From positions 1 through 38,548 of the forward strand of contig CALEAV010000016.1 in NCBI GenBank assembly GCA_937943575.1: a stretch of DNA of 38,548 nucleotides, written 5' to 3'. Each line of letters opens with the position of its first letter. Within the stretch, counting starts at the first letter, position 1. Of the stretch, positions 1 through 38,548 are shown piece after piece. The position numbers and the translations under genes are program-made. A model generated the notes under the pieces. That model was not told the DNA's origin and did no database searches. It was given only the letters and a program-made list of their open reading frames with translations. This DNA is from an uncultured bacterium (GTDB taxonomy: Bacteria > Desulfobacterota > Desulfobaccia > Desulfobaccales > 0-14-0-80-60-11).

Positions 1-1207
1 TGGCCCCCCGGCCGAGGAGGTGGGTGGCGAAGGAGTGGCGCAGCATGTGGGGGCTCACCCGGGGGAGGCCGCACTTGCGGGCGTAATCTCCCAGGAGCTT
101 CCAGAATCCCTGGCGGCTCAAACGGCCGCCCCGGCGGTTGACAAAGACATACGGGCTCATGCGCCCCTGGGCGCTGGGCGGCTTCTCACTTTGGGCCCGG
201 AACCGGGGATGGCGGCCCGGGGATTTCGGATTCGGGAGCTTGGACCCTGCACCCTGCACCAGGACCTGCCGCCCTTCCTGGAGATAGCGGCTGAGTTTGG
301 CCACCGCCGCCGGGGTCAAGGGCACGAGGCGCTCTTTGTTCCCCTTGCCGGTGACCCGGACCAGCCCCCGGGTGAGATCCACCTGGCGCAACGTCAGGCC
401 CACGAGCTCCGAGACCCTCAGGCCGGTGGCGTAGAGCACCTCCAGGAGGGCCGCATCCCGCTGGCCCAGGGGAGTGGCATCATCCGGAGCGTTGATCAGG
501 GCCTCCACCTGGGCCTCGCTCAGCACCTGGGGCAGCCGGGCCGGCAGCCGGGGGGCGGTGAGCAGCGCGGCGGGGTTGGCACTGAGCTCCCCCTCCCGCT
601 CCAGGAAGCGGAAAAAGCGCCTCAGGGCGGACAGGTGCCGGGCCCGGCTGCGGGCGGACAGGCCCCGGGCCTCCAGGAAACTCAGATAATCCCGCAGATC
701 GGTCAGGCTCACCTCCTCCCAGCCCCGGCGGCCTATGGCGGCCACGAAGCGGCGCAGCTCCTGGAGGTCCCGGGCGTAGGCCTCCAGGGTGAGGGGCGCC
801 AGGCCCCGCTCCACGCTTAGGTGGTGCAGGTAGCGCTCCAGGGCCTCGTCCAGGCGCTGGGGGGCTTCCCGGGCCAGCTCGGAGAGGAGTGTGCTCAGCT
901 CCTCATCCGAGAGCACCCGGGCGGCCGGGCCGGGGTGCGACGCCTCCTCCCGGGCGGCCAGGAAGCGGGCCAGGTGCCGGGCCAGCTCCCCCTGGCGGCG
1001 GCTTATGGGATCCTCCGCCTGAAGCAGCCACCGGGCCTGCTCCTCAAGCCAGGCCGGGTCCCATCCCTCCCGGGCCTGCCCCTGGGCCCGGGCAGTCAGG
1101 GCCTCCAGATCGGCGGCCGCAGCGGTCAGCTCAGCGGCGGACCAGCCCGCCTCTTCCAGATGCACCAGAAAAGCACCGGCTGCCGGTGGACGGATGGCCT
1201 CTTTCAT
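1..1207 (-). CDS. Tyrosine recombinase of the XerC/XerD family, 3' end cut by window
   Basis: Site-specific tyrosine recombinase, the type that resolves chromosome dimers at dif. About 402 codons are visible, read leftward from an ATG at 1207-1205; the C-terminal end lies outside the window. The core has an N-terminal SAM-like DNA-binding domain (around residues 120-205, RYLHHLSVERGLAPLTLEAY) and a catalytic domain with the first Arg in TGLRVSEL, the beta-hairpin Lys region GKGNKER and the HMLRHSFATHLL box giving His-x-x-Arg. The last His/Trp and the Tyr nucleophile should lie beyond base 1. Two things are odd. About 115 residues with no recognised domain precede the core (usual Xer length is about 300). 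A 25-30 residue Pro/Ser/Arg-rich insertion sits between the Lys region and FVNRRGGRLS. The family is certain. XerC versus XerD cannot be settled from the visible part. Divergent from rlmB. Confidence 0.88.
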   Translation of the reverse strand, partial: MKEAIRPPAAGAFLVHLEEAGWSAAELTAAAADLEALTARAQGQAREGWDPAWLEEQARWLLQAEDPISRRQGELARHLARFLAAREEASHPGPAARVLSDEELSTLLSELAREAPQRLDEALERYLHHLSVERGLAPLTLEAYARDLQELRRFVAAIGRRGWEEVSLTDLRDYLSFLEARGLSARSRARHLSALRRFFRFLEREGELSANPAALLTAPRLPARLPQVLSEAQVEALINAPDDATPLGQRDAALLEVLYATGLRVSELVGLTLRQVDLTRGLVRVTGKGNKERLVPLTPAAVAKLSRYLQEGRQVLVQGAGSKLPNPKSPGRHPRFRAQSEKPPSAQGRMSPYVFVNRRGGRLSRQGFWKLLGDYARKCGLPRVSPHMLRHSFATHLLGRGA

Positions 1208-1324
1208 GTGAGAGCCCCAGGCAACCAGGGGAGGGGACAAGAACGGGTCCGGGTTTCATCTCCCCGGGCGCCCGGTCAGGCGTCGCCCCGGGCCTTCCGG
1301 CGCCCGGCCGCCTGTGTCCTTCCC

Positions 1325-1352
1325 TTGGGGTTCTGGTATATTTGATTATAAT
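1325..1352 (+). promoter_or_regulatory. Probable sigma70 promoter for rlmB
   Basis: A perfect -10 hexamer TATAAT (1347-1352) lies 16 bp after TTGGGG (1325-1330), a weak -35. The -10 is inside the 10-bp palindrome GATTATAATC in an AT-rich island of otherwise GC-rich sequence, between the divergent recombinase and rlmB. Transcription would start near 1359, giving a leader of about 50 nt before the rlmB ATG. The palindrome also places a TATAAT on the minus strand, but I see no matching -35 for that direction. Confidence 0.5.
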
Positions 1353-1407
1353 CGTTATCGGGAGCGGTTGCGAAGACTCCCTGCGCCTCCCCCCGGTCTT
1401 CTGGTCC

Positions 1408-2178
1408 ATGACCCAGATCATCTACGGCCGCCATCCGGTGCTGACCGCCCTCCGGCACCGGGAAGCCTCCCTGGAGGAGGTTTTCCTGGCCGAGGGGCTG
1501 AAAGGCGCCTGGGTGGGGGAGATCACCCGGCTGGCCCGCAGCCGGGGCATCAGGCTGCGCCACCTCCCCAAGGCGGCCCTGGACCGGTTGAGCGGCACCC
1601 CCCGCCATCAGGGGGTGGCGGCCCGCCGGGCGGAGTTTGCCTATCTGTCCCTGGAGGAGCTCCTGGCCCGGTTGCAGAAAGGGCCTGAGGCCCCTTTGCT
1701 GGTGGCCGCGGACGGCCTCACCGATCCCATGAACCTGGGGAATCTGGCCCGCAGCGCCCTGGCCGCCGGGGCCCAGGCCCTGATCATCCCCAAGGATCGG
1801 GCCGTGGGCGTGACCCCTGCGGTCCTCAAGGCCGCGGCCGGCGCCCTGGAGGTTCTGCCCGTCTGCCGGGTGACCAACCTGGCCGACGCCCTCCGCCTCC
1901 TCAAGGAGCAGGGCCTCCGGGTGGTGGGCACCGACGCCGGGGCCGCCGGGAGTCTCTACGAGGTGGACCTCACCGGGCCCCTGGTCCTGGTCATCGGCGG
2001 CGAGGACCAGGGGATCAGGCCCCGGGTGCGGCAGCAGTGCGAGGTGCTGGCGGCCATCCCCATGGCCTGCGCCGCGGTGAGTTCCCTCAACGCCGCCGCC
2101 GCCGGGGCGGTGGCCCTCTTTGAGGCCCGCCGCCAGCGGCTGGCCAAAAGCCGGCTGGCGGAGGTCTCCTCCCCTTGA
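1408..2178 (+). CDS. rlmB: 23S rRNA 2'-O-methyltransferase, RlmB/TrmH family (SPOUT)
   Basis: SAM-dependent RNA 2'-O-ribose methyltransferase of the TrmH/SpoU family, most like RlmB, which methylates G2251 of 23S rRNA. At 256 residues it matches the usual 240-260. The N-terminus (IYGRHPVLTALR) is the characteristic substrate-binding domain opening. The trefoil-knot SPOUT motifs follow: DGLTDPMNLGNLARSA (motif 1, with the conserved Asn and Arg), LVIGGEDQGIRP (motif 2) and IPMACAAVSSLNAAAAGAV (motif 3). The frame stays open far upstream, but homology starts exactly at the ATG at 1408, so the upstream part is not coding. A promoter lies about 55 bp before it. Family membership is certain; the exact target nucleotide is inferred, since related enzymes modify other rRNA or tRNA positions. 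Confidence 0.92.
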   Translation: MTQIIYGRHPVLTALRHREASLEEVFLAEGLKGAWVGEITRLARSRGIRLRHLPKAALDRLSGTPRHQGVAARRAEFAYLSLEELLARLQKGPEAPLLVAADGLTDPMNLGNLARSALAAGAQALIIPKDRAVGVTPAVLKAAAGALEVLPVCRVTNLADALRLLKEQGLRVVGTDAGAAGSLYEVDLTGPLVLVIGGEDQGIRPRVRQQCEVLAAIPMACAAVSSLNAAAAGAVALFEARRQRLAKSRLAEVSSP

Positions 2179-2205
2179 CCGGATTTTCTGCGGATGGGAT
2201 GACAG

Positions 2206-3384
2206 ATGAGCGAGCGACGCACCGTGCATATGATCTGGCAGCTTGCCTGGCAGAGTCAGGAAGCGAGCCATGTGGAGGAATTTTTCGTGCCCCTGAGTCT
2301 GTATCGGGATGCCGATCTCCTGCCGGAGTCCCTCAAAGCCGCCCTGGATGGCTGGGAGGCGGGGCGGCAGGTCAGCCTCACCATCAGACCCGGGGAGATT
2401 CTCCCGGCCTATGACCCGAAGCGGGTCTTCACTTTTGCCCGTCAGCAGTTCCAGGGCGGGGCGGTGCAGCCCCGCTTCGGCCGCTACTACCCCCGGGGGC
2501 TGCTGGCCGGATATTACGGCAATCCCCTGCCTTTTCGCTGCATCGGGGTGGACTCCCAGGAACTGCAGGCCGATTTCAATCACCCCTTCTCCTCCCATGC
2601 CTTTTCCCTCACAGCCACCATTACCGGCGAGGCCAGGGAGAGCGGCGGCACCGGGGGGCAATGCCTGGACTGGTTCGATGTGGCCACCAGCGGCCCGGGC
2701 ATGCAGGCCCGCTGGCAGGGACAGCCCACGGATTTCTTCCGGGACAACCCCTTCGGCCGCCGGGATATCTCCAGCGACGCCCGCTTCTATGAGGAGCCCC
2801 GCCTGGTGAGCCACGTGGACGCCAAGGCCCAGGAGCTCCTCCAGGGTCTGTATGCCCGCCTGCTCACGCCGGAGATGGAGATCCTCGACCTGATGAGCAG
2901 CTGGCAGAGCCACCTGCCCCCAAAGTGGGCCCCCAAAACCCTCATCGGCCTGGGCCTCAATGAAAAGGAGCTCCAGGCCAACCCGCAGCTCACGGGCCAC
3001 GTCCTGCACGACCTCAACCAGGACCCCCGACTCCCCTTCGAGGCGGCAAGCTTCGGGGCGGTGATCTGCAACCTGTCGGTGGAGTACCTCATCCGGCCCT
3101 TTGAGGTCTTTGCCGAGTGCGCCCGGGTGCTGAAGCCCGGGGGGCTTTTGGTGCACACCTTCTCCCACCGCTGGTTTCCCCCCAAGGTCATCAGGATCTG
3201 GACCGAACTCACTGAATTTGAGCGGGTGGGGCTGGTCCTGGAGTATTTCCTCAAAGACGGCCTCTTTACGGAGCTGCACACCTTCTCCTCCCGCAACTGG
3301 CCCAGGCCTCCGGAGGACCGCTACTTTCCCCAGGCCCGGCAGGCGGATCCCATCTATGCGGTGTGGGGGAGGAAGGCCGGGTGA
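2206..3384 (+). CDS. FKBP/SlyD-like domain fused to a class I methyltransferase domain
   Basis: A 392-residue protein in two parts. Residues about 30-145 read like a SlyD-type FKBP: LPESLKAALDGWEAGRQVSL matches the SlyD segment around the flap, and DFNHPF with a following beta-strand matches the SlyD DFNHPLAG signature. Residues about 215-360 are a class I SAM methyltransferase: the motif I region ILDLMSSWQSHLP is divergent (no GxGxG), then a conserved LNEKELQANPQL, LPFEAASFGAVICNLSVEYL (motif IV region) and CARVLKPGGLLVHTFSHR (post-motif). The methyltransferase half resembles a conserved cyanobacterial/plant family of unknown substrate. It lies 27 bp after rlmB and overlaps the next gene by 4 bp. 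Both domain calls come from memory of motifs. Substrate and PPIase activity are unknown, so no function is assigned beyond the folds. Confidence 0.75.
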   Translation: MSERRTVHMIWQLAWQSQEASHVEEFFVPLSLYRDADLLPESLKAALDGWEAGRQVSLTIRPGEILPAYDPKRVFTFARQQFQGGAVQPRFGRYYPRGLLAGYYGNPLPFRCIGVDSQELQADFNHPFSSHAFSLTATITGEARESGGTGGQCLDWFDVATSGPGMQARWQGQPTDFFRDNPFGRRDISSDARFYEEPRLVSHVDAKAQELLQGLYARLLTPEMEILDLMSSWQSHLPPKWAPKTLIGLGLNEKELQANPQLTGHVLHDLNQDPRLPFEAASFGAVICNLSVEYLIRPFEVFAECARVLKPGGLLVHTFSHRWFPPKVIRIWTELTEFERVGLVLEYFLKDGLFTELHTFSSRNWPRPPEDRYFPQARQADPIYAVWGRKAG

Positions 3385-4415
3385 GGGAGCCCACCTCCAT
3401 CATCCTCATCCGGCGGGACAACATCGGGGACCTGGTGTGCACCACCCCGGCGTTGGCGGCGCTGCGCCAGGCCTTCCCCCGGGCCCGGCTGGCGCTGCTG
3501 GCCAACACCTATAACGCCGTGATCCTCCGGGGCCACCCTGACCTGGATGCACTTTACACGGTGCAGAAGCCCAAGCATCTCCCTGAGCGGGCCAGGGCGG
3601 CGGTCCTGTGGGAGAACGTCCGGGTGTATCGGCGGATCCGCCGGGAGGGATTTGAGGCGGCCGTGGCCTGCGGCTCTTTCACGCCCACCCTGGCGCACCA
3701 CACCTTCTTCACCGGCGCCCGGGTGCGCCTGGGCTATGTGCGCCGGCCGCTGCGCTTTCCCTGGTACACCCACCCCCTGCCGGAGCCCTGGGATCCCTGC
3801 CATGAGGTGGAGAAGGTCCACCGCCTGCTCCGGCCCTTGGGGGTGACGGGGGCGCCGGGGCCCCTGCGCCTCTTTCCGGAGCCCCGGGAGCTGGCCCGCT
3901 TCCGGGCAGAGGCGTTGGTCCACCCCGCCACCGCGGGCAAATCCCTCATCGCCGTGGCCATCAGCGCCCGCACGCCCAACAAGTGCTGGCCCCTGGAGCG
4001 TTTTGCCGGGCTCATTGAGGCGCTCTTGGCGGACGGCCGTCTGGGGGTGGTGCTGCTGTGGGCCCCGGGGTCGGCCCACAACCCCCTTTTCCCCGGGGAT
4101 GATGAGGCCGCGGCGGGCCTCCAGGCCCGGTTCGGCGAGGGGGTCCTGGCCTATCCCACTCCCGGCCTGCCGGCCCTGGTGGCGGCCCTGTTCGGGGTGG
4201 ATCTGGTGGTGACCCCGGACACCGGCTCCCTGCACATCGCCGCCGCGGCGGGGAAACCCACCGTGGCGGTGATGCCCCCGGAGAACGTGGCCGGCTGGCA
4301 CCCGTGGCGGACGCCCTCCCGGGTGCTCACCGACCCGGCCGGGGTGGCCGCCGTCCCCACCGCCGCGGTGCTGGCTGCGGTCAGGGAGTTGTCTGCCCTC
4401 CATCTCGGCCTTTAG
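3381..4415 (+). CDS. Glycosyltransferase family 9 (heptosyltransferase-like)
   Basis: Glycosyltransferase of family GT9, the ADP-heptose:LPS heptosyltransferase superfamily, likely acting on lipopolysaccharide core or a related surface glycan at the inner face of the cytoplasmic membrane. The N-terminus RRDNIGDLVCTTPALAALR is the GT9 opening with the catalytic Asp and the nucleotide-loop region. The C-terminal domain has VVTPDTGSLHIAAAAGKPTV, the classic donor-binding motif with the conserved Asp and His. I chose the GTG at 3381 because it overlaps the TGA of the previous gene (GTGA) and follows a strong GGAGGAAGG Shine-Dalgarno sequence; this gives 344 residues, usual for the family. A GTG six codons earlier is in frame but sits on the ribosome-binding site. 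It is translationally coupled to the FKBP-methyltransferase gene. The exact sugar is not readable. Confidence 0.88.
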   Translation: MREPTSIILIRRDNIGDLVCTTPALAALRQAFPRARLALLANTYNAVILRGHPDLDALYTVQKPKHLPERARAAVLWENVRVYRRIRREGFEAAVACGSFTPTLAHHTFFTGARVRLGYVRRPLRFPWYTHPLPEPWDPCHEVEKVHRLLRPLGVTGAPGPLRLFPEPRELARFRAEALVHPATAGKSLIAVAISARTPNKCWPLERFAGLIEALLADGRLGVVLLWAPGSAHNPLFPGDDEAAAGLQARFGEGVLAYPTPGLPALVAALFGVDLVVTPDTGSLHIAAAAGKPTVAVMPPENVAGWHPWRTPSRVLTDPAGVAAVPTAAVLAAVRELSALHLGL

Positions 4416-4600
4416 GGATGGTCCAAGGCCCCCGTGGGGTGGCAGGCCCCCCCCGGGGGTTTCCGGCCCCCAGGCCACCGCCCGGGGGCTGCCGAGGACC
4501 CTCCCGCCTCTCCCCGCCTTGGACTTTCCCTTGTGAACCGGGAAGGGACCTGGGCCCTCTCACCAGGGGCCAGGGAGGGCTCAGGAGCACTGAGGGAGGG

Positions 4601-6745
4601 TCAACCGAGGATGACAATCCCCAGATAGCCGTCCACGGTGAGGGCGTCCCCGGTGTGGATGCGGCGGGTGGCGTCAGGCACGCCGGTGACGCAGGGGATG
4701 CCGTATTCCCGGGCGATGATGGAGCCGTGGATGAGCATGCCGCCCCGGCGCTCCACGATGGCCGCCGCCAACGGCACCACCAGGGTCATGCCCGGATCCA
4801 GGGCGTCGCACACCAGGATCTCCCCCGCCCGGAACTGAAAGAGCCCTTCGGGCCGGAGGACCACCCGGGCCGGGCCCCGGGCCACCCCCGGGCTGGCGGG
4901 TTGGCCGATGAGCTGCCGGGTCTTCAGGCGGCCGAGGCCCGTGATCGCGACACCCCCCGGCTGCTCTGCCGGGGTGGCCGTCAACTCGGCCCACAGCTCC
5001 TGGACCTCCGGCGCCAGCTCCTTAAGGTCTCCGCCCCGCCGCCGGTACTCCTCCAGGGCCCGGAGAAATTGGGCCCCAATCCTCCCCAGATACAGGTTGT
5101 CATCGTCCCGGAGGCGGTAGCTGGCCCGGGCCAGCTCCAGGTACTGGGCCATCTCCTCCCGTTTCCCGCCCCTGAACCGGGAGAGGAACTGCCCCTTAAG
5201 GGCCTCCACCTCCCGGGGGTCGAAGCGCTCCGCCTGGACGGGTCTGCGGGCCATCTCCTCCAGGAGATGCGCCAGGCCCCCGGAGGTGAGGCCGCAGGTG
5301 TTCGCGCCGCAGGCCAGGTCCCCGAATTCCCCCATGAAGGCACGCCAGAGGGGTTCCAGGCCCGGATCCTTCACCTGCCCGCGGCGCACCTCCTCGAGGA
5401 GCTCCGGCCGCTCCCGCACCCGGGCGGCCATCTCCAGGAGCAGGCGGTTGCGCCGCAGGGCCAGCATGCCCGCGGCGCCCAGCAGATCCAGGAATTCATA
5501 GGGGTCCCGGGGCTTCACCGCATCGGTGTAGAGCTGCCCGAAGAGCCTGACGCCGTGGGCCAGGGGGATGAAATCCTCCCAATACACCTTTTTCCATTGG
5601 CGATAGAGGCGGCCGCGGCGGAGGATCTCTTCCCGGAGTGATGCCGTATCCAGTTCCGCCAGGGAGTGGGACGCCAGCTCCCGCGCTTCCCGGTCCATGG
5701 CGGGCAGGAGCTCCTCTTCCACCTTCCGGCGCAGGGCCGTGAGATTGCCGAAACTGCGCCTCAGGCTCAGGTACCAGGAGCGCCGGTCGCCCTCCCCGCC
5801 GGGGGGCGGCGTGCTGATGGGCCGGGACTGGAGGACCACCAGACGGCCCTCCTGCCATGTCCACTCCACATCCTGGGGCGTGCCGAAAATCTCTTCAAGC
5901 CGCCGCAGCAGCCGGAAAATCTGGTCCACCTCCGCCTCGCTCAGGGGCGGCACTTCCCGTTTTTCCGGAGCCAGTTCGGCCAGGCGCACGCCTTCCCGGC
6001 CCGGGAGGAGCACCTCCCCTTTGGGTGCCGCCCGGTAGTCCACAATCCGTCCGGTGGCCCGGTCCAGCAGCCAGCGGTCCGGCTCCACCGTGCCGTCCAC
6101 CAGGCCCTGGTTCAACCCGTACACGGCCTCGATCACGGCTTGGGAGGGGTCCTGGGGGTTCAGGCCGAAGGCCACGCCGGACCGGTCCCCGGCCACCATC
6201 TCCTGGATGACCGCGGCCATGGCGCTGGTGCGCACGTCCAGCCCCAGTTCCCGGCGGTAGAGGAGGGCGCCATCGGACCACAGGGAGGCCCAGACCAGCT
6301 TGAGATGCTCCAGAACCGCCTGAAGGCCCGCCACATTGACGAAGGAGGCGTGCAGGCCGGCAAAGGAAGCCCGGCGGGAATCCTCCCCCGGGGCCGAGGA
6401 CCTGACCACGCAGCGCGCCGGCAGGTGAGGCCCCAGGGCGTCGTGCAGGCGGGCCTCCAGGCCCGGGGGGAGGGGGGTGGTGAGAAAGAGGTGCCGCAAG
6501 CGCAGGGCCAGGTCCCAGATCTCCTCCCAGCGCAGCTCCTGGAAGGGTTTCCGCCGCAGTTCCAACAGGATGCGGCCCCGCAGGCCCGTGAGACCCACGA
6601 ACTCCTCATACGCCCGGGTGGTGACGATGAGGGTGGTGGGGACCGGCAGGCCATGCCGCTTGAGCGCCGCCAGGGCGAAGCCCTTGCCCCCCACACCGCG
6701 TCGGTGGCGCGGCTTGACCTCCTCCAGACGCAGCACCAGGTTCAT
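4601..6745 (-). CDS. PEP/pyruvate-binding enzyme: ATP-grasp plus swivelling phosphohistidine domain
   Basis: A 714-residue member of the PEP synthase/pyruvate phosphate dikinase superfamily. Residues 1-310 are the ATP-grasp PPDK_N domain (VGGKGFALAALKRHGLPVP at the start; VVRSSAPGEDSRRASFAGL with the ATP-binding Arg; DVEWTWQEGRLVVLQSRPI at its end). Residues about 330-600 are a helical middle domain. The C-terminus is the swivelling domain with the phosphorylated His in GGMLIHGSIIAREYGIPCVT. There is no C-terminal PEP-binding TIM barrel, so it is not a normal PpsA. The order ATP-grasp, middle domain, His domain is that of rifampicin phosphotransferase and related enzymes that phosphorylate a small molecule with ATP. 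The substrate is unknown. It is the last gene of a minus operon, overlapping the PNPOx-like gene by 4 bp (ATGA). Confidence 0.82.
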   Translation of the reverse strand: MNLVLRLEEVKPRHRRGVGGKGFALAALKRHGLPVPTTLIVTTRAYEEFVGLTGLRGRILLELRRKPFQELRWEEIWDLALRLRHLFLTTPLPPGLEARLHDALGPHLPARCVVRSSAPGEDSRRASFAGLHASFVNVAGLQAVLEHLKLVWASLWSDGALLYRRELGLDVRTSAMAAVIQEMVAGDRSGVAFGLNPQDPSQAVIEAVYGLNQGLVDGTVEPDRWLLDRATGRIVDYRAAPKGEVLLPGREGVRLAELAPEKREVPPLSEAEVDQIFRLLRRLEEIFGTPQDVEWTWQEGRLVVLQSRPISTPPPGGEGDRRSWYLSLRRSFGNLTALRRKVEEELLPAMDREARELASHSLAELDTASLREEILRRGRLYRQWKKVYWEDFIPLAHGVRLFGQLYTDAVKPRDPYEFLDLLGAAGMLALRRNRLLLEMAARVRERPELLEEVRRGQVKDPGLEPLWRAFMGEFGDLACGANTCGLTSGGLAHLLEEMARRPVQAERFDPREVEALKGQFLSRFRGGKREEMAQYLELARASYRLRDDDNLYLGRIGAQFLRALEEYRRRGGDLKELAPEVQELWAELTATPAEQPGGVAITGLGRLKTRQLIGQPASPGVARGPARVVLRPEGLFQFRAGEILVCDALDPGMTLVVPLAAAIVERRGGMLIHGSIIAREYGIPCVTGVPDATRRIHTGDALTVDGYLGIVILG

Positions 6746-7203
6746 GGAGCGGGAATCACCTCATGCACCTCCTGGAAGCGGGTCACCAGGATATACTTCT
6801 CCACCCGAACCCTCAGGAGGGCGCAGGTGGGGGCGGTGACAAAGTCCCGCAGATAGGGATGCCGGGCAAGGAAGATGGCCTGATATCGCTCCCGCTCAGG
6901 ACCCAAAACCTCGGCTGCGGTCCCCAGGATGGTGACCGCCGCGGCCTCGCCGAAGTCCGTCTCCCGGTTGCTGCGGTTGTCCACTATCAGGGCCACCCGG
7001 GGCTCGGCCGCCAGGTTGGCGAACTTCCGGGTGGCCCGGGTGGTGGCGAACACGATCTCTTTCAGGTCTGCGGTGGCGGCAAAGGCGATGAGGTTGGCGT
7101 AGGGCCGCCGGGGCTCCTCCGCGGCCAGGGTGGCCAGCACTGCCAGCCGCTGACTGGCGAATAGTTCGGTGAGAATCCGCTTAACCTCCACCGCCTCGGT
7201 CAT
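6742..7203 (-). CDS. Pyridoxamine 5'-phosphate oxidase-like flavoprotein
   Basis: A 153-residue protein of the split beta-barrel FMN-binding superfamily (PNPOx-like). Features seen: the opening LFASQRLAVLATLAAEEPRRPYANLIAFA, given here only in outline (residues about 12-40), the ATTRATRKFANLAAEPRVAL region (typical for the strand-loop-helix that binds FMN phosphate), VALIVDN, and a conserved GTAAEV strand near residue 98. Such proteins reduce or oxidise diverse small molecules, or bind F420 or heme; the true substrate is not readable. Two ATGs lie side by side. I prefer the second because the Shine-Dalgarno GGGGAGG sits only 3 nt from the first. It is between the FAD oxidoreductase (30 bp upstream) and the ATP-grasp enzyme (4-bp overlap), so the three are probably co-transcribed. 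Confidence 0.8.
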   Translation of the reverse strand: MTEAVEVKRILTELFASQRLAVLATLAAEEPRRPYANLIAFAATADLKEIVFATTRATRKFANLAAEPRVALIVDNRSNRETDFGEAAAVTILGTAAEVLGPERERYQAIFLARHPYLRDFVTAPTCALLRVRVEKYILVTRFQEVHEVIPAP

Positions 7204-7236
7204 CATCCACCTCCCCCACCCTCCCGGCCGCCGGGT

Positions 7237-8478
7237 TCATGAACCGAGCTCCTGCAGGACCGCCTCCCCGGCCCGGCGGCCCGAGACCATGGCCCACTGG
7301 ATGGAGGAGAGCCCCCGGTATTCGCCGCAGGCAAAGAGCCCGGGACGGAGGCGCACCGGCTGGTCCAGGGGGTGCAGAGTCGGCGGGCGCTGCTCCGGGA
7401 GGGCTTTTTCAATCCGATACAGCCGCACCAGCCGCCAGTCCTGGACCTGGGGGCCGAACCAGCGGCGGAGCTGCGCCCGGCTGAGGGCCTCCAGCTCCGG
7501 GTCGGGGAGATCAGGATTCCCCACCACCGTGGCCTGGATCAGGGCCCGGCCCGGCGGCGCATACGTGGGGGCCACATTGCTTAACACCGCCAGGTTGGTG
7601 ACCGGGCCGGTATTTTCCCCGTCCAGCACCAGGAGGGGCTCCATGATGGGAGGGCGGTGGGCGGCAAAGTAGAGGCAGGTGCAGGCCACGGTGGGGAAGG
7701 GCCGCCCCTCCCCCAGCAGGCGGGCGGTTTCGCCTCCATCGGCGGCCAGGACTACGACCCGGGCGGGGATCTCCTCCCCGGTGGCCAGGATTACCCTGCC
7801 CTCCTCCAGCCGGGCCACCGGCGAGTTAAGCCTGATGCTCCCGGGCGGCAGCGGCTCAGCCAGCTGGGCCGGGATGGCCCCCATCCCTTGGGCGGGGAGG
7901 GCCGCCTCCCCTTCCGCCAGCATGCGGAAGACGAACTCGAACATGCGGCTGGTGGCGGCAAGCTCCCGGTCGAAAAACACGCCGCTGAAAAAGGGCCGGA
8001 AGAAGCGCTCGATCATGGAGTCGGAAAAGCCCTGAGCCTTAAGGGCTGCCAGGGTGGAGGTCTCCGGCCGCCGGAAGAGGTCCTCCACGGTGCCCCGGCA
8101 GATCCGCCAGCGCAGCCGGGCCACTCTGAGCTTGTCGGCGAAGGTGCCGATGGGGGAGAGCAGGGTGGCAAGGAGGTGCTGCGGCTGGCGCCACGGGTCC
8201 GCCACCCGGTGCAGGCGGCCCTTAAGATACACCAGGGCGCCGGGGGAGAAGGGTCTGAGGTCCAGGGCCCGGTAATCCAGGACCCGCCGGGCCTCAGGAT
8301 AGGCGGTCTGCAGCACCTGGAAGCCCCGGTCCAGGAGAAAGCCCTCCACCCGGTCGGTGCGCACCCGGCCGCCGATGCCGTCCGCGGCCTCCAGAATCAG
8401 GAAGGGGATGCCGGCCTGGCACAGCGTGCGGGCGCAGCACAGGCCCGCCAGACCGGCGCCGACGATAATGACTTTCAT
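7237..8478 (-). CDS. FAD-dependent amine oxidase/phytoene desaturase-like oxidoreductase
   Basis: A 413-residue flavoprotein of the NAD(P)/FAD-dependent oxidoreductase family (protoporphyrinogen oxidase, monoamine oxidase and phytoene desaturase fold). The N-terminus VIIVGAGLAGLCCARTL is the dinucleotide-binding GxGxxG, followed by LILEAADGIGGRVRTD, which carries the acidic ribose ligand and the GGR(V)xT motif of this family. A second FAD-contact motif near the C-terminus is LFACGEYRGLSSIQWAMVSG (the region that closes over the isoalloxazine). The substrate is unknown. It is probably the first gene of the minus operon ending at 4601, and is divergent from the small zinc-ribbon gene at 8637; the 158-bp gap between them should hold both promoters, but I found no convincing hexamer pair there. 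Confidence 0.85.
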   Translation of the reverse strand: MKVIIVGAGLAGLCCARTLCQAGIPFLILEAADGIGGRVRTDRVEGFLLDRGFQVLQTAYPEARRVLDYRALDLRPFSPGALVYLKGRLHRVADPWRQPQHLLATLLSPIGTFADKLRVARLRWRICRGTVEDLFRRPETSTLAALKAQGFSDSMIERFFRPFFSGVFFDRELAATSRMFEFVFRMLAEGEAALPAQGMGAIPAQLAEPLPPGSIRLNSPVARLEEGRVILATGEEIPARVVVLAADGGETARLLGEGRPFPTVACTCLYFAAHRPPIMEPLLVLDGENTGPVTNLAVLSNVAPTYAPPGRALIQATVVGNPDLPDPELEALSRAQLRRWFGPQVQDWRLVRLYRIEKALPEQRPPTLHPLDQPVRLRPGLFACGEYRGLSSIQWAMVSGRRAGEAVLQELGS

Positions 8479-8636
8479 AGGCGCCCTTTCTCGTCAGGGG
8501 CTGACGGTGGATCGCCACCCCTGGACGATGACTTCAGCCGCCGGGACAGTTCCAACAAAAATCCCGTGGGGGGGAGTTGCCTCGAGAAAATTACTGATTA
8601 TGTTTCAGGATAAATTCCGGTTGAGGAGGATGCAAC

Positions 8637-8819
8637 ATGGCTGACAAGCCCCAGGAGGAATTTGGCGGCAAGGGTGGTTCCGGAGACGTGACCGGGGCGG
8701 AAAACCTCTTTGTGTGTCCCGAGTGCGACGCCGAGCATGCCTTCCCGGGCCAGAAACCCGGCGAGCCCCCCATGTGCCCCAAGTGCGCCATCCCCTTGAA
8801 GGCCAAATACACCAAGTAA
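8637..8819 (+). CDS. Small zinc-ribbon protein (60 aa)
   Basis: A 60-residue protein with two Cys pairs, FVCPEC near residue 27 and PMCPKC near residue 46, spaced like a treble-clef/zinc-ribbon or rubredoxin-like knuckle. The first 22 residues are Gly/Glu-rich and probably flexible. A strong GAGGAGG ribosome-binding site lies 7 nt before the ATG, and the upstream region is AT-rich for this genome. The upstream motif TGTTTCAGGATAAA (8601-8614) recurs before ftsY. It is likely a metal-binding accessory protein; no partner or pathway can be named from the sequence. Confidence 0.7.
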   Translation: MADKPQEEFGGKGGSGDVTGAENLFVCPECDAEHAFPGQKPGEPPMCPKCAIPLKAKYTK

Positions 8820-8971
8820 ACCGAAACCTGTCATCCGTTGGCCTGCAGCCTGGGGGCCGACGGCCAGACCCGGAGGGACGGGACCGCTCTTTCTCCGGGA
8901 ACCCTGGGGGGGCGGCACCCCCGCCCCCCCGTGTTTGAGAACCTCACCCTTCCCGGGTCAAGGAGGTCTTT

Positions 8972-9154
8972 ATGCCGGAGCCCAAAGAACTGGGGAAACG
9001 CTTTGTCAAGGTGAAGGACAACGCTGGCAACGTCTGGCTGTGCCCCGTGGAGATGCTGAAGAAGGCCTCGGAGGCCACCCCGGAGGAGCTGGACAACTGT
9101 GTGGAGTGGGACGTGGTCACCCACACCGCCGGCCAGATCGAGGCTGAGCGCTGA
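8972..9154 (+). CDS. Conserved-looking small protein of unknown function (60 aa)
   Basis: Sixty residues, charged and without a signal peptide or membrane segment. The sequence reads as a compact small domain (KRFVKVKDNAGNVWLCPVE, then a helical part KKASEATPEELDNCVEW and an acidic tail). There are two Cys, too far apart to form an obvious metal site. The ATG is preceded by AAGGAGGTC with ideal spacing, which is the best evidence that it is translated. It stands 12 bp before another tiny gene (9167). I do not recognise a named family. Confidence 0.6.
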   Translation: MPEPKELGKRFVKVKDNAGNVWLCPVEMLKKASEATPEELDNCVEWDVVTHTAGQIEAER

Positions 9155-9166
9155 GGACCGCTGCCC

Positions 9167-9331
9167 ATGTGCCAGGATCGCCCCTCCCGCCCCAGTCCCC
9201 GGGCCTTTTTCACCAACCTCTCCGGCCCGGAGCCCTGGGCAACCAAAATCCGGCTGCTCCTGCGGAACAACTGGCTCAAGCTGAAAAACGTCCGGAACTG
9301 CTGCGGCCACCCCGGGGAGCCGGGCTGCTGA
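9167..9331 (+). CDS. Tiny Cys-rich protein with C-terminal CCGxxGxPGC motif (54 aa)
   Basis: A 54-codon reading frame starting at ATG 9167, 12 bp after the preceding small gene. The second half, LLLRNNWLKLKNVRNCCGHP then GEPGC and stop, has a basic amphipathic segment followed by a closing CCGHPGEPGC. I recall similar 50-60 residue proteins with a terminal CCGxxGxPGC in anaerobic bacteria, but cannot verify that here. The N-terminal half is Pro/Arg-rich. The three Cys and a His could bind a metal or an Fe-S cluster. Translation is supported by the conserved-looking motif and by its position in the small-protein run, less by its ribosome-binding site (GAGGACC, modest). Confidence 0.6.
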   Translation: MCQDRPSRPSPRAFFTNLSGPEPWATKIRLLLRNNWLKLKNVRNCCGHPGEPGC

Positions 9332-9514
9332 CAGCGCCCCGCCGGCCCCGGAGGGGCCGCCTGCGACTTGTCGCCCGACGGGTGAGGGGGTGTGTTGGCG
9401 CCGGCGGCTGAAAAAGGCCGCTCAGGTGCCAGCCATCCCACGGTCTTGGGGGCAGGAGGCGTTTCGTGTGCCCACCCCGGTACCGGATGAACCGGGGCAG
9501 GATGCCAGACAGAC

Positions 9515-9931
9515 ATGACACATCCCCTGAAGCTCTATCTGCTCGTCAGGGTGATCTTTCTGGCCCTTGACCTCACCTGGCTGGGAATCCTGATGGCCGG
9601 CTTTTACAAGGCGGAGCTGGGCCCGTTGGCCCGCCGGGCCGGCGAGGCCCTGGCCCCGGTGTGGTGGGCGGCCTTGGTGGTTTACCTGCTCATTCCCCTG
9701 GGTATCGTGCTCTTCGTGGTGCCCAGGGTCTCTCTGCACCATCCGGCGGCCTTGGCCCTGGGCTGGGGATGCATTTACGGACTCATCCTTTACGGAGTAT
9801 ATGACCTGACCAATTACTCCCTCCTCAGCCGCTGGCCCTGGCGCATGACCGTGGTGGACATCGCCTGGGGCGGTTTCATCTGCGCCGTGACCTCCTATGT
9901 GGCGGTGAGACTGGACCGCTGGCTGATGTGA
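9515..9931 (+). CDS. DUF2177 family membrane protein
   Basis: A 138-residue integral membrane protein with four predicted transmembrane helices (about residues 8-30, 47-70, 78-98, 110-130). The DUF2177 signature is clear: the opening LLVRVIFLALDLTWLG, and YGVYDLTNYSLLSRWPWR followed by VVDIAWGGF. The molecular function is unknown. The family is commonly found with FAD amine oxidase, DUF1365 and cyclopropane-fatty-acid synthase genes, as here. It is the first gene of the plus lipid operon; the desaturase starts 32 bp downstream. A 183-bp gene-free stretch precedes it and holds a GC hairpin but no clear promoter. Confidence 0.88.
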   Translation: MTHPLKLYLLVRVIFLALDLTWLGILMAGFYKAELGPLARRAGEALAPVWWAALVVYLLIPLGIVLFVVPRVSLHHPAALALGWGCIYGLILYGVYDLTNYSLLSRWPWRMTVVDIAWGGFICAVTSYVAVRLDRWLM

Positions 9932-9963
9932 GCCGTCGCCCTGAGCCAGGAGCCCAATTCTGA

Positions 9964-10935
9964 GTGACGCCATCCAGGCTTACCTCCCTTATCCGTTCCC
10001 TGCATCGCTGGTTTGACTCCCGCGTGCCCCCTGAGGTGTCCCCGGCGGTCAGCCCTGGAAAGAAACTGTGGCGCTACAAAAATTACCTCTTCCTTCACCT
10101 GGCCTGCCTGGGGATATACTGGGTGGGCGTAAGCCCCCTGGCGGTCTGGGTGGCGATGGGGGTGTATTTTTTCAGGATGTTCGCCCTCACCGCCTTCTAT
10201 CACCGCTACTTTTCCCATCGGGCCTTTACCGCCAGCCGGGTGGCGCAGTTTGTCTTTGCGGTGCTGGGAAACAGCGCCGCCCAGCGGGGCCCCTTGTGGT
10301 GGGCGGCGCATCACCGGCACCACCACCAATACGCCGACACAGACCGGGACGTGCATTCCCCCAGCCGGCAAGGGCTGTGGTGGAGCCACATCGGCTGGCT
10401 CACCGACCCGGCCAACCTGACCACCCGGTGGGAATATGTCCAGGATTGGGCCACATATCCCGAGCTGGTGTGGCTGGACCGCTTCGACAAGGTGGTCCCC
10501 ATCCTTTTGGGCGTGAGCCTGTATGCCGTGGGGGAGCTCCTGGCCGCTGCCTGGCCGCACCTGAACACCAGCGGGGCGCAGCTGCTCATCTGGGGCTTTT
10601 TCCTCTCCACGGTGGCCCTGTTTCACGGCACCTGCACCATCAATTCCCTGAGCCATCTCTGGGGCTGGCGGCGCTATGACACCCGGGACACCAGCCGCAA
10701 CAATCCCCTTCTGGCCCTCATCACCTTGGGCGAGGGCTGGCACAACAACCACCATCATTACCCCATCTCCGCCCGGCAAGGTTTCTTTTGGTGGGAATAT
10801 GATTTCACCTATTACCTTCTGGTGATGATGTCCCGGCTGGGAATTATCCGGGATCTCAGGCCGGTGCCGGAGAGGGTCAGAGAGGCTCCGGCCCCCCTCC
10901 GGGTGGGCAAGCCCTCCACGGGGGCCCCGAGGTGA
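9964..10935 (+). CDS. Membrane fatty-acid (acyl) desaturase, stearoyl-CoA desaturase type
   Basis: Di-iron integral-membrane desaturase that introduces a double bond in an acyl chain using O2. All three His boxes are seen: HRYFSH (residues about 80-85), HHRHHH (about 117-122) and HNNHHHY (about 260-266), in the order and spacing of the delta-9 desaturase family. Hydrophobic stretches flank them (YLFLHLACLGIYWVGV and later LLIWGFFLSTVALF). Length is 323 residues, normal for bacterial members. The GTG start at 9964 is chosen because CAGGAG precedes it and because it directly follows DUF2177. It overlaps the FAD oxidase start by 4 bp (GTGA). An O2-requiring enzyme is notable if the host is an anaerobe; it would work under oxygen exposure. 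Confidence 0.93.
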   Translation: MTPSRLTSLIRSLHRWFDSRVPPEVSPAVSPGKKLWRYKNYLFLHLACLGIYWVGVSPLAVWVAMGVYFFRMFALTAFYHRYFSHRAFTASRVAQFVFAVLGNSAAQRGPLWWAAHHRHHHQYADTDRDVHSPSRQGLWWSHIGWLTDPANLTTRWEYVQDWATYPELVWLDRFDKVVPILLGVSLYAVGELLAAAWPHLNTSGAQLLIWGFFLSTVALFHGTCTINSLSHLWGWRRYDTRDTSRNNPLLALITLGEGWHNNHHHYPISARQGFFWWEYDFTYYLLVMMSRLGIIRDLRPVPERVREAPAPLRVGKPSTGAPR

Positions 10936-12163
10936 GAATCGCCGTCATCGGCACCGGCATCGCCGGCATGGTGGCTGCCTATCTGTTGGCGCCGGAGCAT
11001 GAGCTGGTGGTGTATGAAGCCAACGACTACCTGGGTGGGCACACCCACACCGTGGACGTGGCCGTGGACGGCAGGGCCTACCCGGTGGACACCGGCTTCC
11101 TTGTCTTCAATGAGACCACCTATCCCCATTTCGTCACGCTGTTGCGGCGCCTGGGGGTTGGCTGGCAGCCCACCAACATGAGCTTCAGCGTCCAGGACGA
11201 GGCCAGCGGCCTGGAATTCGGCTTCCGCACCCTGAGGGGCGTGGTGGCGCAGCCGGGCAACCTCTTCCGGCCCGCTTTTTTGAAGTTGCTTTATGAAATC
11301 TGGCGCTTCCGGCGGGAGGCCCCGGAACTGGGTATCAGACCACCCTGGGGGAATATCTGGCCGCCAAAGGCTATTCCCGGGCTTTTGTGCAGCAGTTTCT
11401 CCTCCCTTTGAGCTCCGCCCTGTGGTCTGCCGACCCTCAGGAGCTGTCGGCCTTTCCGGCCCGCTATCTGGCGGAGTTTTTCCTGCGCCACCGCTTCCTC
11501 AACTTAAGCCGCAAAATCCGCTGGCAGGTGATCCGGGGCGGCTCCCGGACCTATGTGGAGGCCCTGACCCGTCCTTACCGGGACCGGGTGCGCCTCAATA
11601 CCCCGGTGGCGGGCATCAGGCGGCAGGCCGAGGGCGTGGTGGTTCGGACCCGAAGTGGGGAGCAGGAGACCTTTGACCGGGTGATCCTCGCCACCCACAG
11701 CGATCAGGCCCTGCGCCTGCTGCAGGATGCCACGGAGCGGGAGAGGGAGATTCTGGGGGCTTTCCCCTACCAGGAAAATTCCGTGGTGCTGCACTCCGAC
11801 ATCACGCTGCTCCCTCGGCGGCGGGCGGCCTGGGCCAGCTGGAATTATTATCTGCCCAGGGAACCCCAAATGCGGGCTACCCTGACCTACCACATGAACC
11901 GCCTCCAGGGTCTTAGCGCCCCGGGGGAATTCCTGGTCACTTTGAACCGGGACCGGGACATCGATTTGGCCCGGGTGATCAAAAAGCTGGTCTACCACCA
12001 TCCGGTGTATCGGCGTCAGGCCCCGCTGGTGCAGCAGCGCTGGCCGGAGATCAATGGCGTTTACCGCACCTCCTTCTGCGGCGCCTATTGGGGCTACGGC
12101 TTCCACGAAGACGGGGTGGCAAGCGCCCTTAAGGTCTGCCGGGAATTTGGGAAAACCTTGTGA
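10932..12163 (+). pseudogene. FAD-dependent amine oxidase/desaturase-like protein, split by a one-base frameshift
   Basis: Flavoprotein of the amine-oxidase family usually encoded beside DUF1365 and CFA synthase. The first part has the FAD motif IAVIGTGIAGMVAAYLLA and YEANDYLGGHTHTV. It stays homologous up to RREAPEL at about 11330, then runs into unrelated codons and stops at 11411. The natural continuation YQTTLGEYLAAKGYSRAFVQ is in a frame one base earlier, starting at TAT 11333, and continues to FCGAYWGYGFHEDGVASALK (FAD-closing motif) and the stop at 12163. Adding one G at CTGGG/TAT (11328-11333) restores a 410-residue protein. The rest is undamaged, so the lesion is recent or a sequencing/assembly error. 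GTGA overlaps link it to the genes on both sides. Confidence 0.85.
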
Positions 12164-12945
12164 CGGGAGCCAGTTGCCTCTATGAGGGCCATCTTCGCCA
12201 CCGTCGCTTTTTCCCGGTGGTCAACCGCTTCCGTTACCGGGTCTTTTTCCTCTATCTGGACCTGGCCGAGCTTCCCACCCTCTTTCAGGGGCGGTGGCTG
12301 TGGTCCGCTGACCGGGTGAACCTGGCTTATTTCCGCCGCCGGGACCACCTGGGCGACCCCCGGGTGCCCCTGGAGCAGGCGGTCGGGGACCTGGTGGCGG
12401 CCCGAACCGGCACCCGGCCAAAGGGGCCCATCCGCCTCCTCACCCACCTGCGCTACTTCGGTTACTGCTTCAATCCGGCCAGCTTTTATTACTGCTATGA
12501 CCCGGCCGGCGAGCGGGTGACGACCATCGTGGTGGAGGTCCACAACACGCCCTGGGGGGAGGAGCACTGCTACGTCCTGGACGAGAGCCAAAATGAGCAC
12601 CGGGTCCCTGGCCACAAGCGCTTTCAGTTTGCCAAGGCCTTCCACGTCTCCCCCTTCCTCCCCATGGACCTCTGGTATGACTGGCGCTTCACCGAGCCCA
12701 AGGAGACCTTGAACGCCCATTTCATGAGTTTCCGGGAGGGACGCAGAATTTTTGACGCCACCCTGACGCTCTCCCGGCGGGAGTTCACCTCCCGCAATCT
12801 CACCCGGGTGCTGCTGAGGTCTCCCTCCATGACCTTCAAGGTCATCACCCTGATCTACTGGCAGGCCCTGCGTCTGTGGCTCAAGGGGGCCACCTTCTAT
12901 GTCCATCCCACAAAACGGCACAAGAAAGGACGGGCGCCGGTATGA
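12160..12945 (+). CDS. DUF1365 family protein
   Basis: A 261-residue protein of family DUF1365, recognised from the opening YEGHLRHRRFFPVVNRFRYR, the central HLRYFGYCFNPASFYYCYD, and VEVHNTPWGEEHCYVLDE. Members lie almost always between an FAD amine oxidase and a CFA-type methyltransferase. One such set is, as I recall, tied to furan fatty-acid formation in Rhodobacter. The biochemical role of this copy is not shown by sequence. The GTG start overlaps the previous stop (GTGA) and the stop overlaps the cfa start (ATGA), so translation is coupled. The gene itself is intact although both neighbours in the operon carry lesions. Confidence 0.9.
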   Translation: MTGASCLYEGHLRHRRFFPVVNRFRYRVFFLYLDLAELPTLFQGRWLWSADRVNLAYFRRRDHLGDPRVPLEQAVGDLVAARTGTRPKGPIRLLTHLRYFGYCFNPASFYYCYDPAGERVTTIVVEVHNTPWGEEHCYVLDESQNEHRVPGHKRFQFAKAFHVSPFLPMDLWYDWRFTEPKETLNAHFMSFREGRRIFDATLTLSRREFTSRNLTRVLLRSPSMTFKVITLIYWQALRLWLKGATFYVHPTKRHKKGRAPV

Positions 12946-14228
12946 GCACGCCTACCATTTTGCCGCGGCTCGACTCGCTTCCCCTCACCTCCGGCCCCTG
13001 GGACCGGCTGGCCCGGCAGGTGATTCTCCGGCTGCTGGGCAGGCTGACATGGGGCCGCCTCACCCTGGTGGACAACGGCCAGGTCATGAGCTTCGGGGAG
13101 CCCGCCCAGCAGGCAGAGCTCAGGGCCACCGTCACCGTCCACCACCCCCGCTTTTACCGGAGCCTGCTTGTGTCCGGCAGCCGGGGTCTGGGCGAGGCAT
13201 ACATTGCCGGCTGGTGGTCCGCCGACGACCTGGCCGCGGTGATCCGCCTCCTGGCCCGCAATCTCCCGGAGTGGGATAAGAGTTTCGGGAAGTGGATCCA
13301 CCTGGCGGCGCCTTTTTTTACCCTCCTGAAATGGCCGTTCCGCAACACCCTGTCCGGCAGCCGGGCCAACATCGCCGCCCACTACGACCTGGGAAACGAT
13401 TTTTACGCCCTGTTTCTGGACGAGACCCTCACCTATTCCTGCGGCATCTTCGAGCGGGCGGACAGCACCTTGAAAGAAGCCTCCCTGGCCAAATACGACC
13501 GCATCTGCCGCAAGCTGAACCTCAGTCCCGGGGATCAGGTCCTGGAGATCGGCTGCGGCTGGGGCGGCTTTGCCCTCCATGCCGCCGGCCGCTACGGCTG
13601 CCGGGTGACCGCCACCACCCTCTCCCGGGCCCAGTATGAGCTGGCCCGGGAACGCATTGCCGCCGCCGGGCTGGGCGACCGGGTGACGCTGCTCCTTTAG
13701 GATTACCGGCAACTGGAGGGGACGTACGACAAGCTGGTCTCCATCGAAATGATCGAGGCGGTGGGCTGCGAATACTGGGACACCTTATTCAAGGTGTGCA
13801 GTGAGCGCCTGAGGGAGAACGGCCTCATGTGCCTTAAGGCCATCACCATGGCCGACCAGGCCTTTGACCGCTACCGGCGCTCGTATGATTTCATCCGCAG
13901 CCATGTCTTTCCGGGGAGCTGCCTCACCTCGGTGGCGGCCATGACGGCCTCCCTGGCCCGGGTCACGGATCTGCGGCTCATCCACCTGGAAGAGATCACG
14001 CCGCATTATGTCACCACCTTACGGCACTGGCGGCAGCGCTTTTTCGCCCGTCTCGACGAAGCCCGGGCCCTGGGTTTCCCGGAGAGCTTTATCCGCCTGT
14101 GGGAATTCTACCTGTGCTATTGCGAGGGGGGCTTTGCGGAGCGGCGCATCGGGGATGTGCAGATGGTGCTGGCCAAACCCGGGTATCGGGAGAGCCGCTG
14201 GCCCCTGCCGGGTGCCGCCGGCGCCTGA
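12942..14228 (+). CDS. cfa: Cyclopropane-fatty-acyl-phospholipid synthase interrupted by in-frame amber codon
   Basis: SAM-dependent methyltransferase that adds a methylene across, or methylates, double bonds of phospholipid acyl chains at the membrane. Start ATG 12942 overlaps the DUF1365 stop (ATGA). Seen: AHYDLGNDFYALFLDETLTY followed by SCG (the active-site Cys region), VLEIGCGWGGFALHAA (SAM-binding motif I), SIEMIEAVG (catalytic Glu) and the C-terminal HWRQRFFARLDEA. Codon 253 is TAG (13698-13700), exactly between VTLLL and DYRQL, where other CFA synthases have Gln (LLQDYR in E. coli). A C-to-T change of CAG explains it. Downstream coding is intact and in the same frame to 14228, for 428 residues in total. 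Without readthrough or suppression the product stops after the SAM motif and would be inactive. Pyrrolysine is unlikely at a Gln position. Confidence 0.87.
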
Positions 14229-14407
14229 GACCGGGAGGCCGGTGGGGCCTCGGTCGGTTTCAGGAGGAAAGGAAGGGCATGGGAGCCCCCGGCACCTGGA
14301 TGGGGCCTCCTGGAGGAGATACCGGAATTTTTTATGAGTTTCGGCCCGGGGGCGAAAGGGCCGTGACCATCTGAGCCCTGGGGGAACAGGAAGACGCCGC
14401 CCCGACT

Positions 14408-14731
14408 TCAGTCTCGGTGACCTTGTGGCTGAGCTCGAGGCTTCCGGTGGCGCAGCACCCGCTCCGGCGGCTGGCGGCGCACCCAGCGGAGGAATTTCTG
14501 CATCTCGGGGTGCCGGCGGATCCGGTCCGGGCTGAAAAATTCAGTGGCCAGCTCCTTGTCGGTGAACAGGGAATGGACCTTGCGATGGCAGGTGCGGTGC
14601 AGGTAAGCGGCCTCGGTGCCGCCGTGGGATCTGGGCCGCCAGTGGTGGCGGTCGGTGCTCTCGCCTGGGAGCAAAGGCCGGCCGCAGATGGGGCAGGGAC
14701 CCAGATGGTCAGGAAGGCTGGCTGTGCTCAT
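14408..14731 (-). CDS. HNH endonuclease-like protein (107 aa)
   Basis: A small HNH-type zinc nuclease fold. CPICGRPL gives the first Cys pair, DRHHWRPRSHGGTEAAYLHR carries the catalytic His of the HNH motif, and TCHRKVHSLFTDKELA has the second His and the closing helix. The C-terminal 40 residues are Arg-rich and may bind nucleic acid. At 107 residues it is a stand-alone HNH domain with no fused specificity domain. Such genes can be restriction-related, phage-derived or housekeeping, and nothing nearby decides between these. Its ATG overlaps a doubtful 60-residue frame by 4 bp. It is the last gene of the minus group, converging on cfa. Confidence 0.75.
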   Translation of the reverse strand: MSTASLPDHLGPCPICGRPLLPGESTDRHHWRPRSHGGTEAAYLHRTCHRKVHSLFTDKELATEFFSPDRIRRHPEMQKFLRWVRRQPPERVLRHRKPRAQPQGHRD

Positions 14732-14910
14732 GGTATCTGGCTGTCCTGCCGGCGAGTGTCCCGGGCGAGGATAAAAGCCCCGCCGACGGAGGCGCCGGCG
14801 GCCTCAAGCTTTTGCCGGCAGCTTTCACCAGAGGAATCAGGGGGCAGTGGCCCACGCCTCCTCCTTTGGGCCCTTATCTCCACCTCCGGCTCGCTGACCG
14901 TATAAGCCAC
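14728..14910 (-). CDS. Doubtful small open frame (60 aa)
   Basis: A frame from GTG 14910 to TGA 14728, filling the gap between the DUF2237 gene (ends 14920) and the HNH gene (starts 14731), with a 4-bp ATGA overlap onto HNH. The product is Arg/Gln-rich without a motif. The only arguments for it are its position and the overlap; the ribosome-binding site is weak and the start is GTG. Confidence 0.22.
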   Translation of the reverse strand: MAYTVSEPEVEIRAQRRRRGPLPPDSSGESCRQKLEAAGASVGGAFILARDTRRQDSQIP

Positions 14911-14919
14911 TCTTCTGAG

Positions 14920-15291
14920 TCAGGCCTCGTCCAGGGCATGCCTTTTCAGATCCGCCAGGGAGACAAATTTCAGGGCGGCCTCGTGGGTGGCCGCCAGGAC
15001 CACCGGCGGGGCCACTCCCGCCGCCAGGGCTTCCCGCCAGCGCAGGGCGCACAGACACCAGCGGTCTCCCGGTTTTAAGCCGGGGAAGCCAAACTCCGGC
15101 GCCGGGGTGGTGAGGTCATTGCCTCGGGCTCGGGTGAAGGCCAGAAATTCCGCCGTCACCTGAGCGCAGATGACATGGGTGCCCGTATCCTCCGGCCCCG
15201 TCACACAGGTGCCGGTGCGAAAAAAGCCGGTGCGGGGGGAAAGGGAGCAGATCTCCAGCTTGCCGCCCAGGACATTTCTGGCCTCGGCCAT
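14920..15291 (-). CDS. DUF2237 family protein
   Basis: A 123-residue soluble protein of family DUF2237: ARNVLGGKLEICSLSPRTGF at the start, CVTGPEDTGTHVICAQVT in the middle and LKPGDRWCLCALRWREAL near the C-terminus, with the conserved Cys positions. Function unknown. I placed the start at ATG 15291 because AAGGAG lies 5-7 nt before it and homology begins there; a GTG ten codons upstream is weaker. It is 40 bp downstream of the DUF4174 gene in the same operon. Confidence 0.85.
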   Translation of the reverse strand: MAEARNVLGGKLEICSLSPRTGFFRTGTCVTGPEDTGTHVICAQVTAEFLAFTRARGNDLTTPAPEFGFPGLKPGDRWCLCALRWREALAAGVAPPVVLAATHEAALKFVSLADLKRHALDEA

Positions 15292-15330
15292 GGGGCTCTC
15301 CTTGTCTGACACAGGTTTCACACCGATTCC

Positions 15331-15792
15331 TCATGACTTGCGCTCCTGCATCTCCTGGCGGCGCATGGGCATGCTGTCAATGAGGGCAAAGAGGTCGGCC
15401 AGAGGCACCTGACGCCTCTCTTGCAGCTTCACCCCGCCGTCCTTGCCCACCAGCACCACGGTAAAGGCGCCGGAGGGGACCCCGAAGCGTTGCCGCAGGG
15501 CCTGAGCCTGCTCACGGGAGAGTTCCCGGCCATTCTGAAAACTTCTCCCCGCCTCCAGGACCCGGAACACAAGGAGATCCCGGTCCGTGACGCCTCTGGC
15601 CTGCTCCTTAAGTTCCCCCACCATGGCCTGGTAGGCGGGGTGCTCGGCGGTGGGCGCAAAGAGAAGGAGCAGGCGGTTTTGCCAGCGGTAGCGGGTCAGA
15701 TCGCTCCTCTCCCCACCCCATGCCGCCTTCATGACGAGCACGCTCACAACCAGAATCAAACTGCACCAGAGAAGGATAATCCTGGCTGACAT
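15331..15792 (-). CDS. DUF4174 family exported protein
   Basis: A 153-residue protein with an N-terminal hydrophobic segment (IILLWCSLILVVSVLVM, residues 4-20) acting as signal or anchor, followed by a thioredoxin-like DUF4174 domain: WQNRLLLLFAPTAEHPAYQA, then FGVPSGAFTVVLVGKDGGVK and FALIDSMPMRRQEMQE. No active-site CxxC is present, as usual for DUF4174. The longer frame starting at 15858 is rejected because it overlaps the preceding gene and lacks homology; the ATG at 15792 begins the signal segment. It is 10 bp downstream of the CFA-like methyltransferase, so probably co-transcribed. The periplasmic role is unknown. Confidence 0.82.
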   Translation of the reverse strand: MSARIILLWCSLILVVSVLVMKAAWGGERSDLTRYRWQNRLLLLFAPTAEHPAYQAMVGELKEQARGVTDRDLLVFRVLEAGRSFQNGRELSREQAQALRQRFGVPSGAFTVVLVGKDGGVKLQERRQVPLADLFALIDSMPMRRQEMQERKS

Positions 15793-15802
15793 CTCTTTTC
15801 CC

Positions 15803-16840
15803 TCATGAATTCCGGTGTCGGAGCCGGTAATGGGACACCTGCCACTCCTCGCCCCCACGGTAACCCCAGAGCTCCGCGCAGGCCAGGAAAAAGAGGCGCC
15901 AGCGCCTGAGCCAGCGGTCCGCTGCGGCGGTGCCGTAACAATCCCGGAAAATCCCCCGGATCTCCTCCCGGTGGGCGTCCAGGTTGGCCAGCCAGGCCGC
16001 GGCGGTGCGCTGATAGTGCCGGCCGTTCACCCGCCAGTGGCCCTCCACCACCAGGTCCTCCTGGCAGTGGAGGAGAAGGTCGTCCGAGGGCATCATGCCG
16101 CCGGTGAAGAAGGTGCGGCCCAGCCAGTCCGCCGCGCCCGTGGTCTCAAAGAGGTAGGCATACCGCCTGTGGCTGAAGACGTGAACGAAGAGCCTCCCCT
16201 CCGGCTTCAGCCAGGCGGCCACCCGTTTTAAAACCTCCGGCCAGTTGCGCAGGTGCTCGAACATCTCCACCGAGACGATGCGGTCAAAGGTCCGGCCGGG
16301 GGCAAAGTCGTTCATGTCCGCCGTGGCCACCTCCACCTGAGGAAGTCCTCGGGCAGCGGCCCGCCGGCGGATGAACTCCCCCTGGGGGCGGGAGTTGGAG
16401 ACCGCCAGCATCCGGGCCCGGGGAAAATGCTCCGCCGCCCATAGGGTGAAAGAGCCCCAGCCGCAGCCCAGATCCAGGATGTCCAGACCGTCTCTCAGGT
16501 CGGCCCGCCGGGCGGTGAGAGACAGCATGGCTTCCTCCGCTTCATCCAGGGAGGTGCCCCCTGGGGGCCAGGAGCAGCAACTGTATTTGAGCCGCCGCCC
16601 CAACACGTGCTCAAAAAAGGCGGGCGGCAGTTCGTAATGCTGCTCATTGGCGGCCCGGGTGGCCACCGCAATGGGGCTGTGCCGCAGATCCGTGAGAAAG
16701 CGTTGCAGGTGCTCCCCCTCTGCCGCCCGCTCCCGGCGGGCCTCCTTGGCCAGACGCCGGCGGCAGAGGGCCCGGATGCCCACCCGCACCAGGGGATCGG
16801 GGATAAGGCCCCGTTCCGCCAGCTCCATCAGCACTCTCAT
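15803..16840 (-). CDS. CFA-family SAM methyltransferase, coclaurine N-methyltransferase-like
   Basis: A 345-residue class I methyltransferase of the Mycolic_acid/CFA synthase family, different from the cfa at 12942. Seen: [40 protein letters not shown], the SAM motif [39 protein letters not shown] and [20 protein letters not shown] with the catalytic Glu. The SNSxxQ and VEMFEHxRNW patterns group it with proteins resembling plant coclaurine N-methyltransferase rather than classic cyclopropane synthases. The acceptor could be an unsaturated lipid or an amine; sequence alone does not decide. Its ATG overlaps the DUF1295 stop (ATGA). With DUF1295 and the rhodanese it forms a minus operon that converges on the other lipid genes. 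Confidence 0.88.
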
Positions 16841-17583
16841 GGCCGCCGCTTGGGGAACCAGGGGATGAAGGCGCTGGTGATCTCCTGGTATTCCCGATAC
16901 TCCGGGCGCCGCTCACCGATGTCCTTTTCCAGCAGCACCACCCCGGAGACTTTGAGGAGGAGGAAGGTGATGACCAGGGGACTGATGAGGGCCCAGCCGC
17001 CCCCCGGCGTCGCCAGGGCGATGAGAAAGAGGCCCCACCACATGAGGGCTTCGCCGAAGTAGTTGGGGTGGCGGGAGTAAGCCCACAAACCCCGGTTCAT
17101 GACCCGCCCCCGATTGGCCGGGTCGGCCTTAAAGCGGGCCAGCTGCCAGTCGGCCACCGCCTCGAAGGCAAACCCCACGGCCCAAAGCCCGGCCCCCAGG
17201 AAATCCAGGGTGGTGCGGCGGGCCGTAAGGGCCGAGATCTGCCCCAGCTGCAGGCTTAAGGAAACCAGCCACAGAAGGACCGCCTGGGTGAGAAAGACCG
17301 TGAACAGACTCACCCACCAGAAGCTGGCCCCCCATTTGGCCCGCCAGGCCTGATAGCGCCGGTCCTCCCCTTTCCCCCGATTGCGCCAGGCGATATGCAC
17401 CGCCAGCCTGAGACCCCACAGGGTGGTGAGCAGAGAGAGAAGAAGCTTGCGCCCGGGGTAACCCGGGGTGAGGGCGAAAGTCAGCCAGGCGATGAGCACG
17501 AATCCCGGGCCCCAGAAGATGTCCGCCAGGCTGGCGTTGCGGGTGGGCAGGCTCAGAAGCCATACCCCCGCCATATACACCAC
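16837..17583 (-). CDS. DUF1295 membrane protein (steroid 5-alpha-reductase-like), start uncertain
   Basis: Integral membrane protein of the DUF1295/isoprenylcysteine methyltransferase-like superfamily: [17 protein letters not shown], then [20 protein letters not shown] and [13 protein letters not shown] (cofactor-binding motif), and [19 protein letters not shown] at the end. Six or so hydrophobic segments are seen. The GTG at 17583 gives 248 residues but cuts the first helix. The codons just upstream in this frame (LGLNLLAAV) continue the helix back to a TAA without any ATG. A good ATG at 17635 is in another frame; removing one T from the T7 run at 17613-17619 joins it, giving 265 residues. 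So either translation begins at an unusual start or the gene carries a one-base insertion. It precedes the CFA-like gene with a 4-bp overlap. Confidence 0.82.
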
Positions 17584-17650
17584 CGCCGCCAGGAGATTCA
17601 GGCCGAGGAGGGAAAAAAACGGAGATGGTGTCCATTAAAGTTTCAGGTGA

Positions 17651-17980
17651 TCAGGGCTCCGGCGGGAGGATGGGCAAACCCGCCTCCTTCCAGGCGACCA
17701 CCCCTCCCAAAAGGGCCTTGGCATTTTTGAAGCCTTGCTTCTGATACTCCGCTGCCAGACCGGCAGAGGAATGCTCCTGGACTCAGGCACAGTAGAAGAC
17801 GATTTCCTGATCCTTGGGCAGACCAGCCACCCGGCTCTTGAACTCCCTCAAGGAGATAGCCCCCTCCAGGCGCATGGCCCGGAAGGCCTCGTCGCTGTCA
17901 TAGGCGCATACCAGCAGGCATTCCCCTGACTTGACCCGCGGGTAGACCTCTGCCGGTTTCACCCGGGTAACATCCGCCAT
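17651..17980 (-). CDS. Rhodanese-domain protein, probable selenoprotein (UGA = Sec at residue 66)
   Basis: A single rhodanese domain of 109 residues if UGA at 17785-17783 is read as selenocysteine. Before the UGA: VKPAEVYPRVKSGECLLVCA and LPKDQEIVFYCA. After it, the rest of the domain continues in frame (QEHSSAGLAAEYQKQGF, then AKALLGGVVAWKEAGLPI) to TGA at 17653-17651. Homologues I recall have FYCAC here, so Sec sits at a Cys position, two residues after the usual catalytic Cys (residue 64). A SECIS-like hairpin lies 10 nt after the UGA. The ATG at 17980 follows GAGGAGG. Ordinary gene calling would give a 65-residue fragment. It probably does sulfur/selenium transfer or redox chemistry. It is likely the first gene of the minus operon with DUF1295 (68 bp downstream). 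If the host lacks SelA/B/C, this would be a pseudogene. Confidence 0.82.
17746..17772 (-). promoter_or_regulatory. SECIS-like hairpin for selenocysteine insertion
   Basis: Read on the minus strand, starting 10 nt after the UGA: ATTCC, U/C mismatch, CTGCC, loop GGTCT, GGCAG, then GGAGT. That is two 5-bp helices separated by one unpaired U/C pair and closed by a 5-nt loop. The loop GGUCU, and an unpaired U on the 5' side below it, match the E. coli fdhF SECIS recognised by SelB. The loop starts 21 nt after the UGA, against 18 nt in fdhF, inside the usual bacterial range. It lies within the rhodanese coding sequence, as bacterial SECIS elements do. Confidence 0.78.
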
Positions 17981-18051
17981 AAGGATGTCCTCCTCTTTCC
18001 GACCGCACTGGGGAGCCGGGATGATTCTTCACTGTCAAAAATCATTACCGA

Positions 18052-18079
18052 AAAATAATCATGGCGTAAAGGAAGTCAA
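18052..18079 (-). promoter_or_regulatory. Candidate promoter for the rhodanese operon
   Basis: On the minus strand TTGACT (18079-18074) is followed after 16 bp by TATTTT (18057-18052), in an AT-rich stretch between the tRNA gene and the rhodanese start. A leader of about 65 nt would result. A second TTGACA just downstream (18038-18033) has no good -10. Confidence 0.38.
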
Positions 18080-18195
18080 TGTCGCAGGCCTGCGGCGCCA
18101 CCCCGGTCCCAGATTGAGGTTCACCTCGAGCCCCACCGGGAAATGCCCTCCTTAGGCCTTGGGGCTCATGGCCGCGGCTTAACCCCCGAGGGCCA

Positions 18196-18232
18196 GAAAA
18201 ACACGAAAGGGGTGCGGCCTTTCCCGCACCCC
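18196..18232 (-). terminator. Rho-independent terminator of the tRNA-Val gene
   Basis: Minus strand: a perfect 9-bp stem GGGGTGCGG / CCGCACCCC (18232-18224 and 18217-18209) with a 6-nt loop, followed by a T-rich run TTTCGTGTTTTT. It starts 12 nt after the CCA end of the tRNA, so it ends that single-gene transcript. Confidence 0.82.
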
Positions 18233-18243
18233 TGTACTTTCCC

Positions 18244-18318
18244 TGGTAGGCACGAGGAGATTTGAACTCCTGACCCCCACCGCGTCAAGGTGGTGCTCTC
18301 CCCCTGAGCTACGTGCCT
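18244..18318 (-). tRNA. tRNA-Val (anticodon GAC)
   Basis: The full cloverleaf is seen on the minus strand: acceptor AGGCACG pairing with CGTGCCT, TA spacer, D-arm GCTC/GAGC, anticodon stem CCACC/GGTGG with loop TTGACGC (anticodon GAC, reads GTC/GTT Val codons), variable loop GGGTC, T-arm AGGAG/CTCCT with loop TTCAAAT, and an encoded CCA end after discriminator A. All stems are fully paired. It has its own promoter and terminator. Confidence 0.95.
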
Positions 18319-18334
18319 GCGAGTGACATTATAT

Positions 18335-18363
18335 TTAATATCGCCTCTCCCCGGCGGCGTCAA
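18335..18363 (-). promoter_or_regulatory. Promoter of tRNA-Val
   Basis: Minus strand: TTGACG (18363-18358), a 17-bp spacer, and TATTAA (18340-18335), in an AT-rich patch ending 16 bp before the mature tRNA 5' end. A second possible -10, TATAAT, lies 2 bp further on. Together with the terminator this makes the tRNA a stand-alone unit. Confidence 0.6.
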
Positions 18364-18485
18364 TAGGGAAAAGAGGCGGGCCGCCCTCCGGGTGGACAGA
18401 CGGCCCGGTGCCACCGGCGGCGGCTGCCAGGGGCTGAGGGAGGCCGCCAAAGCCCGGCAAGCCGCCGCCGGCCATGGCGAGGAGT

Positions 18486-19124
18486 CTATTTCAGCAGCAG
18501 TCCCACCCCCCGGATGACGATCTTGTCCCGGGTGTCCGCAAAATTGACCCGCAGGGACAAGAGGAGCGGGCCCTTGGCGGGGTCGATGTCCATCGGCGGC
18601 TTGGAATTGACGGAGATGGGGCCGGGATGGGTGTGGTCGGTGGGGTCATCCAGGAGCACCAGGGCGGTTTTGGGGGGATCCTGCACCTGGGCCAGCCGGA
18701 TCTGGCTGAGGTAGGTGGGGGAGGGGTTTTTGCCGGTGGAGTATTCGTAGCAGACCCGCACCCCGGCGAGGCGCCGTCCCAGGGGGGCCTCCACCGCCAT
18801 CCACACCACCTTGTTGCCCCCGCCGGCGGTGGTCTCACCGGTGGTGGTGGAGGTGATGACCAAGCCGGCCAGTCCGCCCCCCACCCCGGAGGACACGGCA
18901 TTGTGGGAGGTGGCGACGCTGGCGTCCCCGGCCAGGAGATCCAGGTGATTCAGCCAATACACCTGGGGTTGCACCAGCTCGGGCTTGACCACCTGAACCT
19001 CCGGCGCCGCCTGGGCCTCCGGTTTGACGCCCCCGGGCTTGGCCTCCTGGGCCATCACCCCGGTGGGCAGCAGCATCAGAATGCCTGCGACAAGCAATGA
19101 TATCCGTCCACGGGTCCGGCACAT
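18486..19124 (-). CDS. Secreted protein of unknown function (212 aa)
   Basis: Not recognised as a named family. The N-terminus MCRTRGRISLLVAGILMLLP with a following TGVMAQE is a signal peptide with a likely AxA-like cleavage near residue 25. A Pro/Lys/Glu-rich linker runs to about residue 55. The rest is predicted beta-rich (VVWMAVEAPLGRRLAGVRVC, then YLSQIRLAQVQDPPKTALVL and LRVNFADTRDKIVIRGVGLL), looking like a small jelly-roll or Ig-like fold, with a Gly/Thr-rich loop SSGVGGGLAGLVITSTTTGE. I chose ATG 19124 because AAAGGAGCGG precedes it and the signal peptide begins there; a longer frame to 19208 has no such support. It is transcribed away from glyQ and is probably periplasmic or extracellular. 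Confidence 0.7.
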   Translation of the reverse strand: MCRTRGRISLLVAGILMLLPTGVMAQEAKPGGVKPEAQAAPEVQVVKPELVQPQVYWLNHLDLLAGDASVATSHNAVSSGVGGGLAGLVITSTTTGETTAGGGNKVVWMAVEAPLGRRLAGVRVCYEYSTGKNPSPTYLSQIRLAQVQDPPKTALVLLDDPTDHTHPGPISVNSKPPMDIDPAKGPLLLSLRVNFADTRDKIVIRGVGLLLK

Positions 19125-19364
19125 GTTCCGCTCCTTTCCTGGCTGAAGGGTTAAGGGTGGTAGCGCGGTCAGGGCTGCCCCGCAGGCGGGGCGGAAGGGG
19201 GTCAGCAAGGGACGTGGCAGGCCACGCTCTGAGCCGTGGCTCCCCGGGCGTGGGGAAAGGTGAGGGGCGAAGGGCCGGGCTTTCGCCTTGCGGCGGCCGT
19301 TTACCTTTTATCTGCACCCAGGGGAGGGCGATGTCAAGGAAAAAGGCGGGGCCGGAGGAAGCGC

Positions 19365-19396
19365 TTGACAGGAGGCGGCAAAATTGTTAGTGTAAT
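19365..19396 (+). promoter_or_regulatory. Probable promoter for glyQ
   Basis: A perfect TTGACA (19365-19370) is followed after 17 bp by TAGTGT (19388-19393), with TGTAAT (19391-19396) overlapping at 20 bp. Either -10 would start transcription about 30 nt before the glyQ ATG. The -35 is convincing, the -10 less so. Confidence 0.5.
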
Positions 19397-19427
19397 CCGA
19401 GTTTTGCCAGCTCAGAGGAGAGGCGGC

Positions 19428-20297
<870 letters not shown>

Positions 20298-20387
20298 AGT
20301 ATTGAGAGGAGGGCCGGGGGAGCAGTGACTCCCCCGCCCTCCCCTCAGACTCCCCACCCCACCCCCTTTAAGGGGTTGGGGGTGGGG

Positions 20388-20430
20388 GGGGGAGGGGGCA
20401 GGGGGTCACCGGCCCTAGGCCCCCTCCCCC
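20388..20430. repeat. G/C-rich inverted repeat between glyQ and glyS
   Basis: A perfect 12-bp stem, GGGGGAGGGGGC (20388-20399) and GCCCCCTCCCCC (20419-20430), with a 19-nt loop. There is no T-tract, so it is not a terminator. An adjacent imperfect dyad (about 20350-20387, core CCCCCTTTAAGGGG) extends the structure. The arms match the hairpins at 36428-36473 and 37031-37066. It probably lies in the glyQ-glyS transcript, where it could affect stability or the ratio of the subunits; this is inference. Confidence 0.7.
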
Positions 20431-20455
20431 AACACTGCCAACACAGAGGGCCGTC

Positions 20456-22543
20456 ATGGGATGTGAGTTTCTTTTGGAGATCGGCACGGAGGAGATTCCG
20501 GCCCGGTTCATTCCGCCGGTGTTGCAGGAGATGGCCGCCACTTTTGCCAGGCGCTGCGAGCAGGAGCGCCTGCGTGTGGGGGAGATTCACACCTGGGGCA
20601 CCCCCCGGCGCCTGACGCTGGCGGCCCGGGATCTGGCGGAGACCCAGGCGGAGCTCACCCAGGAGATCCTGGGGCCTCCCAAGGCAGTGGCCCTGGATGC
20701 CCAGGGGCAGCCCACCGCCGCGGCCCAGGGGTTTGCCAAGGCCCAGGGGGTGGCGGTGAGCGACCTGGTGGAGGTGGAGACCCCCCGGGGCATCTATCTG
20801 GCAGTGCGCAAGACCACGGCCGGCCGGCCCACGGCGGATATCCTGCGGGAGTATCTGCCGGAGTTCATCCTGGGCTTAAGCTTTCCCAAATCCATGCGCT
20901 GGGGATCCGAGACCATCACCTTCGCCCGGCCCATCCACTGGATCCTGGCCCGCTTCGGGGGCGAGGTCATCCCCTTCACCCTGGGGGACGTCACCAGCGG
21001 CGGGGTGACCTACGGACACCGCTTCATGAGCCCGCAAGGCCGGGAAGTGCGCACCATCGACGAGTATCTGGAGACCCTGCGGCAGGCCTACGTCATCGTG
21101 GACCCCGCCGCCCGGCGGGCCTTCCTGGAGGAGGAGATGGGTCGGGCCGCAGCCCAGGTGGGGGGCACTCTGGTGCCCAATCCGGGGCTGGTGGAGGAGA
21201 ACACCTTCCTGGTGGAATACCCTTCGGTGGTGGTGGGACATTTCGAGGAGAAGTTCCTTGCCCTCCCCGAAGAGGTGCTCATCACCTGCATGCGGGAGCA
21301 CCAGCGCTATTTCTCCCTGAGGGGCCCCGACGGCCGGCTGCTGCCGCATTTCATGGCGGTGAACAACACTCTCACCCGCAACCCCGAGGTGGTGCGCCAG
21401 GGCCATGAGCGGGTGTTGCGGGCCCGGCTCTCTGACGCCATGTATTTCTATCAGGTGGATTCCAAGGTGCCCCTGGAGACCTGGGTGGAGCAGCTCAAGG
21501 GGGTGGTCTTCCATTCGCTTCTGGGCACCTCCTACGAGAAGATGGAGCGCTTCCGGGAGCTGGCGGGGTATCTCACGGCCAAACTCAGCCGGGATGATGG
21601 TTCCCCGGTAGGGGTGGACCCCGAAGTGGTGCGGCGGGCCGCCACCCTGTGCAAGGCGGACATCGTCTCGGAGATGGTGGGGGAATTCCCCAGTCTCCAG
21701 GGGGTGATGGGCAAGGTCTATGCCAAAAACGCCGGGGAGCCGGCGGCGGTGGCGGACGCCATCTTCAGCCATTATCTTCCCCGCCATGCCGAGGACGACC
21801 TCCCCGGGGACCTGGTGGGGGCCATCATCGGCATGGCCGACCGCCTGGACACCGTCTGCGGCATGTTCGGGGTGGGCCTCTCCCCCACCGGCGCTGCTGA
21901 CCCGTATGGCCTCAGGCGCCATGCCCTGGCCGTCATCCGCATCCTGAGGCACCACCGCCTCCATCTGGACCTGCCCGAGGCGGTGTGGGAGGCCTTAAGG
22001 CTTCTGGGAGGCAAGATCTCCCGGAGCCCGGAAGAGACCGCCCTGGAGGTGCTGGACTTCTTCCAGACCCGGCTCACCCACCTGCTGTTGGCCGAGGGCT
22101 TCGACCATGAGACGGTGAACGCGGTGCTGGCCGCTGGCGCCCGGGATATGGTGGAGGCGGCAGACAAGGTCCAGGCCCTGGAGGAGGTGCGCCGCAGCCC
22201 CGACTTTCCGGCCCTGGCGGTGGCCTTCAAGCGGGTCCTCAACATCTCCGCCGGTGCCGGGGTGGGGGAGGTGGACCCCCTGCTCTTTGAACACCCCGAG
22301 GAGAACCAGCTCTTCGAGGCCGCCCAGCTCATGGAGGCCGAGGTGGAGGAGGCCCTGGGCCGCCGGGATTACGCCGGGGTGTGCCGGTCCCTGGCCAGGC
22401 TCAAGGGCTTTGTGGACGCCTTCTTTGACCGGGTGCTGGTGATGGCGGAGGACGCCAGACTTCGGGCCAACCGCCTGGCCTTGCTCAGCCGCATCGGCCA
22501 CACCTTCCTCAAGATGGCGGATTTCTCCCGCATCAGCACCTGA
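20456..22543 (+). CDS. glyS: Glycyl-tRNA synthetase beta subunit
   Basis: Beta subunit of the tetrameric glycyl-tRNA synthetase, needed for tRNA recognition. It is 695 residues, normal length. Recognised by FLLEIGTEEIPARFIPPVLQ at the N-terminus, MRWGSETITFARPIHWILAR, MREHQRYFSLRGPDGRLLPH, AKADIVSEMVGEFPSLQGVM (here with CKADIV), ADRLDTVCGMFGVGLSPTGA (HD-like domain) and the C-terminal anticodon-binding DALR-type domain ending in FFDRVLVMAEDARLRANRLA. ATG 20456 is preceded by AGAGGG at suitable spacing. It forms a unit with glyQ; ftsY follows after 78 bp. Confidence 0.97.
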   Translation: MGCEFLLEIGTEEIPARFIPPVLQEMAATFARRCEQERLRVGEIHTWGTPRRLTLAARDLAETQAELTQEILGPPKAVALDAQGQPTAAAQGFAKAQGVAVSDLVEVETPRGIYLAVRKTTAGRPTADILREYLPEFILGLSFPKSMRWGSETITFARPIHWILARFGGEVIPFTLGDVTSGGVTYGHRFMSPQGREVRTIDEYLETLRQAYVIVDPAARRAFLEEEMGRAAAQVGGTLVPNPGLVEENTFLVEYPSVVVGHFEEKFLALPEEVLITCMREHQRYFSLRGPDGRLLPHFMAVNNTLTRNPEVVRQGHERVLRARLSDAMYFYQVDSKVPLETWVEQLKGVVFHSLLGTSYEKMERFRELAGYLTAKLSRDDGSPVGVDPEVVRRAATLCKADIVSEMVGEFPSLQGVMGKVYAKNAGEPAAVADAIFSHYLPRHAEDDLPGDLVGAIIGMADRLDTVCGMFGVGLSPTGAADPYGLRRHALAVIRILRHHRLHLDLPEAVWEALRLLGGKISRSPEETALEVLDFFQTRLTHLLLAEGFDHETVNAVLAAGARDMVEAADKVQALEEVRRSPDFPALAVAFKRVLNISAGAGVGEVDPLLFEHPEENQLFEAAQLMEAEVEEALGRRDYAGVCRSLARLKGFVDAFFDRVLVMAEDARLRANRLALLSRIGHTFLKMADFSRIST

Positions 22544-22621
22544 GCTGCAGGCGCCGGCGGGATTTTATCGAAAAAAGGGCGGGGCGGGTGCCCTGCTTTT
22601 GTTTCAGGATAAAGAGCAACG

Positions 22622-23908
22622 ATGGGTTGGCTGCGCCGCCGTTCCTCAGACAAAGACACCCCGGAACTGAAGGAGCCGGAGGCTTCCCCTGATCCGGAGG
22701 CGACCGGGGAGACGCCGGACGTGAACGCCGGAGGCGAAGGGGAATCGCCGGCCTCACCCGACGCGGAGGCCGGTCTCCGGGAGGAGGGTGAGGCCCCGGC
22801 CCGACCGGGCTTTTTCCGGCGGCTTTTTGGGAAAACCCCCGAGATTCCGATAACGGAAACGGAGCTGGTGGCGGAGGCGGCCGAGCCTGAGCCGGCCGTC
22901 GCCGAGGTCCAGTCGGCTTCCGAGACCGCGGCCCCGGAAGGGGCAGAGGAGGTATCGCCGGACGTGCTCCCGGAGCCGGAAGCCCCGCTGGAGGAGGAGC
23001 GCCGGGGCCTGTTCCGGCGCTTCCGGGAGCGGCTGGGGCGCACCCGGGAGGCCCTCTCCGGCGGCCTGGCCCGCCTCTTGGCCCGCCGGAAGGTGGTGGA
23101 CGCCGAGCTTTTGGAGGAGCTGGAGGAGCTCCTCATCACCGCCGACCTGGGGGTGGAGACCACCCTGGCCCTCATGCAGGGCCTGCAGGACAGGCTGAAG
23201 CGCCGGGAGCTCAATGATCCGGAGCGCCTCAAGGCCGCCCTGGGGGAGGCCATGCTGAGGATGCTGGCCGCCCCGGCGCCGAAGCCCCGGGAGGCCCGGC
23301 CCTGGGTGGTGCTGGTGGTGGGGGTGAACGGCGTGGGCAAAACCACCACCATCGCCAAGCTGGCCCAGCGGGAGCGACAGGCCGGTCGGGAGCCGCTGTT
23401 GATCGCCGGGGACACCTTCCGGGCGGCGGCGGCGGAACAGCTGGCCGCCTGGGGGGAGCGCCTGGGGGTGGAGGTCATCCGACAGCAGGCCGGCGCTGAC
23501 CCCGCGGCGGTGGTCTTCGACGGTCTCACCGCCGCCCTGGCCCGGGGGGTGGACACGGTGTTCATCGACACCGCCGGCCGCCTGCACACCAAGGTGAACC
23601 TCATGGAGGAGCTGAAAAAGATCCACCGCACCATCGCCAGGAAGGTGCCCGGGGCGCCCCACGAGACCTACCTGGTGCTGGACGCCACCACCGGCCAGAA
23701 CGCCTTAAGCCAGGCCCGGCTCTTTCAGGAGGCGGTGGGGGTGACCGGCCTCATCCTCACCAAGCTGGACGGCACCGCCAAAGGGGGGGTGGCCCTGGCG
23801 GTGGTGCATGAAACCGGCCTTCCCCTGCGCTATCTCGGGGTGGGGGAGGGGCTGGATGACCTCAAACCCTTCGACCCCGAGGCCTTTGTGGCCGCCATCC
23901 TCGCCTGA
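22622..23908 (+). CDS. ftsY: Signal recognition particle receptor FtsY
   Basis: SRP receptor GTPase that docks ribosome-SRP complexes at the inner membrane for co-translational insertion. At 428 residues it has a long acidic N-terminal A domain (about residues 1-130, rich in Glu/Pro/Ala), then the N domain (helical, around LLEELEELLITADLGVETTL) and the G domain: VVGVNGVGKTTTIAKLAQRE (P-loop, G1), AGDTFRAAAAEQLAAWGERL (insertion box), FIDTAGRLHTKVNLMEEL (G3), LTKLDGTAKGGVAL (G4) and the closing GVGEGLDDLKPFDPEAFV. All GTP-binding residues are present. The ribosome-binding site is weak (AAAGAG). A 14-nt motif TGTTTCAGGATAAA lies directly upstream. Confidence 0.97.
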   Translation: MGWLRRRSSDKDTPELKEPEASPDPEATGETPDVNAGGEGESPASPDAEAGLREEGEAPARPGFFRRLFGKTPEIPITETELVAEAAEPEPAVAEVQSASETAAPEGAEEVSPDVLPEPEAPLEEERRGLFRRFRERLGRTREALSGGLARLLARRKVVDAELLEELEELLITADLGVETTLALMQGLQDRLKRRELNDPERLKAALGEAMLRMLAAPAPKPREARPWVVLVVGVNGVGKTTTIAKLAQRERQAGREPLLIAGDTFRAAAAEQLAAWGERLGVEVIRQQAGADPAAVVFDGLTAALARGVDTVFIDTAGRLHTKVNLMEELKKIHRTIARKVPGAPHETYLVLDATTGQNALSQARLFQEAVGVTGLILTKLDGTAKGGVALAVVHETGLPLRYLGVGEGLDDLKPFDPEAFVAAILA

Positions 23909-23933
23909 GAAGGCCGGCCGGCTCCCCGTGTCC

Positions 23934-24479
23934 ATGACCCTGAAGCCCAGCCCCAAGGACAACCCCTGCCGGCCCGGACCGGCGGTGGGCGAGGTGTGCG
24001 TCATCGCCAGACGGGGCTGGCTCCCGGGCTTTTTCCAGGTGCTGCGGTATTGGGGGCCGCCTGTGGCCTGGTGCGTGGCCATCCTCCTCTTTTCCGGCGA
24101 CCTGGGCTCCTCCCGCCGCACTCTGAGCCTCTTTTACTGGCTGATGAGCTGGTTCCCCCACCTCACCCCCATGGAGGTGGAGGCCTGGCACGTCTGGTTC
24201 CGCAAGCTGGGGCACCTGAGCGCCTATGCCATTTTGTACCTCCTCTTTTTCCGGGCGGCGCACCTGCATCTGGCTTGGCGTCCCGGTCACACCTGCCTGG
24301 TGGCCCTGGCCCTGACCCTGGGGGTGGCAATCACCGATGAAACCCGCCAGGCCCTGGTGCCGGCCCGCAGCGGCACCCCCCTGGACGTGGGGCTGGATAT
24401 GGTGGGGGCCCTCCTGGCGGCGGCGGTTGTCCCCGGCCTCTGGCGCCCCGGCCGGGCCTCTCCGACCTCCCGGACATGA
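23934..24479 (+). CDS. VanZ-like family membrane protein
   Basis: A 181-residue integral membrane protein of the VanZ-like family. Seen: a first hydrophobic stretch VAWCVAILLFSG, WFRKLGHLSAYAILYLLFF (the conserved K-x-x-H-x-x-x-Y pattern) and ITDETRQALVPARSGTPLDV followed by GLDMVGALLAA, the VanZ signature of Asp-Glu-x-x-Gln and Arg-x-Gly-x-x-x-Asp. The role of such stand-alone members is unknown. The N-terminal 45 residues are polar and unique. ATG 23934 is preferred; an in-frame GTG two codons earlier is possible. It begins 25 bp after ftsY, probably in the same transcript. Confidence 0.8.
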   Translation: MTLKPSPKDNPCRPGPAVGEVCVIARRGWLPGFFQVLRYWGPPVAWCVAILLFSGDLGSSRRTLSLFYWLMSWFPHLTPMEVEAWHVWFRKLGHLSAYAILYLLFFRAAHLHLAWRPGHTCLVALALTLGVAITDETRQALVPARSGTPLDVGLDMVGALLAAAVVPGLWRPGRASPTSRT

Positions 24480-24608
24480 GATTGCCGGGCGCCCCACCGG
24501 TCCCCGCACCGGCCTCCGGCTTGCATTCCCCCTTGCAAAAGGCTATCTTCACAAAGAAACGCCCCGGAGCCGGTCCCCATCGGCCCGGAAGCGATTCAGG
24601 ACAGGAAT

Positions 24609-26036
24609 ATGCCCTTTCAGACCCGAACTGCCGATCGATCCTGGCAGTGGATTCTCTGGCTGCTGCTTTTCGGCATGGTGGCGGCCGGGTGGCCCGCCCC
24701 CGGCGGGGCGGCGGAAACCCAGCCGCCGGCCCTGGGCGACCCTTTCGCCGGGGTGGTGGAGGAGACCCTGGACAACGGCATGAGGGTGCTGCTCCTCAAA
24801 GAGCCCCGGGCGCCCCTGGTCACCCACCAGGTCTGGTACCGGGTGGGCTCCCGCTTTGAGACCGTCGGCAAGACCGGGCTGTCGCACCTCACCGAGCACC
24901 TGATGTTCAAGGGCACGGAGAAATACGGCCCCAAGGTCTTCTCCCGCCTGGTGCAAAAGGCCGGGGGGAATGACAACGCCTTCACCAGCCGGGATTACAC
25001 CGCCTATTTCCAGACCGGTCCGGCCAGTGAACTGAGGCGCTGGATGGAGATGGAGGCCGACCGCATGCGGGGCCTCAAGGTGACCGAAGAGGCCTTCGCC
25101 ACCGAGCAGAAGGTGGTCCTGGAGGAGCGGCGCCTGCGCACCGAAGACGACCCGGTGAGCTTCCTGGTGGAGGAGGTCTATGCCGCGGCCTACAAGGCCC
25201 ACCCCTATCAGTGGCCCATTATCGGCTGGTACGACGACCTCAAAAGCCTGACCCTGGCGGACTTCCAGCAGTATTACCAGACCTATTACCAGCCCAACAA
25301 CGCCACTCTGGTGGTGGTGGGGGATATTGATATCGAGGCCGTCCGGAAGGACATCCGGGAGGTCTATGGGGCCCTCCCCCGGGGGCCGGAGCCGCCCCGG
25401 CCCACGGCCCGGGAGCCCCGGCAGTTCGGGGAGCGCCGGGTGAGGGTGGAGCGGGAGGCCCAGCTGCCCTATGTGGTCATGGTGCACCATGTGCCCAACT
25501 GGCAGCACGCGGACTGCTTCGCCCTGGAGCTTTTGGCCCGGGTGCTTTCCCAGGGCCGGAGTTCCCGCCTCTACCAGAAGCTCATCTACACTGACCGCCT
25601 GGCCCTGGAGGCCGGGGCCGACTACGACCTGGACACCGCCGATCCCTCCCTCTTCATGCTCTACGCCCAGCCGCTGCCGGGGAAGAGCGCCGAGAAAGTC
25701 GAGGCCGCCCTGATCGCCGAGATCCGGCGCCTGCAGCAGGAAGAGGTGGGGGCGCGGGAGCTGGCCAAGGTGAAGAACCAGGCCACCGCCGCCTACTATC
25801 AGGCCATGGATTCCCTCTTCTTCCGGGGCATGCTTCTGGGGCGGCTGGAGACGGTGGCCCGCTGGACCCTGGCCCGGGAATTCGTCCCCAAGATCCAGGC
25901 GGTTACCGCCGCGGATATAAAAAGGGTGGCGGGCCAGTATCTGGTGCCTGCCAACCGCACGGTGGGCGTGCTGGTGCCCCTGAAAACCGACAAACCCCGG
26001 CGGGAAGGCTTCCGGCCCGGGCATGAAATTGAGTGA
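24609..26036 (+). CDS. M16 zinc metallopeptidase, catalytic partner
   Basis: A 475-residue exported M16 (pitrilysin/insulinase-like) peptidase. The N-terminus has a signal peptide (WILWLLLFGMVAAG, cleavage near AAE about residue 36). The inverted zinc motif HLTEH is at residues 93-97, with a downstream helix EQKVVLEERRLRTEDDP carrying the third ligand region. The C-terminal M16_C domain contains YYQPNNATLVVVGDID. It likely degrades peptides in the periplasm as a heterodimer with the product of the next gene, which lacks the zinc site. It is followed after 65 bp by that partner, and DegP comes next, so the group is an envelope protein-quality module by inference. The ribosome-binding site GGACAGGA is acceptable. 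Confidence 0.93.
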   Translation: MPFQTRTADRSWQWILWLLLFGMVAAGWPAPGGAAETQPPALGDPFAGVVEETLDNGMRVLLLKEPRAPLVTHQVWYRVGSRFETVGKTGLSHLTEHLMFKGTEKYGPKVFSRLVQKAGGNDNAFTSRDYTAYFQTGPASELRRWMEMEADRMRGLKVTEEAFATEQKVVLEERRLRTEDDPVSFLVEEVYAAAYKAHPYQWPIIGWYDDLKSLTLADFQQYYQTYYQPNNATLVVVGDIDIEAVRKDIREVYGALPRGPEPPRPTAREPRQFGERRVRVEREAQLPYVVMVHHVPNWQHADCFALELLARVLSQGRSSRLYQKLIYTDRLALEAGADYDLDTADPSLFMLYAQPLPGKSAEKVEAALIAEIRRLQQEEVGARELAKVKNQATAAYYQAMDSLFFRGMLLGRLETVARWTLAREFVPKIQAVTAADIKRVAGQYLVPANRTVGVLVPLKTDKPRREGFRPGHEIE

Positions 26037-26101
26037 CCGGCGCCGGATGTGCAGCGCGCCGGGGTTTTATGGCTGAAGGCGGCGGAAGGGAAGATGTCGT
26101 C

Positions 26102-27496
26102 ATGCTGACTGTGCGCCGATGGGTCCTCCCCCGCGCGGTGGCGGCGGTTTTGGCCTGCATCCTGGCCCTGGGGCCGGCGGTGGCGGGCCCTGTGCCCCTG
26201 GGCGAGCGGGAGGAGCTGGAAAACGGCTTGGTGTGGCTCTTCTCCGAGCAGCGGAGCGTCCCCTTGGTGGCGGTGAACCTGCTGGTCAAGGCCGGGGCCC
26301 TGTGGGACCCCCGGGGGAAGGAGGGGCTGGCCCACCTCACCGCCCTCCTCCTCACCCAGGGCACCAGGAAGCGGAGCGCCACCCAGATGGCCCAGGAGTT
26401 TGACTTTCTGGGAGCCAAGTTCTCGGCCGGGGCGGAAGAGGATTACGCCATGGTCAGCCTCACGGTCCTGGCCAAGGATGTGGACCCGGGGCTGGAGCTC
26501 CTGGCGGATGCGGTCCTTCAGCCCACCTTCCCGGCCGAGGAGGTGAAGCGCAAGGTGCAGCAACTGCTGGCCTCCTTTGAGAGCGACGAGGACGAGCCCA
26601 TGGTCATGGCCCGGCGGGCCTTCGATCTCCGGCTCTACGGCCAGCACCCCTACGCCTTTCCGCCCAAGGGCACGCCCCAGGGCCTCAGGGCCGTCCGGCG
26701 GCAGGAGGTGGTGGACTTTCACCGGCGCCTCTACCGGCCCAACAACGCCATCCTGAGCATTGTGGGGGACCTCTCCCGGGAGGAGGCCCGGGGACTGGTG
26801 CGGAAATACTTCGGCGCCTGGAGCCCGGGGGAGATCCCCCAGCTGAAGCTGCCGCCCCTGCCCCCCCTCAGCCGGCCGGAGACCCAGGTGGTCGACAAAA
26901 AGATCACCCAGGCCAACATCCTCTGGGGCCATCTGGGGATCACCCGCCAGAACCCGGATTTCTATGCCTTCCAGGTGATGAACTACATTTTGGGGGGCGG
27001 AGGCTTTGCCTCCCGGCTGATGGACACCATCCGGGAGACCCGGGGGCTGGCCTACAGCGTGGGCAGCACCTTTGAGCCGGGGCTGGAGCCCGGCCCCTTT
27101 TACATCTCCCTGGAGACCAAGGCCGAGAACGCCGCCGAGGCGGTGAAGCTCATTCTCACCGAGGTGGAACGGCTGCGCCGGGAACCGGTGTCGGACCCGG
27201 AGCTGGCGGACGCCAAGTCCTACCTCATCGGCAGCTTCCCCCGGCGGCTGGACGCCACCGGCAAGCGGGCGGCGCTCATGGCCTACGTGGAATTTTACGG
27301 CCTGGGGCTGGATTACCCCGGCCGCTATGCCGACCTCATCCGGGGCGTCACCGCGGCGGAGGTGCAGCGGGTGGCGCAGCAGTATCTCCATCCCGAGCGT
27401 TACCTCCTGGTGGTGGCCGGAGACCGCAGCCGGCTGCCGGAGCTGCCGGGCCTGACCCCCGCCGGAGAGAAGGAGAAGAACGATGCGACAGATTAG
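26102..27496 (+). CDS. M16 family protein, non-catalytic partner
   Basis: A 464-residue M16 homologue with signal peptide (LPRAVAAVLACILALGPAVA, then G) and both M16 domains. The zinc motif is degenerate: GLAHLTALLLTQGT has HLTAL where the partner has HLTEH, so the catalytic Glu and second His are gone. The C-terminal half keeps the substrate-binding Arg/Tyr loop (GGGGFASRLMDTIRETRGLA, YSVGS), as in non-catalytic halves of bacterial M16 heterodimers. I chose ATG 26102 because the signal peptide starts there and AGGGAAG precedes it; in-frame ATG 26069 and an earlier start at 26033 give implausible N-termini. It overlaps degP by 14 bp. Confidence 0.9.
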   Translation: MLTVRRWVLPRAVAAVLACILALGPAVAGPVPLGEREELENGLVWLFSEQRSVPLVAVNLLVKAGALWDPRGKEGLAHLTALLLTQGTRKRSATQMAQEFDFLGAKFSAGAEEDYAMVSLTVLAKDVDPGLELLADAVLQPTFPAEEVKRKVQQLLASFESDEDEPMVMARRAFDLRLYGQHPYAFPPKGTPQGLRAVRRQEVVDFHRRLYRPNNAILSIVGDLSREEARGLVRKYFGAWSPGEIPQLKLPPLPPLSRPETQVVDKKITQANILWGHLGITRQNPDFYAFQVMNYILGGGGFASRLMDTIRETRGLAYSVGSTFEPGLEPGPFYISLETKAENAAEAVKLILTEVERLRREPVSDPELADAKSYLIGSFPRRLDATGKRAALMAYVEFYGLGLDYPGRYADLIRGVTAAEVQRVAQQYLHPERYLLVVAGDRSRLPELPGLTPAGEKEKNDATD

Positions 27497-28925
27497 TGCA
27501 TGGGGCACCACCCTCACCTTCACCCTCATCCTGTGCCTGAGCGGAGGCGGGCTGTTGAGCCTCCCGGACGTGCAGGGGGCGTCAGTGCCGGAGAGCTTCT
27601 CGGAGCTGGCCCAGAAGGTGGGCCCGGCGGTGGTCAACATCAGCACCGAAAAGGTGGTGAAGGGCCGGGACCGCATGCGGGAGTTTTTCGGCCCCATGCC
27701 CTTCCCGGGCCCGGGCGGCCCGGGGGACCCCTTCCGGGACTTCTTTGAGCGCTTCTTCGGCGACGGCCCTCACCGGGACTTCAGGCAGCGCTCCCTGGGC
27801 TCGGGGTTCATCATCGACCCCAAGGGCCTGATCATCACTAACAATCACGTCATTGAGGGGGCCGACAAGATCAAGATCAAGCTGGCGGGGGGCAAGGAAT
27901 ACCAGGCCACCGTCAAGGGCCGGGACCCCAAGACCGACCTGGCCCTGCTGCAGATCACGGCCAACGGCCCCTTCCCCAGCCTCCCCCTGGGGGATTCCGA
28001 TGCCATCAAGGTGGGGGACTGGGTCATCGCAGTGGGTAACCCCTTCGGCCTGGGGCACACCGTCACCCAGGGCATCATCAGCGCCAAGGGGCGGGTCATC
28101 GGCGCCGGGCCCTATGACAACTTCCTGCAGACCGACGCCGCCATCAACCCGGGCAACAGCGGCGGGCCCCTCCTCAACCTCAAGGGAGAGGTCATCGGCA
28201 TCAACACCGCCATCGTGGCCGCCGGCCAGGGCATCGGCTTCGCCATCCCCAGCAACCTGGCCAAGTCCATCATCCCCCAGCTCATGGAGAAGGGCAAGGT
28301 GACCCGGGGCATGCTGGGGGTGCAGGTGCAGGTGGTGACCCCGGAGCTGGCCAGGTCCTTCGGGCTCAGCGAACCCATGGGGGCCCTGGTGGCCGAGGTG
28401 CGGCCGGGCACCCCGGCGGAAAAGGCAGGCATCAAGCGGGGGGACATCATCATCGAGTTCAACGGCCAGCCCATCAGGGAGATGAACGAGCTGCCCCGGC
28501 TGGTGGCGGCCACCGCCCCGGGCACCAAGGCCACGGTGAAGGTGCTCAGGGAGGGGAAGGAAAAGACCTTCAGCCTGACGGTGACGGAGCTGGTGGATGA
28601 ACCCGGCAGCTCCGGCGAGGCGGGACCGGAGGTGGAGGAGCTGGCCGGGCTGACGGTGGATGACCTGACCCCCGCCCTGGCCCGCCGCTTCGGCGTCCGG
28701 GAGACCAGGGGCGCGGTGGTCACCCGGGTGGCCCCGGGCTCCCCGGCGGCGGAGGCGGGGTTGCGGCCCGGTGACCTGATCCTGGAGGTGAATGGCGCCG
28801 CCATCCAGTCCGCCGCCGATTTCCAGCGGCAGTTCAGCCGGGTGGAGAAGGGGAGCTTCGCCCGCCTCCTCATCAAGCGCCAGACCCACACCCTGTTCAT
28901 CACCCTGGAGGTGCCGAAGGAGTAG
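27483..28925 (+). CDS. degP: DegP/DegQ-type periplasmic serine protease (HtrA family)
   Basis: Periplasmic protease/chaperone for misfolded envelope proteins. At 480 residues it has a signal peptide (LTFTLILCLSGGGLLSL), then the trypsin-like domain with the full triad: His122 in TNNHVIEG, Asp152 in KTDLALL, Ser226 in NPGNSGGPL. Two PDZ domains follow (GMLGVQVQVVTPELARSFGL onward, and GLTVDDLTPALARRFGVRET onward), each with a carboxylate-binding GxL-type loop. A Pro/Gly/Phe-rich LA loop lies between residues 62 and 105. The ATG overlaps the previous M16 gene by 14 bp and GAGAAGGAG precedes it, so it is coupled to the M16 pair. A strong terminator follows at 28953. DegP versus DegQ cannot be separated here. 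Confidence 0.95.
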   Translation: MRQISAWGTTLTFTLILCLSGGGLLSLPDVQGASVPESFSELAQKVGPAVVNISTEKVVKGRDRMREFFGPMPFPGPGGPGDPFRDFFERFFGDGPHRDFRQRSLGSGFIIDPKGLIITNNHVIEGADKIKIKLAGGKEYQATVKGRDPKTDLALLQITANGPFPSLPLGDSDAIKVGDWVIAVGNPFGLGHTVTQGIISAKGRVIGAGPYDNFLQTDAAINPGNSGGPLLNLKGEVIGINTAIVAAGQGIGFAIPSNLAKSIIPQLMEKGKVTRGMLGVQVQVVTPELARSFGLSEPMGALVAEVRPGTPAEKAGIKRGDIIIEFNGQPIREMNELPRLVAATAPGTKATVKVLREGKEKTFSLTVTELVDEPGSSGEAGPEVEELAGLTVDDLTPALARRFGVRETRGAVVTRVAPGSPAAEAGLRPGDLILEVNGAAIQSAADFQRQFSRVEKGSFARLLIKRQTHTLFITLEVPKE

Positions 28926-28952
28926 CGCCGCATCCCGGGGAATACCCCTCAC

Positions 28953-28981
28953 GCCCCGGCGGGGAGCCTGCCGGGGCTTTT
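28953..28981 (+). terminator. Rho-independent terminator after degP
   Basis: A perfect 8-bp stem GCCCCGGC (28953-28960) / GCCGGGGC (28970-28977), 9-nt loop, then TTTT. It lies 27 bp after the degP stop and ends the M16-M16-degP transcript. Confidence 0.75.
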
Positions 28982-29110
28982 GCGCGTGGAGGCAGGCGCC
29001 GTCCTGGCGGCGCGCTGTTCCGTCGCCCCGGCCTGTCCGGCTGAAAAAGGAAAAGCCAGGGCCTCCGGGGGTTCACTGCTGCCTCCGGTTAAGAAGGCCG
29101 GCCCTCCGCT

Positions 29111-29764
29111 TTACCGCCTCCTGATCACCACCAGGGTGTCATAGCTGACGTAGGGGTAGATCTCATCCACGTGCCGGTTGAGGAGGGAGACGCAGCCCAG
29201 GGTCCAGTTCTCCCCCATGAGGTTTTTGAGGTCGTCGTCGGTGCCGTGGATGCCGATCTCCCCGCCGATGTCCACGTCCCAGGGAATGCGGCCCTGGCGT
29301 TTGGCCTCGGCGAATTTCAGCCAGTTTTTGGTGTTGGGGTAGTCCAGCAGGATGAACTTGTTCCACTTGGGGTGGTCGAACTTGGTCACCACCCGGTAGA
29401 CGCCTTCGGGAGTGCATTTGTCTCCCTGATGGAGCTTGTCCGCCACCGGGTTGGCCCCCAGCACCACCGGGTAGGTCTTCACCGGGTGGATGCCCTGATA
29501 GAGGGTGAGCCTGCGGCGCTCCTTGGAGACCAGCAGGACCACGGGATGATAGCCCCGGCCGTTATATCCCCGTTTTTCCAGGATTTCCTTCAGATAGGCC
29601 TGCTCCGGGGTCAGGGGCGGGGCCGGGGCCGGGGCGGGCGCCGGTTCCGGAGCGGCGGCCAGGGGCGGGGCCACCGGCACCCGGGAGCGGCCGCAGCCGC
29701 TCAGGAAAAGACCGGTGAGCAGGATCAGGACGGACCACGTCAGGACACCTGTGCGTTTGAGCAT
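29111..29764 (-). CDS. L,D-transpeptidase (YkuD) lipoprotein
   Basis: A 217-residue YkuD-domain enzyme that makes L,D cross-links in peptidoglycan or attaches lipoproteins. The N-terminus WSVLILLTGLFLSGC is a lipoprotein signal with lipobox LSGC (Cys about residue 24), so the product is anchored in the periplasm. A Pro/Ala linker follows (AAAPEPAPAPAPAPPLTPEQ). The catalytic domain has VLLVSKERRRLTLYQGI, TPEGVYRVVTKFDHP, GGEIGIHGTDDDLKN (conserved His) and WTLGCVSLLNRHVDEIYPY with the nucleophile Cys in GCVSL. I chose ATG 29764 because the lipoprotein signal begins there and GGAGGAAGAG precedes it. It is convergent with degP. Confidence 0.9.
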   Translation of the reverse strand: MLKRTGVLTWSVLILLTGLFLSGCGRSRVPVAPPLAAAPEPAPAPAPAPPLTPEQAYLKEILEKRGYNGRGYHPVVLLVSKERRRLTLYQGIHPVKTYPVVLGANPVADKLHQGDKCTPEGVYRVVTKFDHPKWNKFILLDYPNTKNWLKFAEAKRQGRIPWDVDIGGEIGIHGTDDDLKNLMGENWTLGCVSLLNRHVDEIYPYVSYDTLVVIRRR

Positions 29765-29966
29765 CGCTCTTCCTCCCCCCACGATGCCACACGGTTCTTG
29801 GGCTATCAGGGTAGCAAATGAGGGCCGGGGCGGCAAGCCCTCTCTGCCCTTGCCGGGGGCCGGCGGAAGGGATAGACTGCATGTATCCAAGGGGCTGGGA
29901 TTCGGCACCACCCCGCCCCACTTCCCCCTTACAGGGGAGGGACTGAAGGCCCCGTGTGCCTGTCGC

Positions 29967-29989
29967 CTCCCCCTCACGTGAGGGGGGAG
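29967..29989. repeat. G/C-rich palindrome centred on CACGTG
   Basis: CTCCCCCTCACGTGAGGGGG followed by GAG is an almost perfect palindrome (one extra G in the right arm), sitting 15 bp before the start of the NYN-domain gene. Just upstream (29921-29940) is a related dyad CCCCCTTACAGGGG. Both resemble the arms of the other G/C-rich hairpins in the window. Confidence 0.5.
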
Positions 29990-30003
29990 TCAAACCCCAG
30001 GCC

Positions 30004-30513
30004 ATGCATCTCCTCATTGACGGCTACAACCTCATCCGCCAGTCGCCGGCCTTGCGGCACCTGGATGCCCGGGACCTGGAGGCCGGCCGGGAGGCCCTCC
30101 TGGAGCGCCTGGCGCTCTACCGCCAGCGCCGCCCCCGGCATCGCCTCACCGTGGTCTTCGACGGCTGGCAGGCCGGCGGCCCCCTGGAGACCCGGGACTC
30201 TTACCGGGGGGTGCGGATCATCTATTCCCGGCGGGGGGAGCGGGCCGACGAGGTCATCAAGCGCCTCCTGGCCCGGGAAGGCCCCCGGGCGCTGGTGGTG
30301 AGCTCCGACCGGGAGCTCCAGGAGCAGGCCCGCCGGGTGGGGGCCGATTGGGTGTCCTCCCGGGAGTTTGACTTTCTCTCCACCCAGGCGGCCGGCGAAG
30401 GGGAGCCGGAGGAGGCCGACGACCCCTGGCCCCGGGGACCGGCCAAAAAGGGTCCGGCCCGCCGGCTCCCCAAACCGGAGCGCCGACGCCGGCAGCGCCT
30501 GCGGAAACTGTGA
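30004..30513 (+). CDS. YacP-like NYN-domain protein (putative RNase)
   Basis: A 169-residue protein of the YacP/DUF901 family, a PIN-like NYN domain linked to RNA cleavage in Bacillus (Rae1). Seen: HLLIDGYNLIRQSPALRHL (first conserved Asp and Asn), LTVVFDGWQAG (second Asp), RRGERADEVIKRLLAREG (third acidic site) and LVVSSDRELQEQARRVGADW (fourth Asp). The C-terminal 40 residues are Lys/Arg-rich and may bind RNA. ATG 30004 is chosen because the domain starts exactly there. The ribosome-binding site is poor; a palindromic G-rich element lies just upstream. Confidence 0.85.
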   Translation: MHLLIDGYNLIRQSPALRHLDARDLEAGREALLERLALYRQRRPRHRLTVVFDGWQAGGPLETRDSYRGVRIIYSRRGERADEVIKRLLAREGPRALVVSSDRELQEQARRVGADWVSSREFDFLSTQAAGEGEPEEADDPWPRGPAKKGPARRLPKPERRRRQRLRKL

Positions 30514-30571
30514 CGACGGGAGGCCGCCCCCTCGGTCCCCTGTCCCACCCCACTCTCAACGGAGGACCATA

Positions 30572-30745
30572 ATGAGCACCACGCCGGAACCCACCTGGCG
30601 CTGCAGCACCTGCGGCTTCCAACTCAGGGCCGCGGCGCCGCCGGAGATCTGCCCCATGTGCCGCCAGAAGTGCGAATTTGTGGATGTCAGCTGTTACATT
30701 CCGGGCTGCGGCGGGCCCGGGGGCACCGATCCCCGCCTGAAATAA
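30572..30745 (+). CDS. Small rubredoxin-like/zinc-ribbon protein (57 aa)
   Basis: Fifty-seven residues with WRCSTCGFQLRAAAPPEICP, then MCRQKCEFVDVSCYIPGCGG. The CSTCG and CPMC pairs have rubredoxin-like spacing, and the sequence APPExCPxC is typical of rubredoxin-like domains. The tail SCYIPGCGGPGGTDPRL is a conserved-looking extension with two further Cys. It probably binds Fe or Zn and may act in redox protection. CGGAGGACC lies 5 nt before the ATG. It is 58 bp after the NYN gene and 91 bp before the diguanylate cyclase. Confidence 0.75.
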   Translation: MSTTPEPTWRCSTCGFQLRAAAPPEICPMCRQKCEFVDVSCYIPGCGGPGGTDPRLK

Positions 30746-30836
30746 GCCGCCCCCGGGGGGAGGCGGCCCCTGAAAACCTGAACCGGGGCCCTTGAGTTTC
30801 CGGCGGGCCGGCCGATAAAGGGGAAGAGGCCTGCCG

Positions 30837-31568
30837 GTGAAAGGATTCCCCCGCCCCGACCATTGCCCGGTGAACGGCCGGACCTGTCCCCTGGCGGCGG
30901 AGGTGCGCCGCCTGCGGGAGGAATGCCACCGGCTGCTGGAGCTGTCCCGCACCGACCCCCTTACCGGCCTCTACAATTTCCGTCACCTCTTAAGCGAGCT
31001 GGACCGGGAGATGGAGCGCACCCGGCGCACCGGCCTCCCCACCGGCCTCATCATGCTGGATTTGGACCACTTCAAACAGGTCAATGACACCCACGGGCAC
31101 CAGTTCGGGGATGCGGTGCTGCGCTGGGTCAGCCGGCTGCTCCGGGATAACATCCGGCGGCTGGACATCCCCTGCCGCTACGGCGGGGAGGAGTTCGCCC
31201 TCATCCTGCCGGGGACGAGCCTGCCCCGGGCCCTGAAGTTGGCCGAGCGCCTGCGCCGGGCCCTGAGCGAGACGGCCCTCACCCAAGGAGAGCACACCAT
31301 CAGTCTCACCGCCAGTTTCGGGGTGGATGTCTACGAGGCCCACGAGGACTTAAGCGCCCTGGGCTTCCTGGAGCGGGCCGACCGCTATCTCCTGGAGGCC
31401 AAGGCCCAGGGCCGCAACCTCATCTGGCACCGGGACCGCCAGCCGGACCGGGCCGGCACTGCGGTCACCCCCCAGGAGCGGCACCATCTCGTTTCCCGGA
31501 TGAGGAACTATGGAGCACGCGAGACCACACCGGTGGCAGCCGCCCCGCCTCTGCCTGAGCAGCGGTAA
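30837..31568 (+). CDS. Diguanylate cyclase (GGDEF domain)
   Basis: A 243-residue protein making the second messenger c-di-GMP from two GTP. The GGDEF domain spans about residues 40-200: DPLTGLYNFRHLLSELDREM at its start, LDLDHFKQVNDTHGHQFGDA (metal-binding Asp), RYGGEEFALILPGTSLPRAL (active GGEEF signature) and ASFGVDVY. An RxxD inhibitory site (RRLD) lies five residues before GGEEF, so product inhibition is expected. There is no membrane or PAS domain; the short N-terminus carries two Cys (DHCPVNGRTCPL) that could bind a metal or sense redox. The start is a GTG at 30837. Its 3' end overlaps the next gene by 59 bp. Confidence 0.88.
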   Translation: MKGFPRPDHCPVNGRTCPLAAEVRRLREECHRLLELSRTDPLTGLYNFRHLLSELDREMERTRRTGLPTGLIMLDLDHFKQVNDTHGHQFGDAVLRWVSRLLRDNIRRLDIPCRYGGEEFALILPGTSLPRALKLAERLRRALSETALTQGEHTISLTASFGVDVYEAHEDLSALGFLERADRYLLEAKAQGRNLIWHRDRQPDRAGTAVTPQERHHLVSRMRNYGARETTPVAAAPPLPEQR

Positions 31569-32325
31569 GGGCGGGGTGGGCAAGACCAGCCTGGCCGTCA
31601 ATCTGGCCTACGCCTTGGCGGACCAGGGCCTGCGAGTCCTTCTGGTGGACGGCGACCTGGGGCTGGCCAACGTGGACGTGCTGTTGGGCCTGAGCGCCAC
31701 CGCCACCATCCGGGAGGTCCTGGCCCATGACCTGGATCCCCGGGCGGCCCTTATCCAGGTGGCCCCGGGGCTGGCGGTCCTGCCGGCGGGCTCCGGGGTG
31801 GCCGAGCTGGCCAACCTGCCCCCCGAAGACCAGAGGCACCTGGGCCGCCTCCTGGAAGGCCTGTGCCAGGACTTCCAGCTGGTGCTGGTGGACACCGCCG
31901 CCGGTCTGGGGCCCTCGGTGCTGTGGTTCAATACCTGGGCGCAGTACAACCTGGTGGTGGTGACCCCGGACCCCACCTCCCTCACCGACGCCTATGCCCT
32001 CATCAAGGTGCTGTGCCGGGCCCACCGGCGGCGCCGCTTCCTGATCCTCCCCAACCAGGTGGACAGCGAGGCCGAGGGCCAGCGCACCTTCGCCACCCTC
32101 TCCCAGGTGGCCGCCCGTTTCCTGGAGGTGGAGCTGGACTACCTGGGGAGCATCCCCGCCGACCCGGCGGTGCAGCAGGGGGTCCGGGAGCAGGTCCCCT
32201 TTGTCCAGGTGGCTCCCAAATCCGCCGCCGGCCGGGCCCTCACCGTCTTGGCCGCCCGGGTGCTGAACAGCATCGCAACATGCCAGCCCCCTCCCGCCGC
32301 AGACCAGGAGGAGGTCGGGAGCTGA
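31510..32325 (+). CDS. MinD/FlhG-family ATPase
   Basis: A 271-residue ParA-type ATPase of the MinD/FlhG (YlxH) family. Seen: CLSSGKGGVGKTSLAVNLAY (deviant Walker A with the signature Lys), LLVDGDLGLANVDVLLGLS (the DxDxGLAN region) and LVLVDTAAGLGPSVLWF (Walker B). The DLGLANVDVLLG and LILPNQVDSEAEGQRTFATL patterns fit FlhG-type proteins that count flagella or place polar machinery. No flagellar gene is in view, so that assignment is by family only. The ATG is inside the end of the diguanylate cyclase gene, coupling the two. The C-terminus has no clear amphipathic membrane helix. Confidence 0.85.
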   Translation: MEHARPHRWQPPRLCLSSGKGGVGKTSLAVNLAYALADQGLRVLLVDGDLGLANVDVLLGLSATATIREVLAHDLDPRAALIQVAPGLAVLPAGSGVAELANLPPEDQRHLGRLLEGLCQDFQLVLVDTAAGLGPSVLWFNTWAQYNLVVVTPDPTSLTDAYALIKVLCRAHRRRRFLILPNQVDSEAEGQRTFATLSQVAARFLEVELDYLGSIPADPAVQQGVREQVPFVQVAPKSAAGRALTVLAARVLNSIATCQPPPAADQEEVGS

Positions 32326-32344
32326 CCCTGACCCGGGGCAAAAA

Positions 32345-32446
32345 GGCGCGGAGATGGAGGGCGGCAAACCGGGAGCCAACGGGTGCGGGGGGAAAGGCGC
32401 GGAGGTCAAAGGCGGCAAACCGGGAGCCAGCGGGAGCAGGGGGGGA
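32345..32446. repeat. Two tandem copies of a 51-bp unit
   Basis: Two head-to-tail copies (32345-32395 and 32396-32446) share GGCGCGGAG at their start and GGCGGCAAACCGGGAGCCA in the middle. The period of 51 is 17 codons, and frames are open on both strands, but there is no start with a ribosome-binding site and no known motif. It lies directly after the MinD-like gene. I see no gene between 32326 and 32786. Confidence 0.6.
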
Positions 32447-32468
32447 CGTGAGGAGTGCTGAGCCGGCC

Positions 32469-32612
32469 AAGGGATGGGGAGGGAGGGGGAGGGGAGGGAA
32501 GGGAAAGGAGGAGAGCCTCAGGCGGGGCGGGTTGGGTGATGGAACCGGCAGGAGGCCGGGGGGGAGGGATGGTGGCAGGGGAGGGGAGGGAAGAGGCAGG
32601 GCCGGCCCGCAG
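32469..32612 (+). other. G-rich polypurine tract
   Basis: An uninterrupted purine run of 41 bases (32475-32515), rich in GGGGA and GGGA units, continues as a G-rich stretch to about 32612 with many G3-G5 runs. It could form G-quadruplexes or triplex DNA. No coding capacity is supported here. Confidence 0.55.
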
Positions 32613-32712
32613 GGAAGCAGGGGATCAAGTGCCGGGGGGTCAGCATGGGAGGATGCCCCGGAACTCCCAGGCTCCCGCCAGGAATTCCCCGGCGCCGGAC
32701 AGGGGTGAGGAG

Positions 32713-32742
32713 AAAAAAAACCGGCCGCCCTGAGGCAGCCGG
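32713..32742 (-). terminator. Rho-independent terminator after the Lys/Glu-rich secreted protein
   Basis: Minus strand: CCGGCTGCC (32742-32734), TCAG loop, GGCGGCCGG (32729-32721), a 9-bp stem with one T-G wobble, followed by eight T (32720-32713). It is 45 bp after the stop of the gene that ends at 32787. Confidence 0.85.
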
Positions 32743-32786
32743 CCGGCAGGAAGGGGGGGCAGGCCAGGCCGCCCCCGGAACTCGGG

Positions 32787-33152
32787 TTACTTCTTCACCT
32801 CTTCCTTGCCCTTCTGGGTCTCCCCGGACTCGACGGCGCCGGGGGACTCAGCCTTCTTAGGCTCCTTGCCGTTGTTCTTGCCGGTGTCCTTTTTGACCTC
32901 GGTCTTGCCCGCCTTCTTGATCGGCTCCTTGCCCTTCTCCTCCTGCTTCTGGACCCCGGCCTTCTCCTGGGTCATGGGCTTGGCTTCCGGGGTGACGGCC
33001 TTTTCCGGGGCCGGAGCCGCCTGGGGGGCCGAGGTGGTCACCGCCGGTTTGTCCGCCGGTTTGTCCACGGCCTGGGTGCTCTGGGAGAGGCCGACGCCGG
33101 CCAGCCCCAGGGTGAAAGCCACGGCAGTCAGGGTGGTGATCGCTTTCTTCAT
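32787..33152 (-). CDS. Exported Lys/Glu/Ala-rich low-complexity protein (121 aa)
   Basis: A signal peptide (MKKAITTLTAVAFTLGLAGV, cleavage near SQS/TQA about residues 24-28) is followed by a disordered, highly charged tail rich in Lys, Glu, Ala and Pro, without Cys or aromatic residues. No domain is recognised. Such proteins occur as periplasmic spacers or stress proteins, but no function can be assigned. The ATG follows ACAGGA. A strong terminator lies 45 bp after the stop, and the upstream region is AT-rich with a 16-bp palindrome, so it is probably an independently regulated single-gene unit. Confidence 0.72.
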   Translation of the reverse strand: MKKAITTLTAVAFTLGLAGVGLSQSTQAVDKPADKPAVTTSAPQAAPAPEKAVTPEAKPMTQEKAGVQKQEEKGKEPIKKAGKTEVKKDTGKNNGKEPKKAESPGAVESGETQKGKEEVKK

Positions 33153-33256
33153 GGTGTTTTCCTGTCCTTCTTATTCCCTTGGAATTTTCTGTCGCTCTCT
33201 GCGACTGCCTTTTTCAGATGCATCAGCCTTGCCAAAGACGGCCACGGGAAAAAATT

Positions 33257-33272
33257 TTATAAGATCTTATAA
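33257..33272. promoter_or_regulatory. Perfect 16-bp AT-rich palindrome, possible operator
   Basis: TTATAAGATCTTATAA is fully self-complementary and sits in the 332-bp gap (33153-33484) between the secreted-protein gene and the aminotransferase gene, about 105 bp before the start of the former. The two TTATAA halves could also be -10 elements in both directions. The rest of the gap shows no gene: an AT-rich part near 33160-33280 and a GC-rich part to 33484. Confidence 0.45.
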
Positions 33273-33484
33273 TAATTGATTATTTCGGCATGTGGCCCCA
33301 AGGCTCCCCCCGACGCCGCCCACCGGCCCCGCCGCCGGTGCAAATCTGAGAGACGGGCCCCCCGCAGAGGCCAAAGCGTATCAATCTGAAAAACCATTCC
33401 GAAAAGCCGGCGGGGGAATCAGGCGCACGGCGGCCTGCCGGGCGGCGGTCCCGGCCGGCGCTTCCTGAAATGAGAAAGGAGCGC

Positions 33485-34669
33485 TCAGGTGCTCTTGGAA
33501 ACCGCCTGGCGGCCCGCCAGATACGCCTCCAGACGCCGCAGGGCCTCGGCCAGGTTCTCCCGGGAGTTGGCGTAGGAAAAGCGCAGGAAGCCCTCGCCCC
33601 CGGGGCCGAAATCGACGCCGGGGGTGACCCCCACCCCGGCCTTCTCCAGGATGTCAAAGGCCAAGGCGTAGGAATCGGAGGAGAGATGGCGGGCGTTGAC
33701 GAAGACATAGAAGGCGCCGGTGGGCTCCACCGGGATGCGGAAGCCCAGACGCCGGAGGCCCGCCAAAAGGAAGCGGCGGCGCTCATCGAACACCGCCCGC
33801 ATGCGGGCCACCTCAGGGCCGGCCTGGGTGAGGGCGGCAATCCCGGCCCGCTGCACAAAGGCATTGGCGGAAATGAAGAAGTTCTGCATCAGCCGCTGCA
33901 GGGGCCGGATGAAGTCCCGGGGGGCGATGAGGTAGCCCAGCCGCCAGCCGGTCATGGCGTAGAGCTTGGAGAAGCCGTTGATGACAAAGGCCCGGTCGGT
34001 GAACTCCAGGATGGAGTGCTCTTGGCCCTCATAGACCAGGCCGTGGTAGATCTCGTCCGAAACGATGTAGGGCCCCAAATCGGCCAGCTCCCTCAGCGTC
34101 TCCGGCGGCAGCAGGGTGCCGGTGGGGTTGGCCGGGGAATTGATGATGATGGCCTTGGTGCGTCGGCTGAGATGGCGGGGCAGGTCCTCAGGCCGCAGGC
34201 GAAAGCCGTCCTCCTCGAAGACCGGCACCCGGTGGGGCACCGCGTCCACCAGCCGGAGAAAATTGGGGTAGCAGGCGTAGGCCGGGTCGGTGAGGATGAC
34301 CTCATCCCCGGCATCCAAAAGCCCCGCAAAGATGAGGAGCATGGCCGGGGAGGTGCCGGAGGTGATGATGAACTGCTCGGGGGTGAGGTCCACCCCGTAG
34401 GCGGCCCGGTAATGGTCGCACAGGGCCTCCCGAAGCTCCAGGAGCCCCTGGGAGTGGGTGTACTGGGTCTCCCCTGCGGCCATGGCTGCCTGGGCTGCGG
34501 CCACCACCGCGGCCGGGGTGGGGAAGTCGGGCTCGCCGATCTCCAGGTGGATGATCTGGCGGCCGGCCCGTTCCAGCTCCTTGGCCCGCTCCAGGATATC
34601 CATCACCAGAAACGGTGTGATATCCCGGGCCCGCCGGGAGACATCCGGGGAGAAGGGAAACTGTTCCAT
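33485..34669 (-). CDS. Class I/II pyridoxal-phosphate aminotransferase
   Basis: A 394-residue PLP-dependent aminotransferase of fold type I (AspC/AlaT-like subgroup). Seen: IIHLEIGEPDFPTPAAVVAA, TQYTHSQGLLELREALC, IITSGTSPAMLL (phosphate-binding Gly/Ser), SPANPTGTLLPPETL (the NPTG motif), IVSDEIYHGLVYEG (Asp binding the pyridine N, then Tyr) and NGFSKLYAMTGWRLGYLIAP with the Schiff-base Lys in SKLYAMTGWR. A C-terminal FLRFSYANSRENLAEAL holds the substrate-carboxylate Arg. I chose ATG 34669 because homology starts there; the frame is open further upstream without homology. The amino-acid substrate is not readable. OmpA-family protein lies 100 bp upstream. Confidence 0.93.
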   Translation of the reverse strand: MEQFPFSPDVSRRARDITPFLVMDILERAKELERAGRQIIHLEIGEPDFPTPAAVVAAAQAAMAAGETQYTHSQGLLELREALCDHYRAAYGVDLTPEQFIITSGTSPAMLLIFAGLLDAGDEVILTDPAYACYPNFLRLVDAVPHRVPVFEEDGFRLRPEDLPRHLSRRTKAIIINSPANPTGTLLPPETLRELADLGPYIVSDEIYHGLVYEGQEHSILEFTDRAFVINGFSKLYAMTGWRLGYLIAPRDFIRPLQRLMQNFFISANAFVQRAGIAALTQAGPEVARMRAVFDERRRFLLAGLRRLGFRIPVEPTGAFYVFVNARHLSSDSYALAFDILEKAGVGVTPGVDFGPGGEGFLRFSYANSRENLAEALRRLEAYLAGRQAVSKST

Positions 34670-34769
34670 CTGACTCACTGGTGGGGGAAGGGCAGGTGCG
34701 TCGGCCAGGCGGCAGGACGGGGGCCTGGACGACAACGGCACATGGCTCGGGGGGCTGGCAGAGGTCGAC

Positions 34770-35600
34770 TCACAAGCGTTTGAACACCACCCGGCGGTTC
34801 TGGGCCCGGCCGGCCTCGGTCTCATTGCTGGCCACCGGCTGATCCATGCCGTAGCCTTTGGCCTCCAGCCTCTCTGCCGCAAGGCCCTGCTGCAGCAGGA
34901 AATTCTTCACGGTTTCGGCCCGGGCCTGGGAGAGCTTGAGGTTGTAGGCCCGGCCGCCGATGTCGCAGGTGTGCCCCTGAATCTCCACTTTCATCTCCGG
35001 CAGGTCCCGGAGCACTTTGGCCACCTCCAGGAGCACCGGCTCCGAGCCGGGCCTCAAGGTGGCCTGGTTGAAGTCAAAGATGATGCCATAGAGGGTCACC
35101 TCCCCTTTGGTCTCCAGCTCATGGCGGATCTGGGCGGCCCCGAAGGTGAGGACCTTTTTCAGGGGCTGCTCCTCAATGATGTACAGGCGATAGTGGGTGT
35201 CCCAGCCGTTGCGGAAGACCTCCACCCAGAGGGTGCCGCCCTCCGGGGTGGTGAGGGTGAAGACCAGCCGCTCCTCCCCCTCATACAGGAGGCTCCCCCC
35301 CTTCTCCAGGGCCGCGGCCTTGTAGTTCTCCAGGATATACAGGCCGGAAACCTCCGGGGTGGTGTGGTAGCTGTACTCCCAATACTTCCCCCGGATCTCC
35401 TTGTCCTGGTAGCCCTCCTCGGTCTTGATGCGGAACTTGTGGGCATCGAATTTCCGGAAGACCCCGTCCTTTTTCGTCACCTCCGGCAAGGGTTTGATCA
35501 CCGGGTGGTCCTGCACCTTCTGCTGGGCCGGCGCGGGGCCGCCGCCCAGCAGCAGCAGGACCGCCAGCCCCAGGGTGCTGGCAAGACCTCTGAGCCGCAT
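34770..35600 (-). CDS. OmpA-family outer-membrane/peptidoglycan-binding protein
   Basis: A 276-residue exported protein. A signal peptide (STLGLAVLLLLGGGPAPAQQ) is followed by an N-terminal domain of about 130 residues (DHPVIKPLPEVTKKDGVF to LYIIEEQPLKKVL), like the DUF4892 region seen in other OmpA-like proteins; that call is from memory. The C-terminal OmpA domain is clear: YGIIFDFNQATLRPGSEPVL, VEIQGHTCDIGGRAYNLKLS, QARAETVKNFLLQQGL, LEAKGYGMDQPVASNETEAG and RAQNRRVVF (Asp and Arg binding diaminopimelate). It tethers the outer membrane to peptidoglycan. ATG 35600 is preferred over the GTGs three codons earlier because of its spacing to AAGGAAGG. It is divergent from lexA. Confidence 0.9.
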   Translation of the reverse strand: MRLRGLASTLGLAVLLLLGGGPAPAQQKVQDHPVIKPLPEVTKKDGVFRKFDAHKFRIKTEEGYQDKEIRGKYWEYSYHTTPEVSGLYILENYKAAALEKGGSLLYEGEERLVFTLTTPEGGTLWVEVFRNGWDTHYRLYIIEEQPLKKVLTFGAAQIRHELETKGEVTLYGIIFDFNQATLRPGSEPVLLEVAKVLRDLPEMKVEIQGHTCDIGGRAYNLKLSQARAETVKNFLLQQGLAAERLEAKGYGMDQPVASNETEAGRAQNRRVVFKRL

Positions 35601-35712
35601 GCGCACCACCTTCCTTTCCTGAGGTCCTCTAGGCCTCCCTTAGCACACGCACCCCTTTTTGGCAAGGGAAAAGACAGGTTAGCGCCCCTGGAGCGGTGCT
35701 TTGTTTATTCTC

Positions 35713-35742
35713 TTGACAAGGTATTCATATGTTTAGTATCCT
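35713..35742 (+). promoter_or_regulatory. lexA promoter, possibly giving a leaderless mRNA
   Basis: TTGACA (35713-35718) is followed after 18 bp by TATCCT (35737-35742). Initiation about 7 bp later would fall at the ATG at 35750. The region also contains two GTAT repeats (35721 and 35736) that might be part of a LexA box; I could not match any known LexA consensus. Confidence 0.42.
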
Positions 35743-35749
35743 AATGGCC

Positions 35750-36361
35750 ATGAGACCCTTAACGGCACGTCAGCGGCAGGTGCTGGCCTTCGTGGAAGAG
35801 TTCTGCCGGCTCAAGGGGTATCCCCCCACGGTGCGGGAGGTGGCGGCCCACTTCGGCATCCAGCCCCGGGCGGCGGCAGACCACCTGGAGGCCCTGAAAC
35901 GCAAAGGGTATCTGCACCGGGAGCCGGGCCGCTCCCGGGGCCTCAGCCTGGCCGGCCGGGGGGAAGGCGAGCTGGCGGAGGTGCCCATTCTGGGCCGCAT
36001 CGCCGCCGGCCGGCCCCTGTTCGCCGCCGAGCACCTGGAGGGCACCCTGCCCCTGCCCCGGACCTGGGTGCAGGACGACGAGGTCTTCCTGCTGCGCATC
36101 ACCGGGGAGAGCATGGCCCCCCTCCTGCAACCCGGCGACCTGGTGCTGGTGCGGGTCCAGCCCCGGGTGGCCCCGGGCGAGATCGCCGTGGTCCTCATCC
36201 ACGATGAAGCCACCGTCAAACGCGTCTTCGAAGAAGCCGGCGGCCTGGTCCTCAAGGGCGACAACCCCCGCTTTCCGCCGCTGCGCTTCTCCCCCGACGA
36301 AGCCGCGGAACTGGTTCACATCATCGGCAAGGTCACCGGCGTCTACCGGGAGCTGCGATGA
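35750..36361 (+). CDS. lexA: LexA SOS repressor
   Basis: Repressor of the SOS response, inactivated by RecA-stimulated self-cleavage. Residues 1-66 are a winged helix-turn-helix (MRPLTARQRQVLAFVEEFCR, PPTVREVAAHFGIQPRAAAD). The cleavage bond Ala86-Gly87 is in ILGRIAAGRPLFAA. The catalytic dyad is Ser121 in RITGESMAPLLQPGD and Lys157 in DEATVKRVFEE. At 203 residues it is normal length. In-frame ATGs at 35729 and 35744 are possible, but the first overlaps the probable -10; no Shine-Dalgarno sequence precedes any of them. The stop overlaps the next gene by 4 bp (ATGA), so the repressor and the polymerase cassette are one transcript, presumably autoregulated. Confidence 0.95.
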   Translation: MRPLTARQRQVLAFVEEFCRLKGYPPTVREVAAHFGIQPRAAADHLEALKRKGYLHREPGRSRGLSLAGRGEGELAEVPILGRIAAGRPLFAAEHLEGTLPLPRTWVQDDEVFLLRITGESMAPLLQPGDLVLVRVQPRVAPGEIAVVLIHDEATVKRVFEEAGGLVLKGDNPRFPPLRFSPDEAAELVHIIGKVTGVYRELR

Positions 36362-37002
36362 GGGGCAGGCCGACAGAAATACAGGTGAGGGGGGACGCCG
36401 GGGGCCCGGGGCCATGTTCCCTCCCGCCCCCCCTCCCCCGCCCCCGGCCCCCGGGAAGGGCTGGGGAGGGGGGTGCCACCCCCCCGGCCCTGCCCTCACC
36501 CCTGCGCTCCCTGCGCCCCGGGCGGGGGGTGTTGGTATGGGGGGCGGGGGTGCGGGAGGTGGCGGCCCAGGCGGCGGCCTGGGGGGTGGCCCGGGGCGGC
36601 CGGGTGGTGGTGCTGGACGGGGTGCAGGCCTTCGATCCCTACCAGGTGGTGCGGCAGGGGGCGCTCCTGGGGGTGGGGGCGGCGGAGGTCCTGCGGCGGG
36701 TTCTGGTGGCCCGGGCCTTCACCTGTCATCAGCTCGTCCGGCTAGCGAAGGAGCGGGTGCCTAACGTGTTGGGGCCCGGAACGCTTCTGGTGCTCCTGGG
36801 GCCGGTGAGTCTGTTTTACGATGACCAGGTGCCGCTGCCGGAGCGCCGGCGGCTCTTCCGGGAGCTCCTCGCGTCCCTGGCGGCGGTCAAGGCCCGGGCG
36901 CCGCTTCTGCTCCTGCAGCCCCCGCGGCCCACAGGCGCGACCCACTGCCATTTCGGCCGGGAGTTGCGGGAGCTGGTGGACGTGGTGGCTCGCTATAAAT
37001 AA
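36358..37002 (+). CDS. RadA/Rad51-like protein lacking Walker A, lexA-polymerase cassette
   Basis: A 214-residue protein with the RecA/RadA ATPase fold but a dead nucleotide site. After about 55 Pro/Gly/Arg-rich residues the fold begins: RPGRGVLVWGAGVREVAAQ is strand 1 and helix 1 without the GxxxxGKT P-loop; VVVLDGVQAFDPYQVVRQGA follows, then VLVARAFTCHQLVRLAKERV, matching the ARAxNxxHQ segment of RadA; and LLVLLGPVSLFYDDQVPLPE is the Walker-B strand. Residues 24-40 coincide with a G/C inverted repeat (36428-36473), so the true start may be further in, e.g. GTG 36385. The ATG overlaps the lexA stop. By analogy with ImuA/SulA-like proteins it may load or regulate the polymerase; that is inference. 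Confidence 0.7.
   Translation: MRGRPTEIQVRGDAGGPGPCSLPPPLPRPRPPGRAGEGGATPPALPSPLRSLRPGRGVLVWGAGVREVAAQAAAWGVARGGRVVVLDGVQAFDPYQVVRQGALLGVGAAEVLRRVLVARAFTCHQLVRLAKERVPNVLGPGTLLVLLGPVSLFYDDQVPLPERRRLFRELLASLAAVKARAPLLLLQPPRPTGATHCHFGRELRELVDVVARYK
36428..36473. repeat. G/C-rich inverted repeat inside the start of the RadA-like frame
   Basis: An 11-bp perfect stem, CCCCCCTCCCC (36428-36438) and GGGGAGGGGGG (36463-36473), with a 24-nt loop. The arms are the same as those of the hairpin at 37031-37066. It may be a mobile palindromic element that entered, or lengthened, the 5' part of the gene. Confidence 0.65.
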
Positions 37003-37030
37003 GAGATTGGGGGTGGGGGCATCTGGGGGA

Positions 37031-37066
37031 GGGGGGAGGGGCCCTGCTCCTTTGCCCCCTCCCCCC
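37031..37066. repeat. G/C-rich inverted repeat between RadA-like and small-protein genes
   Basis: An 11-bp perfect stem GGGGGGAGGGG (37031-37041) and CCCCTCCCCCC (37056-37066), with a 14-nt loop and no T-tract. It lies in the 82-bp gap between two genes of the same transcript, 19 bp before the next ATG, where it could slow ribosomes or stabilise RNA. Confidence 0.65.
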
Positions 37067-37084
37067 GACTCCCCGGAGGCGCAC

Positions 37085-37351
37085 ATGGGACGGACGGTTT
37101 TGCCCTACAGCCGGATGTGGGAGGAGGAGCGCCAGCGCTGGCGGCGGTTCCGGCGGGCCCTGCGCAGGGAGGACCAAGCGCATTTTGACCGGCTCTTTGA
37201 GGCGGCGAGAAGGCATCTGCAGGCCGGCGTGTACGCCGCCAGCCCCTGGCCGCTGGAGAGCATGCTTCTGGCCATGCTCCTGGAACATGAAAAGGCCCTG
37301 GCGGAGCTGAAAGAGCGGCTGAGGCCGCAGGAAGACGAACCTGCGCCATGA
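37085..37351 (+). CDS. Small helical protein of the PolB cassette (88 aa)
   Basis: An 88-residue, strongly helical, Arg/Glu-rich protein: VLPYSRMWEEERQRWRRFRR, ALRREDQAHFDRLFEAARRH and SPWPLESMLLAMLLEHEKAL, with a charged tail. No enzymatic motif. I recall similar short proteins beside PolB genes but cannot name the family. The ATG at 37085 has no strong Shine-Dalgarno sequence (GGAGGC is near); the stop overlaps the PolB start (ATGA), so the two are translated together. It is a likely accessory subunit of the polymerase, by context only. Confidence 0.72.
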   Translation: MGRTVLPYSRMWEEERQRWRRFRRALRREDQAHFDRLFEAARRHLQAGVYAASPWPLESMLLAMLLEHEKALAELKERLRPQEDEPAP

Positions 37352-38548
37352 CGCTCCGCGGCTGGCTCTTTGACCTCTACCCCCTGGGGGACCGCCTCAT
37401 CCTGTGGTTCATCACCCCGGCAGGGGACCGCCTCCGGGTGGAGGATGAGTTTCATTACCGCCTCTATCTGGGGGGGAGCGAGGCCCTGCGGCGCCGGCTG
37501 GCCCGGGCCGCGGCCCGCCGGACCGGGGTCAGGCGGGTCTTTGCCGCCACCGGCCGGGACCTGTGGTCCGGGGCGGAGCTGCCGGTGGTGGGGGTGGAGC
37601 TGGCGGCCTTCGCTCATCTCCCCCGGCTCCAGGCCTGGCTGGGGCGCCTGGGGGAGGAGGTGGGCATCTACAACGCCGATCTGGAGGCGGCCGCCTATTA
37701 CCTCTACACCCGGGGGATATGGCCCTGCGCCTGGTATGAGCTGGAGCAGGCCGGCGGCCGCCTCCGGGATCTGGCGCCCCTGGAGGAACAGTTTGCCCTG
37801 GAGCTCTCCCTGCCGCCGCTGGTGACGCTGCACCTGGCCCTCACCCGGGACCCCCTCATCCCCCTCACCCGGGGCAACAACCTGGCCCTCACCTGGGAGG
37901 GCCGCACCCTGGAGCTGGAGGGGGCCCGGCCGGCCCAGGCCCTGGGCGAGCTGGCCCGCATCCTGCGCCAGGTGGATCCGGACCTGGTGGTGAGCGACTG
38001 GGGCGATGAAGAGATCCTCCCGCCCCTTCTCTCCCTAAGCCGCCGCTGTCGCCGGCCCCTCCCCTGGGACCGGGAACCGGTGCCACCCCCCCGCCGGATC
38101 CGGGGCGGCCGCACCTACTTCTCCTACGGCCGCATCGTCTACCAGGGCCCCTCCTGCCCCTTCTTCGGCCGCTGGCACGTGGACCGGAAAAACTCCTTCT
38201 TCTGGCGGGAGACAGGGCTTGCGGGCCTGGTGCAGATCAGCCGTCTGGGACAGGTCCCCCTGCAGACCGCCGCCCGGGCCAGCCCCGGGAGCCTCATCAC
38301 CTCCATGCAGCTGGCCCGGGCCGTGGCCGAGGGCATCCTCATCCCCTGGCGCAAAGGCACCCCGGAGGATTTCAAGACCGCGGGCGAGCTCCTCACCATC
38401 GACAAGGGCGGCCTCACCTTTCTCCCCCCCGTCGGCCTCCACTGGCAGGTGGCGGAACTGGACTTCGCCTCCATGTACCCCACCATCATGGCCGTCCACA
38501 ACATCTCCCCCGAAACAGTGAACTGTGGGTGCTGTGCGGGGGGAGGGG
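37348..38548 (+). CDS. Family-B DNA polymerase, N-terminal 400 residues, 3' end cut by window
   Basis: The first 400 residues of a family-B (PolB) DNA polymerase, open to the window end. Motif A (Region II) is seen at about residue 372: VAELDFASMYPTIMAVHNIS, with the metal-binding Asp372 and SxYP; the Cys-rich ETVNCGCC follows. Regions I and III and the thumb lie beyond the window. The exonuclease domain is degenerate: the place of Exo I (about 153-165) reads PPLVTLHLALTRDP instead of a DxE strand, and the Exo II place (about 209-224) reads VDPDLVVSDWGDEEIL without the Asn. So proofreading is probably absent. It is unlike E. coli Pol II at the N-terminus. It is coupled by ATGA to the small protein gene and so belongs to the lexA transcript. 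Confidence 0.85.
   Translation, partial: MTLRGWLFDLYPLGDRLILWFITPAGDRLRVEDEFHYRLYLGGSEALRRRLARAAARRTGVRRVFAATGRDLWSGAELPVVGVELAAFAHLPRLQAWLGRLGEEVGIYNADLEAAAYYLYTRGIWPCAWYELEQAGGRLRDLAPLEEQFALELSLPPLVTLHLALTRDPLIPLTRGNNLALTWEGRTLELEGARPAQALGELARILRQVDPDLVVSDWGDEEILPPLLSLSRRCRRPLPWDREPVPPPRRIRGGRTYFSYGRIVYQGPSCPFFGRWHVDRKNSFFWRETGLAGLVQISRLGQVPLQTAARASPGSLITSMQLARAVAEGILIPWRKGTPEDFKTAGELLTIDKGGLTFLPPVGLHWQVAELDFASMYPTIMAVHNISPETVNCGCCAGGG

Follow-up and report, generated by a model that had tools for sequence, protein, structure and literature searches.

The window, by which we mean the whole stretch of 38,548 nucleotides analyzed here from an uncultured bacterium of the phylum Desulfobacterota, carries on its minus strand a gene for a single-domain rhodanese-fold protein in which an in-frame UGA at 17785-17783 very probably encodes selenocysteine (Sec). 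Judged from sequence comparisons, this protein and its relatives (the VCAY rhodaneses) are a new subfamily of the known C-x-U kind of rhodanese. The UGA is conserved and has domain sequence on both sides, which is the pattern that marks a bacterial selenoprotein. None of the refutation tests that could be run on sequences contradicted the Sec interpretation of the original prediction.

Features of the gene are listed in Table 1. Coordinates, Pfam searches and folding placed the gene, the UGA, the domain and the hairpin where they had been predicted. Gene callers had been expected to truncate the gene, and the mechanical ORF list indeed contains no minus-strand ORF of at least 80 amino acids covering it. 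When the first TGA is translated as Sec, this codon lies within the motif IVFYCAUVQEHSSAG. The readthrough protein matches Pfam Rhodanese PF00581 over residues 34-105 with 35.4 bits (gathering cut-off 22.2), its AlphaFold2 model is confident over the whole length (pLDDT 90.5) and Foldseek groups this model among rhodaneses, so that both score and fold assign it to PF00581. The rhodanese domains of E. coli GlpE and YgaP are alike in overall fold (Foldseek TM-score about 0.6-0.7) and are not known to have Sec or a C-A-U motif. Upstream of the gene lie a tRNA-Val gene and then a terminator-like hairpin, and a promoter-like match sits between this hairpin and the rhodanese gene (consensus matches only). 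On the same strand, 3' of the gene (window 15803-17583), are genes for a DUF1295 membrane protein and a cyclopropane-fatty-acid-synthase-like protein; no connection between these neighbors and the rhodanese was found.

Table 1. Features of the predicted Sec rhodanese gene (window positions) and the selD gene of the same genome (contig positions).
Feature	Position	Strand	Remarks
Predicted Sec-containing rhodanese gene	17651..17980	-	ATG (17980-17978) to terminal TGA (17653-17651); 109 amino acids with Sec66
In-frame TGA, predicted Sec66	17783..17785	-	Codon 66; motif FYC-A-U
Codon of presumed catalytic Cys64	17789..17791	-	Catalytic role inferred from rhodanese fold
Codon of Cys25 in V-C-A-Y	17906..17908	-	Position of D-V-R in ordinary rhodaneses
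Apical stem-loop CUGCC-GGUCU-GGCAG	17752..17766	-	Conserved part of SECIS-like element
Whole hairpin as originally drawn, with lower helix	17746..17772	-	Folding
Ribosome-binding site AGGAGG	17989..17994	-	8 nt 5' of ATG; from sequence
Sigma-70-like promoter match	18052..18079	-	Upstream of gene; consensus scan only, 9 of 12
selD (L010)	G000 contig C2:12650-13567		In-frame TGA

Homologues were sought in the genomes of 84,980 species from all phyla using peptide patterns that exclude the UGA position. All 15 homologues reaching across the codon carry TGA, and they come from Desulfobacterota, Planctomycetota (including Candidatus Brocadia), Nitrospirota, Synergistota and others. Strong matches were without exception TGA forms in a set of 395 genomes from the window's phylum. 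One or two TGAs were present in each match from the 396 genomes surrounding a Nitrospirota centre; the 392 genomes surrounding a Planctomycetota centre gave mainly matches with TGA and a few with none. A plasmid collection gave only matches below 60% identity. The distinct subfamily genes number 65, these being the genes accepted by a motif filter that itself demands Cys or Sec at the catalytic position. The Sec66 codon is TGA in 61 of them and TGC in four, and the active sites are C-x-U (47), U-x-U (14) and C-x-C (4). Because the same TGA recurs in so many distinct homologues from several phyla, a sequencing error, which the original prediction had called unlikely, can be excluded. One genome (G271) holds two divergent Sec rhodanese copies (L055 and L089). 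L068 and the matches in G1186 and G1015 contain TAA as well as TGA and could be frameshifted or decayed copies.

In all full-length homologues the frame continues beyond the codon and conserved residues follow it, as had been claimed for the window gene; no conserved stop is seen at this position. Three dN/dS comparisons between the window gene and the two relatives nearest to it give about 0.08, 0.25 and 0.18 for the part 3' of the UGA, and the part upstream lies in a similar range (0.10 to 0.18). The low values indicate that purifying selection acts on the downstream codons. Cys25 is shared by all 15 sequences of the alignment; L119 has Ile instead.

The hairpin AUUCC-U-CUGCC-GGUCU-GGCAG-C-GGAGU begins 10 nt after the UGA and has a minimum free energy of −15.6 kcal/mol. 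As a single-sequence fold it is not above chance (z = −1.04; 30 of 200 shuffles were at least as stable), so its significance comes from comparison across homologues. With columns numbered from the UGA, the apical five-base-pair stem joins 20-24 to 30-34. In 37 distinct relatives 97.8% of its possible pairs are formed, compared to a shuffled mean of 92.5 with 0 of 500 shuffles as high, and its covariation score (0.222 versus 0.103 when shuffled) lies above that of every shifted register. Both bases of the pair 21-33 fall on third codon positions; 34 of the 37 sequences have a Watson-Crick pair here, against 17.4 expected from shuffles, and the pair switches among U-A, C-G and A-U. The apical loop is mostly GGUCA or GGUCU, with G26 invariant in the 37 sequences, in keeping with the G-bearing apical loop of a bacterial SECIS hairpin directly 3' of its UGA. 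The GGUCU loop presumably resembles that of the E. coli fdhF hairpin. Two five-base-pair helices had been predicted, and of these the apical one is upheld by the covariation and by its fixed spacing from the UGA. The lower helix pairs in only 7 to 19 of the 37 sequences and was rejected as part of the conserved SECIS; this half of the drawn hairpin is thus particular to the window gene, and conservation is confined to the apical stem-loop.

An alignment with Cys-containing homologues had been proposed as a check, and it reveals exchange of Cys and Sec at the UGA position. Cys forms have TGC at this codon (L113, L115 and L116 with FYCAC, L124 with FYCRC) and were found only around the Planctomycetota centre. 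They share the VCAY subfamily and active-site layout with the window protein but differ in having TGC in place of TGA and in lacking the hairpin. The FYCAC relatives named in the original prediction are therefore real, though they make up only a small part of the subfamily (FYCAC in 3 of 65 genes, FYCRC in 1 of 65). At least four of the five apical pairs are kept in 61 of 61 Sec genes versus none of the four Cys genes (Fisher p 1.5e-6, not corrected for relatedness). In Planctomycetota and Nitrospirota, SelB was found in 26 of 30 TGA-form genomes versus one of four Cys-form genomes (G987); the other three Cys-form genomes have no SelB match. The TGA-form genomes without SelB at the threshold used (G947, G955, G499 and G766) may be incomplete. 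For the all-phyla carriers, SelB scored over the cut-off in nine of ten and the tenth has a partial match. SelB is also present in 25 of 25 carriers tested from the window's phylum, but since it exceeds the cut-off in 60 of 63 genomes of that phylum, nearly all non-carriers included, the comparison with carriage does not discriminate there.

The genome that contains the window has the complete gene set for making selenocysteine. All four components named in the original prediction are present: selA (618.6 bits), selB (351.9 bits), selD (365.2 bits) and the tRNA-Sec gene selC (73.8 bits, anticodon TCA). Note that selD has its own in-frame TGA (RAAGUAAKLPPG), which makes its product a second predicted selenoprotein of this genome.

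Two explanations dispense with Sec. If the UGA were a true stop, through sequencing error or decay to a pseudogene or because a short 65-residue product is made, neither the unremarkable fold of the hairpin on its own nor the gap in the mechanical ORF list would be surprising. We nevertheless consider this explanation highly improbable because 61 of the 65 distinct genes, drawn from several phyla, share this TGA, because dN/dS stays at 0.08-0.25 beyond it and because the Sec machinery of the genome is complete. Reading of the UGA as some other amino acid, by near-cognate readthrough or in a reassigned code, deserves equally little credence: UGA also terminates this gene, tRNA-Sec and SelB are encoded in the genome, the residue that replaces Sec in relatives is Cys, and the hairpin is lost where the codon is TGC.

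The C-x-U arrangement, described in the original prediction as unusual for a rhodanese, is not unprecedented. A C-x-U rhodanese is listed in two reviews, as form 3 in PMC13188914 and as COG0607 form 2 in PMC9312934, and the kind is already recognized in NCBIfam as NF041203 (rhodanese_LYCAU, “rhodanese-related (seleno)protein”). The window clade is, however, separate from these and carries VCAY. Its protein resembles NF041203 in the rhodanese fold, in the Y-C-x-(U/C) motif (present as FYCAU) and in having a UGA followed by a GC-rich apical hairpin. Its score against the model is only 58.9-59.2 bits, aligned from residue 33 on, and membership was rejected at the curated cut-off of 115; relatives of the window protein score 70 (L022) and 44 (L035). 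Sampled genes that pass the model (L070, L071, L082, L086, L087 and L090; 123-175 bits) have DVR where the window clade has VCAY, and several passing genes start with a signal-like hydrophobic segment. In a tree of 58 rows, in which few columns and a quick method limit the finer forks, a branch with SH-aLRT 98 sets the window group apart from the remaining rows.

Other known Sec rhodaneses likewise have Sec within the rhodanese domain, as UxxS (form 1), UxxG (forms 2 and 4) or UxxxxU (TsoB) (PMC13188914). The window protein differs from these in that its predicted Sec lies two residues past the presumed catalytic Cys. A VTT membrane domain is fused N-terminally to the rhodanese in L083 and L088 (C-x-U) and in L077 (C-x-C). 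These fusions have the same active-site motifs as the window subfamily but differ in the VTT domain and in carrying DVR or DLR. Rhodanese domains of the wider set score 82.5 bits (L077) and 107 bits (L069) against NF041203.

While the window gene itself is C-x-U, the codon of the presumed catalytic Cys is also TGA in 14 of the 65 genes (L035, L056, L061, L092, L093, L096, L099, L100, L101, L102, L119, L121, L123 and L127). This TGA lies six bases 5' of the conserved one, and a single hairpin follows both. On the tree, which is poorly resolved, the U-x-U state needs about nine changes and has therefore probably arisen or been lost repeatedly. Two genes outside the VCAY clade (L087 and L129) are U-x-U as well. 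A 2026 review of prokaryotic selenoproteins has no U-x-U entry, and no U-x-U or selenenylsulfide rhodanese was found in the open-licence papers searched. We lean, with some reserve, towards an unnamed multi-phylum VCAY subfamily in which the catalytic nucleophile has changed to Sec several times, in which two UGAs six bases apart are read with one SECIS hairpin, and whose diselenide or selenenylsulfide sulfur-transfer site is undescribed in the literature searched.

If the UGA is read as Sec via SelB, tRNA-Sec and the downstream hairpin, translation would end at the terminal UGA and the active-site loop would be Cys64-Ala65-Sec66. By analogy to other rhodaneses, Cys64 would accept sulfane sulfur from polysulfide, thiosulfate or a low-molecular-weight persulfide. 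Sec66, ionized at neutral pH, would then attack, releasing sulfide or handing the sulfur on, and the resulting Cys64-Sec66 selenenylsulfide would be reduced by cellular thiols, by thioredoxin or perhaps by Cys25. This cycle would make the protein a persulfide-reducing or thiol-redox variant of rhodanese, not a plain sulfurtransferase. We offer this chemistry as a tentative proposal whose chances fall somewhat short of even. The gene neighborhood was rejected as a clue to function: the 82 neighbor proteins from sampled loci include no family common to more than three members, and therefore no pathway can be inferred from it.

Two other roles are compatible with Sec at this codon. The protein could be a thiol:disulfide or peroxide-type redox protein built on the rhodanese fold that transfers no sulfur, a possibility that we rank nearly as likely as the sulfane-sulfur model, if still on the doubtful side. 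In its favor, redox proteins make up the majority of selenoproteins whose function is known (PMC9312934). The resemblance of C-x-U to a redox pair and the replacement of the D-V-R of ordinary rhodaneses by V-C-A-Y point the same way. Against it, the presumed catalytic residue is Cys or Sec in 65 of 65 genes, as sulfane-sulfur chemistry expects, although the motif filter demands one of these residues there. Rhodaneses can bind selenium, and a carrier of reduced selenium, for example to SelD, would also agree with the presence of SelB in nearly all carriers of the Sec form. This role is unlikely, since Cys forms persist in the three genomes where SelB was not found and most SelB genomes of the sampled phylum do not have the gene.

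For the proposed sulfane-sulfur chemistry, C-x-C, C-x-U and U-x-U sites on one scaffold provide a natural series in which the role of Sec can be followed; the paired UGAs, in turn, offer a case in which to ask whether two Sec codons can share a single SECIS element. Due to the rarity of Cys homologues (4 of 65), searches that start from Cys/UGA pairs are likely to miss the subfamily. It also lies beyond the reach of NCBI's current model, and its members are therefore at risk of truncation in public genomes.
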